From Flavobacteriaceae bacterium (GTDB lineage: Bacteria > Bacteroidota > Bacteroidia > Flavobacteriales > Flavobacteriaceae): 64,000 nt of DNA. The position numbers and the translations under genes were made by a program. The stretch's first letter is position 1. Every line of letters begins with the position of its first letter. Shown here in pieces: positions 1-64,000 of this stretch. The stretch lies in assembly GCA_024644745.1 (NCBI GenBank), contig JAHEHF010000002.1:1-64000 (forward strand), read 5' to 3'. Below the pieces are notes generated by a model. It did not search any database. It saw only the letters and a list, made by a program, of their open reading frames with translations, and was not told where the DNA came from.

Positions 1-209
1 TGAGAATTGAGAAGAATCGTAGGCTTTGATTCGTCAAAATATTTATTTGGGGCCCATATATTGTAATGTTCCCTGTTATATTCTATTTGCCGGTCCTTGA
101 AAAAATTCTCTATCAACAGAGCCGTACCCCCTTCCTCTCCTGAAAAAGAAGGCGTGCTGATGAGCTCCATCAGGAGTTCTTTTGCTTGTGTGATCAAAAT
201 AGTTTTCAT
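1..209 (-). CDS. argE: Acylornithine deacylase, M20 peptidase family (partial, N-terminus only)
   Basis: Only the first 69 codons are inside the window; the gene runs off the left edge. The start ATG (209-207) overlaps the argB stop in an ATGA junction, so it is translationally coupled to argB. The N-terminus contains ELLMELISTPSFSGEE, typical of the first helix of M20 acetylornithine deacetylase / succinyl-diaminopimelate desuccinylase family metallopeptidases. The zinc ligands lie further on and are not visible. In this operon it should remove the acyl group (acetyl, or more probably succinyl, see argF') from acylcitrulline. Family assignment rests on the short N-terminus and on context; argH would be expected further left. 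Confidence 0.75.
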   Translation of the reverse strand, partial: MKTILITQAKELLMELISTPSFSGEEGGTALLIENFFKDRQIEYNREHYNIWAPNKYFDESKPTILLNS

Positions 210-988
210 AAGGTTAAGCGCGTATGTATTAAACTTCTGTTACCGATCAGTTCGGGTAAACCGATCAGCACTTTTTGAACGCCATTTTGAAGTGCATCAA
301 AACAATTGTCCAGCTTTGGCAGCATGCCTTCAACGATGACCTGATCTGCCTTCAGTTTTGAATAATAAGACTTATCTATCTTCTCAATGACCGAATCCTG
401 GTCCTCCATCTCTTTCAAGACGCCCATTTTTTCAAAACAATAGATCAATTCAACCTCAAAATCAGCCGCCAGGTCCTTGGCAAGTTCACTTGCAATGGTA
501 TCTGCATTGGTATTGAGAAGCTGGCCTTTTTTATCATGGGTGATTGCCGAAAATACGGGAACCAGACCATGATTGAGAAAAAAAATGAGGGTTTTGCCCG
601 CAATGGCGTCAACATCACCTGCAAATCCATAATCCACCTCCTTAACTTTTCTTTTATGTGCCCTGATCAGATCAGCATCAGCACCCGAAAGTCCGATGGC
701 GTTGCAGTCTGTTGCCTGAAGTTTGGCCACAATATTCTTATTGAGTAATCCGGCATAGACCATGGTGACAATTTCAAGCCCCTTTGCGTCGGTAACACGC
801 CTTCCTCCGATCATTTTTGTTTTTAAACCCAGATCCGCGGCCATTTCAGTTGCTCTTTTACCTCCGCCATGAACAAGAATCTTCATGCCCTCCATGTCTG
901 AAAAATCTTTCAGAAACGATTCCAGCTTGAGCGGATCGTTGATCACATTTCCTCCAATTTTGACCACAGTTACATTTCTTTTCATCAC
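206..988 (-). CDS. argB: N-acylglutamate kinase
   Basis: Amino acid kinase family protein of 260 residues, the usual ArgB length. It phosphorylates N-acylglutamate on the side-chain carboxylate with ATP, the second step of arginine synthesis, in the cytoplasm. Visible motifs are the N-terminal VVKIGGN (Lys10, phosphate binding), the HGGG glycine loop (residues 40-43) and NTNADT (159-164) of the nucleotide/substrate region. It lies 5 bp after argF' and overlaps argE by 4 bp. There is no N-terminal extension of the arginine-sensitive type, so feedback inhibition by arginine is uncertain. If the transcarbamylase next door uses succinylornithine, the natural substrate here would be N-succinylglutamate; that is inference. 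Confidence 0.93.
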   Translation of the reverse strand: MMKRNVTVVKIGGNVINDPLKLESFLKDFSDMEGMKILVHGGGKRATEMAADLGLKTKMIGGRRVTDAKGLEIVTMVYAGLLNKNIVAKLQATDCNAIGLSGADADLIRAHKRKVKEVDYGFAGDVDAIAGKTLIFFLNHGLVPVFSAITHDKKGQLLNTNADTIASELAKDLAADFEVELIYCFEKMGVLKEMEDQDSVIEKIDKSYYSKLKADQVIVEGMLPKLDNCFDALQNGVQKVLIGLPELIGNRSLIHTRLTL

Positions 989-993
989 GATTG

Positions 994-1956
994 CTATTTA
1001 TCGAGTTCCTGAAGGTATTCCAGCTGCTTCTTCAATACGACCTGGGCAGCATAGGTTCTGTTCCTGGCCTGTTCAATTACTAGTGATGCAGGGCCGTCTA
1101 ATACCTCATCCCGTACCACCACATTTCTGCGAACCGGAAGACAGTGCATGAATTTTGCTCCATTGGTCAAATCCATTTTTTCCTGGCTTATCATCCATGA
1201 TGGGTCCTGGCTAATGACCTTCCCGTAGGATTCAAAAGAACTCCAGTTTTTGGTATAGATAAAATCTGCTCCCTGAAAAGCCTTTTCCTGATCATATTCA
1301 ATACGACTGTCTCGCGTAATATCCTTATCAAGTTCATAACCCTTTGGATGCGTAATGACAAAGTCCGCATTTTGCTTCTGCATCATTCTTACAAACGAAT
1401 TCGCAACGGCATGAGGCAGTGCTTTGGGATGGGGGGCCCAGGAAAGTACAACCTTGGGCTTGACATGTTTCTTCGTATGCTCTGACAAAGTAATGGCGTC
1501 GGCCAGGGCCTGTAAAGGATGCCCAACAGAACTTTCCAGATTCACAATGGGTACCGAGGCATATTTTTTAAATCCGTTCAAAACCTTTTCACTTTGATCA
1601 TCTGACCTGTCTGTGAGACCTGCGAAGGCCCTGATTCCGATAATGTCGCAAAATTGGGAAATAACCTTTGCTGCCTCCTTGACGTGTTCAGATTTTCCCT
1701 GGTCCATTATGGTACCGTCTTCGTATTCAAGGGCCCAGCCTTCCTTGTTAAAATTCATGACCATGGTGTTCATCCCCAGGTTCTGGGCCGCTTTTTGAGT
1801 GCTTAGCCTGGTACGTAAACTTGGGTTAAAAAACAACAGGCATATCGTTCTGTTCTTACCCAAATGCTGAAATTTCAAAGGTGATCCCTTTAATTCTCTT
1901 GCCTCTTTTACCCAATGTGAAAGGGAAGCGATATCGTCCATAGATAGATAATTCAT
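994..1956 (-). CDS. argF': N-succinylornithine (acylornithine) carbamoyltransferase
   Basis: Transcarbamylase of 320 residues related to the acetylornithine enzyme of Xanthomonas and the succinylornithine enzyme of Bacteroides fragilis rather than to ordinary ornithine carbamoyltransferase. It shows the carbamoyl-phosphate loop FFNPSLRTRLSTQ (42-54), the ELEYEDGTIM-like segment (about 76-84) and HCLPVRRN near the C-terminus. The residue that separates acetyl from succinyl specificity (Glu92 in Xanthomonas, Pro90 in B. fragilis) aligns with Ser89 in GKSEH (codon 1690-1692). The published Xanthomonas work reported that small residues at this site shift preference to succinylornithine. It forms acylcitrulline. 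Start ATG overlaps the proB stop by 4 bp. Confidence 0.9.
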   Translation of the reverse strand: MNYLSMDDIASLSHWVKEARELKGSPLKFQHLGKNRTICLLFFNPSLRTRLSTQKAAQNLGMNTMVMNFNKEGWALEYEDGTIMDQGKSEHVKEAAKVISQFCDIIGIRAFAGLTDRSDDQSEKVLNGFKKYASVPIVNLESSVGHPLQALADAITLSEHTKKHVKPKVVLSWAPHPKALPHAVANSFVRMMQKQNADFVITHPKGYELDKDITRDSRIEYDQEKAFQGADFIYTKNWSSFESYGKVISQDPSWMISQEKMDLTNGAKFMHCLPVRRNVVVRDEVLDGPASLVIEQARNRTYAAQVVLKKQLEYLQELDK

Positions 1957-2747
1957 AAACTTCGATTTAAGATTTTTGTAAAAGAACTCAGACCCTGCAT
2001 GGCATTCAGCATAAAATTGTCACCAATTCCATTTACGATCCAGGTCTCGATATTTTTCTCCCGCAATATTTCAGCCGCCTCTATTTTGGAATGCATCCCT
2101 CCCGTTCCATGGGATGATTTGCCTTCTGCAATCTCGTGTTTCAGTACGTCAATGCTGTCGACCACCGCTATGGTTGATTTATACTCCTGATCCATACTGT
2201 TTTTTGTATAAATCCCATCCGTATTTGTGGCGATGATCACCAGATCCACATCGAGCAGCACCGCTGTTAAAGCAGCCAGCTTATCGTTATCCCCAAATTG
2301 GATCTCATCGGTAGCAACCGTATCATTTTCATTAATGATCGGGATATAGTTGTTCTCCAAAAGTACGTTCATTGTATTCACAATGTTTTCCTTTGATTTA
2401 TCCCTTTTAAAATCTGCATATGATAACAGACACTGAGAGGTCAGTAATCCCAGCTCTCTGAAATTTTCCTGAAACATTCTCATGAGATGCGGTTGCCCGA
2501 TAGCAGCAAGTGCTTGTTTTACATTGATCTCTTTTCCCTTGGATTCCAATTGCACAAATTGTCTGGCCACTGCAATGGCTCCGGAACTGACAATAATGAA
2601 TTCATAATCATCCTGCAACTCTGCAATCTGTCTGCCAATATCCTCTATTTTTCCCCTGGAAATCTGGTGTGTTTCCTTGGTCAGCGTATTGGTGCCAATT
2701 TTTAAAAGTACCCTTTTTTTATCTGATTTGCCCATTTCCATATACAT
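1953..2747 (-). CDS. proB: Glutamate 5-kinase, short form without PUA domain
   Basis: First enzyme of proline synthesis: glutamate plus ATP to gamma-glutamyl phosphate, which the neighbouring ProA reduces. The 264-residue protein has only the amino acid kinase domain: VLLKIGTNTL near the N-terminus, VSSGAIA, the NENDTV loop and GTGGMHSKIEAA near the C-terminus. The C-terminal PUA domain of the E. coli enzyme (367 residues) is absent, as is usual in this group. Three in-frame ATGs lie within 15 bases (2747, 2741, 2735), all inside the 3' end of proA, so translation is coupled whichever is used; the exact start is uncertain. It sits inside the arginine operon, downstream of proA and upstream of argF'. 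Confidence 0.93.
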   Translation of the reverse strand: MYMEMGKSDKKRVLLKIGTNTLTKETHQISRGKIEDIGRQIAELQDDYEFIIVSSGAIAVARQFVQLESKGKEINVKQALAAIGQPHLMRMFQENFRELGLLTSQCLLSYADFKRDKSKENIVNTMNVLLENNYIPIINENDTVATDEIQFGDNDKLAALTAVLLDVDLVIIATNTDGIYTKNSMDQEYKSTIAVVDSIDVLKHEIAEGKSSHGTGGMHSKIEAAEILREKNIETWIVNGIGDNFMLNAMQGLSSFTKILNRSL

Positions 2748-3924
2748 ACCATTTGTTCGTCACCAGGTGCTTCAGGCCAATCGGACCCCTCTGATGCAAT
2801 TTATCTGTACTGATCGCCAATTCACCCCCCAATCCGAATTGAAAACCATCCGTAAATCTTGTAGAGGCATTGTGATATACTGCAGCTGCATCCACCCCGT
2901 TCAAAAATATTTCTGCCTCATGATTGTCTTCTGTCATGATCGTAGCCGAATGACCTCCTCCAAAAGTATTTATCTTTTGAACAGCCTCCCCGGTAGATGA
3001 AACCATCCCGATCAGGATCTTATAATCCAGAAATTCCTCACGCCACATGTCATCATTTGGAATGACCTCTGTCTGGTCTGTTCCCGCAAGCTCTTGGGCC
3101 ACATAAACAGCTACATTGTGACTGGTCAATTCTTCAATTAAAGAGGTCAAGAACCCTTCTGAATCAGGTAAATCTTTATTGATCAATACTTTATCCAAAG
3201 CATTACAGGCAGAAATTTTGGTGGTTTTGGCGTTAATAATGACCTCCAGAGACTTCTCAACCGCTGCCTTACTCGAAACATAAAGAAAATTATTGCCACG
3301 ACCACTGACAACAACAGGACATGTGGCATAGGTCTTCACAAACCGGATCAGTTTTTCACCTCCTCTTGGAATAATCAGGTCGATTTTTTGACTGGGATTC
3401 ATCAAAAACGCCTGGGTTTCTTCTCTGTTGTAATTCAAATAGGTGATCCACTTCCTGCTCACTCCACAAGCTTCCAGGGCCCTTTGCCAAAGATCTGCAA
3501 TGGTCAGATTGGAGCGCAAAGCTTCCTTCCCGCCTTTAAGCAGGATCCTGTTTCCCGATTTAAACGCAATGCCACCTGCTTCGACGGTTACGTCCGGCCT
3601 GGATTCATAAATGATCATTACGGTTCCGAAAGAAGCCGTTTTGTTAAAGATCTCCAGACCATTCTCATGGGTAAAGTGAAACCTTTCTATCCCTACAGGA
3701 TCCTGCTGCTCTGCCAGTTGTTCCAGTGACAGGATCATTCCGTCTATTTTCTCCTGGTCGACCTTTAGCCTGTCGTACATGGCCAGGTCATGCCGGTCAT
3801 AACTCTCCAGGTCTTGTCGGTTAGCGCTTAGAATTTGGTCCTGATTTGCCGACAACAATGCTGCCATTTTCAGCAGGACCTTGTTTCTTATGTCTATAGA
3901 TAAGGTGTTCTCCATCATTTTCAT
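2719..3924 (-). CDS. proA: Gamma-glutamyl phosphate reductase
   Basis: NADPH-dependent reduction of gamma-glutamyl phosphate to glutamate semialdehyde, second step of proline synthesis; aldehyde dehydrogenase superfamily. Length 401 residues is near the usual 410-420. Cys240 in the segment KISACNALD is the likely catalytic cysteine, and the VIPRGG-type motif appears as LIIPRGGEKLI (about 183-193). The start overlaps the argD stop by 4 bp and the 3' end overlaps proB by up to 29 bp. A second ATG lies 9 bases downstream (MENTLSID) and could also be used. Confidence 0.95.
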   Translation of the reverse strand: MKMMENTLSIDIRNKVLLKMAALLSANQDQILSANRQDLESYDRHDLAMYDRLKVDQEKIDGMILSLEQLAEQQDPVGIERFHFTHENGLEIFNKTASFGTVMIIYESRPDVTVEAGGIAFKSGNRILLKGGKEALRSNLTIADLWQRALEACGVSRKWITYLNYNREETQAFLMNPSQKIDLIIPRGGEKLIRFVKTYATCPVVVSGRGNNFLYVSSKAAVEKSLEVIINAKTTKISACNALDKVLINKDLPDSEGFLTSLIEELTSHNVAVYVAQELAGTDQTEVIPNDDMWREEFLDYKILIGMVSSTGEAVQKINTFGGGHSATIMTEDNHEAEIFLNGVDAAAVYHNASTRFTDGFQFGLGGELAISTDKLHQRGPIGLKHLVTNKWYVYGNGQIR

Positions 3925-5075
3925 ATCGTTTCCTGATTCGTTTCCATTGATTTCAAGACCCGCTTAAGAGCCTCGATAAAATGATCGATCTGCTGAGTTG
4001 TTACACAAAGGGGTGGCAGAATTCTCAGCAAATAAGGATCGGAAGATCCGCCTGTAAAGATTTTTCCATCATAGATCAGTCTTTTTCTTAATTCGGCTAC
4101 TTTAAAATCAAAGGAGGTACCCAACATGAGCCCTTTTCCCTTTACACTTTTTACCTGTTCAACTTCACGGATCCTGTCCAAAAAATGTTTGTTTATCATT
4201 TTTACATTCTCCATTAAGCTTTCCTGATCCATTACCCGAAGCACTGACAAGACTGCTGCACAAGCCAGATGATTTCCTCCGAAAGTAGTCCCCAGCATCC
4301 CATAGGAAGCCTGAATTTCATCTGAGATCAATATGCCACCAACCGGAAAACCATTACCCATCCCCTTGGCCATGGAAATGATATCAGGTTGGATACCATG
4401 GTATTGAAATGAAAAGAATTTTCCACTCCGGCCAAAACCCGATTGTATTTCATCAAGGATCAATAAAGCTCCATATTTTTTGCACAAAGCCTCCAATGAT
4501 CTGAAAAATGCCGTTGATCCCTGGCTCAATCCTCCAACGCCCTGTATCCCTTCAATAATCACCGCGGCAGCATCATCTTTTTTCAATTCCGACTCTAAGG
4601 CAACTACATCATTTAAAGGAAGAAATACTGTTTCATGCTGAGTATTCAAAGGAGCTTTGATCTTCTCATTATCAGTGACTGCAACTGCGGCCGAGGTTCT
4701 GCCGTGAAAACTTTTTTCAAAGGCGATGATTTTCTTTTTCCCTGTGTGAAAGGATGCCATTTTCAAGGCATTTTCATTAGCCTCAGCCCCTGAGTTACAA
4801 AGAAATAAATTATAATTCTGACACTGGGAAAGTTCCCCCAGCTTTTCAACCAGGTCCTCCTGCAAAGGATTCTTGATCGAATTGGAATAAAAGCCAATTT
4901 TACCGATCTGATCACTGAGCGCCTTAACATACGACTCATGACTGTGACCAATGGAAATTACCCCGTGACCTCCGTAGAGGTCAAGGAATGTATTCCCTTT
5001 ATCATCAATCACTTCACAAGCCTCGGCGCTTACCGGAGTTACGTCATAAAGTGGGTAAACATCAAATAATTCCAT
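3921..5075 (-). CDS. argD: Acylornithine aminotransferase (PLP class III)
   Basis: Class III PLP aminotransferase of 384 residues. It transfers the amino group from glutamate to acylglutamate semialdehyde. Lys237 in SMAKGMGNGFPVGG is the expected Schiff-base lysine, Asp208 in LILDEIQSGFGR contacts the pyridine nitrogen, and SGAEANE (95-101) binds the cofactor phosphate. It lies 9 bp downstream of proC and overlaps proA by 4 bp, in the middle of the arg/pro operon. The family also contains ornithine-delta-aminotransferase and succinylornithine transaminase; operon position makes the biosynthetic ArgD role clear, while the acyl group (acetyl or succinyl) is not decided by this sequence. Confidence 0.93.
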   Translation of the reverse strand: MELFDVYPLYDVTPVSAEACEVIDDKGNTFLDLYGGHGVISIGHSHESYVKALSDQIGKIGFYSNSIKNPLQEDLVEKLGELSQCQNYNLFLCNSGAEANENALKMASFHTGKKKIIAFEKSFHGRTSAAVAVTDNEKIKAPLNTQHETVFLPLNDVVALESELKKDDAAAVIIEGIQGVGGLSQGSTAFFRSLEALCKKYGALLILDEIQSGFGRSGKFFSFQYHGIQPDIISMAKGMGNGFPVGGILISDEIQASYGMLGTTFGGNHLACAAVLSVLRVMDQESLMENVKMINKHFLDRIREVEQVKSVKGKGLMLGTSFDFKVAELRKRLIYDGKIFTGGSSDPYLLRILPPLCVTTQQIDHFIEALKRVLKSMETNQETI

Positions 5076-5084
5076 GGTAAAAAC

Positions 5085-5882
5085 TTAAATCTGATTAATT
5101 TTTTCATAAGAGGTCACGAGCCCTTTAATGATGGATGAACTGAGCCCCTGATGCTCCATTTCGTTCAAACCTTCTATCGTACAACCACTTGGTGTGGTAA
5201 CCTTGTCGATCTCCTGTTCAGGGTGGTTTTGAGAATCAATCAGAAGGCTTGCCGCTCCAAGACAGGTTTGCATTGATAATTTTTGGGCTTCCTCACTGTG
5301 AAAACCCAACTGCACCGCTCCTTGAGTCGTCGCCCTGATCAACCGCATCCAAAAGGCAATACCACTCGCGCAGATCACCGTTGCGGCCTGCATTAATTTT
5401 TCTTCAATACACAAAGTCTCTCCTAAAGCATTAAAAATACTTTTTGCCAGCTGAAAATTATCCTTACCCTTTTCATTGGCACTGATACATGTCATTGACT
5501 GTCCTACCGAAATTGCCGTATTTGGCATGCACCTGATCACCGGCACTCCGTCTTTGATATGAGCCTCGATCTCTTCAATTTTTCTTCCTGTCGCAACCGA
5601 TATGATGGTGTGCTTTTTAGGATCGATCAAATCACTTATTTCTTTCAGTACTTCAATCAGCTGCGCGGGCTGAACGGCAAGAATGATCACGTTGGAATAT
5701 TTAACCGCCCTCCTGTTGTCATTTGTGGTTTTGACCAGAGATACCTTTTCCAGGTGCGACAGCGAAGCCGTATTCCTTTTGGTAAGATAAAGAGACTTGC
5801 AGCCAATCTCCTTTTTCTGGCTTAAGATTCCGACGGCAATAGAGTAACCTAAATTCCCTACCCCTATAATGGCTATTTTCAT
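5085..5882 (-). CDS. proC: Pyrroline-5-carboxylate reductase
   Basis: Final enzyme of proline synthesis, NAD(P)H-dependent reduction of pyrroline-5-carboxylate. The 265-residue protein begins with the Rossmann motif IAIIGVGNLGYSIA (3-16), followed by VIRCMPNTAISVGQS in the middle and the ATTQGAVQLG / TTPSGCTIEGL segments of the C-terminal dimer domain, all diagnostic for ProC. It is placed between argC and argD, with 10 bp to argC and 9 bp to argD, a gene order also known from other Bacteroidota arginine operons. No oddities. Confidence 0.95.
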   Translation of the reverse strand: MKIAIIGVGNLGYSIAVGILSQKKEIGCKSLYLTKRNTASLSHLEKVSLVKTTNDNRRAVKYSNVIILAVQPAQLIEVLKEISDLIDPKKHTIISVATGRKIEEIEAHIKDGVPVIRCMPNTAISVGQSMTCISANEKGKDNFQLAKSIFNALGETLCIEEKLMQAATVICASGIAFWMRLIRATTQGAVQLGFHSEEAQKLSMQTCLGAASLLIDSQNHPEQEIDKVTTPSGCTIEGLNEMEHQGLSSSIIKGLVTSYEKINQI

Positions 5883-5892
5883 ATGATTTATT

Positions 5893-6870
5893 TTAAAAAT
5901 AAGTTGCTTTTAATTGAAGACCCTCACTTTCACTGAGTCCAAACATAATATTCATATTCTGAATGGCCTGACCCGAGGCTCCTTTTAATAAATTATCTAT
6001 TGCGCTTGATATCAATAGTTTATTTCTAAATTTCTTGAGATGTATCAAACACTTGTTGGTGTTCACCACCTGTTTTAAAAAAATGTCCTGCCCTGACAAG
6101 TGTGTAAATTCAGCATCCTTGTAAAAATCTGAGTACAAAGCCTGCGCCTGCTCCAGGGAACCGTCAAATTTCGTATAGGCCGTGGCAAAAATACCACGAC
6201 TGAAATTCCCCCTGTTGGGAATAAAAATCACCTCTTTTTCAAAATCGGGCTGGAGTAATTTTATGTTTTGATTGATCTCTCCCAAATGCTGGTGGTCAAA
6301 TGCCTTGTAATGTGAAAAGTTGTTGTCTCTCCATGTAAAATGGGTCGTGGCCGAGAGGGAAACTCCTGCTCCTGTGGCACCGGTTACTGCATTGACATGA
6401 ATATCATCCTCAAACAATTTATTCTTTGCCAGAGGCAACAGGGCCAGCTGGATGGCAGTTGCAAAACAACCCGGATTGGCCACATACTTTGCCTCTTCCA
6501 CTTCCTTCCTGTTGATTTCCGGCAAACCATATACAAATTTCTTGCCCTGGAACAGACAATCACCGGTCAACCTGAAATCATTACTCAGATCAATGATCCT
6601 TGTTTGTTCAGAAAATGAGTTTTTCTTTAAAAAAGCAATCGAATTTCCATGTCCAAGACAAAGAAAGACAACATCAACATTCGGATTTATCTTATCGGTA
6701 AAGCTCTTGTCGGTATCACCGAGGAGGTCCCTGTGAACCTGCTGGATCTCGTTCCCTGCATTGGATGTACTATACACAAAATCAAGGGACGTTTCAGGGT
6801 GATGCATGAGCAACCTGATCAATTCTCCTGCGGTATATCCCGCGCCTCCAATAATTCCTGCACTGATCAT
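5893..6870 (-). CDS. argC: N-acyl-gamma-glutamyl-phosphate reductase
   Basis: Third step of arginine synthesis: NADPH-dependent reduction of N-acylglutamyl phosphate to the semialdehyde. The protein is 325 residues, as expected for the short ArgC type. The Rossmann motif GGAGYTAGELIRLL is at the N-terminus and the catalytic cysteine is Cys135 in NPGCFATA. Conserved GLPEINR precedes it. Start is 2 bp after the argG stop, and proC follows after 10 bp, so all are probably on one transcript. Confidence 0.95.
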   Translation of the reverse strand: MISAGIIGGAGYTAGELIRLLMHHPETSLDFVYSTSNAGNEIQQVHRDLLGDTDKSFTDKINPNVDVVFLCLGHGNSIAFLKKNSFSEQTRIIDLSNDFRLTGDCLFQGKKFVYGLPEINRKEVEEAKYVANPGCFATAIQLALLPLAKNKLFEDDIHVNAVTGATGAGVSLSATTHFTWRDNNFSHYKAFDHQHLGEINQNIKLLQPDFEKEVIFIPNRGNFSRGIFATAYTKFDGSLEQAQALYSDFYKDAEFTHLSGQDIFLKQVVNTNKCLIHLKKFRNKLLISSAIDNLLKGASGQAIQNMNIMFGLSESEGLQLKATYF

Positions 6871-6872
6871 TT

Positions 6873-8054
6873 TTACGAATTTATGTGGTTGTATATTTTC
6901 CCCTGATTGGCTGTTATTTTGATGAATCCTTTGGCGTCTTCAGCGGTCCATCCTTCGTTTGTTTCTCCGTAACTGGCAAATGAAGCACTCATCAGATCAT
7001 GCGCTGAGGAGATCCCGTTCAAACTAAACCTGTAGGGGTGCAAGGTTACAAAAACATCTCCGCTTACATTTTTTTGGGTATCCGTTAAAAAGGCCTCAAT
7101 GTTTCTCATGACGGCATCGAGATATTGCCCTTCATGCAAGAGCATTCCGTACCAATTGCCGAGTTGTTCCTTATGATGCTGCTGCCATTTTGTAAGGGTG
7201 TGCTTTTCAAGCAAATGATGCGACTTGATGATGATCAGCGGAGCCGCTGCCTCAAATCCGACTCTACCCTTAATCCCGATGATCGTATCCCCAACATGAA
7301 TGTCTCTCCCTATGGCATAAGCAGAAGCAATCTTGCTGAGTGATTCGATGTTGTTGACAAAAGAATCCTCTTTGTCATCAATTGCCTTAAGTTCTCCCTG
7401 CTGAAAGGTCAGTTTTAGATTCCTTGGTGCTTCCTGGCTCAAGGCACTTGGATAGGCATCATCAGGAAGGCCTTCATGAGAAGTCAGGGTTTCCTGACCC
7501 CCGACACTGGTTCCCCACAAGCCTTTGTTGATTGAATACTTCGCCTTTTCCCATGGTAGGTCAACGCCATGCTCTTTGAGAAAATTGATTTCCTCCTGTC
7601 TTGATAATTTCAAATCCCTGATCGGAGTGACAATCTCAATTTCAGGTGCCAGGGTTTGAAAGATCATGTCAAATCGAACCTGATCATTACCTGCTCCAGT
7701 ACTTCCGTGTGCAATGAAATTGGCCCCCACCTCTTTTGCGTAATTGACAATTTCAATGGCCTGGACAATTCGCTCAGCGCTCACTGATAAAGGATAAGTA
7801 TTATTTTTCAAAACATTACCAAAAATGAGGTACTTGACCACCTTGTCGTAAAAGGTCTGAACCGCATCAATTGACTTGTAACTGCTTGCTCCTAACTGAA
7901 TAGCCTTCTTACCGATAGCATCGATCTCTTCGGCTTCAAAGCCTCCTGTGTTCACACTTACCGCATGCACTTCAAAATCTTCAACCTGTGAAAGGAATTT
8001 GGCACAATAAGATGTGTCCAGTCCGCCGCTGTATGCTAATACTAATTTTTTCAT
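6873..8054 (-). CDS. argG: Argininosuccinate synthase
   Basis: ATP-dependent condensation of citrulline and aspartate to argininosuccinate in the cytoplasm. The PP-loop AYSGGLDTS is at residues 8-16, followed by the family motifs IAHGSTGAGNDQVRF and SQEEINFL. The length of 393 residues is normal for the family. It is the second gene of the operon, 30 bp after the GNAT gene and 2 bp before argC. Placing argG at the head of the operon, far from argH, matches other Bacteroidota. Confidence 0.95.
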   Translation of the reverse strand: MKKLVLAYSGGLDTSYCAKFLSQVEDFEVHAVSVNTGGFEAEEIDAIGKKAIQLGASSYKSIDAVQTFYDKVVKYLIFGNVLKNNTYPLSVSAERIVQAIEIVNYAKEVGANFIAHGSTGAGNDQVRFDMIFQTLAPEIEIVTPIRDLKLSRQEEINFLKEHGVDLPWEKAKYSINKGLWGTSVGGQETLTSHEGLPDDAYPSALSQEAPRNLKLTFQQGELKAIDDKEDSFVNNIESLSKIASAYAIGRDIHVGDTIIGIKGRVGFEAAAPLIIIKSHHLLEKHTLTKWQQHHKEQLGNWYGMLLHEGQYLDAVMRNIEAFLTDTQKNVSGDVFVTLHPYRFSLNGISSAHDLMSASFASYGETNEGWTAEDAKGFIKITANQGKIYNHINS

Positions 8055-8084
8055 TTGATTTTATTTAATGATATGCCACCCCTT

Positions 8085-8747
8085 TTATTTCTTTCCGGGC
8101 GCTTGATTTTTATCCGAATAATTTTTTTTAAGCTTTTGATCTGTCTTTTTCAAGAATAAACTTTGTTTGATCCTTTTCAACCTGCTCAGAATCCTGGAAT
8201 CGTACTCGTGTTTTTTCTTTACATTTTTTTTGCCGTCATACAACATCCCCGTGCACATACACATCTTTTGGTTTGTTCGCTGCAAAACATCATAATTCCT
8301 GCAGGTCTGACATCCCTTCCAGAATTCAGGATCATCCGTTAATTCAGAAAATGTGACAGGTCTGTAACCCAGTTCATAATTGATCTTCATTACAGCCAAA
8401 CCCGTTGTGATTCCAAATATCTTGGCTCCTGGAAACTTTTTTTGGGAATAATGAAACACTTTTGTTTTGATCTTTTTGGCGAGCCCCTGGTTTCTGAAAT
8501 CATGATGGACGATCAACCCGGAATGAACCACAAAATTCTTCTCTCCAAAAGTTTCGATATAGCAAAAGCCTGCGAAGGTATCACCCTCTAAAGCAATCAC
8601 GGCATTACCATTTTTTATTTTGGCTTCGATGTACTCCGGAGTTCTTTTGGCGATGCCCGTTCCTCTTTCCTGAGCGGACCGGTCTATGGCCTGACTAATG
8701 TCATTTGCGTATTTTATATGCCTGTCTGTGGCAATTACAATTTCCAT
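8085..8747 (-). CDS. GNAT acyltransferase, probable N-succinyl/N-acetylglutamate synthase (ArgA role)
   Basis: First gene of the arg/pro operon, 220 residues. An N-terminal GNAT fold is visible: a central strand, VVHSGLIVHHDFRNQGLAKKI with the acyl-CoA loop (NQGLAKK, about 86-92), and a later helix. It is followed by a cysteine cluster CxxC-x13-CxC (GCQTC...MCMC, about 146-165) and a lysine-rich tail of about 50 residues. Homologous GNAT genes heading Bacteroidota arginine operons have been proposed, from fitness data in Bacteroides thetaiotaomicron, to make N-succinylglutamate. No classical ArgA or ArgJ is present here, so this protein most likely supplies the first step. The Cys cluster suggests a metal site. 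Function is strong inference, not proved by sequence. Confidence 0.75.
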   Translation of the reverse strand: MEIVIATDRHIKYANDISQAIDRSAQERGTGIAKRTPEYIEAKIKNGNAVIALEGDTFAGFCYIETFGEKNFVVHSGLIVHHDFRNQGLAKKIKTKVFHYSQKKFPGAKIFGITTGLAVMKINYELGYRPVTFSELTDDPEFWKGCQTCRNYDVLQRTNQKMCMCTGMLYDGKKNVKKKHEYDSRILSRLKRIKQSLFLKKTDQKLKKNYSDKNQAPGKK

Positions 8748-9129
8748 TGTATTGAATTAAAGTCGTTGATATAAGTTAGATTGAAATGCAGAGATGGACT
8801 CACCTATCTCCATACGCTGAATTCACCCTTACGGGCGGCGGAAATCAAATGAAGGTAAAGCAGCATGCATTAAAAGAATTTCTAAGTGAAATTTTAAATT
8901 GTAAAGGTTGTTCTGAAAATGCATTGTAAAAATATTGAATTGTGAAATAAGAAAATCTGATCTGATACGAATTAACTACGCGTACAGCGCTCGGGGCTGC
9001 GGCGATCGGGTCTTCTCTCAATATGTAGTATTATAGAATTCACGCGACAATATTACGATTTTTAATTAAACCGAAAAAGAAATATTTAATTTTTTACAAT
9101 CATTTGAACCAAATACTGTCGAATAATTA
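8748..9129 (-). promoter_or_regulatory. Leader/promoter region of the arg/pro operon, structured
   Basis: This 382 bp gap contains no convincing coding sequence. It must hold the promoter of the arg/pro operon (minus strand). Two small hairpins lie close to the first gene: GAGATGG-ACTCA-CCTATCTC at 8791-8810 (one bulged T) and CCC-TTAC-GGG at 8826-8835. A GC-rich patch at 8982-9018 (around CAGCGCTCGGGGCTGCGGCG) stands out from the AT-rich surroundings. Several TGAA/ATTCA-like half sites at 8886-8946 faintly resemble ArgR boxes, but none is a good palindrome. I found no exact TAnnTTTG element on the minus strand. Confidence 0.35.
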
Positions 9130-9822
9130 CTATTCAAGCTGTTTTCTGAAATTTTCCTTTACAAAACTTACAATTTTTTTCACTTCCCCAATATCCATTT
9201 CAAGAATGCCGGCGATCTCATGGAAACTTAATTTGCCTAAAATGTACAAATCAACCATATTCGAAGTATTCAGTGGCAATTTGTAATACAACTTTCTCAG
9301 GGCACCCCTTTCATTCCAGTCCTGAACCATTTTCATTTCGCCATTACCAAGTAGGGTCCTCACCCCTTCTTCGGCGTCATCATAAGGTAATTCATGCCTG
9401 TTATTGTCATTTTGGTGGTATGAAATATCATCCAGGTCCTCATTCATCACTAGATCATTGTCTGCATCCATGGTGAAATTTTCTTCCAGTTGCTTCAATT
9501 CATCCTCCAGTATGATTTTCGTACTGATCGAATCTTTGTGCCATTCTTCGCTTGACAACACTCGATTGATCTGACTGTTGGCTTCTTTAAACATGGCTAT
9601 TCTTAAATCGTCCCTGTCGAGTTCCTTATGCAGACCCTTTTCATAAATCTCAAGAACAACCTCATCTATGATGCCATTGGATTTATACATGTTTCTCGGC
9701 AGGATGCCAAGGGTTTCCCCAACCCTTATGCGTTGCTTTACATAGGGATGTAATAAATGAACAATGGCCAAGGTTTTTTTATCCGGGTTATTTCTCGCGT
9801 CGTTATTGTTTGAATTGTTCAT
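9130..9822 (-). CDS. Divergent sigma-70-like protein (function unknown)
   Basis: A 230-residue cytoplasmic protein without a close named family that I recognise. The N-terminal third (VHLLHPYVKQRIRVGE, then IIDEVVLEIYEKG) resembles sigma region 2 of ECF-type factors. The C-terminus LSFHEIAGILEMDIGEVKKI (about 195-214) looks like the sigma region 4 helix-turn-helix. Between them is a long acidic, Asp/Asn-rich linker (about 115-150) unlike normal ECF factors. It may be a degenerate or specialised ECF sigma factor. No anti-sigma gene adjoins it; the neighbour on the other side is a divergent hydrolase. Confidence is high that it is a gene, moderate for the sigma relation. Confidence 0.6.
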   Translation of the reverse strand: MNNSNNNDARNNPDKKTLAIVHLLHPYVKQRIRVGETLGILPRNMYKSNGIIDEVVLEIYEKGLHKELDRDDLRIAMFKEANSQINRVLSSEEWHKDSISTKIILEDELKQLEENFTMDADNDLVMNEDLDDISYHQNDNNRHELPYDDAEEGVRTLLGNGEMKMVQDWNERGALRKLYYKLPLNTSNMVDLYILGKLSFHEIAGILEMDIGEVKKIVSFVKENFRKQLE

Positions 9823-10083
9823 AATAAAACATTTAGAGTAGCTGTATAAAGTTACAAAATAAGAAGGACTCTTATCTTGAATTTATCCAGAAATATTGCT
9901 GTTTCAATATGAAAAAAATAACACTTTATCCCGACTTGAAATTGCATGAAAAAGGTGAAATAAAGAGTTAAAATATTTTAACTACTTGATATACTTAACG
10001 TTGCAATCAAGTTTTAAACAGTTTTCAACAATTTTGCAATTTGCTGAAAGGGCTTATTTATTTTTGAGTATAATCGGACAGGA

Positions 10084-10923
10084 ATGACCCAAAAAGAATT
10101 TGAATTTCAGATTGCAGGTGTGAGGCTCAAGGGGCAGTTTTATCCCTCAGATGAAACCAAAGCAGTCATCATCCTGGTCCATGGACTTGGGGAGTACTCA
10201 AAACGCTATGAAAGAAAAGTTGTTCCCTTTCTAATAAAAAATTCACTTGCTGTACTTTCATTCGACCTTTTTGGGCATGGCTTCTCACAAGGTAAACAGG
10301 GGCATCACCCGGGCTACAACTATATAATGGATGCTGTGGATCAAATGATCTCAAGGGCCCGTTCACTGTTCAAAGACAAGCCGGTTTTTCTTTACGGCCA
10401 CAGTATGGGAGGCAACGTGGTCATCAATTACGGCCTCAGGCGGTCGAACCTTCCGAACGGGCTCATCGCGACAAGCCCTTTTTTAAGACTGGCCTTTAAG
10501 CCTCCAAAGTGGAAAGTCCATATGGGTAAAGTCTTTGACAAGCTGCTGCCCTCGGTCACCATGCCAAATGACCTTGACCTGAATGCCATTTCAAGGGATC
10601 CTCTTGAAATCGATATGTATAAGAATGATCCTATGATACATGATCGGGTAAGCACCAGTTATTCTCTCCGATTCATGGAAACCGGGGAATGGGCCCTGCA
10701 ACATGCACATGAACTTGGAATACCGCTTCTTCTGTTACACGGAACCGCTGACCGAATTACCTCGCACAAAGCATCCCGGGAATTTGCCAGAAGGTGCGAA
10801 AGCAAATGCGAACTTGTGCTCGTAGAAGGCGCCTACCATGAGCTTCACAATGACCTGGATAAAGAAAAAGTACTCGGGATCATTGCGAACTGGATCGACG
10901 ACAAAATTCAAACCATCAAATAA
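10084..10923 (+). CDS. Alpha/beta hydrolase, monoacylglycerol lipase-like (Hydrolase_4)
   Basis: Cytoplasmic alpha/beta hydrolase of 279 residues without signal peptide. The oxyanion segment LVHGLGEYSKRY (31-42) and the nucleophile elbow GHSMGG with Ser107 match the serine aminopeptidase S33 / monoglyceride lipase group. The rest of the triad is probably Asp223 (HGTADRIT) and His252 (YHELHND), both in the expected places. Substrate is likely a lipid ester or lysophospholipid; this cannot be decided from sequence. It is followed 9 bp later by the first lytic transglycosylase, so the two may be co-transcribed. Confidence 0.88.
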   Translation: MTQKEFEFQIAGVRLKGQFYPSDETKAVIILVHGLGEYSKRYERKVVPFLIKNSLAVLSFDLFGHGFSQGKQGHHPGYNYIMDAVDQMISRARSLFKDKPVFLYGHSMGGNVVINYGLRRSNLPNGLIATSPFLRLAFKPPKWKVHMGKVFDKLLPSVTMPNDLDLNAISRDPLEIDMYKNDPMIHDRVSTSYSLRFMETGEWALQHAHELGIPLLLLHGTADRITSHKASREFARRCESKCELVLVEGAYHELHNDLDKEKVLGIIANWIDDKIQTIK

Positions 10924-10932
10924 ATCAATGCT

Positions 10933-12453
10933 ATGAAAAATTACCTTTACCTGAGTTTACTTCTGCTGTCTTTTACGCTTTCTGCACAAAACAGCATCCA
11001 TGATGTCTCAAAGAACAGGCTGCCTCTGCCCAATGATGCAGTTGAAATCTCTGCCCTGTATCCGTTGAAAAACCTGGTCCTTCTGGATCAGGAAAGAAAG
11101 CCTTTCAATGAAAATCAATGGATGCTGGAACCAGTCACCAACCCGACATCAATGACAGATCAATTTTCTTCTTTGGTGCTTATGAAACAACTTGAAGAGC
11201 TCAATCAAACAACGCCCTTTAATATAGGGCATAATGCCACCCTTGAGAGATTTATAAGGGTATATCTTAAGGACCGAAGAGAAAACCTGAGACATTTACT
11301 GGGTAAGGCCGCTTTTTATTTCCCGGTATTTGAACAGTATCTAGACAAGTACGATCTTCCTTTGGAAATCAAATATCTCGCTGTGGTTGAATCGGCATTG
11401 AACCCTTCAGCCATATCCCCTTCAGGTGCCAAGGGTCTGTGGCAATTCATGTATGGAACAGGATTGGAAAACAACCTTTATATCGACTCATTTGTGGATG
11501 AACGATATGATTATATCAAATCAACCCAGGCAGCTTGTTCCTATCTTCAAAAATTATATGCCACCTTCAATGACTGGGATCTTGCCCTTGCAGCCTATAA
11601 TTCGGGCCCGGGTAATGTTCAGAAATCGATCAAACGAGCTGGAGGAAAACGAAATTATTGGGAGATTCGCTCCTTTCTGCCCCGTGAAACTCAAAGCTAT
11701 GTACCTGCTTTTTATGCGACTTTTTACATTTTTTCATTCGCAGATTACCACGGATTAGAACCGCAAAAACCAGCCTTGTTTTATTCCCAGACCGATACAG
11801 TGCATGTAAGTCAGACTCTATCTTTTGAAACCATACAAAAACATTTAAACATTGACAGGGCACTCCTTCAGGCAATGAACCCACAATACAAAAAAGGAGT
11901 TATCCCCAGGATCAAAAACAGGCCCATGATCCTGACAATGCCCTTAAACCTAGTTCCGAGATTTATTGATCAGGAAGAAGTACTTTATGGCATCTCAAAA
12001 ACGAATCAAGCTAAGGCGCCCTCACATGTAATTCCTGTCAGTCTGAACAACAGTTATTTGGTGGAAGAAGGAGACAACCTTGTTCGCATAGCCGATCAAC
12101 AGGGGATCTCGATTGCCCAACTCAAAAAATGGAATGGATTGCAAACCAATTATTTGATCGCAGGGCAAAGACTTGTTGTAAAGGATCACAACAGCATTTC
12201 AACAGAATTGATCCCTGACAATTCCCGGGCTGAAACGGGCACAATAATTCTTGATAAAAAACATTCTGTTTATTACACGGTGGAACCGGGTGATACCTTA
12301 TTTAAAATTTCAAGAAAATTCGAAAATGTAACGATCGAAGAGCTGAGGTTCTGGAACAATCTGGAAGCGGTGAATTTTCTTAAACCCGGGATGGTACTCA
12401 AAGTGCAAGAGGATCATCCTGATAGAGAAGAGACTGCGATCAAAAAATCCTGA
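10933..12453 (+). CDS. Lytic transglycosylase with two LysM repeats (MltD-like)
   Basis: Secreted or periplasmic murein hydrolase of 506 residues. The signal peptide is at 1-18 (hydrophobic stretch ending SAQ). The SLT/GH23 domain covers about 130-260: catalytic Glu153 in AVVESALNPSA, GAKGLWQFM and AAYNSGPGNV. Two LysM peptidoglycan-binding repeats follow (about 374-417, beginning YLVEEGDNL, and 446-491, beginning YYTVEPGDTL). It cleaves the MurNAc-GlcNAc bond to give anhydro-muropeptides. The next gene is a close paralogue with the same architecture, pointing to tandem duplication. Confidence 0.9.
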   Translation: MKNYLYLSLLLLSFTLSAQNSIHDVSKNRLPLPNDAVEISALYPLKNLVLLDQERKPFNENQWMLEPVTNPTSMTDQFSSLVLMKQLEELNQTTPFNIGHNATLERFIRVYLKDRRENLRHLLGKAAFYFPVFEQYLDKYDLPLEIKYLAVVESALNPSAISPSGAKGLWQFMYGTGLENNLYIDSFVDERYDYIKSTQAACSYLQKLYATFNDWDLALAAYNSGPGNVQKSIKRAGGKRNYWEIRSFLPRETQSYVPAFYATFYIFSFADYHGLEPQKPALFYSQTDTVHVSQTLSFETIQKHLNIDRALLQAMNPQYKKGVIPRIKNRPMILTMPLNLVPRFIDQEEVLYGISKTNQAKAPSHVIPVSLNNSYLVEEGDNLVRIADQQGISIAQLKKWNGLQTNYLIAGQRLVVKDHNSISTELIPDNSRAETGTIILDKKHSVYYTVEPGDTLFKISRKFENVTIEELRFWNNLEAVNFLKPGMVLKVQEDHPDREETAIKKS

Positions 12454-12560
12454 GCCAATGACAGAATAACATTAACCATTGAAAAATAATGGATTAAATG
12501 AAATTTCTTTCTATTTTTACCGTTTTTAAGGCGAAAGCACTGTTAATAAACATGATTATA

Positions 12561-14132
12561 ATGAAATTGATGCAACATTACTGGACACTTACTTTTTTCC
12601 TGATCTGTAGTCTTGGATTTTCCCAGCAATTGGATACCCAGGAAATTTTTGATGAAAAGGACTCCCTGATTCAAAAAGAAGTCATTGCAATGGAAAAGGT
12701 CATTGACACGATCAAGATCGATACCACCCTTATAGAAGGTAAGCAGATTGCGATCATCGATCATGCAGAAGCCAGTGAATTTGATAAAAAATGGCTGGAA
12801 GCCTGGAGAAATAATGTAATTGACAGTACACTGATCATAGATCCGCAGGATACCGTTGGAAAACTGGTCATTGAAAATTTTTCTACGGAGCTTTTAAAAG
12901 AAAGGATTGCTGTGCTTGACAGCCAGACCCCGTTCAACTTTGAATACAATCCCTCACTCGAAAAAATCATCAAGCATTATTTAAAAAACAGACCCAAAAC
13001 ACTTGCCAATTTAATGGGAAAAGCCAAATATTATTTCCCTATGTTCGAAGAACAATTGGCAAAGTATGACATTCCAATGGAACTTAAATACCTAGCGATA
13101 GTCGAGTCTGCTTTAATTCCTGATGCCAAATCAAGAGTGGGCGCCAAAGGCCTCTGGCAATTCATGTATGGCACGGGTACAGAATACAACCTGAAGGTAA
13201 GTTCCTATGTAGACGAAAGATCTGACCCCCTGAAATCAACTGAGGCGGCCTGCAAATACCTCACCAAACTTTATGGAATATTCAACGACTGGGATCTCGC
13301 GCTCGCTGCCTATAATTCAGGACCGGGAAATGTCAATAAAGCGATAAGAAGGTCAGGCGGTCAAAAGAACTATTGGAACATTAGGCATTATTTACCTCGT
13401 GAAACTGCCGGATATCTGCCTGCGTTTTATGCGACCTATTATATTTTTGAATACGCCGAAGAGCACCAGCTTTATGCGAAAAACGAAATGCTGCATACTT
13501 TTGAAACCGACACGATTGTAGTCAAAAGGCAAATTACATTTGACCAGGTCAATAAAGTTTTGGGGACTGACTCAGAATTGCTCAGCTTTCTGAACCCGCA
13601 ATACAAGCTGAAAATCATCCCTGTTATCAAAGACCGCGACTACACGTTGAGAATTCCAAAATACCTTTCCGGAACTTTTGTATCAAACGAGGCACAGATC
13701 TATGCTTTTGCAGAAGTTGAGGATTCAAAAAGAGAAAAACCCCTGCCCAAATATTTTGAAGCGAGTGACAGGATCAGGTACCGGGTGAAAAGCGGAGACT
13801 ACCTTGGTAAAATTGCCAACAGATACGGGGTTTCTGTGAGCAGTATCAAACGTTGGAACGGATTGAAAAGCAATGACCTTCGGATAGGCCAGCGGTTGAC
13901 CATATATCCTAGACGCGCTGTTGCCAGTGCTCCTGCAACAAATCAGTCAAAGCCTGTGGAGAAGAAACCACTCCCAAAAGGGGAATACAAGACCTATGTC
14001 GTGAAAAAAGGAGATTCTCTCTGGCTGATCTCTCAAAAATATCCGGAAGTTTCTGTTGCCCAATTGAAAGAATGGAACAATATTTGGAGTACAAAAAGTC
14101 TGAAGCCCGGAACCAAACTCAGAATATATTAA
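12561..14132 (+). CDS. Lytic transglycosylase with two LysM repeats (paralogue)
   Basis: Second MltD-like enzyme. The frame is open from an ATG at 12498, but the signal peptide (MKLMQHYWTLTFFLICSLGFSQ) fits a start at 12561, giving 523 residues. Domain order: signal peptide, a roughly 100-residue spacer absent from the upstream paralogue, the SLT domain with catalytic Glu in AIVESALIPDA (residue 182 from this start) and AAYNSGPGNV, then two LysM repeats (beginning YRVKSGDYL and YVVKKGDSL) separated by a Pro/Lys-rich linker. Identity to the preceding gene is obvious throughout the SLT domain. It probably acts on peptidoglycan in the periplasm. The DUF4837 lipoprotein follows 41 bp later. Confidence 0.9.
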   Translation: MKLMQHYWTLTFFLICSLGFSQQLDTQEIFDEKDSLIQKEVIAMEKVIDTIKIDTTLIEGKQIAIIDHAEASEFDKKWLEAWRNNVIDSTLIIDPQDTVGKLVIENFSTELLKERIAVLDSQTPFNFEYNPSLEKIIKHYLKNRPKTLANLMGKAKYYFPMFEEQLAKYDIPMELKYLAIVESALIPDAKSRVGAKGLWQFMYGTGTEYNLKVSSYVDERSDPLKSTEAACKYLTKLYGIFNDWDLALAAYNSGPGNVNKAIRRSGGQKNYWNIRHYLPRETAGYLPAFYATYYIFEYAEEHQLYAKNEMLHTFETDTIVVKRQITFDQVNKVLGTDSELLSFLNPQYKLKIIPVIKDRDYTLRIPKYLSGTFVSNEAQIYAFAEVEDSKREKPLPKYFEASDRIRYRVKSGDYLGKIANRYGVSVSSIKRWNGLKSNDLRIGQRLTIYPRRAVASAPATNQSKPVEKKPLPKGEYKTYVVKKGDSLWLISQKYPEVSVAQLKEWNNIWSTKSLKPGTKLRIY

Positions 14133-14173
14133 TGGTATTTTGAATTGTCCGCTCCAAAACTAATTCCAAAACA

Positions 14174-15151
14174 ATGCTAAAAAAATTTATACTCGCTTTT
14201 ATTTCACTCGCAGTATTGAGCTCTTGTGAAAAAAGTGATCGAGTCACCCTGGTCGAATCAACAGGAAGGATCAATCATATCCTGATCGTCATGAAAAATT
14301 CTCACTGGGACGGGAAAATTGGTGACGAGATCAAAGAGATCATCGGGGAACCCTTAATCGGCTTGCCTCAGGAAGAGAATCAGCTCTCTGTGAACCAGGT
14401 CGACCCGCGCACCTTCAACAGTTTATTCAAAAGGCACAGGAATATATTATTTGTAGGACTTGACACCTTAAACAATTTTTACACCAACAAGGATGTGTAC
14501 GCCAGCCCCCAGACAATTTTAACCCTTTTGGGGAAAGATCAGGAAGAACTTATTGAGAATATACGTTCCCATAAGGAAGATATTATAAATGTTTTCAAAA
14601 CAAATGACCTCGCTTTGTACCAGCGAAAGATCACCAAGGACTTTCAGAACCCAAAAAATATTGAGACCCTGAAAAACTTTGGGATGACCATGAAAATTCC
14701 CTTCACTTATAAAAAAGTTGAGGATACAGGTGATTTCCTTTGGTACCGCCATGACTTTGAAAGAGGTTTATTGAATATCATTGCCTATGAGATCCCTTAT
14801 TTTGGGGATCCGATCAGCGCACAGGAATTGATTTCCTATAGAGATTCGATTGGAAAAAACCATATTCCTGGTCAGTTTGACAATACCTACATGAGAACAG
14901 AACCGCAATTCAAACCTGTTACCAGGGAGGTTCAATTTGCAAATACGTCTGCCATTGAAACACGAGGCCTTTGGTTTGTGGAAGGAGATTTTATGGGAGG
15001 CCCTTTTCTCAGTTATACCTTAAAAGATACAGAGAACAGGCGTCTGATCGTGGTGGAGGGCTTCAGTTATTCACCAGGAGCAAAAAAGAGAGATTTCGTT
15101 TTTGAACTGGAGGCAATTTTAAAAACCGTCAAACTGGATCAAATTAATTGA
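14174..15151 (+). CDS. DUF4837 family lipoprotein
   Basis: A 325-residue protein with a lipoprotein signal (lipobox VLSSC, Cys18). It belongs to DUF4837, a family confined to Bacteroidota and without a known function, recognised from INHILIVMKNSHWDGKIGDEI near the N-terminus and the RGLWFVEGDFMGGPFLSY segment near the C-terminus. It has no other domain. Position directly after two lytic transglycosylases suggests a role in the cell envelope, but this is only context. It ends 24 bp before the convergent apbE gene, with no clear terminator between them. Confidence 0.8.
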   Translation: MLKKFILAFISLAVLSSCEKSDRVTLVESTGRINHILIVMKNSHWDGKIGDEIKEIIGEPLIGLPQEENQLSVNQVDPRTFNSLFKRHRNILFVGLDTLNNFYTNKDVYASPQTILTLLGKDQEELIENIRSHKEDIINVFKTNDLALYQRKITKDFQNPKNIETLKNFGMTMKIPFTYKKVEDTGDFLWYRHDFERGLLNIIAYEIPYFGDPISAQELISYRDSIGKNHIPGQFDNTYMRTEPQFKPVTREVQFANTSAIETRGLWFVEGDFMGGPFLSYTLKDTENRRLIVVEGFSYSPGAKKRDFVFELEAILKTVKLDQIN

Positions 15152-15174
15152 TCAATCTGCTTTCCGGTTTACAT

Positions 15175-16176
15175 TCAGCGGTTATCTATAATCAAGTTAT
15201 CCGTTTGGAAAGTTTTTAATTCACCTGAAGCATCACTGTAAATCAGAAAAGCCTTTAAGTCGGTATGGGATTTCAAAAATTCCCGGCTTTTTTCCAGGCC
15301 CATAGCCATAAGAGCCGTTGCATAACCATCAACGTCAGCACAGTCAATATTGCCGATCACTGAGGCACTGAGCAAGTTGCTTTTGCTGGGGTATCCGGTT
15401 TTTGTATCAATGGTATGCGCATACTTTTCTCCGCTGACAGAATCTATTTTGAATTTCCTGTAATTTCCAGAAGTAGCAATGGAGGCTTCTTCAAGGGCTA
15501 CAATTGCCTGAAAAGATCTGCTGCCGTCAAAGTTCGGGCTCTCAATGGCAATTCTCCAGGGCGCTTCCCTGTCATTCACCCCTCTGGCCCTGATCTCACC
15601 TCCGATTTCGACCAGGTAATTCATGACCCCCTGAGCCTCAAGGTACCTTCCGATGAGATCAACAGCAAAGCCTTTGGCATTGGCATTAAAATCAAGAAAT
15701 GTTTCCGGGTGCGTCTTGATGATCCTGTTCCCTTTCAATGTCAGCTGATCAAAACCTACATAGGTCATTAAACTGTCAACCTTATGCTTATCCATGTCTC
15801 TGATCCCGGCAAGGGGACCAAAACCCCAGGCATTTACCAGTGTCCCGATCGTCGGATCAAAAGCACCATCCGTTTCCTTGTAAATTTTCAGCGATTTATG
15901 AAATACTTCCTTAAAAAGGTCATCAATAAGGACAGTGGTATCTCCGCTGTTTATTTTTGAAATATCCGAATTCGGCAAATATGTCGACAAGGACCGGTTC
16001 ATGATATGGATCAAACTGTCAATCTGCCTTTCTTGAATCTTGCCCGAAGCATCATCCATGGTAATATGAAAAGTAGTTCCAAGCGCCATTCCTTCCAATT
16101 TCTCATATGACCGCGGGACCTCTTGATTACAGGAGATCAGAGCACTTAACAGAAGAATGAAGAATACTTTTTTCAT
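15175..16176 (-). CDS. apbE: FAD:protein FMN transferase (ApbE), lipoprotein
   Basis: ApbE attaches FMN covalently to Thr/Ser of target proteins in the periplasm, using FAD. I place the start at 16176 (MKKVFFILLLSALISC, lipobox LISC); the frame extends to 16206, but a TATCTTTG promoter element at 16211-16204 would exclude that start. Visible motifs: EGMALGTTFHI, the Mg/FAD loop LDFNANAKGFAVD, GGEIRARG and HTIDTKTGYPS near the C-terminus. Length is about 333 residues, normal for the family. Its targets are very likely NqrB and NqrC, encoded just upstream on the same strand beyond the divergent ompA-like gene. Confidence 0.93.
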   Translation of the reverse strand: MKKVFFILLLSALISCNQEVPRSYEKLEGMALGTTFHITMDDASGKIQERQIDSLIHIMNRSLSTYLPNSDISKINSGDTTVLIDDLFKEVFHKSLKIYKETDGAFDPTIGTLVNAWGFGPLAGIRDMDKHKVDSLMTYVGFDQLTLKGNRIIKTHPETFLDFNANAKGFAVDLIGRYLEAQGVMNYLVEIGGEIRARGVNDREAPWRIAIESPNFDGSRSFQAIVALEEASIATSGNYRKFKIDSVSGEKYAHTIDTKTGYPSKSNLLSASVIGNIDCADVDGYATALMAMGLEKSREFLKSHTDLKAFLIYSDASGELKTFQTDNLIIDNR

Positions 16177-16203
16177 ACCAAAAATTATAAATTTTTTAAC
16201 AGT

Positions 16204-16211
16204 CAAAGATA
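16204..16211 (-). promoter_or_regulatory. Bacteroidetes -7 element for apbE
   Basis: On the minus strand this reads TATCTTTG, an exact match to the Bacteroidetes -7 consensus TAnnTTTG, 28 bases before the apbE start codon at 16176. The -33 element is not clear. It supports the shorter apbE start. Confidence 0.55.
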
Positions 16212-16279
16212 AGTTTTATCTTAGTTTTGTCCATAAGTTTTTTATTAGTAAATAATGCAATAAAAAGCAAAATATTTAA

Positions 16280-16287
16280 TAGTTTTG
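16280..16287 (+). promoter_or_regulatory. Bacteroidetes -7 element for the OmpA-like gene
   Basis: TAGTTTTG matches TAnnTTTG, 26 bases upstream of the ATG at 16314. A second identical TAGTTTTG lies at 16222-16229, so two start sites in tandem are possible. Confidence 0.5.
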
Positions 16288-16313
16288 TCTCTTAATTAAA
16301 TTCTATTCAAATT

Positions 16314-17141
16314 ATGAAAAAATTATTTTTGGGAACCGTAATGCTGTCGGTTCTTTTGACTTCTTGCGTTTCCAGCAAAAAATATGCTGATCTGGAAGAC
16401 CAGCACAGTAGAACAAAACAAGACCTAGTTGATGCAAAAGCTGATTTACAGGCCTGTTTGGTGGAGAAAGATCACTTGATGGAATTAAACAATTCATTGA
16501 AAGAAGACAAAGCCAGGTCCTTACAACAAGTAGAAAACTTAACCGTATTAACCCAGTCTTCTTCTGACAATATCAAGGAGGTCATTGCTCAGTTAAGTGA
16601 AAAAGACAAATACATTAACGGTGTTCGCGATGCAATGACCAAAAAAGATTCAATCAATCTGGCCCTTGCCTTTCAGCTGAAAAAAGATCTTGCAGCCGGA
16701 ATTCAGGATGAGGACATTCAGATTGAAGTTGAAAAAACAGTTGTTTACATTTCTATTGCAGACAAAATGTTATTCAAAAGCGGAAGTGCCATTGTATCTG
16801 ACAGGGCCAAAGAAGTTTTGGGCAAAGTAGCCACTGTTGTCAATGGAAAACCCGAAATGGAAGTTCAGGTAGAAGGTTATACAGACAATGTGCCGATCAG
16901 TACAAAAAATATGAAGGACAACTGGGATCTTAGTGTTGCCAGAGCCACTTCGGTTGTTCGCGTACTTCAAAATGATTTCGAAGTTGCACCAAGCAGGTTG
17001 ATCGCAGCCGGTAGAAGCGAATATGTTCCTTTGGCCACCAATGACACTGCAGAAGGAAGATCGATCAACAGAAGAACAAGAATTGTGATTCTGCCAAAAT
17101 TGGAAGAATTCTTTGATATCCTGGAACAAAAACCAGAATAA
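16314..17141 (+). CDS. OmpA-family lipoprotein with coiled coil
   Basis: A 275-residue outer-membrane lipoprotein: signal peptide with lipobox LLTSC (Cys18), an alpha-helical coiled-coil stretch (about 25-110, rich in Glu/Lys/Gln), then an OmpA C-terminal domain (about 135-260). The latter shows FKSGSAIVSDRAKEVL, VEGYTDNVPI, and the ARATSVVRVL and GRSINRRTRIVI segments that bind the diaminopimelate of peptidoglycan. It likely ties the outer membrane to the cell wall. It is transcribed alone between apbE and a good terminator. Confidence 0.9.
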   Translation: MKKLFLGTVMLSVLLTSCVSSKKYADLEDQHSRTKQDLVDAKADLQACLVEKDHLMELNNSLKEDKARSLQQVENLTVLTQSSSDNIKEVIAQLSEKDKYINGVRDAMTKKDSINLALAFQLKKDLAAGIQDEDIQIEVEKTVVYISIADKMLFKSGSAIVSDRAKEVLGKVATVVNGKPEMEVQVEGYTDNVPISTKNMKDNWDLSVARATSVVRVLQNDFEVAPSRLIAAGRSEYVPLATNDTAEGRSINRRTRIVILPKLEEFFDILEQKPE

Positions 17142-17160
17142 ATCAAATCCTAAATAAATT

Positions 17161-17188
17161 AAAGCCTTGCTGACGCGGGGCTTTTTTT
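17161..17188 (+). terminator. Rho-independent terminator of the OmpA-like gene
   Basis: Hairpin AAAGCC...GGCTTT (17161-17166 with 17179-17184), extended inside by GC/GC, followed by a run of seven T at 17182-17188. It lies 20 bp after the stop codon. Confidence 0.8.
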
Positions 17189-17524
17189 ATGCCTTGTAAA
17201 ATTCAAAATACGATGCTATCAGCCGTTTATCAAGCTTTGCCCGTCCTCATGAAAAAGGCCTCATGATGACTGAATATTGATATCGCTCAGAGACAAACCA
17301 CTGCTTCCTCAGCTTCACGAATGCGCAATGACTGCAAACAGGCTCTCGCAATTTTTGCAGGCAAAGGCCCCCTGTTTCTATAGACCACAGATAAAGGGCA
17401 AGCGTGTGTTTCATTTCAATGAATTACTTTTATACAACCTGCCATAAATTCCATGTGCAATGTCAATACTGAATTTGACGAGAGCTGACTCTCGCAAGAT
17501 TGGTGACAATATCGCTTATCCTCA
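17189..17524. other. Noncoding region with several inverted repeats
   Basis: No plausible gene in these 336 bases, which are less AT-rich than other gaps. Seen: a direct repeat CCTCATGA at 17245-17252 and 17259-17266; an inverted repeat AAACAGG (17336-17342) / CCTGTTT (17371-17377) enclosing a small GCAA-TTT-TTGC hairpin; and a perfect hairpin CGAGAG-CTGA-CTCTCG at 17479-17494. A small RNA is possible but not supported by a recognised family. Confidence 0.3.
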
Positions 17525-17552
17525 ACAAAAAATCCCGCCGTTGGCGGGATTT
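17525..17552 (-). terminator. Rho-independent terminator of the nqr operon
   Basis: Strong GC stem ATCCCGCC / GGCGGGAT (17532-17539 with 17543-17550) with a 3-base loop. On the minus strand it is followed by a T run, 24 bp after the nqrF stop. Confidence 0.85.
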
Positions 17553-17575
17553 AGTATATGATAAAAGGGCTGAAC

Positions 17576-18868
17576 TTAGCCTCCAAAGTCATCAAATCTA
17601 ATGTTCTCATCAGCCAATCCAAAATCCTCTCCCATTTTTTGAACGGCATTGTTCATCATTGGCGGACCACAGAAGTATAGTTCAATATCTTCAGGGTTTT
17701 CGTGTTTCGAAAGGTACTGGTCTATAACGGCCTGATGCACAAATCCAAGGAATCCGTCTCCTTCCTTATCATCCATATCCTTCATTGTTTTCCAATTGTC
17801 ATCCTCTGTAGGTTCAGAAAGAACGATATAGAATTTGAAATTAGGGAATTCCTTCTCCAGATCTCTGAAGTGATCAATATAGAAGAGTTCTCTCTTGGAT
17901 CTTCCTCCATACCAGTAGGTTACTTTCCTGTTTGTTTTCAAGGTTTTAAACAAGTGATACAAATGTGAACGCATCGGAGCCATACCTGCACCTCCACCAA
18001 CATAGAGCATTTCAGCATCAGAATCATTGATGAAGAATTCACCATAGGGTCCTGACACGATTACCTTATCACCAGGTTTTTTATCAAAGATATAAGAAGA
18101 TGCCACTCCCGGATTCACATTCATCCAGGCATTTTTAGCACGGTCCCAAGGTGGGGTCGCAATACGAACGTTTAGCATGATATTCCTTCCTTCAGCAGGA
18201 TAGGAAGCCATAGAATAGGCTCTTTCAACATTTTCACCATTCTTCATATTAAGAGGCCACAGATCAAACTTGTCCCATTCAAGCTTAAATTTCTCAGGTT
18301 CTCCCGGATGCTCTTTGGGGTGAGCCGTTATATCAATATTCTCGTAAGCCACTTCTGAAGGCGGGATTTCAATCTGAATATAACCACCTGCTTTATAATC
18401 CATGTCTTCAGGAAGTTCAACCACAAATTCTTTGATAAAAGAGGCCACGTTGTAATTTGATACCACAGTGGCTTCGAATTTCTTGATCCCAAAGATCTCT
18501 TCAGGGATATTGACCTCCATATCCTCTTTCACTTTCACCTGGCATCCCAGTCTGGCACCCGAGGCAAGTTCTTTTCTTGTGAAATTGGGAACCTCCGTTG
18601 GCAAAGGCTCTCCTCCACCCTTAAGCACATGGCATTCACATTGTAAACAGGTGCCTCCACCTCCACAGGCTGAGGGTAAAAATATTTTTTCATTTCCCAG
18701 GGTGGTCAACAGGGTGCTACCCGTTTCCACTTCAATTTCCTTTTTCCCGTTGATCAGTATTTTCACCTTGCCTGAGGGAAGTAATTTTGCCTTGGCTACG
18801 AGTAGTACGGTTACTAATATGAGTATAAGAACTAATGAAAATACTACGCTTGCTACTATTGGATTCAT
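17576..18868 (-). CDS. nqrF: Na+-translocating NADH:quinone reductase subunit F
   Basis: Electron entry subunit of Na+-NQR: it oxidises NADH through FAD and passes electrons to a [2Fe-2S] centre. The 430-residue protein has one N-terminal membrane helix (about 5-27), then a plant-type ferredoxin domain with cluster ligands Cys68, Cys74, Cys77 and Cys109, and a ferredoxin-NADP reductase domain: RAYSMASYP (FAD), GPYGEFF, GGGAGMAPMRSHL (NADH). Normal length. Last gene of the operon, 26 bp after nqrE and followed by a strong terminator. Confidence 0.97.
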   Translation of the reverse strand: MNPIVASVVFSLVLILILVTVLLVAKAKLLPSGKVKILINGKKEIEVETGSTLLTTLGNEKIFLPSACGGGGTCLQCECHVLKGGGEPLPTEVPNFTRKELASGARLGCQVKVKEDMEVNIPEEIFGIKKFEATVVSNYNVASFIKEFVVELPEDMDYKAGGYIQIEIPPSEVAYENIDITAHPKEHPGEPEKFKLEWDKFDLWPLNMKNGENVERAYSMASYPAEGRNIMLNVRIATPPWDRAKNAWMNVNPGVASSYIFDKKPGDKVIVSGPYGEFFINDSDAEMLYVGGGAGMAPMRSHLYHLFKTLKTNRKVTYWYGGRSKRELFYIDHFRDLEKEFPNFKFYIVLSEPTEDDNWKTMKDMDDKEGDGFLGFVHQAVIDQYLSKHENPEDIELYFCGPPMMNNAVQKMGEDFGLADENIRFDDFGG

Positions 18869-18894
18869 TATCTGTATATTCTTTAATAAATAAG

Positions 18895-19512
18895 TTATAA
18901 TTTAATTCCTGAAAAACTCATAAAAGCAATGGCCATCAATCCTGTAATAACAAAGGTTATTCCCAAACCTTTTAAAGGTTTAGGCACATTTGAATAGGCT
19001 ATTTTTTCTCTGATGGAAGCGATAGCAACAATAGCCAGGAACCAGCCAATTCCAGAACCGACACCATATACTGTAGACTCGGTTACAGAAACAAAGTTTT
19101 TGGTCTGCATGAATAATGACCCTCCTAAAATAGCACAGTTTACAGCGATCAGAGGAAGAAATATTCCAAGGGCACTATATAGCGCAGGGGCGAATCGTTC
19201 AACGATCATTTCAACGAGTTGCACCATCGATGCAATAACCGCGATAAACATGATAAAACTCAAAAAACTCAAGTCAATAGAGGCGTATTCGGGCCCAAGC
19301 CATACCAGGGCGCCTTCTTTCAAAATATATGTATCTAAAAGATAATTGACAGGTACCGTGATGGTCAGTACGAAAATAACAGCAGCTCCCAAGCCTACTG
19401 CAGTTTTAACTGTTTTTGAAACCGCCAGATAAGAACACATTCCCAGAAAATAGGCAAAGACCATATTATCTATGAAAATACTTCTAACAAACAAACTTCC
19501 TAATGCTTCCAT
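18895..19512 (-). CDS. nqrE: Na+-translocating NADH:quinone reductase subunit E
   Basis: Integral membrane subunit of 205 residues with about six transmembrane helices, paired with NqrD around the central iron centre. It contains the half-channel motifs [12 protein letters not shown] (with the conserved Cys) and [10 protein letters not shown]. Located 50 bp after nqrD. NqrD and NqrE are ancient paralogues; the order and length here identify this one as E. Confidence 0.96.
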
Positions 19513-19562
19513 GTTTTATTTTTTAAATCCTTTATTTGTAGGTAAAGACTTGTAATTTATTT

Positions 19563-20234
19563 TTATTCTTCAATCAATTTTCTGTTCTTCGACCGCTGGA
19601 ACCAGATCAGGATACCCACTGTGATCAGTGCCATCGGAGCAAGCATCATAAAGTTGTTGTTCTCATATCCATAATGGTACAATCCTGTCGAATCGGCAAT
19701 GGTTTTACCTTTGTGCCCCAATACTTCGTATCCCATTAGTTTTCCTGATCCGAACAGTTCTCTGAAAAATGAAACGACGATCAAAATAATGGCATATCCT
19801 ATGGTGTTTCCTATTCCATCCAAGATTGATTTCCATGGGCCGTTCCCCAGGGCAAAAGCCTCAAACCTTCCCATGATGATACAGTTCGTGATGATCAGAC
19901 CGACAAATACAGACAATTGCTTACTTACATCGTATGAATAGGCTTTCAAAACCTGATCGACCAATATCACCAGAAAAGCGACAATCAATAATTGCACAAT
20001 GATCCTGATCCTGTTGGGAATGAGATTTCGTAACAAGGACACCGCCAGGTTTCCAAATACCAATACAAACATTACCGCCAGTGACATCACAAAGGCTGCT
20101 TTTAATTGCACTGTAATGGCCAATGCAGAGCATATACCCAATACCTGAACCGTAATCGGATTATCATCGTCCAGGGGGTCGATCAATAACCTTCTATTCT
20201 TTTGCGAAAACAAAGCTTCTTTTTCTCCAGCCAT
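19563..20234 (-). CDS. nqrD: Na+-translocating NADH:quinone reductase subunit D
   Basis: Membrane subunit of 223 residues with about six helices. Motifs: LGICSALAITVQLK (conserved Cys of the membrane iron site) and TNCIIMGRFEAFALGN, both typical. It starts 2 bp after nqrC. The hydrophilic N-terminus (about 25 residues) is of usual length. Confidence 0.96.
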   Translation of the reverse strand: MAGEKEALFSQKNRRLLIDPLDDDNPITVQVLGICSALAITVQLKAAFVMSLAVMFVLVFGNLAVSLLRNLIPNRIRIIVQLLIVAFLVILVDQVLKAYSYDVSKQLSVFVGLIITNCIIMGRFEAFALGNGPWKSILDGIGNTIGYAIILIVVSFFRELFGSGKLMGYEVLGHKGKTIADSTGLYHYGYENNNFMMLAPMALITVGILIWFQRSKNRKLIEE

Positions 20235-20236
20235 GA

Positions 20237-20932
20237 TTAATTGTTTTTAAAATAAGGTAAATAATTTCCTAATCGTTCCTCTATCATGTCAGACACCCCG
20301 TCGGAAGTAATCGTACCTCCCGAAATTGCATCTACTCCATGCATATCATCAGATTTTGCACCGCCTTTAACAGCTTTGACAGAAACAAAATTATTATTAT
20401 CATCAAAAATTGTTTTTCCTATGTACTGATCCTCGTACCAGGACTGATTGATCTCAGCACCCAGTCCGGCAGTCTCTCCGGCATGATCAAAGGAAGCCCC
20501 AACAATTGTATTTTTATCACTATCCAGGGCTATGTACCCCCAGATTTCTTTCCAAAGACCTGCTCCAAAAAGCGGAATGACATAAAATTTCTTCCCTTCT
20601 TTTTCTGCTATATAGATAGGAAATGCCTGCTCTTCTGCAGGTTTTTTGGTTTCCTTCATCAATTCAATCGTAAACGCATCTACATCTTCATTGACTGTTC
20701 CGTCAGCATTAAGGGCCAGTTCCTCTTGTACGAAATCTGAAAATTGTTCACTGGCTTCTTTTCTGCTTACATTCACACCAATGGTCGACAAGATGTTTTG
20801 CATCTTTTCCTGTCTTACGTTCTCTGCCTGCAAAGGCTTGAGGGTTGTTGCTGTAAAAGCAAGGGCGGCCGCCACGACAACCACCATGACTACAGCGAAA
20901 ATAAAGGTGTATAAATTACTATTCCTGTCCAT
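20237..20932 (-). CDS. nqrC: Na+-translocating NADH:quinone reductase subunit C
   Basis: FMN-carrying subunit of 231 residues with one N-terminal membrane anchor (about 8-30) and a periplasmic FMN-binding domain. The covalent FMN should be on Thr207 in DAISGGTITSDGV; the usual motif is SGAT, so the residue before Thr is Gly rather than Ala. Upstream family motifs LFGAGLWKEIWGYIA and GAEINQSWY are present. The start overlaps no neighbour; nqrB ends 2 bp upstream. ApbE encoded nearby is the expected flavinylating enzyme. Confidence 0.96.
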   Translation of the reverse strand: MDRNSNLYTFIFAVVMVVVVAAALAFTATTLKPLQAENVRQEKMQNILSTIGVNVSRKEASEQFSDFVQEELALNADGTVNEDVDAFTIELMKETKKPAEEQAFPIYIAEKEGKKFYVIPLFGAGLWKEIWGYIALDSDKNTIVGASFDHAGETAGLGAEINQSWYEDQYIGKTIFDDNNNFVSVKAVKGGAKSDDMHGVDAISGGTITSDGVSDMIEERLGNYLPYFKNN

Positions 20933-20934
20933 AA

Positions 20935-22077
20935 TTATGCATTAACTTTTTGTAATCTCTTTTTTCTCCTTTTTACATTGCCTTCAATGACATAATGGTC
21001 AATGGTAGGAGCAAAAACATTCATTAACAATATTGCCATCATCATCCCTTCCGGTAAGGTCGGGTTAACAACGCGAATCAGTATGGCAAAAATTCCTATA
21101 AGGAATCCGTAGATCCATTTCCCTTTGGTGGTTTGTGCAGCAGATACTGGATCTGTGGCCATAAAAACCAGGCCAAAAGCAAAACCTCCAACCAATAAAT
21201 GTTTCCACCAGGCGAAATTTATCAATTCATTGGAACTGCTTCCTATGGCATTGAACAACATTCCCATCAATGCAGCTCCGACCAGACATGACAACATGAT
21301 TCTCCAGCTGGCAATCCCTGAAAACAGCAATAAAGCTGCCCCGATAAGGATCATCAACACCGACGTTTCACCTACAGAACCCGGAATATATCCCATGAAC
21401 ATATCAAAAATGCTCGTGTCAGGAATGACACCCCCTGCCAGGGATCCAAGAATGGTCTCTCCGGAAACACCGTCAGCTACTGAATCAGCAACCCAAACTG
21501 TATTTCCCGACATATAAGGTGCGTAAGAGAAAAGCGCAAAAGCCCTTGCAACCAGCGCAGGATTCAAAATATTCATTCCCGTTCCTCCGAAGGCTTCCTT
21601 ACCAATGACCACTGCAAAAACAACAGATATAGCCAACATCCACAAGGGGAAATCAATAGGCATGATCATCGGGATCAGCAATCCTGTTACAAGGTAACCT
21701 TCATTGACATCGTGCCCCCTGAAAATGGCATAGGCAAATTCAATACCCAGTCCAACCCCGTAGGAAACGATCACCATCGGCAAAAATCTGATGGCGCCGA
21801 AAATAAAATAATCCAAAAATTCCTTTCCTTCGCCCATGTTTTGATATCCTATATTCCATATTCCGAATATAAGTGCCGGTAATAAAGCGATCACCACAGT
21901 GATCATTACCCTTTTCAGGTCAATGCCATCACGGATATGAGACCCGTGCTTCGTGGTGTGGTTTGGAACAAAAAGAAACGTGTCTATCCCGTTGAATGCC
22001 GGAGCATATTTCTCAAATTTTCCTCCTTTGTCAAAGTGAGGCTTAATTTTATCTAGTTGTTTTCTTAAAAAATTCAT
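20935..22077 (-). CDS. nqrB: Na+-translocating NADH:quinone reductase subunit B
   Basis: Largest membrane subunit, 380 residues with about ten helices, of the RnfD/NqrB family. It binds FMN covalently and riboflavin and forms the Na+ path. GKEAFGGTGMNILNPALVARAF (160-181) is the hallmark motif (given here in pieces: GKEAFGGTG, NPALVARAF). The flavinylation site appears as DGVSGETILG, with Thr208; Glu207 stands where Ala is usual (SGAT). Starts directly after nqrA with no spacer. Confidence 0.96.
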   Translation of the reverse strand: MNFLRKQLDKIKPHFDKGGKFEKYAPAFNGIDTFLFVPNHTTKHGSHIRDGIDLKRVMITVVIALLPALIFGIWNIGYQNMGEGKEFLDYFIFGAIRFLPMVIVSYGVGLGIEFAYAIFRGHDVNEGYLVTGLLIPMIMPIDFPLWMLAISVVFAVVIGKEAFGGTGMNILNPALVARAFALFSYAPYMSGNTVWVADSVADGVSGETILGSLAGGVIPDTSIFDMFMGYIPGSVGETSVLMILIGAALLLFSGIASWRIMLSCLVGAALMGMLFNAIGSSSNELINFAWWKHLLVGGFAFGLVFMATDPVSAAQTTKGKWIYGFLIGIFAILIRVVNPTLPEGMMMAILLMNVFAPTIDHYVIEGNVKRRKKRLQKVNA

Positions 22078-23424
22078 CTAACCTACTTCTTTAATCATTA
22101 AATCTAATCCTTCCCTAATGATCTGCTGCGCTTCGATCTTGGAAGAACTTATAAAATCTATCAAAGCAAAATCCTCGGGAGCTACCTCGTAAATCCCAAG
22201 ATTTTCCATTTTCTCTATATCATTTATGATGGCCGCTTTCAACAATTGCATCGGATAAACATCCATCGGAAAAACCTTCTCCATCTCTCCTGTAATAACA
22301 AATGCCCTTTCCTCCCCATTGAGATTTGTGTCCAGGTCGTATTCCTTGTTCGGTGTAAGCCATGAAAAGAAAGTTCTGCTCATGCTGAATTTATGGTTCC
22401 CCACAAAAGGCATCCATCCAAAGAAGCTGTAATGATCTCCTTCTGGCAAAACACTTACTGAATCATCATAAAATCCTATCGGGTCTGTCTGTTTGACCGC
22501 AATTCCGGTAAGGGGATTTCCACTGATGATCCTACACTTACCCGATTTGAGCTTTCCTTCAACAATATCTTTTACCTGAGCTCCTTGTATCACATTGTAA
22601 TATTGAGGTGCCTCAACCTGACTTCCCGTGAGTGCCACTGTTTTTGAAGGATTGTATTTTCCTGTAAGGAATAAATCTCCAATTCTTGCCACATCCTGGG
22701 GGTTCACGACCCAAACTCTTTCACCAGAATTCATCGGATCAAGCCTGGAAATCTGCATTCCGACATTCCCTGCGGGATGTTTCCCGGATACCTTGTGCAA
22801 AACCACACCTTTGATATCATCTAAAAATGAGTCTGATGCACCTACTGAAAGATGAACTTTTCCTTCAGTCAATTTAGACAAAGCATCAATTCCTGCCTGA
22901 AATGCCTTCTCTCTGCCCTGAAGGGTAACAAGGTGAGAGGCCGCTAAAGGAGCGGTTGCATAAGCAGAAATAAAAATGGATTTAGGACTGTCAGACGGAT
23001 TTGCAATTACATCATAGGGTCTTTGCTTGATCATTGGCCAGCAACCGCTCTGCAATAATGACTCCTTAACCTGAGGAGCTGCCAGTTTGCCCGGTGTCTT
23101 TACTCCAAAATCAATAAAGGTATCACTGGCATCTGCATTGATCTTGACAGATAATATCTTGCGTTTGGCCCCACGCACAATATCCTTGATTTCACCGCTC
23201 ACAGGAGAAGTGAATTTGATCTGTTCGTCCTTTTTCGAATAAAACACAACATCTCCGACCTTAACCTTGTCGCCAATTTTAACTGACATTTTAGGTATAA
23301 TTCCGTGAAAATCTGTTGGATTTATAGCAAAAATTTTTGAGCGATTCGCCGGTGATATTTGAGGGTTGGCTACTCCTTTGAGCTTGATGGTCAAGCCCCT
23401 TTTAAATTTAATGTCTGTTGACAT
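22078..23424 (-). CDS. nqrA: Na+-translocating NADH:quinone reductase subunit A
   Basis: Peripheral cytoplasmic subunit of 448 residues involved in quinone reduction. N-terminal barrel-sandwich segment KRGLTIKLKG, then VKIGDKVKVGDVVFYSKKDEQI, and a long Rossmann-like region with GWMPFVGNHKFSMSR-type C-terminal motif. First gene of nqrABCDEF; the promoter should lie in the 209 bp gap before the T9SS plug gene, where I see only a weak TATATTTA at 23444-23437 on the minus strand. Confidence 0.96.
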   Translation of the reverse strand: MSTDIKFKRGLTIKLKGVANPQISPANRSKIFAINPTDFHGIIPKMSVKIGDKVKVGDVVFYSKKDEQIKFTSPVSGEIKDIVRGAKRKILSVKINADASDTFIDFGVKTPGKLAAPQVKESLLQSGCWPMIKQRPYDVIANPSDSPKSIFISAYATAPLAASHLVTLQGREKAFQAGIDALSKLTEGKVHLSVGASDSFLDDIKGVVLHKVSGKHPAGNVGMQISRLDPMNSGERVWVVNPQDVARIGDLFLTGKYNPSKTVALTGSQVEAPQYYNVIQGAQVKDIVEGKLKSGKCRIISGNPLTGIAVKQTDPIGFYDDSVSVLPEGDHYSFFGWMPFVGNHKFSMSRTFFSWLTPNKEYDLDTNLNGEERAFVITGEMEKVFPMDVYPMQLLKAAIINDIEKMENLGIYEVAPEDFALIDFISSSKIEAQQIIREGLDLMIKEVG

Positions 23425-23633
23425 ACTTTGCTTAGTTAAATATAATTTCCTTTTGCCATCAAAGCCTTGAAAAAGGAAAAAATAATTGTTTGTTAATCGA
23501 GTGCAAATTTAATAATTAATATTTTATAGATTAGCATTTAATTCAGATTTATTTAGATTGTAAAAATCATGATTAATTCTTCATTCAAATGGGTTTCCAT
23601 GGGTTTGATAAAGGATTCAACTTTTAACATCAG

Positions 23634-24902
23634 ATGCATAAAATGAAAAATCATTTGAATATTTATTTACTTGTCAGCCTTATTTCCGTATGCTGTTTTC
23701 CACTCCTTGCGCAGAAAAATAATGTGATCAAACCTCCAGAGCACATTAAAACCATCGTGTTGAAACCGTTAAATTCGGAAGCCTATGCACCAATTGTCAA
23801 ACTGGGTGAAAAACTTCTTCTCAGCTTTGATGATATTAATTCTGATCAGAGAATATACAGCTACCGTATAGAACATTGCGATTATAACTGGCAGCTTTCC
23901 AACCTGTCATCAACAGAGTTCATGACCGGATATGCAACAGACCGCATCAGGAATTATCAGAATTCATTCAATACATTGCAATACTATACACATTATGAAT
24001 TGGAAATTCCCAATGAAAATAACAGAATCAAGATCAGCGGTAATTATTTGATCAGCATTCTGGATGAATATGGAGATGTATTGTTCTCAAGGCGTTTCAT
24101 TGTGTACCAGCCAAGAGTAAATGTGGGTGTTTCTGCGCACAGAAGTACAGATGCAGGAAGCATTAATGAAAAACACAGCATTCAGTTTGTGGTGAATCAT
24201 CAAAACCTCATGATCAACGATCCTTACAGGGAAATCAATGTTGACATCTATCAAAACAACGACTGGAATTCAGTTATCAAAAATATAAAACCAAAATACG
24301 TAAGAGGCTCAGAACTGTTGTACAATTATATTGACGGGCTCTCATATTGGGCCGGCAATGAATTCCTTTATTTCGACACCAAAGAAATCCGCAACGCCAC
24401 CAATAATGTTTTTAAAACAAGACTTGATCAAATTTTTCATACCTATTTGTATCTTGATGAATCAAGAGGAAAAAAACCCTATTCCTTTTATCCTGACATC
24501 AATGGAAATTTTGTTTTAAGAACCCTCGATGCAGACGATGTCGGACTGGAAGGCGACTATTCATGGGTGTATTTTAGCCTGCAGTATGATGAACATGCAA
24601 ATCAAAAGGATATTTTCGTGTACGGGAATTTCAATGACTGGCAAATTACGGACGAAACGAAAATGTCATACAACAGAGAAAAAGGACTCTTTGAAGCAAA
24701 GATTCTTTTCAAACAGGGCTTTTACAATTATACCTATGTCACAGTTGATGAGGCCAATAAAATCAACCCCTATGAAATAGAAGGCTCCTTTTATCAAACT
24801 GAGAATAATTACGATGTACTCGTCTACTACAGAAAATTCGGTGACAGATATGACCAGGTGATCGGTTATGGATCGGCTAATTCCGAAAAACTTCTCAATT
24901 AA
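23634..24902 (+). CDS. T9SS plug protein (DUF5103 family)
   Basis: Secreted protein of 422 residues; signal peptide ends near FPLLAQ (about residue 26). Family features: PPEHIKTIVLKP, YSYRIEHCDYNW and a C-terminal domain starting ANQKDIFVYGNFNDWQ with an immunoglobulin/CBM48-like fold. DUF5103 contains the Plug protein that closes the SprA translocon of the type IX secretion system in Flavobacterium johnsoniae. Probable role is therefore periplasmic sealing of the SprA pore. A start at 23643 (MKNHLNIY) is equally possible. No other T9SS gene is in the window. Confidence 0.85.
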   Translation: MHKMKNHLNIYLLVSLISVCCFPLLAQKNNVIKPPEHIKTIVLKPLNSEAYAPIVKLGEKLLLSFDDINSDQRIYSYRIEHCDYNWQLSNLSSTEFMTGYATDRIRNYQNSFNTLQYYTHYELEIPNENNRIKISGNYLISILDEYGDVLFSRRFIVYQPRVNVGVSAHRSTDAGSINEKHSIQFVVNHQNLMINDPYREINVDIYQNNDWNSVIKNIKPKYVRGSELLYNYIDGLSYWAGNEFLYFDTKEIRNATNNVFKTRLDQIFHTYLYLDESRGKKPYSFYPDINGNFVLRTLDADDVGLEGDYSWVYFSLQYDEHANQKDIFVYGNFNDWQITDETKMSYNREKGLFEAKILFKQGFYNYTYVTVDEANKINPYEIEGSFYQTENNYDVLVYYRKFGDRYDQVIGYGSANSEKLLN

Positions 24903-25009
24903 AAAAAAGAGGTCAAATTCGATGCACAAAACAGGGCCTTTTAATTCTTAATTTCGGAACTTTATAGGCGCATTGCGTTAACCTAATCCATTCAAAATTC
25001 TTCAATAAA

Positions 25010-26299
25010 ATGAAAATACCTAACATAATGACGGCCCGGGAAGCCGTGAAATTAATCAAATCAGGAGACAGGGTATTGATCCAGGGAGGAGCAGCAACAC
25101 CACAGTCTCTGGTAAGGGCAATGGTGGCAAGGGCCCCTGAACTTAAGGGGGTCGAAATAGTTCACCTGCATACCGAAGGAGAATGCGGATATACTGCCAT
25201 TGAACTAAAAGACAGTTTTTATACCAATGCCTTTTTCATCAGTGGAAATATCAGGAACATGATCGGGCTGACGGCCGATTATATCCCAATTTTTTTGAGT
25301 GATATTCCAAGCCTGTTTCGCCAGGGACACATGGAGCTGGATGTGGTTCTTGTCAACGTCTCACAGCCTGACAAACACGGGTTCTGTTCTTTAGGCGTAT
25401 CTGTAGACATCGTCATATCGGCTATTGAAAAAGGGAAAAAAGTGATCGCGCAGATCAACTCGAAAATGCCGAGAACCTTTGGTGATGGCATCGTGCATCT
25501 CAGAAATTTTGACGCTTGCGTTCTGATCGAGGAAGAACTTTACGAAATGAAAATTACAGCACCGACAGAAGCTGAAGAAAAGATCGGTAAAAATATTGCC
25601 GGATTCATTGAAGACGGATCAACCCTTCAAATGGGTATCGGAGGCATCCCGAATGCGGTACTGAACTATCTCACGGGCCATAAGGACCTGGGTATACATA
25701 CAGAAATGTTTTCTGAAGGAATTGTAGATCTGGTATACAAGGGTGTGATCAACGGTTCAAAGAAAAAATTGAACCCGTATAAGATCGTCTCCGGATTTGC
25801 CATGGGTACCCGAAAATTATACGACTTCATGGATGACAATGCCGAAATTGAAATGCTCGACATTGCTTATGTCAACGACACTTCCGTTATCAGACAAAAT
25901 CCCAAGGTAACTGCGATCAACTCGGCCATTGAAATTGATATGACCGGTCAGGTTTGTGCAGATTCAATAGGATTAAGGATGTTTTCCGGCGTTGGCGGAC
26001 AAATGGATTTTATGCGCGGGGCGGCCTTGTCACAAAAAGGGAAACCGATCATTGCCATCACCTCAACTACAAAAAAAGGTATTTCAAAAATTGTTCCTGC
26101 GCTGAAACGGGGCGCAGGCGTGGTGACCACAAGAGCCCATGCCCGTTACGTAGTGACAGAATACGGTGTGGCCGAATTATTCGGAAAAAACCTCAAGCAG
26201 AGGTCGCAGCTCTTGCGAGATATTGCCCATCCGGACCATCGGGAAACACTGGACAAAGCCATATATGAGCGATACGGAAGCAGTCTGATGAACATTTAA
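25010..26299 (+). CDS. Acetyl-CoA hydrolase/transferase family CoA-transferase
   Basis: Family I CoA-transferase of 429 residues resembling 4-hydroxybutyrate CoA-transferase and succinyl-CoA:acetate/propionate CoA-transferases. Conserved blocks: GDRVLIQGGAATP near the N-terminus, LQMGIGGIPNAVL (206-218), HTEMFSEGIVDL (230-241) containing the probable catalytic Glu232, and SGVGGQMDFMRGA. It precedes mutA by 56 bp on the same strand, so a role in exchanging CoA between succinate and propionate or acetate fits. The precise acid substrates cannot be told from the sequence. Confidence 0.88.
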   Translation: MKIPNIMTAREAVKLIKSGDRVLIQGGAATPQSLVRAMVARAPELKGVEIVHLHTEGECGYTAIELKDSFYTNAFFISGNIRNMIGLTADYIPIFLSDIPSLFRQGHMELDVVLVNVSQPDKHGFCSLGVSVDIVISAIEKGKKVIAQINSKMPRTFGDGIVHLRNFDACVLIEEELYEMKITAPTEAEEKIGKNIAGFIEDGSTLQMGIGGIPNAVLNYLTGHKDLGIHTEMFSEGIVDLVYKGVINGSKKKLNPYKIVSGFAMGTRKLYDFMDDNAEIEMLDIAYVNDTSVIRQNPKVTAINSAIEIDMTGQVCADSIGLRMFSGVGGQMDFMRGAALSQKGKPIIAITSTTKKGISKIVPALKRGAGVVTTRAHARYVVTEYGVAELFGKNLKQRSQLLRDIAHPDHRETLDKAIYERYGSSLMNI

Positions 26300-26355
26300 T
26301 TCATTATTTTTATCAAAGAATTCAGGGAAATCAATTAGATGAACAAAAGAAGGTT

Positions 26356-28182
26356 ATGAACAAAAACATTCGAGATCATGGGCTGTTCAGCGATTTTATA
26401 GGGCCCTCAAAAAAAGAATGGATCGAAAAAGCGAAGACCGATCTGAAAGGAGCCGATTTTAATCAGCGCCTGGTTTGGAAAAACATAAACGGCATTGGGC
26501 TACAGCCTTTTTATACCAGAGAGGACCAAAAGGAATTGTTAAACAATACTGGGCAAAACGCAGAAAATATAATCAATTACAGACGGATAACCGTAAATGA
26601 TGCAGTCGAGGCGAATCGTTTGGCCTCAAAAGCGATTGAAGAGGGTATTAACGGCATCCTTTTCGAGATCAATACCCAGGCTGCTCCTGAAACTTTGCTT
26701 AAGAATATTGATCTGGGTGCTCAAGTCGTTTCTTTTATACTCGGCAAAGACCAGAGGGATTTTTCAGTTCAATACAAATCCTATCTGGAAGGGCTCAACC
26801 TGTCAAAAGAAAAGGTAAAAGGGTATGTCGACCTAAATTTCATCCCGGCTTACCTGACCGAGGGAAAACTGGAAGCAACTATTTTCGATCATCTCGAAAA
26901 GGTGTCCTTGCTTTTTAAGGCCTACCCTAATTTCAAAACCCTTATGGTTTCAGGCGCCATATATCAGGACTCCGGCTCCAATCAGGTTCAGGAAATCGCC
27001 TACACCCTGAATTCCATGGTCTTTTTGATTGATGAATTGACACAAAGAGAATTGAAACCACAATTCATTTTTGACCAACTGGTATTTACCCTGGGCATCA
27101 CTTCATCATATTTTGTGGAAATTGGAAAATTCAGGGCATTCAACAGCCTTTTGATTGAAATTGCTAAAAAATATCAAGTAATCCTCCACCCTGCCGACCT
27201 TGTCGGAAAAACATCTGTATGGTCCAAATCGGTTACAGATGCCAACACCAATATGCTGAGAGCAACCACTGAGGCCATGTCAGCAGTTTTAGGGAATGCC
27301 ACTGCAGTGGAAATTGACCCCTATGACCATCAGTTTAAAAAGTCCAATGCTTTTTCGAGACGGATCTCAGGTAATATTGCAACCATTCTGAAGGAAGAAG
27401 CTTATTTTGGAAAGGTTGCAAATCCCGTTAGCGGTTCGTTTTACATTGAAGAACTCAGCCTTCAACTTGCTGGTGAAGCCTTGGAACTATTCAAGAATAC
27501 AGAAGCTGAAGGTGGTTTTTTCAAACAAATCGAAAATGAAAATATTCAATCTGAAATTACTGAGATACGACTCGAAAAAATCAGGTTGCTGACGCAAAGA
27601 AAAGTGGCCATGGTAGGCGTCAATAAATATCCGAACCTGATGGAAAGCATGTCCGCAGATATGCTATCTGGTCCAGTGAATGACCAAAACAGCAAGCTCC
27701 TTCTTCCGCGGCGCGCAGGAATTGAACTCGAGCAAATCAGGTTAAATACAGAGCGCTTTGTGAGTGCAAAAGGATATCGGCCCTCAGTTGAAATGGCGAG
27801 CTTTGGAAATCCGGCCACAGCCAGGGCAAGAGCAGCCTTTTCTTATGATTTCATGGGTATTACTGGCTTTGAGATCATGGATGAGAAAAATTATGCAGAT
27901 GCCCGAGAGGCTGCTGTAAAAACGGCTTCATCCAAATCAGACATTGTGGTGATCTGCAGTTCAGACAATGATTACAGAGAGCATGCCCTGGAATTTGTAA
28001 GCACTTTCAGGTCCTTGAATACAAAAAAGATCCTCTTGCTGGCAGGTTATCCAGAGTCAATCAGGGAAGAACTCAAAGATGCCGGCCTGGATGGTTTTAT
28101 CCACATGAGATCAGATATTTTAGTGACCCTGCTCGAAATCCAATCAAAAATTACCAAAACATCAAAGCCTTTGGACCTATGA
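26356..28182 (+). CDS. mutA: Methylmalonyl-CoA mutase small subunit
   Basis: Non-catalytic small subunit, 608 residues, of the heterodimeric adenosylcobalamin-dependent mutase. It shares the TIM-barrel fold of the large subunit ([36 protein letters not shown] region, [14 protein letters not shown]) but its C-terminal B12-like domain lacks the DxHxxG cobalamin motif (it has [10 protein letters not shown] instead), as expected for MutA. Stop overlaps the mutB start by 4 bp (ATGA). Confidence 0.95.
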
Positions 28183-30314
28183 GACCCGATTTTTCAGACA
28201 TAAAAATAAATTCAAGCCCAAAAAGAAAAGTAAGCATTGATGAAAACAAGGATCCCTGGATAACTCCTGAGGGCATTCCCGTAAAAAATGAATTTACCAA
28301 AAAAGACATTAAAGATGCTGAGCACCTAGATTTTGCAGCAGGTCTGCCTCCTTTTACCAGAGGACCCTACAGTACAATGTACATAACGAGGCCATGGACG
28401 ATCAGACAGTATGCCGGTTTTTCGACAGCTGAAGAATCCAACGCTTTTTACCGAAGAAACCTGGCCGCCGGGCAAAAAGGGCTTTCAGTGGCTTTTGATC
28501 TGGCCACCCACCGTGGTTATGATTCCGATCATCCAAGAGTGACCGGTGACGTGGGCAAGGCAGGTGTTGCCATAGATTCCCTCTGGGATATGGAAATTCT
28601 TTTTAATAAGATCCCCTTGGATAAAATGTCCGTTTCAATGACCATGAACGGTGCGGTGCTTCCAATCATGGCATTCTATATTGCAGCTGCGAAAAAACAG
28701 GGGGTGGCTATAGAAACCCTGGCCGGTACCATTCAAAATGATATTCTCAAGGAATTCATGGTTCGCAACACTTATATCTATCCGCCGCTTCCTTCAATGA
28801 AGATCATAGGAGACATCTTTGAATATACAACACAGCACATGCCAAAATTCAATTCCATTTCAATAAGCGGATACCATATGCAGGAAGCCGGGGCTACAGC
28901 AGATATTGAATTGGCCTATACCCTGGCCGACGGGATGGAATATGTCAGGACAGGGCTCAAATCAGGCTTGAAAATTGATGAGTTTGCCCCAAGATTGTCA
29001 TTTTTCTGGGCGGTTGGGATGAATCATTTTATGGAGATCGCTAAAATGAGGGCGGCAAGAATGCTCTGGGCGAAGATCATAAAACAATTCAATCCACAAA
29101 ATCCGAAATCCATGGCACTGAGGACGCACAGCCAGACATCGGGTTGGAGCCTGAGTGAACAGGATCCTTTCAATAATGTGGCGCGCACCTGTATTGAGGC
29201 CATGGCTGCCGGTTTGGGCGGCACCCAGTCACTCCATACAAATGCATTGGATGAGGCCATTGCCCTGCCCACAGATTTTTCTGCAAGGATCGCAAGAAAC
29301 ACGCAGATTTTCATACAGGAAGAAACCCAAATCACAAAATCTGTCGATCCCTGGGCCGGCTCCTATTATGTTGAATATTTAACACAAGAGATCGCGAAAA
29401 AAGCCTGGAAACTCATTGAGGAAGTAGAGGCCCTCGGAGGAATGGCCAAAGCCATTGAAACCGGGGTTCCAAAAATGAGAATCGAAGAAGCTTCTGCAAG
29501 AAAACAGGCCAGGCTCGATTCGGGTCAGGACATTCTGGTGGGCGTGAACAAATTTCAGACTAAGGAGCCGTCGGATATTGAGATCCTTGAGGTTGACAAT
29601 ACTGCTGTCAGAAATTCACAGTTAGAAAGGTTAAAAAAGCTAAAACATGAAAGAGACCAGGACCTTGTGAGGTCGAAATTAAAGGCCATTGAAAAATGTG
29701 CAGAGACAGGTGAGGGAAATCTTCTGGAACTCGCAATTGATGCCGCAGAGAAATTGGCCACCCTGGGGGAAATATCCGATGCCATGGAAAAATATTTTGG
29801 AAGGCACAAGGCCGACACAAAACTTGTCAGCGGGGTGTACAGGAAAGAGGTCAGCGATAACGACACTTTTACCAAAGCGATGAAAATGGCAGATGAATTT
29901 GCAGCAATTGAGGGTCGCAGACCCAGGGTCATGATCGCAAAAATGGGCCAGGACGGACACGACCGTGGTGCTAAAGTTGTGGCTTCCAGTTTTGCTGATC
30001 TGGGATTCGATGTAGATATGGGACCCCTGTTCCAGACGCCTGAAGAAGTTGCCAGGCAAGCCATTGAAAATGACGTGCATTTTATTGGTGCATCCAGTTT
30101 GGCAGCAGGACACAAAACCTTGATTCCACAATTGATTAAAGAACTTGACAAATTGGGAAGGTCCGATATCATGGTATTCGCAGGGGGAGTGATTCCTGCA
30201 CAGGATTACGACTTTCTTTTTGAACAGGATGTTGCTGCCATTTTCGGGCCCGGCACGGTTATTTCAGAAGCTGCCATCAAAATCATGAAGATGTTCATGA
30301 CCAGCCAGTCATAA
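28179..30314 (+). CDS. mutB: Methylmalonyl-CoA mutase large (catalytic) subunit
   Basis: Catalytic subunit of 711 residues that interconverts (R)-methylmalonyl-CoA and succinyl-CoA with adenosylcobalamin. N-terminal substrate domain: [23 protein letters not shown] region (residues about 60-84), [27 protein letters not shown]-terminal cobalamin domain: [10 protein letters not shown] with the Co-ligating His594, GASSLAAGH and VFAGGVIP. Full length. Translationally coupled to mutA. Converges with meaB, 5 bp away. Confidence 0.97.
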
Positions 30315-30319
30315 AAAGA

Positions 30320-31324
30320 TCAGATAGATTTTTTGAACGATTCAATGATGATTTCCGCTGCTTTGACCGGTGACAATCTGGCATCAACCACATCTTGCTC
30401 CAAAGTTTTGAGACGATCGGCTATTTGATCTGTTCCATAAAAAAGCTGCTTCAATTCTTCGTGAATATTATTATACATCCACTGGATTTGTTGCTCTTGA
30501 CGATTCTTTAAAAAATATCCATTATGGTCTACAAGCTTTTTAAATTCCTCAACCTTTTCCCATACCTGGTCGATTCCTATATTCTTGAGCGCTGAAGCAG
30601 TGGTGGCCAAGGGAGTCCAGCCCGACTCGGATGGAGGAAAAAGGTGAAGGGCATTCTCATACTGCCTTCTTGCCAGGTCGCTTTTTTTCACATTATCGCC
30701 ATCTGCCTTGTTGATCACGATCATATCAGCCATTTCCATAATGCCCTTTTTGATCCCCTGTAATTCATCTCCGGCACCCGAAAGCATGAGCAACAAAAAG
30801 AAATCGGTCATTCCGTGCACAGCAGTCTCAGACTGGCCCACACCCACCGTTTCGATCAGAACGACATCAAAGCCAGCAGCTTCACACAAAAGCATCGCTT
30901 CTCCTGTTTTATTGGCGACACCTCCAAGGGTATCTCCCGAAGCCGATGGTCGTATATAGGCTTCCGGCTTGTTCGCGAGTTCCTCCATTCTGGTTTTATC
31001 ACCCAGAATGCTTCCCTTTGTTCGTTGACTGCTGGGATCAATAGACAGGATCGCCACCCTATGGCCCAAGCGGATGAGTAGTTTTCCAAAAGCCTCTATA
31101 AAAGTGCTTTTTCCCACTCCCGGAACTCCGGTAATTCCAATTCTGATCGAATTTCCTGAGTGTGGTAAAATAGCCTGAATGATCTCCTTGGCCAATCGTT
31201 TATCGCTTGCAAGATTGCTTTCAACCAATGTAATGGCTCTTGAAAGAACAACCCTGTCTCCCTTAAGAACACCTTCGATGTATTCACTCACCTCAAGTCT
31301 TTTTTTGGGTCTGAATTTTTTCAT
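30320..31324 (-). CDS. meaB: MeaB/ArgK-type GTPase chaperone of methylmalonyl-CoA mutase
   Basis: G3E-type P-loop GTPase of 334 residues that guards cofactor loading and reactivation of methylmalonyl-CoA mutase. Walker A GVPGVGKST (66-74), LSIDPSSQRTKGSILGDKTRM (96-116, quoted here as a region), ETVGVGQSE (switch) and INKADGDN (base recognition) are all clear. It is convergent with mutB, so it has its own promoter rather than belonging to the mutAB transcript. Confidence 0.95.
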   Translation of the reverse strand: MKKFRPKKRLEVSEYIEGVLKGDRVVLSRAITLVESNLASDKRLAKEIIQAILPHSGNSIRIGITGVPGVGKSTFIEAFGKLLIRLGHRVAILSIDPSSQRTKGSILGDKTRMEELANKPEAYIRPSASGDTLGGVANKTGEAMLLCEAAGFDVVLIETVGVGQSETAVHGMTDFFLLLMLSGAGDELQGIKKGIMEMADMIVINKADGDNVKKSDLARRQYENALHLFPPSESGWTPLATTASALKNIGIDQVWEKVEEFKKLVDHNGYFLKNRQEQQIQWMYNNIHEELKQLFYGTDQIADRLKTLEQDVVDARLSPVKAAEIIIESFKKSI

Positions 31325-31361
31325 AAACTTTGCTTAGCAATGGATCTCAATCGTCCTGATT

Positions 31362-31369
31362 CAAAGATA
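31362..31369 (-). promoter_or_regulatory. Bacteroidetes -7 element for meaB
   Basis: On the minus strand this reads TATCTTTG, an exact TAnnTTTG match, about 38 bases before the meaB start codon. The -33 element is not obvious. Confidence 0.55.
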
Positions 31370-31532
31370 AATATACTGAAAAATATAGGGAAAGCAACAT
31401 AATGAACATAAAATGTATTTTCCTAACAGTTTGTTTTACAATGAATTAAATAGTATTCATCTATTTATTAAAGAATTGTAAAGACTTCTGGTTCCAGATC
31501 TATGAAAAAAGGAAATCCCTAACTACAGTACA

Positions 31533-32240
31533 CTATTTTCTTCCTCCAAAAATTCTCAATAGAAAAAGAAAAAGGTTGATAAAATCGAGATACAATGTCA
31601 GGGCGCCCAGAATGGACATCTTTTCCATCCCCTCTTCATTTGCGAAACCGCGGCTCCCAATCTCCTTTAACTTTTGCGTATCATAGGCTGTCAAACCAAC
31701 AAAAAGCGCAACACCCAGGTAGGTAATGATCCAATACATCATTTCGTTTTGAAGGAATATATTGACTATTGAGGCGATAATGATTCCGATTAAAGCCATC
31801 ATGGCCATATTACCAATCGATGTCAAATCCTTTTTTGTGTAGTAACCGTAAAGGCTCATGGCACCAAAGGTTCCTGCAGTGACTAAAAAGGTCGTCGAGA
31901 TAGAGCTTGAAGTATAAACCAGAAAAATGACTGACATGGTGAGACCATTGAGTATGGAATAGACCATAAAAACGGAAATCGCCATATTTTGACTCAACCT
32001 GTTGATCGCACTCGTCAGGTAGATCACCAATAATAATTCACCGATGAGCAAGCCGTAAAAAACCAGTTTTGAGCTGACAATAGCGTTGATCATTGATGGA
32101 GAGGTCGCTGTAAAATAGGCTACCAGCCCAGTCACCAACAAAGCCAGTGCCATCCAGTTATACACTTTGGTTATAAAAAGTGCCTGATGGCTTTTTATCC
32201 CCAATTGATCTTTTGTCCGGGTTGAAACTTGATTTTCCAT
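31533..32240 (-). CDS. BAX inhibitor-1/YccA family membrane protein
   Basis: A 235-residue inner-membrane protein with seven hydrophobic segments, of the BI-1 family (YccA/YetJ-like). Typical C-terminal features are ALFVGLTAYDTQKLKEIG (two-Asp pH/Ca2+ gate region) and GALTLYLDFINLFLFLLRIFG. Bacterial relatives include a pH-sensitive calcium leak channel (YetJ) and an FtsH modulator (YccA). Which of these applies is unknown. Single-gene transcript preceded by a clear promoter element. Confidence 0.9.
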   Translation of the reverse strand: MENQVSTRTKDQLGIKSHQALFITKVYNWMALALLVTGLVAYFTATSPSMINAIVSSKLVFYGLLIGELLLVIYLTSAINRLSQNMAISVFMVYSILNGLTMSVIFLVYTSSSISTTFLVTAGTFGAMSLYGYYTKKDLTSIGNMAMMALIGIIIASIVNIFLQNEMMYWIITYLGVALFVGLTAYDTQKLKEIGSRGFANEEGMEKMSILGALTLYLDFINLFLFLLRIFGGRK

Positions 32241-32274
32241 AATCGATATTTTTTATTTGATTTTTTTCAAAAGG

Positions 32275-32282
32275 CAAAGATA
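32275..32282 (-). promoter_or_regulatory. Bacteroidetes -7 element for the BAX inhibitor-1-like gene
   Basis: Minus strand reads TATCTTTG, matching TAnnTTTG, 35 bases before the start codon at 32240. Confidence 0.55.
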
Positions 32283-32347
32283 ATTAAATCACATTAGCAA
32301 TATTGCTTTCTTTTTTATATTTTGCTCTAATGAGCAGATCACTCCAC

Positions 32348-33421
32348 ATGAAATACACTATCAAATCATTGCTTCTTTTTTTACTGTTGATTTCAGCGGC
32401 CCAAAGCCATTGCCAGGTGAGAAGGATACCACTTACCAAAATTGAAATGGAACAATCCGAACAACAATACCAAAAATTCTGTGCCCTCTGTCATGGTGGG
32501 GAACGCGAAGGAAATGCAGCAGATTTTGCCCCTTCCCTGAAGTCAAGGTCCTATATGGCAACCACACCTCTGAATTTTCTTGCGAGTACCATCGGATTTG
32601 GAAGGCCCAATACAGCCATGGCGGCCTATCTCATCGATATGGGCGGCCCCATGACCATGAAGGAAATTTTTAATATGGCCCTTTGGCTGCAATACCAGGC
32701 AGGACATGAACCCATTTCCTTAGGGACTGAACCTGTAGCCGGTGATCTAAAAAAAGGCGCCTTGCTTTATGAATCAAAATGTGCAGAATGTCATGGTAAA
32801 ATGGCAGAAGGCATCACGGCCCCGGCACTTGCCAACCCGGCCTTTTTGGCCTTTGCCACAGATGCCTATATCAAATATGCCATTGAAAACGGAAGGGAAG
32901 ATACAGAAATGATCGCCTATAAAAACGAATTGTCGGCAGAAGAAATTAATGACCTGACTTCCTATATTCGCAGCCTGACCTCAGGCTGGAGTCCGGAACC
33001 AAAGGCGCTTGCTTCTTATCCAGAAGCGGCAGATTATGTTCTCAACAAGGACGGGGAAAACCCTGAATTCGAATTGAAAGAAAATCGTTATGTTCCAATG
33101 GAACAGGTGGCTCAGGCCCTGAACAGTAAAAAGAAAATGGTGATTCTGGATACCAGAACGACATCTGAATGGCACAATGCTCATATCCCGGGAGCAATTC
33201 CTGTTCCCTATTACGTCTCGGAAAAAGAAGTTGCCAAAGACCTGCCACGTGATGAAACATGGATCATTGCTTATTGCTCATGTCCGCATGCTGCTTCTGA
33301 CAAGATCATCAACATGCTGAGAAAACAAGGCTTTAAAAAAACGGCTGTAATAGATGAGGGTTTTTTTAACTGGATCAATGCCGGTTACCCCGTCATTGGA
33401 GGAGAAACAGAAAAAAAATAA
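32348..33421 (+). CDS. Secreted diheme cytochrome c fused to a rhodanese domain
   Basis: I place the start at 32348 (signal peptide MKYTIKSLLLFLLLISAAQS); the frame is open from 32303. Two class I cytochrome c domains follow: the first with CALCH, the second with CAECH (residues 45-49 and 145-149 from this start). After a linker, a C-terminal rhodanese domain (about 245-355) has ILDTRTTSEWHNAHIPGA and the loop AYCSCPHAAS, whose first Cys is the likely sulfur carrier. This combination suggests redox chemistry of sulfur species in the periplasm. It lies convergent with nosY, 1 bp apart, next to the nitrous oxide cluster. Function unknown; domain calls are clear. Confidence 0.85.
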   Translation: MKYTIKSLLLFLLLISAAQSHCQVRRIPLTKIEMEQSEQQYQKFCALCHGGEREGNAADFAPSLKSRSYMATTPLNFLASTIGFGRPNTAMAAYLIDMGGPMTMKEIFNMALWLQYQAGHEPISLGTEPVAGDLKKGALLYESKCAECHGKMAEGITAPALANPAFLAFATDAYIKYAIENGREDTEMIAYKNELSAEEINDLTSYIRSLTSGWSPEPKALASYPEAADYVLNKDGENPEFELKENRYVPMEQVAQALNSKKKMVILDTRTTSEWHNAHIPGAIPVPYYVSEKEVAKDLPRDETWIIAYCSCPHAASDKIINMLRKQGFKKTAVIDEGFFNWINAGYPVIGGETEKK

Positions 33422-33422
33422 G

Positions 33423-34205
33423 CTAAAAATCTTTTTTTCTTAGTTTTCTTTTGATGCGCCAAACAGGGAGCAAAACCCACAGCAGCATGACAGCAATTGA
33501 CAGCATCAGGCCCCAGTTCGTACCAAAGAATTTTTTAAATACCGCCCCGGTATAACCCAACAAGGCAGATATATCAAGTTTTAATAAAATCAATATCCTC
33601 GAAAGGTCAATGGGATTGAACATGGTTACCAGCAAAGCGAATTTATCGAGTGGATATTCATTGAACATCACCAGAGAAATGAGAAACACTCCATCATAAA
33701 TAACAGCCAGGAACAACCACATCAAAATGGCATAGCCAAAGCCTTTGATCTTATTCTCGTTAGATAGTGCAATATTAAATGCAAGCGCGACAAAAATAAA
33801 ATTGAGCAAAGTCCCGACAACAAGGAGCAAAGTGAAATTAAAAATCGCCGATGACATAAACAAACCATACATGACAAAAGGAATTCCCAATCCAAGGATC
33901 AGGCTAAGTGTCAAAGAGATGGAGATCCCAAGGTATTGACCCATAAAAATAGTATTGCGCTTGATAGGCTGTGCGAGGAGCAATTCAGTGAATTCCTTCG
34001 AATTATAATAATACATCACTCCAAAAATAGTTCCGATCAGCGGGGTGAGTACAATGATGATATTCATCAGGGTAATGATAGCCTTATCGACGTCATTGTT
34101 CAAGAATAACAAGACAAAACCCAAGACCATATAGAATGTGAAGTACACATAACTCCATCTGCTGCGCATCAGGTCATAAAAGCTGTATTTCAATATTTTT
34201 ATCAT
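33423..34205 (-). CDS. nosY: ABC transporter permease, NosY
   Basis: Integral membrane protein of 260 residues with about six hydrophobic segments, ABC-2 permease type, the membrane partner of NosF. The NosDFY complex delivers a sulfur or copper species needed to mature the CuZ cluster of nitrous oxide reductase. Identification rests on fold, on its placement 2 bp after nosF and on the nos context. Last gene of the cluster; no hairpin separates it from the convergent cytochrome-rhodanese gene. Confidence 0.85.
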   Translation of the reverse strand: MIKILKYSFYDLMRSRWSYVYFTFYMVLGFVLLFLNNDVDKAIITLMNIIIVLTPLIGTIFGVMYYYNSKEFTELLLAQPIKRNTIFMGQYLGISISLTLSLILGLGIPFVMYGLFMSSAIFNFTLLLVVGTLLNFIFVALAFNIALSNENKIKGFGYAILMWLFLAVIYDGVFLISLVMFNEYPLDKFALLVTMFNPIDLSRILILLKLDISALLGYTGAVFKKFFGTNWGLMLSIAVMLLWVLLPVWRIKRKLRKKDF

Positions 34206-34207
34206 AA

Positions 34208-34906
34208 TTACCTTGAAATCAGTTTAGCGATTGAATGTTCCAGGTCATCCTGCCCGGTCTCTTCTTTCAGTTGAGCCGAGTTCCCTTTAAAATAAATTTT
34301 CCCGTCAAGTAAAAAAACGATCTCATCTGCAACTTCTTCAACGAAGCTCATGATGTGGGTGGTAATCAGGATGGTTCTTCCTTGTTCCTTTTGGGTCTGA
34401 ATGATTTCTTTAAGATGGATCAGGGAGATCGGATCCAACCCTGTTGTAGGTTCATCCAAAATAATAAGATCGCTTTCAAACATAAAGGTGAGCACAATAT
34501 TCACTTTCTGCTTGGTGCCTCCTGACAGGTTTCCCAGTTTTTTATCTAAATACGGATCCAGGTCAAAAAGCTCGATCAACTCTTGGTCATTTGCTTCCTT
34601 GGGTCTCAAATTCTTGACCATTCCGATCAACTCCTTGACCCTAAGGTTGGCCGGAAAATTAGCGATCTGCGGCAGGTAATTGATATTGTTCCTGTATTTC
34701 CATTTGTTTCGGATCATCTCACCTTCCAGTTCAATACTTCCCTTGTCTGGTATGACCATACCCAAAATACTTTTGATCAAGGTTGTCTTTCCCGAACCAT
34801 TTGGTCCGAGGACAGCAAAAATACCTCCTGAACCAATTTCGAGGTCCAAGCCGTCCAGTACGGTCAGCTTGCCAAATTTTTTATGTAAAGCGTTTATTTT
34901 AATCAT
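34208..34906 (-). CDS. nosF: ABC transporter ATP-binding protein, NosF
   Basis: ABC ATPase of 232 residues. Walker A GPNGSGKTTL (34-43), signature LSGGTKQKV, Walker B LIILDEPTTGLDP, and the H-loop in ITTHIM are all present. It overlaps the end of nosD by 8 bp and is followed by nosY. In NosDFY it supplies the energy for CuZ maturation. No unusual features. Confidence 0.93.
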   Translation of the reverse strand: MIKINALHKKFGKLTVLDGLDLEIGSGGIFAVLGPNGSGKTTLIKSILGMVIPDKGSIELEGEMIRNKWKYRNNINYLPQIANFPANLRVKELIGMVKNLRPKEANDQELIELFDLDPYLDKKLGNLSGGTKQKVNIVLTFMFESDLIILDEPTTGLDPISLIHLKEIIQTQKEQGRTILITTHIMSFVEEVADEIVFLLDGKIYFKGNSAQLKEETGQDDLEHSIAKLISR

Positions 34907-36134
34907 TGATCCTCTTCATTAAAGGGTTGCTGTCTATCAGGTTATCTGGTGTAAAGACCGGGGATACCTTTTCGGAAAAATTGATGATATCCACAAACAT
35001 GCTTCTCAACAAAATAATAGTTTCCGGTGTGTTGTGAACGATATACGAAAACAACTTTACTGGTCTGTAAGGAACATCTCCTATACCGTTTCTATCCAGG
35101 TCATAACCGGCGTATTCGCTCCAGTAATTGTTTTCAAACCGGTTGGTATTGATCTTGCTGTTATAACTCAGGTCCAGGGCGTTGTTCAAAAAATTATTTT
35201 TTGAAAAGACATTTTCATAACAGGCACCAATAATGGTAACCGCCCAACCATTTCTTGAAAAGGTATTATTCGTGTAATTGATCCTGGTAGACCCGTCTAC
35301 GCTGATCCCTATCGTATTTTGCTCAAAAACATTGTCTGTGATCTCCGCATCGTAAATTTCCTTCAAAAGCAGACCATAAGATGCCGTTCCCCAATTGTGT
35401 TCGAATCGGTTGTCATGCATTTTCACGAATTTTGAAAACATAATGGCAACACCTGCGCCATTATTTTTAAATACGTTGTTGTAATAGGCATTGTCATTAG
35501 AAAACATAAAATGCAAACCATATCGCAAATTGCCAAAACTCCGGTTCTGAAAAACCTTGCTTTCCTTTACAAATTCAAAATAAATGCCATCTCTTAAACC
35601 TGTCAGTTCGTTATGAGATACCTGCATCTTCGAACAGTGCCATAAATGAATTCCATTGCCTGAATTGGACTGTGAAACTGCATTGGAACTTACTTTGTTA
35701 TGCCGAATGGTACCATTTTTGGATTTTTCGATAAGAATTCCGAAAAACACCTGCTTGAATACATTATTTTCAATGATAAATTCATCTGAATCGGATACGA
35801 GAATTGCCGCAAAATCTTTGGTATAACTCTGACCCACATTGATGATCTCAAGGCCGCTCACAGAAACACGATCAGCTATGATGCGAAGAATCGTTTCCTT
35901 GAATTCGCCGTCAATTAATGCCAAACCCTCCCCACGTATGCTGACCGACTTGTCAACAAGGATGCCATGCTCTTTGTAAACACCTGATTTCACAAGTATT
36001 TCATCGCCATTCTCTGCCTGTTCAATAGCCTCACTGATACTCGTAATGGGACAAGAACCACATACCTCGATCTGTTTCCCATGAGAAAAAAAGCTGCACA
36101 AAAATAATATGACAAAAAGCCCTGCTGCTCTCAT
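34899..36134 (-). CDS. nosD: NosD, periplasmic beta-helix protein of NosDFY
   Basis: Secreted protein of 411 residues. A signal peptide (to about residue 19) is followed by a right-handed parallel beta-helix built of many Asn-rich turns of the type FxxNxxxxN (about 70-370), as in NosD and carbohydrate-binding CASH domains. NosD sits on NosY in the periplasm and interacts with NosL and NosZ during CuZ assembly. It starts directly after the nosL stop. Confidence 0.93.
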   Translation of the reverse strand: MRAAGLFVILFLCSFFSHGKQIEVCGSCPITSISEAIEQAENGDEILVKSGVYKEHGILVDKSVSIRGEGLALIDGEFKETILRIIADRVSVSGLEIINVGQSYTKDFAAILVSDSDEFIIENNVFKQVFFGILIEKSKNGTIRHNKVSSNAVSQSNSGNGIHLWHCSKMQVSHNELTGLRDGIYFEFVKESKVFQNRSFGNLRYGLHFMFSNDNAYYNNVFKNNGAGVAIMFSKFVKMHDNRFEHNWGTASYGLLLKEIYDAEITDNVFEQNTIGISVDGSTRINYTNNTFSRNGWAVTIIGACYENVFSKNNFLNNALDLSYNSKINTNRFENNYWSEYAGYDLDRNGIGDVPYRPVKLFSYIVHNTPETIILLRSMFVDIINFSEKVSPVFTPDNLIDSNPLMKRIND

Positions 36135-36575
36135 TTATTCAACATCAAATTTCATTAGAAGCTCCTTCCAGGAATATAGTTCGCCCCCATTTTCTTTTTG
36201 AGCCTCCGAAGCTTCCTGATCAGAAGCAAAACCTGTTAAATTGGCTCCCATGGGGCTTTTGATTTTTTCACTGATCAGATACTTGGCTTCTTGAGCAGGA
36301 TGCATAAATCCCGGTTGCATATAATCGGCTATCAATAAGATTTCTGCATAATGCCCCCCTTTTTCTCCGATGTCATTTACCATACATTCTATGGCATCAA
36401 ATTTAAATTGCTTTCCTTTTTTTGTGACGTATTGCGCAGAATGCTGCTGGTCCACAATCGTCATTTTACAAAATGAACAGGCATCAGTTCCGTAATTGAT
36501 CTGATCAGGTTCTATCCCACATGAGAAAAAAAGGCATAAAACGACTATAAAAGCAATATGGATTACTTTATTCAT
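36135..36575 (-). CDS. nosL: NosL copper-chaperone lipoprotein
   Basis: Lipoprotein of 146 residues (lipobox FFSC, Cys19). ACSFCKMTI (Cys33, Cys36, Met38) and the later FDAIECMV segment match the NosL family, which binds Cu(I) and passes copper to NosD for the CuZ site. Located 77 bp downstream of the nosB-like gene and directly before nosD. The length is slightly short compared with proteobacterial NosL. Confidence 0.92.
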   Translation of the reverse strand: MNKVIHIAFIVVLCLFFSCGIEPDQINYGTDACSFCKMTIVDQQHSAQYVTKKGKQFKFDAIECMVNDIGEKGGHYAEILLIADYMQPGFMHPAQEAKYLISEKIKSPMGANLTGFASDQEASEAQKENGGELYSWKELLMKFDVE

Positions 36576-36652
36576 GATTTTTTTAGTTCTTAGGTTACAG
36601 CAAATCCAATATACATAAAATTATGACAAAGGAAATTGCTACTTATGATCAT

Positions 36653-37246
36653 TTATTGTTCGTTACGGGCTTCTCGCTTGCCTGTAAAAAATGCGATTAA
36701 TGTCATTACCATTCCTGTAAACATCATATAGGCCCCCATCCGAGGGTAGGAATGAGCAATAAAATTAAGAATATGTTTGGTTCCGAACAACGGGGGCTGA
36801 AAACCCATGGGGCTGCCATCAGGGTTCTTGAAATTCATGATGGCCTTCGGGTCAAGGTTGTGTCCGTAATCGTATTCCCAAAGATAAAAGTCATACATTC
36901 CTGCAATCCCCAAAGCGGTCATCAGTAAAAACCAAACCAAAAACCATTTATAATTGGTAAAAAATCCGATGAGTACCCCTAAAACCGTCATCACCAGAAT
37001 AACAATTGGAAAAATAGTGAACTCAGGAATTGTTTCCGGGATAGATTTCATTCCGACATAGTGATTCATCAAATTGATATTCTTTATATCAAATTCCTGT
37101 ACATCGGTAAATTTGTTAATATGAATGTTCATCCCTAAATTCTTAGGGTACTGAGGTGCTTCAAGCGTGATGTTCCACAGGGGGAATACAAACAGACCCA
37201 ACATCAATAAAGGCCCGGTGATCATTAAAATTTTCGATTTTTTCAT
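36653..37246 (-). CDS. Multi-pass membrane protein of the nos cluster (NosB-like)
   Basis: A 197-residue protein with four to five hydrophobic segments: one near the N-terminus (8-25), two in the middle (about 77-93 and 98-118) and one near the C-terminus (170-190), plus a roughly 45-residue periplasmic loop between the first two. I do not recognise a Pfam-level family. Clade II nos clusters carry, after nosZ, a gene for a membrane protein called nosB, needed for N2O respiration in Wolinella succinogenes; position and topology fit, but sequence relationship cannot be checked here. Probably co-transcribed with nosZ past a hairpin at 37335-37369. Confidence 0.7.
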   Translation of the reverse strand: MKKSKILMITGPLLMLGLFVFPLWNITLEAPQYPKNLGMNIHINKFTDVQEFDIKNINLMNHYVGMKSIPETIPEFTIFPIVILVMTVLGVLIGFFTNYKWFLVWFLLMTALGIAGMYDFYLWEYDYGHNLDPKAIMNFKNPDGSPMGFQPPLFGTKHILNFIAHSYPRMGAYMMFTGMVMTLIAFFTGKREARNEQ

Positions 37247-37334
37247 GAATTTGAATGCTTTATGAATTTGAAATCGTTTTTATATTCATCATTTTTCATT
37301 TTTCCTGGAATAGATGATTGATCTTGATTTAAAT

Positions 37335-37369
37335 GAAAACGGACAGTTTGAAACACCCTGCCCGTTTTC
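37335..37369 (-). terminator. Hairpin between nosZ and the nosB-like gene
   Basis: Symmetrical stem GAAAACGG-A-CAG / CTG-C-CCGTTTTC (8 bp, one mismatch, 3 bp; 11-base loop), 32 bp after the nosZ stop. There is no long T run, so it may be a partial terminator or an mRNA-stabilising stem that keeps nosZ transcript high relative to downstream genes. Confidence 0.5.
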
Positions 37370-37400
37370 TACAATAATTAACTTAACCTCAATTTTAATA

Positions 37401-39383
37401 TTATTCTATATCTACAGGGTCACCGTCAAGCGTATAAGAGATCGGGACACTGGAACCTTTTGGAGACACTCTCACATAGCCTTGCATTTCCTGATGCAGG
37501 GCCGAACAGAAGTCGGTGCAATAGAATGGCCATACACCTTCCTGCTTGGGTTCCCATACAAATGATTCTGTTTGACCGGGCATGATCAGCAATTCGGATG
37601 TATTTGCACCGATCATGGATACACCATGGGGCTGATCATAGTCCTGCTCGAGATTTGTAAAGTGGAAATACACTTTATCGCCAACCTGGATACCTTCAAT
37701 ATTGTCAGGAGCAAAATGTGAGCGAATCATGGTCATGTATACATGAACCACATTGCCTTCTCTTACCACTTTGGCCTCGGCCTCACTTTTAACAGCATAA
37801 GGATGCATATTCTCTTCCAGTTTGAAAAACTCTTTAGAATTCTTGGCCACAATATCTGCCGCAATACCTGCTGCATAATGGGGTTCTCCTACCGTTGGGA
37901 AATCGAGCAACAATTCCATTTTATCTCCGGAAATATCAAACAGCTGTGCTGACTGAGTAACCTCAGGACCCGTTGGAAGGTACCTGTCTTTGGTTATTTT
38001 GTTCATGGCAACCACATATTTACCAAAAGGCTTTCTTGAATTTCCTCCAGGAATCATCAGGTGACCCACAGAATAAAATGTTTTTTGTCTGTCAAGCACC
38101 TCCCATGTTCCCAATTTCCATTTAACAACCTCTGATGAGATAAAGAAAGTGGTATACGCATTTCCCTTACCATCAAACTCTGTGTGGAGCGGCCCGAGAC
38201 CAGGATTTTTCACAGCACCGGCCAGGGTTGCTTCATAAGACAGAATAGGAATACCATAGGCGTCTCCGTCAAAATCCTTATTTTCAATGGCTGTAAGCAT
38301 TTTACTGAAGGAGTGAACTGTCAATTCGGCGGCGAGTTTTCCACTTCCCACAATGTACTCACCGCTTGGATCCACATCACAACCATGCGGAGATTTTGGA
38401 GTTGGCATAAAGTAAATCGCACCCGGCACTTCTGTTGGGTCTACAACAAGAACTTCCTTCTTCATGGTAGAAGTGGCCATATGCGTCGTTTCATCATATA
38501 CATTATGCGCATAATTTGCAGGTACCATTTTTCCTCCACCGTTGTTCACATAAGCCTCAATTTTTTTCCAGTTGACGGCTGCTATAAAATCTTTGTCATT
38601 TTGAGAAGCATTGACCTCAAGCAATGAATTGGCTTCTTCTGTATTATAGGTTGAAAAGAAGAACCATCCGTGAGATGCACCCCTTCCCGGATGAGAAAGG
38701 TCATAATCAAAACCGGGCATCATGATCTGAAATTTAATATCCATTCTGCCATCTTCAGGGGCTACAGAAATAAAGGATAGAGCTCCTTTAAAATTCCCTT
38801 TGTATTCTGAAATTGGCATGTCTCTTTGAGGAAACGGTACCGAAAATCTGGTTCCGGCAACAACATACTCTGTGTTTTCGGTAACAAAAGAGGAACTGTG
38901 ATTCCCGGCCGAATTCGGCACTTCAATGATCTCAGTAGTCTCAAAGGTCGTCAAATCAATCTTAGCAATACGCGGCGTGTTGTTACCATTGATAAACACC
39001 CATCTTCCGTCTAACTCACCTGCGGTCTGAGAAATATCAGGGTGGTGAGAATCATCCCATGGAATAAAACCATGTGAAGTGTTCAACATCGGTTTTGTTT
39101 CTTCGTTAAACCCCCAGGCCTTTTCCGCATCCACAGAAAAAACAGGAATTATTTTAAATAATCTTCCTGAAGGCAGGCCATAAACAGATAGCTGACCACT
39201 GAACCCTCCCGATATAAAAGCATAATATTCATCGTGCTCTCCCGGGGCTACGTATACCTTCTCTGCAGCATTACCTGATAATGCACCCTGACTGGACGAT
39301 TTACCTGAATTCATATCACCACAGGAGACCAGCCATGAAGTAAGGACGGTAAGGGTAATGAAATATTTAAACATTGTTTTCAT
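37401..39383 (-). CDS. nosZ: Nitrous oxide reductase, clade II (Sec-type), lipoprotein
   Basis: Reduces N2O to N2 in the periplasm. The 660-residue protein has a Sec signal with lipobox WLVSC (no Tat twin-arginine), typical of clade II and suggesting a lipid anchor. The beta-propeller carries the CuZ histidines in DDSHHPDIS, SHGWFFFSTYN, PHGCDVDPSG and GPLHTEFDG. The C-terminal cupredoxin domain has the CuA motif CTDFCSALHQEM with Cys622, Cys626, His630 and Met633. The organism also encodes a cytochrome c, just upstream, as probable electron donor. No nosR or nosX gene is in the window, as is usual for clade II. Confidence 0.97.
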   Translation of the reverse strand: MKTMFKYFITLTVLTSWLVSCGDMNSGKSSSQGALSGNAAEKVYVAPGEHDEYYAFISGGFSGQLSVYGLPSGRLFKIIPVFSVDAEKAWGFNEETKPMLNTSHGFIPWDDSHHPDISQTAGELDGRWVFINGNNTPRIAKIDLTTFETTEIIEVPNSAGNHSSSFVTENTEYVVAGTRFSVPFPQRDMPISEYKGNFKGALSFISVAPEDGRMDIKFQIMMPGFDYDLSHPGRGASHGWFFFSTYNTEEANSLLEVNASQNDKDFIAAVNWKKIEAYVNNGGGKMVPANYAHNVYDETTHMATSTMKKEVLVVDPTEVPGAIYFMPTPKSPHGCDVDPSGEYIVGSGKLAAELTVHSFSKMLTAIENKDFDGDAYGIPILSYEATLAGAVKNPGLGPLHTEFDGKGNAYTTFFISSEVVKWKLGTWEVLDRQKTFYSVGHLMIPGGNSRKPFGKYVVAMNKITKDRYLPTGPEVTQSAQLFDISGDKMELLLDFPTVGEPHYAAGIAADIVAKNSKEFFKLEENMHPYAVKSEAEAKVVREGNVVHVYMTMIRSHFAPDNIEGIQVGDKVYFHFTNLEQDYDQPHGVSMIGANTSELLIMPGQTESFVWEPKQEGVWPFYCTDFCSALHQEMQGYVRVSPKGSSVPISYTLDGDPVDIE

Positions 39384-39403
39384 AAGTATTAAAATTTATT
39401 CGG

Positions 39404-39880
39404 TTAATTTTTTGTTCTAAAATATTCTAAAAGGGCTCTTGCCTCTTCTTCAGTTAAATTCTGATTTGCCATTGGAGCTCCATTTGCTTCAGCAAGCAAC
39501 TGAATGGCAATGGGATCTTTTTTTATCATTTCTTCGGGATTCATGGTCATATTCATGATCCATTCCGGACTTCTCCTTTGCGTTACCCCTTTTAATGCAG
39601 GGCCAACAAATTTTTTACTGATTTTATGACAGGCCGTACATTTGGCTTTAAACACGACCTCACCTTCCGCCACCAAGGCGGGGTCAATTTCGCCCAGTGT
39701 TACACTGGTTATGGGTCCAATTCCTTTGTTTGACATAGGGTCCTCTGAACTCTCTTGTGCTTTTACCTCTTTTGAGGCAGGGACCTCTGAAACATCTTCT
39801 TTCGGTTTATCACCTCCACCACAGCTGGCGAGACTCAAAACAAGGACCATTGATATTATTAGTTTAAATTTCATTTTCAT
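39404..39880 (-). CDS. Monoheme cytochrome c lipoprotein, probable electron donor to NosZ
   Basis: A 158-residue lipoprotein (lipobox LASC, Cys20) with a low-complexity Lys/Glu/Ser linker (about 25-52) and a class I cytochrome c domain: heme site CTACH (81-85), GPALKGVTQR, and the Met ligand within NMTMNPEEM. It precedes nosZ by 20 bp on the same strand, so it most likely carries electrons to CuA. Small cytochrome c genes in this position are common in clade II nos clusters. Confidence 0.9.
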   Translation of the reverse strand: MKMKFKLIISMVLVLSLASCGGGDKPKEDVSEVPASKEVKAQESSEDPMSNKGIGPITSVTLGEIDPALVAEGEVVFKAKCTACHKISKKFVGPALKGVTQRRSPEWIMNMTMNPEEMIKKDPIAIQLLAEANGAPMANQNLTEEEARALLEYFRTKN

Positions 39881-39906
39881 TTTTTTAGTTGGTGTTGTAC
39901 ATAAAT

Positions 39907-40476
39907 TTATTCTGCCGGAACCAGAACGTCGTCAACAACGTGTATCCAGCCATTACTCACTTGGACGGTTTTTATGATTTTTGTTCCTCCCACATAAATT
40001 TCTCCATCCTTATCTTCGACTTCAAGGTAATTCCCTGATGCCATATAAAGTTTTCTTCCTTTTTTTGCTTCTTTTATCAATTGCTTCACAGGAAAATTAG
40101 CAGGAGCCACATGGTTGGTCAGGATAAATGCCAAAGTGGCCTTATTCTCGGGCTTCACAAGATTTTCAACTGTACCTTCCGGTAATTTTCCAAATGCTGT
40201 GTTTAAAGGTGCAAAGATTGTCAAGGGTCCGGCATTCACGACGGCATCTTCTACTCCTGCAGCTTCTATTGCAGCTACCAAAGTGCTGAAATCTTCTATT
40301 GATTTTGCCACTTGCAAGGCATTGGCATCAGACTCGCTGTCCTTTACCGCCGCCTGCCCCGAGAGCGTCTGCGTTTCAGTTACATTGGCATCATTGCCCT
40401 CACTGCTGGCTTTCTCATTTTTACACGAGACAAATGATATGAGTAATAATGTTATCAAGAATATCCTGGTTTTCAT
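39907..40476 (-). CDS. Fasciclin-domain lipoprotein heading the nos operon
   Basis: Start taken at 40476 (MKTRIFLITLLLISFVSC, lipobox FVSC); two codons upstream another ATG is in frame. The mature protein has an acidic Ser/Glu-rich linker and one FAS1 domain (about 60-187) with the two hallmark blocks PLTIFAPLNTAFGKLPEG and NGWIHVVDDVLVPAE. FAS1 domains mediate adhesion or protein contacts; a role in N2O respiration is not established. The 26 bp gap to the cytochrome gene and the lack of another promoter suggest it is the first gene of the nos transcript. Confidence 0.88.
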   Translation of the reverse strand: MKTRIFLITLLLISFVSCKNEKASSEGNDANVTETQTLSGQAAVKDSESDANALQVAKSIEDFSTLVAAIEAAGVEDAVVNAGPLTIFAPLNTAFGKLPEGTVENLVKPENKATLAFILTNHVAPANFPVKQLIKEAKKGRKLYMASGNYLEVEDKDGEIYVGGTKIIKTVQVSNGWIHVVDDVLVPAE

Positions 40477-40521
40477 AATCAAAAAATTAAGTTAGTTAAA
40501 ATTTGTAATTTGACACATCAA

Positions 40522-40529
40522 CAAAAATA
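40522..40529 (-). promoter_or_regulatory. Probable promoter -7 element of the nos operon
   Basis: Minus strand reads TATTTTTG, matching TAnnTTTG, 46 bases before the fasciclin start. An inverted repeat TTGA-CACA-TCAA at 40510-40521 lies just downstream, near the expected transcription start, where a repressor could bind. The divergent Rrf2 regulator is the obvious candidate, but its site in this phylum is not known to me. Confidence 0.45.
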
Positions 40530-40599
40530 TGTAACATTAGTAACCTAAAACATGATAATTGTCACATAAAGGATAATTTTATCTTTTATATATTTGTAC

Positions 40600-41028
40600 A
40601 TGCTAAACAGAGAGAGTAAATACGCCATCAGGGGGGTCATTTATTTGGCGATGAATGCTTCCAAAACCAATAAATTGGGATCAAAAGAAGTTGGTCAAAA
40701 AATAAAGGTGCCCTTGCCTTTTCTTGCTAAAATATTTCAGCATCTCAGCAAAGAAAACCTGATCAGTTCGACCAAAGGGCCACACGGGGGTTTCTTCCTT
40801 ACCGATGAACAGTTATCAGGAAATCTTCTTGCCATTATTGCCTGTATCGATGGCCTGGACAGTTTTAAAACCTGTTTTCTGGGATTACCCGCATGCAGCG
40901 ATGATAACCCCTGCGCCATTCATCACCTGAATGCCGAATTCAGAGAGCGGATGCTTACCGAATTAAAAAAAAGAAGCATTGCCGATTTTGCTGAGGATGC
41001 ATTATCCGGAAAATCATCTATTTTTTAA
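40600..41028 (+). CDS. Rrf2-family transcriptional regulator with Fe-S cysteines (NsrR/IscR-like)
   Basis: Start ATG at 40600 (MLNRESKYAIRG); 142 residues. N-terminal winged helix with KYAIRGVIYLA and the recognition region STKGPHGGFFL. Three cysteines, Cys92, Cys99 and Cys105 in TCFLGLPACSDDNPC, are spaced like the Fe-S ligands of NsrR and IscR, so it probably senses nitric oxide, oxygen or Fe-S status. It is transcribed divergently from the nos operon with a 123 bp gap, so it is the likely local regulator. Which signal it senses is inference. Confidence 0.85.
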   Translation: MLNRESKYAIRGVIYLAMNASKTNKLGSKEVGQKIKVPLPFLAKIFQHLSKENLISSTKGPHGGFFLTDEQLSGNLLAIIACIDGLDSFKTCFLGLPACSDDNPCAIHHLNAEFRERMLTELKKRSIADFAEDALSGKSSIF

Positions 41029-41037
41029 AATATTTCT

Positions 41038-41045
41038 TATCTTTG
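41038..41045 (+). promoter_or_regulatory. Bacteroidetes -7 element for apaG
   Basis: TATCTTTG matches TAnnTTTG, 28 bases before the apaG start codon and just after the regulator stop codon. Confidence 0.5.
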
Positions 41046-41073
41046 TAAGGTCAACTATATTAATTGACAAGCT

Positions 41074-41460
41074 ATGGTTCAACAAGTTACAAAGGGTATA
41101 AAAATTTCAATCACCACGAATTTTGAAGGAAACAGATATCAGAATTCTAAGGTTTACTATGCTTTTAGCTACAGCATTACCATTGAGAACCAAAGTAGTG
41201 ATACGGTACAGTTACTGAACAGAAGATGGAATATTTTTGACTCGCTCAATAATTTAGAGATTGTTGAAGGTGAGGGTGTTGTAGGTAAAAAACCGATCCT
41301 TAAGCCTAAAGAGTCCTATACCTATTCATCACACTGCTTTCTGATTTCTCCTATTGGATCCATGAATGGATTTTATGAAATGATCAATTTTTCAACTTCT
41401 GAAAAGTTTAAAGTGAGCATTCCGACATTTCAATTGATGCTCCCTGCCACTTTTAATTAA
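41074..41460 (+). CDS. apaG: ApaG domain protein
   Basis: Single-domain protein of 128 residues, the usual ApaG length. Immunoglobulin-like fold recognised from YYAFSYSITIENQSSDTVQLLNRRW (region 29-53), the GEGVVGKKP glycine loop (70-78) and SPIGSMNGFYEM near the C-terminus. ApaG has been linked to Mg2+/Co2+ resistance in enterobacteria; the biochemical function is unclear. It is 45 bp after the Rrf2 gene but has its own promoter element. Confidence 0.92.
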   Translation: MVQQVTKGIKISITTNFEGNRYQNSKVYYAFSYSITIENQSSDTVQLLNRRWNIFDSLNNLEIVEGEGVVGKKPILKPKESYTYSSHCFLISPIGSMNGFYEMINFSTSEKFKVSIPTFQLMLPATFN

Positions 41461-41498
41461 ATTGACTACTTTTATTTCATGGTACAAGTGCTTCTTTT

Positions 41499-42965
41499 AT
41501 GAAATCCATTACAAGATTTACGAAGAATATCCGTGGAAATCAATGTTTGAATTGTGAAAGTCCCATTTCCTATGAAGACAATTTTTGTCCGAATTGTGGC
41601 CAGGTGAACGATATGAAAAAGATTAGCCTGATACAATATTTTTCAGCCTATCTCGAAGATTTTTACTCTTTTGACAACCGGTTCTTTAAAACTGTCATCC
41701 CGCTGATCTTTAAACCGGGATTCGTATCGAAACAATATGTGTCAGGAAAAAGAATCAGTTACGTGAATCCGTTTCAATTATACCTGCAGATTACCATACT
41801 GTTTTTTTTAATCCTCAGTATTTTTAAAACCATAGACCAGTACAAACCCGGTGGAGCAAAATCGAGCGACCCGATGGTCGAATTGAACAGAGACAAGGCG
41901 ATTTCAGCCCTGGATACCATCAAACAGGTCACTCTTAAAGAAATTCAAAATCCGGATTTAGGATTGGATTCTGTCACCCTGTCGAATATCACTGATGAAA
42001 TTGACAATTTCCAACCAGTACCGCAAGTGGCAGATTCTACAAAGAAGGATTCCTTGAAAGCGCATGAAAAAATATTACTTGACTACGTCGACTCAATTAT
42101 TGCTGCTCCCGGTGCCCTGCTTGTTTTCAGAAATAAGAACAGCTCATCTCATCAAAAGGATTCGGTCATGGAGTCTTTAATGAAGACGATTGACCTCAAA
42201 ATCAAAAAACTGGAAATTCCGAAGCAAGACGTTATGGTAGACGAATGGAGCGATGTTGGAGCAGGATGGGCCGAAATTTCAAAAAATTATGTTTTGAAAG
42301 ACCTGGCAGCCTCTAGGATCCAGGAAATCCTAAACGCTGAAAATATAGACTATACCATTCCTACATCTGTGATGGTTCGCTCCCGCAAAGTCGATTCAAA
42401 AAGCAGACTGGAAGGCATCGTAAAAAAGGTTACAATCTTTATGGAATACGAAAAGGAAGAACCTGAAACAGATGTGTTGATGGCCCTGGATGATCTTCAA
42501 TATGAAAAAAGTTACTGGAATGTATTTCTATACAGCAAATCAAAAGACTGGAATGAAGCGGTAAAAGACCCCCAGAATTATGGCAGGGAATTAAAGGATC
42601 GCATCCTGTCGAGAGTTTCAGTGGCCCTGTTCTTGTTACTGCCTATTTTCACAATGATCGTAGCCTTGCTGTATATCAGAGGTAAATTCAATTACACGGA
42701 ACACCTGGTATTTGTCTTTCATGCCCAAACCGTGTTTTTTATTTTGCTTTTGCTCTTCATCGTTCTGGGCCGGATCGTGAATTCAGAAAAAATTCCATGG
42801 ATCATTATACCCCTCTTCCTGATCTATCTGTATATGGCCTTAAAAAGTTTTTACGGTCAGGGATGGTTCAAAACCCTTGTCAAATATGTCATGTTGAATT
42901 TTTTCTTTGTGATTCTGGCCTCGATAGGCGGGGTCATCATCTCTTTCCTCGCTTTTATGATCTGA
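41499..42965 (+). CDS. DUF3667 membrane protein with N-terminal zinc ribbon
   Basis: A 488-residue protein. An N-terminal zinc ribbon has CLNC...CPNC (Cys16, Cys19, Cys30, Cys33), followed by the DUF3667 block FKPGFVSKQYVSGKRISYVNP and a membrane helix (about 92-110). A large soluble middle region (about 115-365) follows, then four hydrophobic segments at the C-terminus. The function of this Bacteroidota family is unknown. It is 38 bp after apaG and convergent with the NRDE gene, with no gap. Confidence 0.8.
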   Translation: MKSITRFTKNIRGNQCLNCESPISYEDNFCPNCGQVNDMKKISLIQYFSAYLEDFYSFDNRFFKTVIPLIFKPGFVSKQYVSGKRISYVNPFQLYLQITILFFLILSIFKTIDQYKPGGAKSSDPMVELNRDKAISALDTIKQVTLKEIQNPDLGLDSVTLSNITDEIDNFQPVPQVADSTKKDSLKAHEKILLDYVDSIIAAPGALLVFRNKNSSSHQKDSVMESLMKTIDLKIKKLEIPKQDVMVDEWSDVGAGWAEISKNYVLKDLAASRIQEILNAENIDYTIPTSVMVRSRKVDSKSRLEGIVKKVTIFMEYEKEEPETDVLMALDDLQYEKSYWNVFLYSKSKDWNEAVKDPQNYGRELKDRILSRVSVALFLLLPIFTMIVALLYIRGKFNYTEHLVFVFHAQTVFFILLLLFIVLGRIVNSEKIPWIIIPLFLIYLYMALKSFYGQGWFKTLVKYVMLNFFFVILASIGGVIISFLAFMI

Positions 42966-43640
42966 TCAAAAAGGCTCATACAGCATATCTACTTCATTTT
43001 CGTTTTTTAAAACCTGGGTAATACTGACCGTGCCCACCCTTTCACGTTTCATAAATACATCGGTCTTTGGATCTCCAGTTCCTGCATTTTTATGAAAGCT
43101 GAGTATACTTTCAGGAGAGATATCCCCTTCATGCAGCCAATGTTCAAACCAATTCTCCCTCATTTCCTTCATTCGTTCATCATACAGGGTTGAGGATGAC
43201 CAAATCACCGGTTTTAAATCCATTTGCCTGAAATGCCTCTGATCCCCATCCCATACAAATTCGAACAAACACAAATTCTTTTCCCAGCTGACCGCCACCA
43301 TGGTAAAGGGTTCTATCCTGTTGAGATCAATGATTTTGCTGGCCGTTTCAAAATTTTCAGCAATCAGCAACTCCTTTACGATCAATCCTCTGCTTTTAGG
43401 GTAATCGGTTTTTCTTATATGGTTCTGGAACCCGCCATTGAGCAAACAGAGCAATCGGTTGTTACGACTTGTACCAATCCAGGTACCTCCTCCTTTTCCA
43501 TCTTTCGGGTAATACAAAGGAACACCTTCCTCCTTGTAAGAAGCCGGAAATGATGCTTTTTCACGCTTATAGCCAACATCCCTGCTCGAAGTCAGGACAA
43601 AACTCTGATCAGACAAGGGTAAAAAAGTCACTGTACACAT
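42966..43640 (-). CDS. NRDE/TANGO2 family protein
   Basis: A 224-residue protein with the N-terminal MCTVTF signature, in which Cys2 becomes N-terminal after Met removal, and a second block GGTWIGTSRNNRLLCLLN with the SRD motif TSSRDVGY near residue 18-25. It belongs to the NRDE (TANGO2) family, related to N-terminal nucleophile hydrolases; human TANGO2 is implicated in lipid or heme handling. The bacterial role is unknown. It is convergent with the DUF3667 gene. Confidence 0.88.
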   Translation of the reverse strand: MCTVTFLPLSDQSFVLTSSRDVGYKREKASFPASYKEEGVPLYYPKDGKGGGTWIGTSRNNRLLCLLNGGFQNHIRKTDYPKSRGLIVKELLIAENFETASKIIDLNRIEPFTMVAVSWEKNLCLFEFVWDGDQRHFRQMDLKPVIWSSSTLYDERMKEMRENWFEHWLHEGDISPESILSFHKNAGTGDPKTDVFMKRERVGTVSITQVLKNENEVDMLYEPF

Positions 43641-43729
43641 AAAAAATATGAATTTCTAAGTTTAACATATCATACTTTACAAAGTTAACATTTAGTCAAT
43701 AGTAAGGTCTTAAAATCTTTCATAATTCG

Positions 43730-43737
43730 TACCTTTG
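43730..43737 (+). promoter_or_regulatory. Bacteroidetes -7 element for pruA
   Basis: TACCTTTG matches TAnnTTTG, 43 bases before the pruA start codon. Confidence 0.55.
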
Positions 43738-43780
43738 CCATCACTAAAAATGGAATTCTACCAATCAAAAATTAAAACAT

Positions 43781-45409
43781 ATGTCAAACGGATTTTTCAA
43801 GGTGCCAAAAGCTGTAAATGAGCCGGTTAATTCCTATGCTCCAGGAACAAAAGCACATAAAGACTTAATTGCAACTTATGATAAAATGTTCAACGAAAAA
43901 GTTGATATCCCATTTTACATTGGAGGCAAAGAATACAGAACCGGAAAAACGGTGGATATACATCCCCCCCATGACCATCAACACAGCGTAGGACAATACC
44001 ACACCGCAGACAAGGAACACATTGAACTAGCGGTTAAAAAAGCGGCTGAAGCAAGAGTAAAATGGGCTAAAACAAGTTGGGAACACCGCGCTGCCATCTT
44101 TTTAAAAGCTGCAGAACTCCTTGCCGGACCTTTCAGATACAAAATGAATGCTGCCACGATGATCGCACAATCCAAGAATGTGATGCAGGCTGAAATCGAT
44201 GCGGCGTGTGAACTGATCGATTTTTTGAGGTTCAACGTTGAGTTCATGACTGAGATCTACAGCAACCAGCCTGAATCTTCTCCCGGCATTTGGAACAGAA
44301 TGCAATACAGGCCCCTCGAAGGATTTGTTTATGCCATTACCCCCTTCAATTTTACAGCCATTGCAGGAAATTTACCTGCCGCTCCCGCGATGATGGGTAA
44401 CGTGGTGATATGGAAACCTGCAAGGTCTCAGGTCTATTCTGCAAATGTGATTATGGAATTGTTCAAAGAGGCGGGTCTTCCTGACGGTGTGATCAATATG
44501 GTAACCGGTAACAGTGCCACCATCACTGATGTCCTTTTGAATGACAAAGATTTTGCCGGAGTTCACTTTACAGGATCTACCCCTGTATTTGACAACTTTT
44601 GGGAAACCATTGGGAAAAATGTGAAATTTTACAAGTCATATCCCCGTATTGTTGGTGAAACAGGTGGAAAAGATTTTATCTGGGCACATCCATCTGCAAA
44701 TCCCAAAGAAGTGGCAACCGCGATTTCCAGAGGTGCATTTGAATACCAGGGACAAAAATGTTCAGCTGCTTCAAGGGCATATCTCCCAAAAAGTCTATGG
44801 AACGATATCCGTGAATATGTGATCACCGATATCAAATCTTTTAAAATGGGAAGCCCGGGTGATAGTTCGAATTTTATAAACGCCGTGATCGACGACAGGG
44901 CCTTTAAAAAATTATCGGGTTATCTGGACCAGGCCAAAAAAGACAGTGATGCAGAGATCATTGTGGGAGGAGACTATGATGACTCCGTAGGTTATTTTAT
45001 TGAGCCCACCGTCATTGTAACCACCAACCCAAAGTACGAAACCATGTGCACAGAATTGTTCGGACCTATCATCACCGTATATGTATATGAAGATGATCAG
45101 TGGGAAGACGTTCTGGACCTTGTTGACGAAACGGGAGAATACGCCTTGACCGGAGCCATTTTCAGTCAAGACCGATACGTCATAGACACGGCCACGAGCA
45201 AGCTTGAGAATGCTGCCGGAAATTTCTATATCAATGATAAACCCACAGGAGCCGTTGTAGGGCAACAGCCATTTGGTGGCGCCAGAGGATCAGGAACGAA
45301 TGATAAAGCCGGTTCCGTTTGGAATCTTCTGCGCTGGGTTTCCAATCGTACCATGAAAGAAACTTTTGTGCCTCCAACAGATTACAGGTATCCTTTTTTA
45401 GGGGAATAA
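43781..45409 (+). CDS. pruA: L-glutamate gamma-semialdehyde (pyrroline-5-carboxylate) dehydrogenase
   Basis: Aldehyde dehydrogenase of 542 residues that oxidises glutamate semialdehyde to glutamate in proline catabolism. The catalytic nucleophile is Cys327 in GQKCSAASRAY and the general base is Glu293 in VGETGGKDF; ITPFNFTAIAGNLPAAPA is typical for the stand-alone PruA group. No proline dehydrogenase domain is fused, and no putA gene is adjacent. Transcribed alone with its own promoter element and terminator. Confidence 0.96.
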   Translation: MSNGFFKVPKAVNEPVNSYAPGTKAHKDLIATYDKMFNEKVDIPFYIGGKEYRTGKTVDIHPPHDHQHSVGQYHTADKEHIELAVKKAAEARVKWAKTSWEHRAAIFLKAAELLAGPFRYKMNAATMIAQSKNVMQAEIDAACELIDFLRFNVEFMTEIYSNQPESSPGIWNRMQYRPLEGFVYAITPFNFTAIAGNLPAAPAMMGNVVIWKPARSQVYSANVIMELFKEAGLPDGVINMVTGNSATITDVLLNDKDFAGVHFTGSTPVFDNFWETIGKNVKFYKSYPRIVGETGGKDFIWAHPSANPKEVATAISRGAFEYQGQKCSAASRAYLPKSLWNDIREYVITDIKSFKMGSPGDSSNFINAVIDDRAFKKLSGYLDQAKKDSDAEIIVGGDYDDSVGYFIEPTVIVTTNPKYETMCTELFGPIITVYVYEDDQWEDVLDLVDETGEYALTGAIFSQDRYVIDTATSKLENAAGNFYINDKPTGAVVGQQPFGGARGSGTNDKAGSVWNLLRWVSNRTMKETFVPPTDYRYPFLGE

Positions 45410-45430
45410 TCGAGGTTTGTACCTTCATAA

Positions 45431-45467
45431 AAAAAAAGTCCGGGGAAAATATCCCGGGCTTTTTTTA
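45431..45467. terminator. Bidirectional terminator between pruA and the 59-residue gene
   Basis: Stem GTCCGGG / CCCGGGC (45438-45444 with 45453-45459, one G-U pair) flanked by an A run on the left and a T run on the right, so it can stop transcripts from both sides. It overlaps the stop codon of the small minus-strand gene. Confidence 0.85.
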
Positions 45468-45644
45468 TGCCCCCTCCATTTTATCGGCATCTGGCAGTAA
45501 GCCAACCAGTTTCTGAGGATCGTGTATTAAAATTGGAATGTGTTGGGCGCAGATATAAAATGCTGAATCCTTATGATAAAATTTTGTCACCGGCATTTCA
45601 AGCTGGCTCTTTCGGCATACGAGGCATTCTCTTTGATCTTTCAT
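45465..45644 (-). CDS. Small Cys/His protein, putative zinc binder (59 residues)
   Basis: A short gene in the 351 bp gap between pruA and kynU. It begins MKDQRECLVCRKSQLEMPV and ends with TAA inside the bidirectional terminator. Four residues are placed like a zinc site: Cys7-x2-Cys10 near the N-terminus and Cys32-x2-His35 in YICAQHIP, followed by LVGLLPDAD. It is on the same strand as kynU, 116 bp downstream, and could be the last gene of the kynurenine operon. Support for coding: start and stop fit a tidy gap, the composition is protein-like and the Cys/His spacing is non-random. I recognise no named family, and the function is unknown. Confidence 0.72.
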   Translation of the reverse strand: MKDQRECLVCRKSQLEMPVTKFYHKDSAFYICAQHIPILIHDPQKLVGLLPDADKMEGA

Positions 45645-45760
45645 ATATTATTGATTTAAACAGGTCAAAATTAGTTCATCATAAAAAACCAAAACATGAC
45701 ATAACTTAGGCTTTCGGGTATTTTCAAAAAAATTTAATCTGACATGAAGCTGCAATCAGA

Positions 45761-47035
45761 TCAAGCTTGGCTTAAAGCCTCCTTTAATATTTCAACAAAG
45801 CGATAAACATCCTTAAAGCTGTTGTATAAAGGAGCCGGAGCTATTCTGATCACATCGGGCTCTCGCCAGTCTGCAATGACGCCCCTTTCGCTTATTTTAT
45901 CGAACAATGAACGGTTATTGTTGATCATTCTTATGGATAATTGTGCCCCTCTTTCATGAGGTTCGTTCGGGGTAATGATGTCTATGTCATCACTTTTTAA
46001 TCCATGGATCAGAAACTCAAGGTATCCGGTAATCAGTCTTGATTTGGTCACGATCTGCTCCATTCCGGCCTCATTAAAAATATCAAGAGAAGCTCTTAAA
46101 GCAGCCATCGAGATGACAGTTTCATTGCTCAATTGCCATCCTTCCGCAGTTTGGATCGGCACAAAGGTGTCATCCATCAAAAACCGGGTTGCCTTGTCAT
46201 GCCCCCACCAACCTGCAAATCGTGGCAGGTCCTTTCGATTGATGTGACGCTTATGAACAAAACATCCTGCCACACCGCCCGGCCCTGAATTTATATATTT
46301 ATAAGTGCACCAAACAGCAAAATCAACGTTCCAGTTGTGCAACTGCAAGGGCAGATTTCCTGCGCCATGTGCCAGGTCAAAGCCCACCGTACATCCTTTT
46401 TCATGGCCCGCTGCCGTGATGCGGGCCATGTCAAATGCCTGACCCGTATAATAATTAAGACCGCCAAGCATGATCAGGGCAATCGAATCGCCTTCCTCTT
46501 CAATGAGCTTCAGGATGTCATCCGTTTGCAAGGTGACTTCTCCCGGTCTTGGTTCCAGCTCAATCAGGCTCTGATCAATGTTCAGGCCGTGAAATTCAAT
46601 TTGTGATTTAACCGCATACTGGTCAGATGGAAAGGCAAATTTTTCAATAAGTATTTTGTACCTCTTCTGAGTTGGCCTATAAAAAGAAACCATCATCAGA
46701 TGAAGGTTGACAGTAAGGCTGTTCATGACCACGACTTCTTCCTTTTTTGCTCCTACAACAGCGGCCATTTTTTCACCCAGTTCTTCGTGATAAGTGGTAA
46801 ATGGGCGACGGGCCTCAAAATGCCCTTTGACACCAAGTTCCTTCCAGTCATCAAGGACTTCCTCTATATAGGATTTTGCCTTTTTTGGCTGCAGACCCAA
46901 CGAATTCCCACATAAATAAACTGCATCCTTTCCGTCACTGTGTTTAGGGAAATAAAACTGATCTCTATATTTGCCCAATGGATCCATATTGTCCATTTTC
47001 TCAGCAAACTCAAGCGTGTAAAGGTATTCTATCAT
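45761..47035 (-). CDS. kynU: Kynureninase
   Basis: PLP-dependent hydrolase of 424 residues cleaving kynurenine to anthranilate and alanine (or 3-hydroxykynurenine to 3-hydroxyanthranilate). Conserved blocks: YLCGNSLGLQPK, MNSLTVNLHLMM, GFDLAHGAGNLPLQLH, WCTYKYINSGPG with the Schiff-base lysine, and GWQLSN. It lies 3 bp after the cyclase gene. No kynurenine monooxygenase or 3-hydroxyanthranilate dioxygenase gene is in the window, so the local products would be anthranilate and alanine. Confidence 0.95.
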   Translation of the reverse strand: MIEYLYTLEFAEKMDNMDPLGKYRDQFYFPKHSDGKDAVYLCGNSLGLQPKKAKSYIEEVLDDWKELGVKGHFEARRPFTTYHEELGEKMAAVVGAKKEEVVVMNSLTVNLHLMMVSFYRPTQKRYKILIEKFAFPSDQYAVKSQIEFHGLNIDQSLIELEPRPGEVTLQTDDILKLIEEEGDSIALIMLGGLNYYTGQAFDMARITAAGHEKGCTVGFDLAHGAGNLPLQLHNWNVDFAVWCTYKYINSGPGGVAGCFVHKRHINRKDLPRFAGWWGHDKATRFLMDDTFVPIQTAEGWQLSNETVISMAALRASLDIFNEAGMEQIVTKSRLITGYLEFLIHGLKSDDIDIITPNEPHERGAQLSIRMINNNRSLFDKISERGVIADWREPDVIRIAPAPLYNSFKDVYRFVEILKEALSQA

Positions 47036-47038
47036 TGT

Positions 47039-47875
47039 TCAGATTTCTAGCGAATTAAGTATTTTTTGCAAAGGGTAAATCAGGGGACGACTCGGTGAAG
47101 CATCAGATACAAAGGGCGCGATCTGAAGATTCAACAGGTAGTTCCCGTCCTTAATTTCATCTGGCACATAAATCAATTCAGTGATCGTTTTATGAACTTT
47201 GGCATCAGCTCCTTTTTCATGACTTTCAAACTCCATATTCCAAAAAATATGATGTGCACTCAGCTTTCCTTCATCAGATGACCGGTCAACGGAGGGTAAA
47301 TCCACCAAAAGGTGGTCGACTCCTATCTCTGACAGATAAGACATTGCTTCCATCGAAAAAAACGCTGCGTTTTCTGAGGAATACCTCCTTTTCTTCTTAG
47401 ACTGATCATTAGGTAAGGTCCTGATCAAAAGTGCCTTTTGAAAGCCCTCCTCACCTGACTCCAATGCCTTTTCCAATTGTTGTCTCGTGATATAAACATC
47501 CTTCGAATTTTTCTCGGGTATATAGCTTTCGGCATGATCAACTGCCTTGACGGGCGCAACACTGATCAGTGTTGCGGGAATGAATGAATCAACCAGCTGC
47601 TCCTGAATGGAATAGCGCTTATGGGTGAGGTGACCAATACATTCTGTGTGTGTACCATTACAGTGAGGGATCATTGAGATCCGTTCAAAATTGCAACCAC
47701 CACCTCGTCTTGTGTCCCCAACAAAACCATCCTTCTGATAGGCCTGAGATGCCGCATGCTCAACATCATACATATTTGGTTGTTCCCCGTTAAATCTCAA
47801 GGGAATCGATATATCATGATAATTGTTCACCTGTACATGGTACTCATGCCCTCTGACTGTAAAATGCAGCTTCAT
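47039..47875 (-). CDS. Cyclase-family protein, probable kynurenine formamidase (KynB role)
   Basis: A 278-residue metal-dependent hydrolase of the cyclase family. It should hydrolyse N-formylkynurenine, the step between its two neighbours. The family motif HxGTHxDxPxH is altered to HCNGTHTECIGH (residues 71-82): one residue is inserted before GTH, Asp is Glu78 and Pro is missing. The N-terminal HDISIPLRFNG and later LLVDLPSVDR match the family. The divergent motif leaves the metal chemistry unproved, but location between tryptophan dioxygenase and kynureninase makes the role likely. Confidence 0.8.
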   Translation of the reverse strand: MKLHFTVRGHEYHVQVNNYHDISIPLRFNGEQPNMYDVEHAASQAYQKDGFVGDTRRGGGCNFERISMIPHCNGTHTECIGHLTHKRYSIQEQLVDSFIPATLISVAPVKAVDHAESYIPEKNSKDVYITRQQLEKALESGEEGFQKALLIRTLPNDQSKKKRRYSSENAAFFSMEAMSYLSEIGVDHLLVDLPSVDRSSDEGKLSAHHIFWNMEFESHEKGADAKVHKTITELIYVPDEIKDGNYLLNLQIAPFVSDASPSRPLIYPLQKILNSLEI

Positions 47876-47940
47876 GCTAAATTAGGTTGACTTTCAAAAT
47901 TTCAAATCTGTTCCAATATTTCTGATCCTTCAAACATATA

Positions 47941-49041
47941 TCATTCTTCTCTCAGTGAAAATGTAAAATTTAATTTTTTCTTTAACTCCGCCGGCAGTTT
48001 GGGTAAAGCTGACCTTGGGATCAATAAAGTGGAAATGTTGTGCAAATCGTAAAATATCCTGTGTTTTTCTGCAGTAGTTTTTAAATAATCATAGCCCGAG
48101 GAGCCCCCGGTACCAATCTTCTGTCCGAGGGTGCGCAGTACCATCTGGGCATGTCTGTTTCTCCATGTCGTAAGCAATTCATCTATGTCTATCAATTTTT
48201 GAAGAAACATGAATGGCTGCCTCAAAAGGGGTTCGTCACGATAAAGATTGATCAGTAAAGCGCTTATAGTGGCTTTATATGACAATTTTAACTTTCCTTT
48301 CTCAAGATTATCCTCATGGCTTTTTTTATCGAATATAGAATTGAAATAACTGCTGGTCTCACCCAACATTCTTATCCTGAGATTTTTTTCGTGATCTGTA
48401 ATATAATCCGCCGAATGGATGGCTTCTTCTTCAGAGATCAACATGTTTTCAACAGCACCTTTGTACTCTTCAATAAAATCAAAATTGTCAAATTGCAGAA
48501 AAGGGGTCCTTTCCAGCCATTTCTCAACCAATTCCAGCATAGAGTCTCCTGACTCGAGGGCATCCAGAATATCCTGCTCTTTCTGAGAAAAAACGCCCGA
48601 GTAAGCACATTGGGTATAGGAAATCCTGTTGTCTCTTTTTAATCCAAGGGAAACTTCAAGCTGCCTGAACTGAAAACTTTGAAATCCGGAAGCAGGGAGC
48701 AGATAATTCCTGAAATCAAGGAAATCCAAAGGGGTCATGGTCTCAATAATATCTATCTGATCGACAAGGATCTTCTGGATCTTCACTACCCTGTCGAGCC
48801 TTGAAATTGCAATACCTATATCAGCTTCCTCCACAGCTCCTTCACTGAACAGGTCCATGACAGAACCAAGATCATGAAGAATCTCCTTGAACCATAATTC
48901 ATAAACCTGATGCACGATAATAAAAAGCATTTCATCGTGTGCGGGTTCCTTGAATTCCTCACTTCGAAGCTTTTGGGCATCCAGGATTTTCTGCAATTGC
49001 AAATACTGATCATAATGTATTGAAGAAAGCTCCTTGTCCAT
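47941..49041 (-). CDS. kynA: Tryptophan 2,3-dioxygenase
   Basis: Heme enzyme opening the indole ring of tryptophan to N-formylkynurenine; 366 residues, close to the eukaryotic length rather than the short bacterial form (about 280). Blocks: DEMLFIIVHQVYELWFKEIL (39-58, quoted as region; the His and Arg/Tyr of the substrate pocket), LPASGFQSFQFRQLE, and TWRNRHAQMVLRTLGQKIGTGGSSGYDYL with the proximal heme His. First gene of the kynurenine operon; 65 bp to the cyclase. Confidence 0.96.
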   Translation of the reverse strand: MDKELSSIHYDQYLQLQKILDAQKLRSEEFKEPAHDEMLFIIVHQVYELWFKEILHDLGSVMDLFSEGAVEEADIGIAISRLDRVVKIQKILVDQIDIIETMTPLDFLDFRNYLLPASGFQSFQFRQLEVSLGLKRDNRISYTQCAYSGVFSQKEQDILDALESGDSMLELVEKWLERTPFLQFDNFDFIEEYKGAVENMLISEEEAIHSADYITDHEKNLRIRMLGETSSYFNSIFDKKSHEDNLEKGKLKLSYKATISALLINLYRDEPLLRQPFMFLQKLIDIDELLTTWRNRHAQMVLRTLGQKIGTGGSSGYDYLKTTAEKHRIFYDLHNISTLLIPRSALPKLPAELKKKLNFTFSLREE

Positions 49042-49261
49042 ATCGAGTTAAAAACAGACTGATCGTTATTTAATAATTTCCTTAAAACAAGCAAGATAAT
49101 TATTTATCCTGTAAATTTGGCCCCGTTTTTTATCAAATCCTGCATGTACATGAAATTAGATTTCATAATAACAGTGTCATTTTTTTGAAGGCCTTCTTTC
49201 ATGATATCCTAAAAATGTTTCGTAATTTAAAACACCAAAAAACTAAAATCCAGCTTCCATC

Positions 49262-49840
49262 ATGAAAAAATTAGCCAATTACCTGCTTCAGGGCCTCTTA
49301 TACCTAGCCCCTTTGGGAATCACTGCTTATATCATCTATACGACCTTTACATTTGTTGACGGTTTGTCCCAGAAACTGCTGGCGAAATTTTTTGATTTCC
49401 AGATCCCGGGTCTGGGGCTCTTGTCTTTGCTTATTTTTTTGATATTTATAGGGTTCCTCGGAAGAACGATCATTGCACAACCCCTGAAAAAAATATTTCA
49501 TAAGATCATTGATAGTGTTCCTTTACTGAACTTTATCTATTCGGCCTTCAATGATCTTTTTACAGCTTTTATCGGCAAAGAAAAAAAATTCAACAAGCCC
49601 GTTCTTGTGAAGGTCAACCAGATCTCGGATCTTGAAAAGCTTGGTTTTATAACCGAGGAAAATCTTTCAGTTTTAAAAGAGAAAGATAAAGTTGCAGTAT
49701 ACTTTCCTCATTCGTATAATTTTTCAGGAGAATTGTTCATCGTCCCAAAAAGCCAGATCAGGCATTTAGACATCAATTCAAGTGAAATGATGAAATTCAT
49801 CGTTTCAGCGGGACTCACAGGATGGCATAAAAATAATTAA
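49262..49840 (+). CDS. DUF502 membrane protein
   Basis: A 192-residue inner-membrane protein with two hydrophobic segments (about 8-30 and 50-70) and a C-terminal soluble part, as in the DUF502 family: GLLYLAPLGITAYI, then FLGRTI, DSVPLLNFIYSAFNDL, and VYFPHSYNFSGELFIVPKSQI. The function is not established. The 3' end overlaps the convergent rsmG by 4 bp. Confidence 0.85.
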   Translation: MKKLANYLLQGLLYLAPLGITAYIIYTTFTFVDGLSQKLLAKFFDFQIPGLGLLSLLIFLIFIGFLGRTIIAQPLKKIFHKIIDSVPLLNFIYSAFNDLFTAFIGKEKKFNKPVLVKVNQISDLEKLGFITEENLSVLKEKDKVAVYFPHSYNFSGELFIVPKSQIRHLDINSSEMMKFIVSAGLTGWHKNN

Positions 49841-50466
49841 AGGCGGTATTTAAGCGGAATATAAACCACTTTTTTTGTTTCAAAAAAAGGGTCGTCAAAA
49901 TAAGATGTCAAATCGTAAATCTCAGCTTTTGGAAAATTTTTTAATTCTTCCTTCAAATCTCCACCCTTAAGGTAAAGAATTCCATTTTTCAAGGCATGCC
50001 TTTGCTGTTTGGCCACTTTTTTACGCGTCCAATTCACGAAGTCATCCATTCGGGTTACAGCCCTGCTCACGATAAAGTCGAATTCTCCCTTCACCTTTTC
50101 AGCCCGGCCATGAATGGCCCTGACATTATTCAAACCAAGGGCCTCTGAAACAGCCTCGACCACTTTAATTTTTTTACCTATTGAATCGACAAGTAAAAAC
50201 TCGCTTTCAGGAAACATGATTGCCAGCGGGATGCCCGGAAAACCGCCTCCAGTACCAACATCCAGAATTTTAGACCCAGGCAGAAAAGGCTGTACTTTAG
50301 CTATTCCGAGAGAATGCAGCACATGTTTCAGGTAGAGGGCATCTATATCCTTTCTTGAAATCACATTGATCTGAGCATTCCAATGTTTGTACAATTCTTC
50401 GAGTTTAGAAAACTGCCGGAGCTGTTGCGGAGTCAATCCCTGAAAATTTTCCCGTATAAGATTCAT
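49837..50466 (-). CDS. rsmG: 16S rRNA (guanine527-N7)-methyltransferase
   Basis: SAM-dependent methyltransferase of 209 residues that modifies G527 in the 530 loop of 16S rRNA. Class I SAM motif ILDVGTGGGFPGIPLAIMFP is clear, with VDSIGKKI and IVSRAVTRMDDFV, typical for RsmG (GidB). Normal length. Loss of this gene often gives low-level streptomycin resistance in other bacteria. The start is followed by a divergent gap to the desaturase gene. Confidence 0.96.
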   Translation of the reverse strand: MNLIRENFQGLTPQQLRQFSKLEELYKHWNAQINVISRKDIDALYLKHVLHSLGIAKVQPFLPGSKILDVGTGGGFPGIPLAIMFPESEFLLVDSIGKKIKVVEAVSEALGLNNVRAIHGRAEKVKGEFDFIVSRAVTRMDDFVNWTRKKVAKQQRHALKNGILYLKGGDLKEELKNFPKAEIYDLTSYFDDPFFETKKVVYIPLKYRL

Positions 50467-50627
50467 ATCAAATTTTTAGCAAAAATACAATTAATCTTAA
50501 ATGAACATGAAAGACATTCAAAAGATCATCTGGCCAAGGGCTCCAATTGTTACATATTCTGTTAAAAAAGCAACATTATTATGGCATAATTTTAACAAAA
50601 AAATGTTTATTCCAATTAAAATACTAG

Positions 50628-50635
50628 TAACTTTG
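50628..50635 (+). promoter_or_regulatory. Bacteroidetes promoter of the fatty acid desaturase
   Basis: TAACTTTG matches TAnnTTTG, 46 bases before the start codon. A TGTTTATT at 50604-50611 is about 17 bases upstream and may serve as the -33 region. Confidence 0.6.
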
Positions 50636-50680
50636 CACTCAGAATTTTGCTATGTTAGCAGAAATAGATAAAAAATCAAT

Positions 50681-51772
50681 ATGCAAGGGATTAAATTCGT
50701 AACAAGAGACAAAACAAATTTTATAAAGACTCTAAACAAAAGAGTTAATAACTACTTCAAAGAGAACAACATAAAGAAAACAGGGAATTGGAAACTATAC
50801 ACAAAAGCAGTTGTCATGTTTGCCATTTTTCTTGTGCCTCTGGTATTACTTTTAACGGTCGATTTGCCCTCCTGGGCGCAAATACTCATGACTGTCATTA
50901 TCGGAATCGGTATGGCAGGTGTTGGAATGAACATCATGCACGATGCCAATCACGAATCATTTTCAAGCAAGAAATGGGTAAACAGCATCATGGGCAGCAG
51001 TATTTATATTCTTGCCGGAAATGTATACAACTGGAAAGTACAGCACAATGTTTTGCACCATACCTATACCAACATTCAGGGCCTCGATGAAGACATTGAT
51101 GCCGGAAGGATTATCAGATTCTCAAAACATTCAAAATGGCTTAAAATTCATAAATTTCAGAAATATTATTCCATCTTCCTTTACGGTTTGCTGACTTTGA
51201 ACTGGGCCATTACCACTGATATTAAACAAATGCATAATTATTTAAAGCGAAAATTATCTTACGGAAAGTTTCCTAATCCTGCCAAAGAATGGTCAGTACT
51301 GGTATTGACCAAGATCCTCTATTATTCCATTTGGCTGGTCCTTCCAATTATGGTAATGGATGTTGCCTGGTGGCAGGTGTTGATCGGATTTTTTGTGATG
51401 CACTATACGGCCGGGATGATCCTGAGTGTGGTTTTTCAACTGGCACATGTCATGCCAAATACAGATATGCCGAAGCCTGATGAAAATGGGATGATGCAAC
51501 ATACCTGGGCGATCCATCAATTGTATACCACTTCAAATTTTGCGATCAACAATAAATTGGTAAACTTTTTTACCGGAGGATTGAATCACCAGGTGGAGCA
51601 TCATATTTTCCCGCATATTTCGCATATCCATTACAAGAAGATATCCGAAATCGTGAAAAGAACGACCCGTGAATTTAATTTGCCATACAACGAATACAGA
51701 ACGATGATAGGTGCCTTTATTGACCATTTCAAACAACTTGACAAATTAGGCAAACATCCTCAATTAGCTTAA
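50681..51772 (+). CDS. Membrane fatty acid desaturase (acyl-CoA/acyl-lipid)
   Basis: A 363-residue integral membrane di-iron desaturase. Three histidine boxes: HDANH (87-91), HNVLHH (122-127) and HQVEHH (303-308). The last, HQVEHH, is typical of the acyl-lipid/front-end-like desaturase group. Four to five hydrophobic segments surround them. No cytochrome b5 domain is fused. It introduces a double bond into membrane acyl chains, probably to adjust fluidity; regiospecificity cannot be told. The aminotransferase gene follows after 3 bp. Confidence 0.93.
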   Translation: MQGIKFVTRDKTNFIKTLNKRVNNYFKENNIKKTGNWKLYTKAVVMFAIFLVPLVLLLTVDLPSWAQILMTVIIGIGMAGVGMNIMHDANHESFSSKKWVNSIMGSSIYILAGNVYNWKVQHNVLHHTYTNIQGLDEDIDAGRIIRFSKHSKWLKIHKFQKYYSIFLYGLLTLNWAITTDIKQMHNYLKRKLSYGKFPNPAKEWSVLVLTKILYYSIWLVLPIMVMDVAWWQVLIGFFVMHYTAGMILSVVFQLAHVMPNTDMPKPDENGMMQHTWAIHQLYTTSNFAINNKLVNFFTGGLNHQVEHHIFPHISHIHYKKISEIVKRTTREFNLPYNEYRTMIGAFIDHFKQLDKLGKHPQLA

Positions 51773-51775
51773 TAA

Positions 51776-52984
51776 ATGATGAACCAACCAACAACAATGT
51801 CATATCCATTATCAGACAGAATCAACAGCCTCCCCGTTTCAGAAACATTGGCGATGGCGGCCAAAGCAAGGGAATTAAAAGAGCAAGGAAAAAACATCAT
51901 CAGCCTGAGTCTGGGAGAACCTGACTTCAACACCCCTGAATTTATAAAAGATGCTGCCATTCAGGCCATAAAAGACAATTATAATTCCTATTCTCCGGTA
52001 AATGGATATGCAGATCTCAGAGAGTCGATCAGCAGAAAATTCAAACGTGACAATAATCTTGATTATAATTTAAACCAGATCGTCGTTTCAACGGGTGCAA
52101 AACAATCTATAGCCAATGTCGCCATGGTCTTGTTAAATCCTGGAGATGAAGTCATTCTTCCCGCGCCCTATTGGGTGAGTTATTCTGCGATCAGCACCCT
52201 GGCTGAAGCCACCTATGTTGAGATCCCGTCGAGCATTGAAACGGATTTTAAAATCACACCGGAACAACTGGAGGCTGCGATTACACCCAAAACCAAAATG
52301 ATCTTTTTCAATTCTCCCAACAATCCGAGTGGCACTGTTTATACAGAAGCTGAGTACAGGGCTCTCGCCGAAGTGTTGGAGAAACATCCGCAGGTCTATA
52401 TACTCTCTGATGAAATTTATGAACACATCAATTACGGGGTTCCCAATTTTAGCTTTGCGGCGATCGAAAGCATGTATGACAGAACGATCACCGTTAACGG
52501 GATCGCAAAAGCATTTGCCATGACAGGATGGAGGATCGGATATATTGGTGCGCCAGAATGGATTGCAAAAGCGTGTAATAAAATGCAGGGGCAAATTACC
52601 TCAGGGGCAAACTGTATTGCGCAAAGAGCCACAATTACTGCACTGGATGCTCCGGTTTCGAAAATTCAGTACATGATTGACGAATTTAAAGTAAGAAGAG
52701 ATCTTATTTTAGGCTTGTTGAACAATATCAAAGGAATCAAAACCAATGTTGCCAAAGGAGCATTTTATGTGTTTCCAGATGTCTCCTATTATTTTGGTAA
52801 AACCATTGATGGAACAGAAGTTAAAAACGCTTCAGATTTCGCCATGCTGCTGCTGGAAAAAGCAAATGTTGCAACAGTTACAGGAGAAGCTTTCGGTGCA
52901 CCGAACTGCATCCGTATCAGCTATGCAGCGTCACAGGAAAACTTAAAAGAGGCCGTGAGGAGAATTGCCGCCCTATTGTCTTAA
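51776..52984 (+). CDS. aspC: Aspartate aminotransferase, class I PLP
   Basis: A 402-residue class I aminotransferase of the bacterial Ib aspartate/prephenate type: LSLGEPDFNTP (substrate/cofactor loop), FNSPNNPSGTVY, ILSDEIYEHINYG, and the Schiff-base lysine in NGIAKAFAMTGWRIGY. It probably interconverts aspartate and oxaloacetate. The start may instead be at 51797 (MSYPLSDRINSL), which matches the usual N-terminus of the family. It is followed 9 bp later by a thioesterase gene, so both may be co-transcribed with the desaturase. Confidence 0.92.
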   Translation: MMNQPTTMSYPLSDRINSLPVSETLAMAAKARELKEQGKNIISLSLGEPDFNTPEFIKDAAIQAIKDNYNSYSPVNGYADLRESISRKFKRDNNLDYNLNQIVVSTGAKQSIANVAMVLLNPGDEVILPAPYWVSYSAISTLAEATYVEIPSSIETDFKITPEQLEAAITPKTKMIFFNSPNNPSGTVYTEAEYRALAEVLEKHPQVYILSDEIYEHINYGVPNFSFAAIESMYDRTITVNGIAKAFAMTGWRIGYIGAPEWIAKACNKMQGQITSGANCIAQRATITALDAPVSKIQYMIDEFKVRRDLILGLLNNIKGIKTNVAKGAFYVFPDVSYYFGKTIDGTEVKNASDFAMLLLEKANVATVTGEAFGAPNCIRISYAASQENLKEAVRRIAALLS

Positions 52985-52993
52985 GGCGTTCAA

Positions 52994-53434
52994 ATGAGTT
53001 TTAAAGTTTCCTTCTCTACAAGATGGGCAGATTTTGATCCCAACAATCATATGCGGCACAGTGCATACAACGATTATGCAGCAGAATCACGGGTGCGTCT
53101 GTTCAACGCCTACGGTTTGTCTTTGGCTGAGTTCAACAAATTGAACATTGGACCGATCTTATTCAGGGAAGAGACCGATTTTTTCAGAGAAATAACCCTG
53201 AGTGATGATATCAGTGTTGAATTGTTGTTAAAAGGATGTTCAGAAAAGGGAGAGCGTTTTAAAATGCAGCATAAGATCTACAGAGGAGACGGTCAGTTAG
53301 CGGCAACGATCAATATCTATGCAGCCTGGATGGATCTCGGGAAAAGAAAACTTACAGGAGCTCCGAAAATGATATTGGATGTCTTGGATCAATTGGATAA
53401 AACCGATGATTTTGAGCTTATTCCCTTAGGTTAA
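52994..53434 (+). CDS. Hotdog-fold acyl-CoA thioesterase (4HBT family)
   Basis: A 146-residue single hotdog domain. The N-terminal STRWADFDPNNHMRHSAYNDYA region is the YbgC/4-hydroxybenzoyl-CoA thioesterase signature with the conserved Asp (Asp16 in DPNNH). It should hydrolyse acyl-CoA or acyl-ACP thioesters; chain length is unknown. It is part of a short same-strand run with desaturase and aspC, which hints at a link to fatty acid metabolism. Confidence 0.88.
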   Translation: MSFKVSFSTRWADFDPNNHMRHSAYNDYAAESRVRLFNAYGLSLAEFNKLNIGPILFREETDFFREITLSDDISVELLLKGCSEKGERFKMQHKIYRGDGQLAATINIYAAWMDLGKRKLTGAPKMILDVLDQLDKTDDFELIPLG

Positions 53435-53508
53435 GAATAATATTTGTACTTTGAACCCGATGGGAACCGGTTTCTATGATATCACTTGGCTTTTAAAAAA
53501 TTCCATTT

Positions 53509-53913
53509 ATGAAAACTGCCCTTTTGAATATCGGCTTACTCATTCTAAGACTGAGCATTGGAGGCATGATGCTCTTTAATGGAATGGCCAAATTGTTGCG
53601 GGGCGTTGATTCCATAAAGGAGACATTCTTTAATGTGGGTATTCCTGAATTCATTGCTTATGCAGTATTCCTGGGTGAACTTTTAGCGCCTGTGCTTATG
53701 ATCATTGGATACCGTACCAGGCTGGCTGGCATTTTGATTACAATCACGATGCTCGTTGCCATACTAACTGCCCATTCAGAAAAAATTTTCACTCTGAATC
53801 AGTATGGGGGCTGGGCCATTGAAGTCTTGGGTCTTTACCTTTTTGGCGCGCTTGCCCTTTGTTTTACAGGAGCAGGAAAATTCGCAGTCTCTAGCAGTGG
53901 AAAATGGGATTGA
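53509..53913 (+). CDS. DoxX family membrane protein
   Basis: A 134-residue membrane protein with four hydrophobic segments, typical of DoxX: LILRLSIGGMMLFNGMAKLLRG at the N-terminus, FLGELLAPVLMIIGYRTRLAGI in the middle and GALALCFTGAGKFAV at the C-terminus (quoted as regions). DoxX proteins have been linked to quinone and thiol redox at the membrane in some bacteria; the role here is unknown. It is separated by 74 bp from the thioesterase and converges with nadB. Confidence 0.85.
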   Translation: MKTALLNIGLLILRLSIGGMMLFNGMAKLLRGVDSIKETFFNVGIPEFIAYAVFLGELLAPVLMIIGYRTRLAGILITITMLVAILTAHSEKIFTLNQYGGWAIEVLGLYLFGALALCFTGAGKFAVSSSGKWD

Positions 53914-53924
53914 TCAAATAATTC

Positions 53925-55496
53925 TCATGCCAGGTTGTCAAGACTGTAAAAGGCTCCTTTGTTTTCTTTTCTCAACATAGATTGCTGCACTACGAGGTAA
54001 GCTATCGCATTCAGATTTCTTAATTCACAAATCTGTGGCGAAAGTTTTGATTTCTCATAAGCTTTTTCAGTATCCTCATAAAGATAATTCAAGTGATCCA
54101 GGGCCTTTTCAAGTCTTTCATCTGATCTTACAATGGCCACAAGATCCGTCATGATGTTTTGAATGGTCTTTCTATTATGGCTGATCAGTACTTTTTCCTT
54201 TGGCACCATGGTCCCTTCTTCATCCCATTCAGGAATGGACAGTTCCTGATCAAAGACCATTTTGCTTCTGTTCCTGATAATTTCATGAGCGATCTTATTA
54301 CCATACACCAGGGCTTCGAGCAGAGAATTTGAAGCCAGTCGGTTCGCTCCATGCAGCCCTGTGCGGGAACATTCGCCGCAGGCAAATAAATTTCCGATTG
54401 AAGTCTGACCGTTTTTATCCACCTCAATGCCTCCCATTAAATAATGCGCAGCCGGAACAACCGGAATCCATTGCGATTCAGGATCAATTCCAAGGCTTTT
54501 ACATTTCTCAAATATATTTGGAAAATGCCTTCTGAATTCAGACATGTCCAAATGGGTACAGTCGAGGAAAACATGCGAATCACCTGAAAAAATCAATTCT
54601 GTATTGATCGCTCTTGAAACAATATCGCGGGGTGCCAGCTCTGCCCTGTCATCGATCTTCAGCATAAATCGTTCTCCGGATTTGTTCCTTAAATAAGCTC
54701 CGAATCCTCTTACAGCCTCCGAAATCAGAAAAGAAGGACTTTCCCCGGGCTGGTACAAAGAAGTGGGATGAAATTGAACGAATTCCATATCGGTTATTTT
54801 TGCCTTTGCCCTGTAAGCCATGGCTATACCGTCGCCTGTAGCAATTAAAGGATTCGTTGTTGCAGCATAAACCTGCCCAATACCACCTGTCGCCAGTATG
54901 GTCGAGGTAGCCAGATAAGTGTCTATTTTACTGGTTTTCTGATTCAGTACATAAGCACCGTAACATGATATTTTTTCGTCTTTCCCTTTTCCGGTGATGT
55001 GGTGATTGGTAATCAGGTCAATGGCAAAATGATAAGGAAGTAATTTGATGTTCGCCAGGGAACTCACCTGTTCCAGTAAGGTTTTTTCAATTTCATAACC
55101 TGTAATGTCCTTATAATGGAGGATTCTGTTAGTTGAATGACCTCCTTCTTTTCCAAGATCCATTTCCCCTTCCAGGTTCTGATCAAAATCAGTTCCCCAT
55201 TTAATGAGTTGTTTCATGCATCCGGGAGCTTCTTCCACAACCATTTTGACCACTTCCGGGTCATTGGAGTAATCCCCGGCCACCATGGTATCCCTGATGT
55301 GGTCTTCGAAAGAATCCAGTTTGTCCCAGACGGCGGCTATCCCTCCCTGGGCATACTTTGTGTTAGACTCGCTCTCATCCGCTTTTGTAGCAACCAAAAC
55401 CGTTTTATCAGGCAGCGCCCTTGCCGTTTTAATTGCTATGGAAAGTCCTGCAACCCCAGAACCCAAAACCAGAATATCAGCGCTAATTATACTCAT
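53925..55496 (-). CDS. nadB: L-aspartate oxidase
   Basis: FAD-dependent oxidation of aspartate to iminoaspartate, first step of de novo NAD synthesis. 523 residues; FAD-binding VLGSGVAGLSIAIKTA (11-26), TKYAQGGIAAVWD, GGEDG-type loop as EGGHSTNRILH, VQFHPTSLY and HGANRLASNSLLEALVYG, all typical of NadB. Starts 2 bp after nadA, so the two are coupled. Full length. Confidence 0.96.
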   Translation of the reverse strand: MSIISADILVLGSGVAGLSIAIKTARALPDKTVLVATKADESESNTKYAQGGIAAVWDKLDSFEDHIRDTMVAGDYSNDPEVVKMVVEEAPGCMKQLIKWGTDFDQNLEGEMDLGKEGGHSTNRILHYKDITGYEIEKTLLEQVSSLANIKLLPYHFAIDLITNHHITGKGKDEKISCYGAYVLNQKTSKIDTYLATSTILATGGIGQVYAATTNPLIATGDGIAMAYRAKAKITDMEFVQFHPTSLYQPGESPSFLISEAVRGFGAYLRNKSGERFMLKIDDRAELAPRDIVSRAINTELIFSGDSHVFLDCTHLDMSEFRRHFPNIFEKCKSLGIDPESQWIPVVPAAHYLMGGIEVDKNGQTSIGNLFACGECSRTGLHGANRLASNSLLEALVYGNKIAHEIIRNRSKMVFDQELSIPEWDEEGTMVPKEKVLISHNRKTIQNIMTDLVAIVRSDERLEKALDHLNYLYEDTEKAYEKSKLSPQICELRNLNAIAYLVVQQSMLRKENKGAFYSLDNLA

Positions 55497-55498
55497 CC

Positions 55499-56506
55499 TT
55501 ATTTTGAAGAAATATCCAACATCCTTTGAATCGGAATGAGCGCTTTTTTGCGAATGGCTTCAGGCACGTCAATCTCGGGCATTTCATATTCCATGCACAA
55601 ATACAACTTTTTCATGGTATTCATTTTCATATACGGACATTCACTGCAGGCACAAGTATTATCTTCAAATGCCGGTGCAGGATATAAGGATTTATCAGGA
55701 ACCTCCTTCTGCATCTCATGAAGAATCCCAGCTTCCGTGGCTACAATAAACTCTTTGGCAGGATTGTTCTTTACATAATTGATAAGCCCAGAAGTAGAGC
55801 CGATGTACTCGGCTGTTTTTAAAATATGTGCTTCCGATTCGGGGTGGGCTATAATTTTCGCATCTGGATGAGATTTGTGCGTATCTATCAGTTTGTCTAT
55901 AGAAAATGCCTCATGAACAATGCATGCCCCATCCCATAAAAGCATATCCCGTCCGGTTTCTTTATTGATATAAGCGCCCAGGTTCTTATCCGGAGCAAAA
56001 ATAATGGGCTTGTCCAAAGGGATAGAATCCACTATCTTTTTTGCATTAGAGGAAGTACAGCATATATCACTCAGGGCCTTTACTTCTGCCGACGTGTTGA
56101 CATAGGTCACCACCACATGGTCAGGATGTTTTTCCTTGAATACTTTAAGGTCCTTCGCTTCACATGCTTCAGACAAAGAACAACCTGCATTAAGATCAGG
56201 AAGCACTACTTTTTTATCCGGATTGAGAATCTTAGCCGTTTCAGCCATGAAATGTACGCCGGCAAAGACAATCAAATCGGCATCCACCTCAGCAGCTTTA
56301 TAAGAAAGCTGTAAACTGTCTCCCACAAAATCTGCGATGTCCTGGATGGCTGGTTCCTGATAATAATGAGCAAGGATTACCGCATTCTTTTCTTTCTTGA
56401 GCCTCTTGATCTCTTTGGCAAAATCCAGCTCCTTCGGTACTTCCAAATCGAGGAAGCCCTTCTTGTTTAAGTTTTTAGCTGCTTCTTTCAAATTCATCTG
56501 ATCCAT
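55499..56506 (-). CDS. nadA: Quinolinate synthase A
   Basis: Condenses iminoaspartate with dihydroxyacetone phosphate to quinolinate, using a [4Fe-4S] cluster. I place the start at 56506 ([12 protein letters not shown]); the frame is open to 56557, but that extension ([11 protein letters not shown]) does not look like the family. Cluster and active-site cysteines are seen in [20 protein letters not shown] and [32 protein letters not shown] is the N-terminal signature. Length of about 335 residues is normal. Confidence 0.95.
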
Positions 56507-56621
56507 ACACTTTTTGAATGTAAAATTACTACTTTTTAAGCAAACATGATGGGCCATTCCTTTGAATCAAGATAATTTTGAAGGGCTTGAAAGCAATAAA
56601 TTCAACATTTCCAACCTCCCG

Positions 56622-56635
56622 AATAACCGGTTATT
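56622..56635. promoter_or_regulatory. Palindrome AATAACCGGTTATT
   Basis: Perfect 14-base palindrome in the 320 bp gap between nadA and the divergent LytTR gene. It shares the pattern AATAnCCGGnTATT with a second palindrome 53 bp away (56675-56688). Probable operator for an unidentified dimeric regulator. Confidence 0.45.
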
Positions 56636-56674
56636 TGGAGCAAAATCAGCCAAATTCTTACTCAATTCTTGCCT

Positions 56675-56688
56675 AATATCCGGATATT
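56675..56688. promoter_or_regulatory. Palindrome AATATCCGGATATT
   Basis: Second perfect 14-base palindrome of the form AATAnCCGGnTATT, about five helical turns from the first. A possible -7 element TATATTCG (56692-56699) follows directly, which would put this site over the -33 region of the LytTR gene promoter. Confidence 0.45.
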
Positions 56689-56826
56689 GTCTATATTCGT
56701 CTCATTACTAACCCCTTATAATCAACTTGTTATTTACCCTGTACGTCAAGTACTGTGGGCCTTAACCGAAATTTTTTATTGGGGTTGGATGATGATTTAA
56801 TGATGTAATTATTATAGTAGATAAAG

Positions 56827-57567
56827 ATGGACTCCCCTGTAAAAATCTTGATCGTTGAAGATGAAATGATCATTGGTGCTAATATATCCCTCCAACTCAC
56901 CCAGCTTGGATATGAAGTAACAGGCCTTGTATCGAGAGGTGAGGAAGCCATAAGGCATGTCAAACAATACAATCCCGATCTCGTGCTTATGGACATTCAG
57001 CTTAAAGGGCCTCTGGATGGCATTCAAACGGTAGAGCTGATCAAAAAAGAAATTGACATCCCTGTGATTTATCTGACTGCCAATGCGGATAACGAACATT
57101 TCAACCGGGCCAAAGCGACCAATCCAAATGCTTTTATATCCAAACCCTTTAAAAAACTGGACTTGCAACACGCGATAGAACTGATTACAGACAAATTGTT
57201 GTACAAAAAACCTGAAGAGGAAAAAATAGAAGAATGCGTCTCTCCATTTGTTCAAAGTGACAGTATTTACGTCAGGAGAAATGAGCGGATGATCAAGATC
57301 ATGATAAAGGATATTTATTATTTTGAAGCAGATCGTAATTATTGTAAAATCTATGCCAAAAACAGGGAATGCCTGTTGGTGATGACCCTGAAAGAAATTG
57401 ATGAAAAATTGCCCCAGGAGCACTTTCTAAGAATTCACCGGTCTTATATCATAAATTTGTCACATGTTGATGAAGTCGCAGGCAGTCATGTGGTTATCGG
57501 AAGAAAAGCAATTCCTCTTAGTAAAACCTTGCGTCAGGGTCTCATGAACAGGTTACAAACCTTTTGA
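56827..57567 (+). CDS. LytTR response regulator
   Basis: A 246-residue two-component regulator. Receiver domain at 1-120: acidic pocket Glu11-Asp12, phospho-acceptor Asp56 in LVLMDIQLKG, Thr in IYLTANAD and Lys in ISKPF. C-terminal LytTR DNA-binding domain (about 150-245): YVRRNERMIKI, IYYFEADRNYCKIYAK and FLRIHRSYIINLSHV. It faces the histidine kinase gene convergently with a 12 bp gap, so they are probably partners. Possible autoregulation through the two palindromes upstream is speculation. Confidence 0.95.
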   Translation: MDSPVKILIVEDEMIIGANISLQLTQLGYEVTGLVSRGEEAIRHVKQYNPDLVLMDIQLKGPLDGIQTVELIKKEIDIPVIYLTANADNEHFNRAKATNPNAFISKPFKKLDLQHAIELITDKLLYKKPEEEKIEECVSPFVQSDSIYVRRNERMIKIMIKDIYYFEADRNYCKIYAKNRECLLVMTLKEIDEKLPQEHFLRIHRSYIINLSHVDEVAGSHVVIGRKAIPLSKTLRQGLMNRLQTF

Positions 57568-57579
57568 AGATTTATCTGC

Positions 57580-59574
57580 TTAAAAATTCAATTCTTTAGA
57601 ATTGTGGATCAGTTCAAACTCCATCCGAACCCTTGTGCCCTGGCCATTATAAATTTTCATGGAACCATCGAGTTGCTCTACGAGAAGGTCGACAAGCTGT
57701 GTTCCAAAACCCGTGCCGCCCTTTTTAGAATCCTTGGGGTCAGTAAAACCAATTCCATTATCGTATACTTCCAGGACAACCCCTTCATTTCCGACTTTTT
57801 GACAAGTAATCTTTATTTTTCCCTTTTCCCTTTCAGGAAAAGCGTGTTTGAAGGAATTGGTGAGCAATTCGTTTACGATCAATCCCATCGGGATGGCCAG
57901 GTCAACATCCAATTCAAATTCCTGAAGGTTGTAATCATATTCAATGGCGTACCCCGACCCGTAAGAATCCAAAATATGCCTGCTGAGATTGATCAGATAA
58001 TCCTTCATCTCGATCGAGGATAGATTCTTGCCCTGATACAATTTCTGATGGATCATACTCATCGAATAGACTCTGTTTCTACTCTCTTCAATTGCCTCGA
58101 TTGCCTTGGGATCATTCATTTTTGCGACCTGCAATTCCAAAAGACTCGAAACGATACCCAAATTGTTCTTGACCCTGTGGTGAATTTCCTTCAGCAAAAA
58201 TTCCTTTTCTGCATTTTGTCTTTCCAATAAAACGTTTTTCCCTTTGTTTTTTTTATAGGTTACGAACAAGACCAGCACCAACAGGAACAAAAGCCCTGCT
58301 ATAATAGAGATCAGTGTTTGTTGCGAGCTCTGCTTTTTGATCTGGTCTTCCATTCCCTGTATGGTATCCTCCTGTTGTGCCATGTCAAACTCGGTCTCCA
58401 GCAAGGCCATATTCTCATTGGCTGACTCAGTAAAAACCTTATTCCTCAGAGAGTCATACATCACAAATGCCTCTGTTGCATCCTTATAATTGTGATTCCC
58501 TGCATATGCCTTTCCAAGGCGTTCATAGGCCTGACTGAGATAGTAATAATCACCAAAATCAGGGGTAGCGATCTCAATGCATTTATTAAGACTTTCTATG
58601 GCACTTACATATTTTCCCTGAAACAACTGCAGTTTACCAATTGATAGCCAGGAGCGCATCTTTAAAAAATTATTGTCCAAAAGATTGGCGTACAGAAGCG
58701 CCTTCTCAGCTGACTTTTCAGCTTCATCGTATTGTAGAAGCAGGGTGTATAACTCGATCAATGAAATATAAGTATCACTCAAATTATTGTAGAAACCATA
58801 TCTTTCGCCAATGGCTATCGCATGTTTAAAATAATCCAGTGCCTCCTGATAGTTTTCAAGTTCTAACAGGTTGTTCCCCACAACATAAAGAGTAAAATCA
58901 TAATCCAGATCATTCAAACCACGTTTTTCAAAGAGTTCCAATGATTTGAGGCCATATTCAAGGCCTCGGTCAAATTTTGAATATTTCCAGTATAAATTAC
59001 TTAAATCACTGTAAGCCAAAGCCACCGCTTTGACATCATTCATCTCAAGCCCCAGCCTTTTTGACTCCAAAGCATAATCCGCGGCTCTGACCAGATCTCC
59101 CTTTCTTTCAAAAACATATCCTAACTGGGTATTGAGAAAAGCAAGATCCTCCTTTTTGATCTTATTTTTTGCTTCCTGTAAAATGACATAAGCAGTATCC
59201 AGTTTTTCCATTCTGAGCAGAATAGCCGCTTCAGTGATCTGAAATCGGCCCTCCCACAACAAGTCCTCTTTTTGACGCGTCATGTTAAGCCCCTGTCTTG
59301 TAAAGTTCAGAGCTTTGTTCAGGTCACGTGTGTGCCAATAATAAGCCAGATCATTTAAGATTGAGTAGCGAAGACTATCAACTGTAGTCTTTTGATATGA
59401 GATTTCAAGGGTGTCCAGATAGGAGGCACCAAAATTATCCGTATCAACAAAAATCTTATTGTAGGGCGTCTCTCTGTTGAAGTCAATTATTTTCTGACCA
59501 TATCCTGATAAGGTACAGAAACATAGCATCCATAAGGGCAAAACAGAATGGAAAATTCGATTTCTCATCAGCAT
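57580..59574 (-). CDS. TPR sensor histidine kinase (HisKA_2 type)
   Basis: A 664-residue membrane sensor kinase. Order: signal peptide (to about residue 27), periplasmic TPR repeats (about 70-380), short coiled coil, a single membrane helix (420-440), and a cytoplasmic kinase. The last has the HisKA_2 box EIHHRVKNNLG with probable phospho-His466 and a HATPase with VNELLTNSFKHAF, YDNGIGF and GTGFGTQLV. TPR-kinase plus LytTR pairs are common in Bacteroidota; the signal is unknown. The start may be 59568 (MRNRIFHS). Partner is the convergent LytTR gene. Confidence 0.92.
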   Translation of the reverse strand: MLMRNRIFHSVLPLWMLCFCTLSGYGQKIIDFNRETPYNKIFVDTDNFGASYLDTLEISYQKTTVDSLRYSILNDLAYYWHTRDLNKALNFTRQGLNMTRQKEDLLWEGRFQITEAAILLRMEKLDTAYVILQEAKNKIKKEDLAFLNTQLGYVFERKGDLVRAADYALESKRLGLEMNDVKAVALAYSDLSNLYWKYSKFDRGLEYGLKSLELFEKRGLNDLDYDFTLYVVGNNLLELENYQEALDYFKHAIAIGERYGFYNNLSDTYISLIELYTLLLQYDEAEKSAEKALLYANLLDNNFLKMRSWLSIGKLQLFQGKYVSAIESLNKCIEIATPDFGDYYYLSQAYERLGKAYAGNHNYKDATEAFVMYDSLRNKVFTESANENMALLETEFDMAQQEDTIQGMEDQIKKQSSQQTLISIIAGLLFLLVLVLFVTYKKNKGKNVLLERQNAEKEFLLKEIHHRVKNNLGIVSSLLELQVAKMNDPKAIEAIEESRNRVYSMSMIHQKLYQGKNLSSIEMKDYLINLSRHILDSYGSGYAIEYDYNLQEFELDVDLAIPMGLIVNELLTNSFKHAFPEREKGKIKITCQKVGNEGVVLEVYDNGIGFTDPKDSKKGGTGFGTQLVDLLVEQLDGSMKIYNGQGTRVRMEFELIHNSKELNF

Positions 59575-59852
59575 CAGGACTTAGTTAATACAGGTTCGGC
59601 ACACTGGACATTCTTATTGTCTTCATGGACCAATATGATCGAATATTCGATGAAAAGCAGAATAACGTACAAGAGATCCATCAAAGCAGAAAGTTACAAA
59701 TTATTATATAATTATTCCTTGGATAAATAAAACGAGCCTTTCGGACAAGATTATCAATCTTTTATCCTAAACGACTTGGTCATATAGAGGCACAGCGTTT
59801 ATTTTAGCAGTGCTCTGCTTTCAACATGTACTGAAATTTATCCATCTAAAAA

Positions 59853-60362
59853 ATGATTAAAATTCTTCTCATAGCCTCACTTTTTTTGCTGCCCCTGAAC
59901 TCCTGTCAAGATAAAGGCTCCAATATTAAAAATGAGGAGATGAACAAAAACACGGTGATCAATTTCGTTTCCAGCATTTGGAATGAAAAGGACCTTTCTG
60001 AGCTTGATCAATTTTTTTCTCAAAAATTCAAACGAAGGGTGAACAATGTTGAGATTGCAAGCAACAAGGAGGAACTGACAGCAAATATTCAGGTTTACCT
60101 TACGGGTTTTCCCGATTTGAATTTAATGATTGACGATATGTTGCCTTATCGTGATCAGGTGATCATGAACTGGACAATCACAGGGACCAATACCGGAGTT
60201 TTCGGTGAATTTCCGGCAACAGGAAAAAAAATTAAAGTAAGCGGAATCAGCCGTTTGAGTTTTGATCAGGCGGGAAAAATCATCCATGAAGACATTTTTT
60301 ACAATGAGTTATCACTTTTACAACAGTTGGGCTACAGCCTGACACCTCCGGAACTGAATTGA
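59853..60362 (+). CDS. SnoaL-like (ester cyclase, NTF2-fold) lipoprotein
   Basis: A 169-residue lipoprotein: lipobox PLNSC (Cys18), then one NTF2-like/SnoaL domain (about 32-160). Features of the ester-cyclase group are the N-terminal helix VINFVSSIWNEKDLSELDQFF, TGFPDLNLMIDDM and GVFGEFPATGKKIKVSG. The enzymatic activity is not known; most relatives are unassigned. It is the first of three small secreted proteins with 41 and 31 bp gaps between them. Confidence 0.82.
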   Translation: MIKILLIASLFLLPLNSCQDKGSNIKNEEMNKNTVINFVSSIWNEKDLSELDQFFSQKFKRRVNNVEIASNKEELTANIQVYLTGFPDLNLMIDDMLPYRDQVIMNWTITGTNTGVFGEFPATGKKIKVSGISRLSFDQAGKIIHEDIFYNELSLLQQLGYSLTPPELN

Positions 60363-60403
60363 TTATATTAAAAAAACAATAGTATTAACATAAAACCTTT
60401 CCC

Positions 60404-61171
60404 ATGAAAAATTTAAAACTTTCCTTAATTGCTGTTATCATGTTAACAGCACCTTACCTGACTCAGGCTCAGGAAGAAAAAAGCGTACAAGCCTTCTGGA
60501 TCCATGAAGACAGGGTCAAACCAAGCATGACTGATGAATATGAACAGGTGGCCAAAGATCTCGTCGCAGCCTGCAAAGAGCACAATGTACAGGAGACAAG
60601 ATGGATTACCTTAAAACAAGATGACAATTCTTACTTATACATTACTCCGATTAAAAATCATGCGGAACTGGATAAAAACGCTTTTGTGACATTGAATGAA
60701 AAGATGGGTGATGACAAGGTAGCGGGATTATTCGCAAGATTTAATCCGATGTATGATCAGCACGGAGACTATATCGTATACCTTCATAAGGACTTATCTT
60801 ATATGCCCGGTGGTGTTTCTCAAACGATTGAAGGTCAAAATTACCGTACTCTTTACTATAATTATGTGACCCCCGAACATGACATGGCTTTTCTTAAAGG
60901 AATTAAAAATATCAAAAAAGCTTTTGAAAAACACAATTCAAAGATGCACTTCAGAGTATATAAATCAGGCTTCGGGGTTATGGGGACTTATTATATGATT
61001 GCTGTTGCAGGTACAAACAGCCTCGAAAGTGCCAAGGCCGGTGATGCCAATTGGGAACTCATGAAAGACGACTTTGGCCCGCTTCTAAAGGAACTCAGCA
61101 AACACACCTGGAAAATGGAAGAAAAAACGGGTTGGATGAGGCCAGAACTTGAGTATATGCCAGCACAATAA
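60404..61171 (+). CDS. Secreted protein with two internally duplicated alpha+beta domains
   Basis: A 255-residue protein with a Sec signal (cleavage near TQAQ, residue 22). I recognise no named family. The mature part seems to contain two copies of the same unit: FWIHEDRVKPSMTDEYEQVA...LYITPIKNH (about 32-87) and YYNYVTPEHDMAFLKGIKNI...YYMIAVAGTN (about 147-206). Each is a strand, a long helix and strands, resembling the dimeric ferredoxin-like (ABM-type) fold, so a single chain could form the usual dimer. A small-molecule binding or oxygenase role is possible but unproved. Flanked by two NTF2-fold lipoproteins. Confidence 0.7.
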   Translation: MKNLKLSLIAVIMLTAPYLTQAQEEKSVQAFWIHEDRVKPSMTDEYEQVAKDLVAACKEHNVQETRWITLKQDDNSYLYITPIKNHAELDKNAFVTLNEKMGDDKVAGLFARFNPMYDQHGDYIVYLHKDLSYMPGGVSQTIEGQNYRTLYYNYVTPEHDMAFLKGIKNIKKAFEKHNSKMHFRVYKSGFGVMGTYYMIAVAGTNSLESAKAGDANWELMKDDFGPLLKELSKHTWKMEEKTGWMRPELEYMPAQ

Positions 61172-61202
61172 AGTTCTAATAATTTGATAAAATCAATAAA
61201 AT

Positions 61203-61706
61203 ATGAATAGAGTATTGTTATTGGTATCTGTATTTTTCGTCATCATCGGCTGTCAAAAAGAAGCTGAACCACCCCGATACACAACGAGTTCAGCCGAAAT
61301 AGAAAAGTTAAAAGCTTCGATTGAAGCTTATGAAAACGCCGATTGGGAAAATTGGAAATTACATTATGCTGACACGGCAAAGATCTTTCAAAATCAAATT
61401 TCTCAAGGAGAAACGGTTGATGCTATTCAAAAAAAGCACATGAATTTGATATCAAAATTATCAACCTACGGATTTTCCAGGGAACAAATGGTCATTGAGC
61501 AGATTCTGGATGATGAAGGAAGAACCTGGGTCAATTTCTGGGGTCTTTGGCGTGGTACCTTAAACGCCAATTCAAAAACCCTTGAAATTCCAGTTCACCT
61601 TACCATGCAGTTTGTAGATGGCAAGGTTGTCAAAGAATGGGGTTTTTGGAATTTTGCTCCTTTTCAGGAAGAATTAAATGCAATTGAAATGAGTGAGCAG
61701 CAATAA
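61203..61706 (+). CDS. NTF2-like lipoprotein
   Basis: A 167-residue lipoprotein with lipobox VIIGC (Cys17). The mature part fits a nuclear-transport-factor-2-like (SnoaL-like) fold: helix IEAYENADWENWKLHYADTAKI (region), strands with TWVNFWGLWRGTL and VHLTMQFVDGKVVKEWGFWN near the C-terminus. It is 31 bp after the duplicated-domain gene and probably in the same operon. No catalytic residues can be assigned. It differs clearly in sequence from the NTF2-like protein at the head of the operon. Confidence 0.8.
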   Translation: MNRVLLLVSVFFVIIGCQKEAEPPRYTTSSAEIEKLKASIEAYENADWENWKLHYADTAKIFQNQISQGETVDAIQKKHMNLISKLSTYGFSREQMVIEQILDDEGRTWVNFWGLWRGTLNANSKTLEIPVHLTMQFVDGKVVKEWGFWNFAPFQEELNAIEMSEQQ

Positions 61707-62042
61707 TCGGAATAAACAGATAATCCAAGACCTTGAACCAGATAATGCAGATGATAAACAGCTTGAGTAAACAAGCTGTAAAATAAGCCTGTTTGCCGTG
61801 ATGAACGCTATCACTGATCTCATGAATTAATGGAATACCATCATGCAATAGTACGTATTTTGAAAAATTATTATAAGGGAAGGACTTCATCATACGTACT
61901 TTGCCTGAAGGAATTCGATCATAAGATGTCATCATTTTAAAATTTTACTCCAATGCAGTTCAGGACATTTTTCATAATTCATGCCTCTTTAAGTCGATTC
62001 ATTTTTTATTTCATTCAAATCTTTAAGCTTAATTTAAACTAA
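61707..62042. other. Intergenic region with a perfect hairpin
   Basis: I see no convincing gene in these 336 bases. A perfect stem ACAGCTTG-AGTAAA-CAAGCTGT spans 61758-61779 but has no T run, so it is a doubtful terminator for the secreted-protein operon. A further inverted repeat AGTACGTA / TACGTACT with about 36 bases between the arms is near 61850-61900. A minus-strand open frame covers much of the region but overlaps the upstream gene by 77 bp and was not called. Confidence 0.3.
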
Positions 62043-63230
62043 ATGGCAGGTATCATCAAATCTTCAAGAATACAGTCTATTGATATTTTAAGAGGACTGG
62101 TCATGGTGATCATGGCCCTGGATCATGTGAGGGACTATTTCCATTTAGGCGCTTTTTTATACAATCCGACAGATCTTGAAACCACTACACCGGCTTTGTT
62201 TTTCACACGCTTCGTGACCCATTTTTGCGCTCCGGTTTTTATTTTCCTTACAGGTACCTCAGCCAGCTTATTCGGTCAGCACAAAAGTAAGAAAAAGCTT
62301 TCCATATTTCTTTTCACCAGAGGGCTGTGGCTGATCTTTGTTGAAATTGTCATCATGAACTTTCTATGGTGGTTTGACCCCGCATTTGGATTCATTAATT
62401 TACAGGTCATATGGGCCATAGGACTTTGTATGATCTTTTTAGCTGCCTTGATTCATCTACCACTTAAACTACTGATTATCATTTCTTTGACCATTGTTTT
62501 TGGACACAATATGCTTGACGGAATTAGGTTTGAAGGACATGAATTAACTTCGATCCTATGGTATATTTTTCATCAGGCAGAGTTCTTGCCCCTCGGAAGC
62601 GATCATATGGTTGCATTTTACTATCCGGTACTGCCCTGGATCGGTGTCATGGCCCTGGGCTATTGCTTTGGATTTTTATATCACAAAGGATTTGCGCAGG
62701 AATTGCGCAAGAAATATTTGATTGGGCTGGGGCTCATCACAATTTCACTTTTTTTGGTAATCAGATTAATTAATGTATATGGGGATATGATGCCATGGAG
62801 TCTTCAGAAAGATTCCTTGTACACACTGATGTCATTCATAAATGTTTCCAAATACCCTCCCTCCTTGCTTTTTATCCTGATTACGATTGGACCTACTTTC
62901 CTTGTCTTATATATTCTTGAAAATATAAATTCAAAAATCACGGATTTCTTGCTGGTCTTCGGACGTGTTCCATTTTTCTATTATGTGCTCCATGTATTTT
63001 TCATACATTTGGCTGCGCTATTGACCTTGGCCGCAATGGGAGATGACTGGACCCTCATGGTCATGGACAAGGAAACCTTTACCACGAACAAAATGGCCAA
63101 TTACGGTTATTCTCTTTGGGTTGTCTATTTTGTATGGATCATGATCGTCGCTTTGTTGTATCCATTCAGTAAAAAATACATGACCTATAAACTCAGAAAC
63201 AAAGAAAAATGGTGGCTGAGTTATTTATAA
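62043..63230 (+). CDS. DUF1624 / heparan-alpha-glucosaminide acyltransferase-like membrane protein
   Basis: A 395-residue polytopic membrane protein with about ten helices. The N-terminal signature SIDILRGLVMVIMALDHVRDYF and FLTGTSASLF are typical of the DUF1624/acyltransferase group (related to YeiB and HGSNAT), in which a membrane-embedded His moves an acyl group across the membrane. The His candidate is His27 in ALDHVRD. The donor and acceptor are unknown. Transcribed on its own; the TPR gene follows after 71 bp. Confidence 0.85.
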   Translation: MAGIIKSSRIQSIDILRGLVMVIMALDHVRDYFHLGAFLYNPTDLETTTPALFFTRFVTHFCAPVFIFLTGTSASLFGQHKSKKKLSIFLFTRGLWLIFVEIVIMNFLWWFDPAFGFINLQVIWAIGLCMIFLAALIHLPLKLLIIISLTIVFGHNMLDGIRFEGHELTSILWYIFHQAEFLPLGSDHMVAFYYPVLPWIGVMALGYCFGFLYHKGFAQELRKKYLIGLGLITISLFLVIRLINVYGDMMPWSLQKDSLYTLMSFINVSKYPPSLLFILITIGPTFLVLYILENINSKITDFLLVFGRVPFFYYVLHVFFIHLAALLTLAAMGDDWTLMVMDKETFTTNKMANYGYSLWVVYFVWIMIVALLYPFSKKYMTYKLRNKEKWWLSYL

Positions 63231-63301
63231 ATGCCTTAGCTGACAAATATGTCAAAATTTTGTAAATCGAATCTGATGAATTTTTTAAATATAACTTTCC
63301 C

Positions 63302-64000
63302 ATGAAAAAATTATTGATCCTTTTAGTTGTCTGTACTTTCTCCTGTAATAAACAGAAAATCGAAGAAAGTTATTTGGGTATTGTTAACATTGAAGTTACA
63401 GGAAATAAAGAAGCTGTTGCACATTTTGAAAAGGGATTGCTGTTATTGCATAGTTTCGAATACTACGACTCAAGAGAATCTTTCAGAAAAGCCTCTGAGG
63501 CAGACCCGAACATGGCTATGGCCTATTGGGGTGAGGCCATGACTTACAACCATAGTCTGTGGCACGAACAAAATTTTGATCAAGGTATGGCTGCGGTTCA
63601 AAAACTCAATTCAGTTCATTCTGAAGCCCCTTCAACAGCCCTTGAAAAAGACTTCATAAAGGCCGTGAAAATTTTGTATGAATCAGATTCTGTAAAGATC
63701 AAACGGGACAAAAATTATGCTGATTTCATGCAGACCCTCAGTCAGAAATATCCTGATAATCATGAGATTGCTGCCTTTTATGCACTTTCTCTCTTAGGTT
63801 CCATTTCAGACGGACGCGATGTTGAAACATATGGAAAAGGAGCAAAAATTGCCAAGGGTATTCTCGAGGAGAATCCGAACCATCCCGGGGCACTTCACTA
63901 CCTGATCCATTCTTATGACGATCCTGACCATGCATCATTGGCCTTGTCGGCTGCTGACGCTTATTCTGTAGTTGCACCCGATGCGAGTCACGCCTTGCAC
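63302..64000 (+). CDS. TPR-repeat lipoprotein (partial, N-terminal part)
   Basis: Starts at 63302 and runs off the right edge; 233 codons are visible. The N-terminus MKKLLILLVVCTFSC is a lipoprotein signal. The visible part is helical with TPR-like repeats: AVAHFEKGLLLLHSFEYYDSRESFRKASEADPNMAMAYWGEAMTYN (region about 36-81), then NPNHPGALHYLIHSYDDPDHA-like repeats (EENPNHPGALHYLIHSYDDP). Similar full-length proteins are annotated as tetratricopeptide repeat proteins of unknown role; the C-terminal half cannot be seen. Confidence 0.75.
   Translation, partial: MKKLLILLVVCTFSCNKQKIEESYLGIVNIEVTGNKEAVAHFEKGLLLLHSFEYYDSRESFRKASEADPNMAMAYWGEAMTYNHSLWHEQNFDQGMAAVQKLNSVHSEAPSTALEKDFIKAVKILYESDSVKIKRDKNYADFMQTLSQKYPDNHEIAAFYALSLLGSISDGRDVETYGKGAKIAKGILEENPNHPGALHYLIHSYDDPDHASLALSAADAYSVVAPDASHALH

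Follow-up and report, generated by a model that had tools for sequence, protein, structure and literature searches.

What is a 59-codon open reading frame doing between kynureninase and a transcription terminator, and does it belong to either of the catabolic pathways beside it? In the 64,000-nucleotide stretch of a Flavobacteriaceae contig analysed here (the window), this frame starts with ATG and occupies 45465-45644 on the minus strand, the borders first described for it; its product is MKDQRECLVCRKSQLEMPVTKFYHKDSAFYICAQHIPILIHDPQKLVGLLPDADKMEGA. A gap of 116 bp separates the end of kynU (45761) from the start of the small gene, whose own end abuts a hairpin terminator (stem 45440..45457, minus strand). 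T/A tracts flank the hairpin on both sides, and it is common to the small gene and the convergent P5C dehydrogenase gene. The coordinates and the two-sided hairpin thus agree with the preliminary description, in which a short minus-strand gene fitted the space between kynU and a terminator. The literature titles and abstract openings that we searched contain no description of the small protein or of the operator discussed below.

The small open reading frame is a conserved gene

Relatives were counted at E ≤ 1e-3, with the window's own genome included in every count. They occur in 16 of 60 near genomes, in 12 of 249 family genomes (one of them, G667, matching over residues 8-40 only) and in 18 of 395 genomes of the phylum, where one, G440, is a partial match with two stops; we excluded G440 from the 17 phylum carriers and placed it among the 378 non-carriers. 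Relatives are also carried by 15 named contigs, Maribacter, Lutibacter and a Bacteroidales MAG among them, and two class searches of 129 genomes each, apparently of one class, returned 11 matches each, ten of them in common. An origin on a phage or plasmid was rejected, as tblastn found no match at E ≤ 0.1 in 72,556 plasmid and 50,697 phage records and none of 11 candidate stretches on viral contigs was a relative. A candidate fusion in G741, a 191-aa open frame, was rejected by eye: the DNA is GC-rich, the frame long, and a start lies inside it.

We computed dN/dS on the 12 pairs least diverged at synonymous sites, and obtained 0.02-0.07 for the six same-genus pairs and 0.17-0.38 for the six cross-genus pairs; the mean pN/pS over 276 pairs is 0.25. 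Of the 59 codon columns, 58 vary at the third position and 23 at the second. An antisense frame on the plus strand (45467-45709) was rejected, its frame being broken by stops in 19 of 24 orthologues. The small gene is real, conserved and under purifying selection, and the earlier suggestion that this short frame is a genuine gene is borne out by its relatives in Bacteroidota and by its low dN/dS.

The neighbouring pathways do not account for the gene

The preliminary description linked the gene, from its location, to the kynurenine pathway or to proline catabolism. Two observations would fit a small component or regulator of either pathway: in 8 of 14 own-genus carriers the gene immediately upstream, in the same orientation, is kynU, and a P5C dehydrogenase gene is found near the small gene in 14 of 45 loci (10 of the own genus, plus L027, L059, L079 and L080). 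Against this, kynU is missing from the flank in the other 6 of 14 own-genus carriers, and no homologue stands beside the gene at any of 35 loci outside the genus, some of which end at contig ends and a few of which are near-duplicates. Tryptophan dioxygenase, present in 168 of 395 phylum genomes overall, shows no enrichment among carriers (4/17 vs 164/378, p=0.13). The P5C dehydrogenase gene is convergent with the small gene, pointing at it across a terminator in the window and with an extra open reading frame between the two in L018, L020 and L080. The small gene also has its own predicted promoter inside the 116-bp gap, with an operator like those that precede nos operons. Because synteny, the separate promoter and co-occurrence all speak against it, we reject a kynurenine or proline function, which we regard as most improbable; neither linkage nor co-occurrence places the gene in the kynurenine pathway.

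No common theme was seen among the neighbours at 20 distant loci that we scanned. They include a DUF1028 protein with a TonB receptor, a pyridoxal decarboxylase, an amino-acid permease, GatA, glutamine synthetase, HutI, a creatininase-family protein and a 2-oxoacid dehydrogenase E2, among others. In distant genomes, proteins of about 180 aa closely flank the small gene in apparent operons (L069:6164-6694 and 6919-7467; L073:6441-6983), and for these neither Pfam nor NCBIfam gave a match at the thresholds applied. Within the window, a frame flanked by kynU and tryptophan dioxygenase (47039-47875, minus strand) perhaps encodes a divergent kynurenine formamidase; its match to arylformamidase is weak, at 34.3 bits out of 223.

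A probable single zinc finger with a conserved tail

Across 31 distinct members of the family, C7, C10, C32, P37 and H41 are invariant, and position 35 is occupied by His (24 members) or Cys (7 members). The Cys7/Cys10 and Cys32/His35 pairs pointed out in the preliminary description are therefore present and conserved, and the protein has the two metal-ligand pairs of a small zinc finger, in the arrangement CxxC-x21-CxxH. Exchange of His and Cys at position 35 is what a zinc site would tolerate and what would be expected of a metal ligand, and the protein probably binds zinc. Its C-terminal tail is also conserved, as P-x-L-I-H-x-P-x-x-L-x-G-x-L-P-[GD]-A.

No Pfam or NCBIfam model matches the window protein above its cutoff. 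Among the 31 members, the best weak Pfam matches are to Vfa1 (15 members, best E 4e-4), followed by one member matching the FPG/IleRS finger (E 0.0017) and one matching the ClpX finger PF06689 (E 0.0038); in the NCBIfam search of members E values went no lower than 0.04, and in a PDB sequence search no lower than 0.05. An AlphaFold2 model shows a beta hairpin and short helices at middling confidence (pLDDT 76.7, pTM 0.56). Searched with this model, Foldseek returned weak zinc fingers, headed by HVO_2753 at E 0.7, and VIA placed the ClpX zinc-binding domain in its first row, with the maximum Z of 3.7 (rmsd 4.9, 43 aligned residues) tied with many rows.

Likeness to the N-terminal zinc-binding domain of ClpX (PF06689, zf-C4_ClpX) extends to the layout C-x-x-C-x-[KR]-x-x-x-E ... 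[YW]-I-C-x-x-C, which the small protein has too. A profile of the small protein matched a ClpX finger profile with a probability of 83% and a score of 29.3, whereas 150 Cys-preserving shuffles reached at most 23.8; the ClpX profile was made from the fingers of 10 of 12 ClpX loci, two loci falling outside the extraction pattern. There are also differences: the small protein has 21 residues between its pairs where ClpX has 18, its fourth ligand is mostly His (CxxH in 24/31) where ClpX is C4, and it stands alone, with no AAA+ domain and with a different tail. The window protein has no match to PF06689 at E ≤ 10, and in 12 carrier genomes searched with PF06689 at E ≤ 1 the small gene is not returned. 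By Pfam cutoff, C4 ligands, 18-residue spacing and AAA+ fusion alike it falls outside PF06689, and we describe the relation of the two sequences as resemblance, not membership. Vfa1 and FPG/IleRS fingers fit single members equally well or better than ClpX does. The Vfa1/VATC type finger (PF08432) shares the pattern CxxC ... FYxCPxH, but the window protein scores 13.1 bits against a cutoff of 27.3, and the 179-position model covers the small protein in the finger region only. The best member reaches E 4e-4, and by its score the window protein lies outside that family as well. What emerges is an unnamed, conserved family with a probable single zinc finger.

Such a finger could also be imagined as a zinc ribbon associated with ribosomes or RNA and produced while cells grow slowly under anaerobic conditions, and many of the 50 VIA rows are indeed ribosomal zinc proteins, at Z about 3. 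Values of Z under 4 are uninformative, however, the window protein is not basic, as its 8 Lys/Arg are balanced by 8 Asp/Glu (counted by hand), and the gene is present in just 18 of 395 phylum genomes. We consider a ribosomal role improbable.

A predicted operator 22 nt before the -7 box of the small gene

A -7 box, TAATTTTG, of the Bacteroidota type TAnnTTTG lies at 45666..45673 (minus strand), 21 nt before the ATG. Exactly 22 nt before this box lies a predicted CRP/FNR-type operator, CTAAGTTATGTCAT (45696..45709, minus strand), a 14-bp inverted repeat of the form 5-4-5. Work on F. psychrophilum puts TAnnTTTG at -12 to -5 (PMC9723704). By that measure the repeat would span -48 to -35 and be centred at -41.5. 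A centre at -41.5 is the position of class II CRP/FNR sites. Compared with FNR/CRP class II promoters, the repeat and its centre are alike; the differences are a -7 box TAnnTTTG in place of -10/-35 elements, and one half-site at the small gene that is often TTAG/CTAA rather than ATGAY.

In Flavobacteriaceae the operator takes the form ATGAY-N4-RTTAG, or reversed CTAAN-N4-RTCAT, 22 nt before TAnnTTTG. We scored it with the pattern HTRAB-N4-VTYAD plus the TAnnTTTG box in 27 distinct family-type promoters, hand-picked from 46 as those of the same genus, the same family and named Flavobacteriaceae/Flavobacteriales contigs; the 33-residue partial match (G667/L057/L087) and the start-less frame of L041 were excluded from the counts. 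The exact layout is present in 17 of the 27 (9/13 own-genus, 8/14 others). Maribacter polysaccharolyticus and M. luteus (L026/L028) are cultured carriers that have the operator. When spacings of 5-60 nt were scanned, these 17 all fell at 22 nt, with one each at 6, 10 and 25, and shuffled upstream regions gave the exact layout in 0.005 of 27. Other genes in the same loci served as a control that is lenient because it includes genes inside operons: 4 of 257 had the exact layout, and 9 of 257 had it with a looser box and spacing. Three of the four exact control matches precede nos operons and the fourth a pyruvate/2-oxoacid-ferredoxin-oxidoreductase-like gene.

Since 10 of the 27 family-type promoters have no exact layout, and none of the 19 promoters outside that set has it, this regulation is not common to the whole protein family. 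A TTG-to-box element at 17-24 nt spacing was considered and dropped, occurring in one promoter, L029, among those listed; the operator seems to take its place.

The same layout precedes nitrous oxide reductase operons

Five kilobases from the small gene, the window carries a nos (N2O reductase) operon under the same promoter layout with one letter changed. Its operator, GTGACAATTATCAT (40552..40565, minus strand), departs from the family pattern in the first letter, lies 22 nt before a TAnnTTTG-type box, TATTTTTG (40522-40529), and also faces a divergent gene for an Rrf2-family regulator (40594..41028, plus strand; TIGR00738, 86.2 bits, cutoff 73.3). The operon, on the minus strand, begins with a fasciclin-domain protein (39907..40482) and a c-type cytochrome (39404..39880; NCBIfam cytochrome models match below their cutoffs), followed by a Sec-dependent (clade II) NosZ (37401..39383; TIGR04246, 935.8 bits, cutoff 625). 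A further product (36135..36575, minus strand), with no NCBIfam match, we take from its sequence to be NosL-like.

We examined the nos promoters of 20 further NosZ loci of our own selection, 8 from small-gene carriers and 12 from non-carriers. The exact layout precedes the operon in 13 (L161, L163-L166, L168, L171-L173, L175-L178); in L179 the layout differs by a box that ends in A, and L162, L167, L169, L170, L174 and L180 are without it. The palindrome ahead of these clade II operons resembles ATGAY-N4-RTCAT. Six of the eight carriers have the layout at nos, and of these, five show it without deviation at the small gene as well, while in one (G562) the box there ends in A; in the remaining two, G352 and G052, it is absent from both promoters. 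The 14-bp palindrome 22 nt before the box is thus likely a general nos activator site in Flavobacteriaceae, and in this family the small gene may often be under a CRP/FNR-type class II promoter of the kind used for N2O reduction, with the window copy at 45696-45709 carrying the 5-4-5 operator at -41.5 expected of such a regulon. As a separate observation, G037:C136, G021:C368 and G010:C279 hold adjacent NosZ-like matches in long open frames (~900 aa; 590-740 aa) with NosZ scores far below those of ordinary copies.

The position of the Rrf2 gene raises the alternative that its product binds the palindrome, which would place the small gene in an Rrf2 (NO/Fe-S) and not a CRP/FNR regulon. The Rrf2 gene and nos are divergent and have the site in common, and PMC6264515 notes Rrf2 genes beside clade II nos clusters. 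Yet a site at -41.5 is in an activator position and not over the start, the site precedes genes elsewhere in a congeneric genome, and the nos sites of L163, L173 and L175-L178 have no Rrf2 match in the surrounding 14 kb. We therefore judge control by Rrf2 to be unlikely and retain a CRP/FNR-family activator as the preferred reading.

Carriers of the small gene often encode NosZ

NosZ is over cutoff in 127 of 395 phylum genomes. It is found in 12 of 17 small-gene carriers (G000, G191, G352, G072, G113, G151, G189, G205, G284, G292, G350 and G441) vs 115 of 378 others (one-sided Fisher p=0.001, kinship ignored), and outside the window's own family in 9 of 14 carriers vs 102 of 340 (p=0.01, kinship again ignored). 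The remaining five phylum carriers (G136, G154, G296, G307 and G311) are without it, and most NosZ genomes are without the small gene. NosZ is also over cutoff in 22 of 30 further genomes. Within the own genus (G001-G021) it occurs in 12 of 13 carriers vs 4 of 8 non-carriers, and another two of the non-carriers hold fragments; the contrast is weak because several genomes are incomplete. Six of nine other carriers have it (G479, G493, G561, G562, G037 and G052); G574 has a fragment, and G548 and G575 have none over cutoff.

This enrichment, together with the promoter layout common to nos operons and three invariant thiolate ligands, would also suit a zinc or redox/NO switch, in which the CxxC-CxxH site frees its zinc upon nitrosation or oxidation and so reports nitrosative stress. 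However, alternation between His and Cys at the fourth ligand is typical of structural zinc as well, a search of Pfam and NCBIfam for DNA-binding or sensor domains found none, and 5 of 17 carriers have no NosZ. We think a switch of this kind rather improbable.

Predicted sites elsewhere in a congeneric genome

A sample of the wider regulon was taken from the congeneric genome G011, in 60 stretches of 20 kb and one 16-kb stretch that covers the small gene along with the beginning of nos (1.216 Mb in all; 156 sites inside long open reading frames were skipped). The strict palindrome plus TAnnTTTG gave 7 matches over spacings of 5-60, 5 of them at 21-22 nt. These five precede genes for pyruvate phosphate dikinase, a glyoxalase-fold protein that we read as methylmalonyl-CoA epimerase, an unclear L131 gene, nos and Rrf2, the last two sites coming from the added 16-kb stretch. 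With a box ending in A, sites were seen at a molybdopterin oxidoreductase, with a multihaem cytochrome across the same site, and at a protein with a cyclic-nucleotide-binding domain; two universal stress proteins have sites with no recognised box. Single loose sites mean little, because many others precede unremarkable genes, and the anaerobic flavour that we see in this list is our own reading of it. One gene with the same kind of operator upstream (L107:17185-18924, plus strand) encodes a 580-aa protein with a C-terminal cyclic-nucleotide-binding domain and, by eye, a FAD-binding look at its N-terminus; it is a possible sensor of the regulon.

Proposed role and implications

On balance, we favour the reading that the small protein is a cytosolic, stand-alone zinc-finger adaptor, induced in oxygen scarcity by a CRP/FNR-family activator together with the nos operon. 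When oxygen is scarce, Flavobacteriaceae would make this single-zinc-finger protein after the activator binds the 14-bp operator at -41.5 and aids RNA polymerase at the TAnnTTTG box, turning on the small gene, the nos operon for N2O reduction and other anaerobic genes. Cys7, Cys10, Cys32 and His35 would hold one zinc, forming a ClpX-like finger, and the conserved tail may be a surface for docking on a partner; were that so, the protein would act as an adaptor and not as an enzyme. The zinc, the identity of the activator and the oxygen signal are what we infer from the sequences, and the adaptor role and its partner are our guess. A bolder version, which we hold to be distinctly improbable, is that a ClpX-type finger, freed as a separate 59-aa protein and induced in anoxia along with N2O reduction, mimics the finger with which ClpX binds adaptors and competes for or redirects the adaptors of ClpXP. 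If true, it would readjust how Bacteroidota turn over their proteins as they change to anaerobic respiration.

N2O is a greenhouse gas that clade II NosZ bacteria can consume, and many of these are Bacteroidota, with NosZ in 127 of the 395 genomes surveyed here. PMC6264515 describes information on nos regulation outside Proteobacteria as limited, and PMC8510549 reports that its MAGs of Ignavibacteria, Flavobacteriales and Saprospiraceae gave no evidence of denitrification being under CRP/FNR control. As a rule for how nos is controlled in Flavobacteriaceae, the exact 22-nt operator spacing can be tested, and the predicted operator would place an unnamed small zinc protein in a regulon shared with nos.
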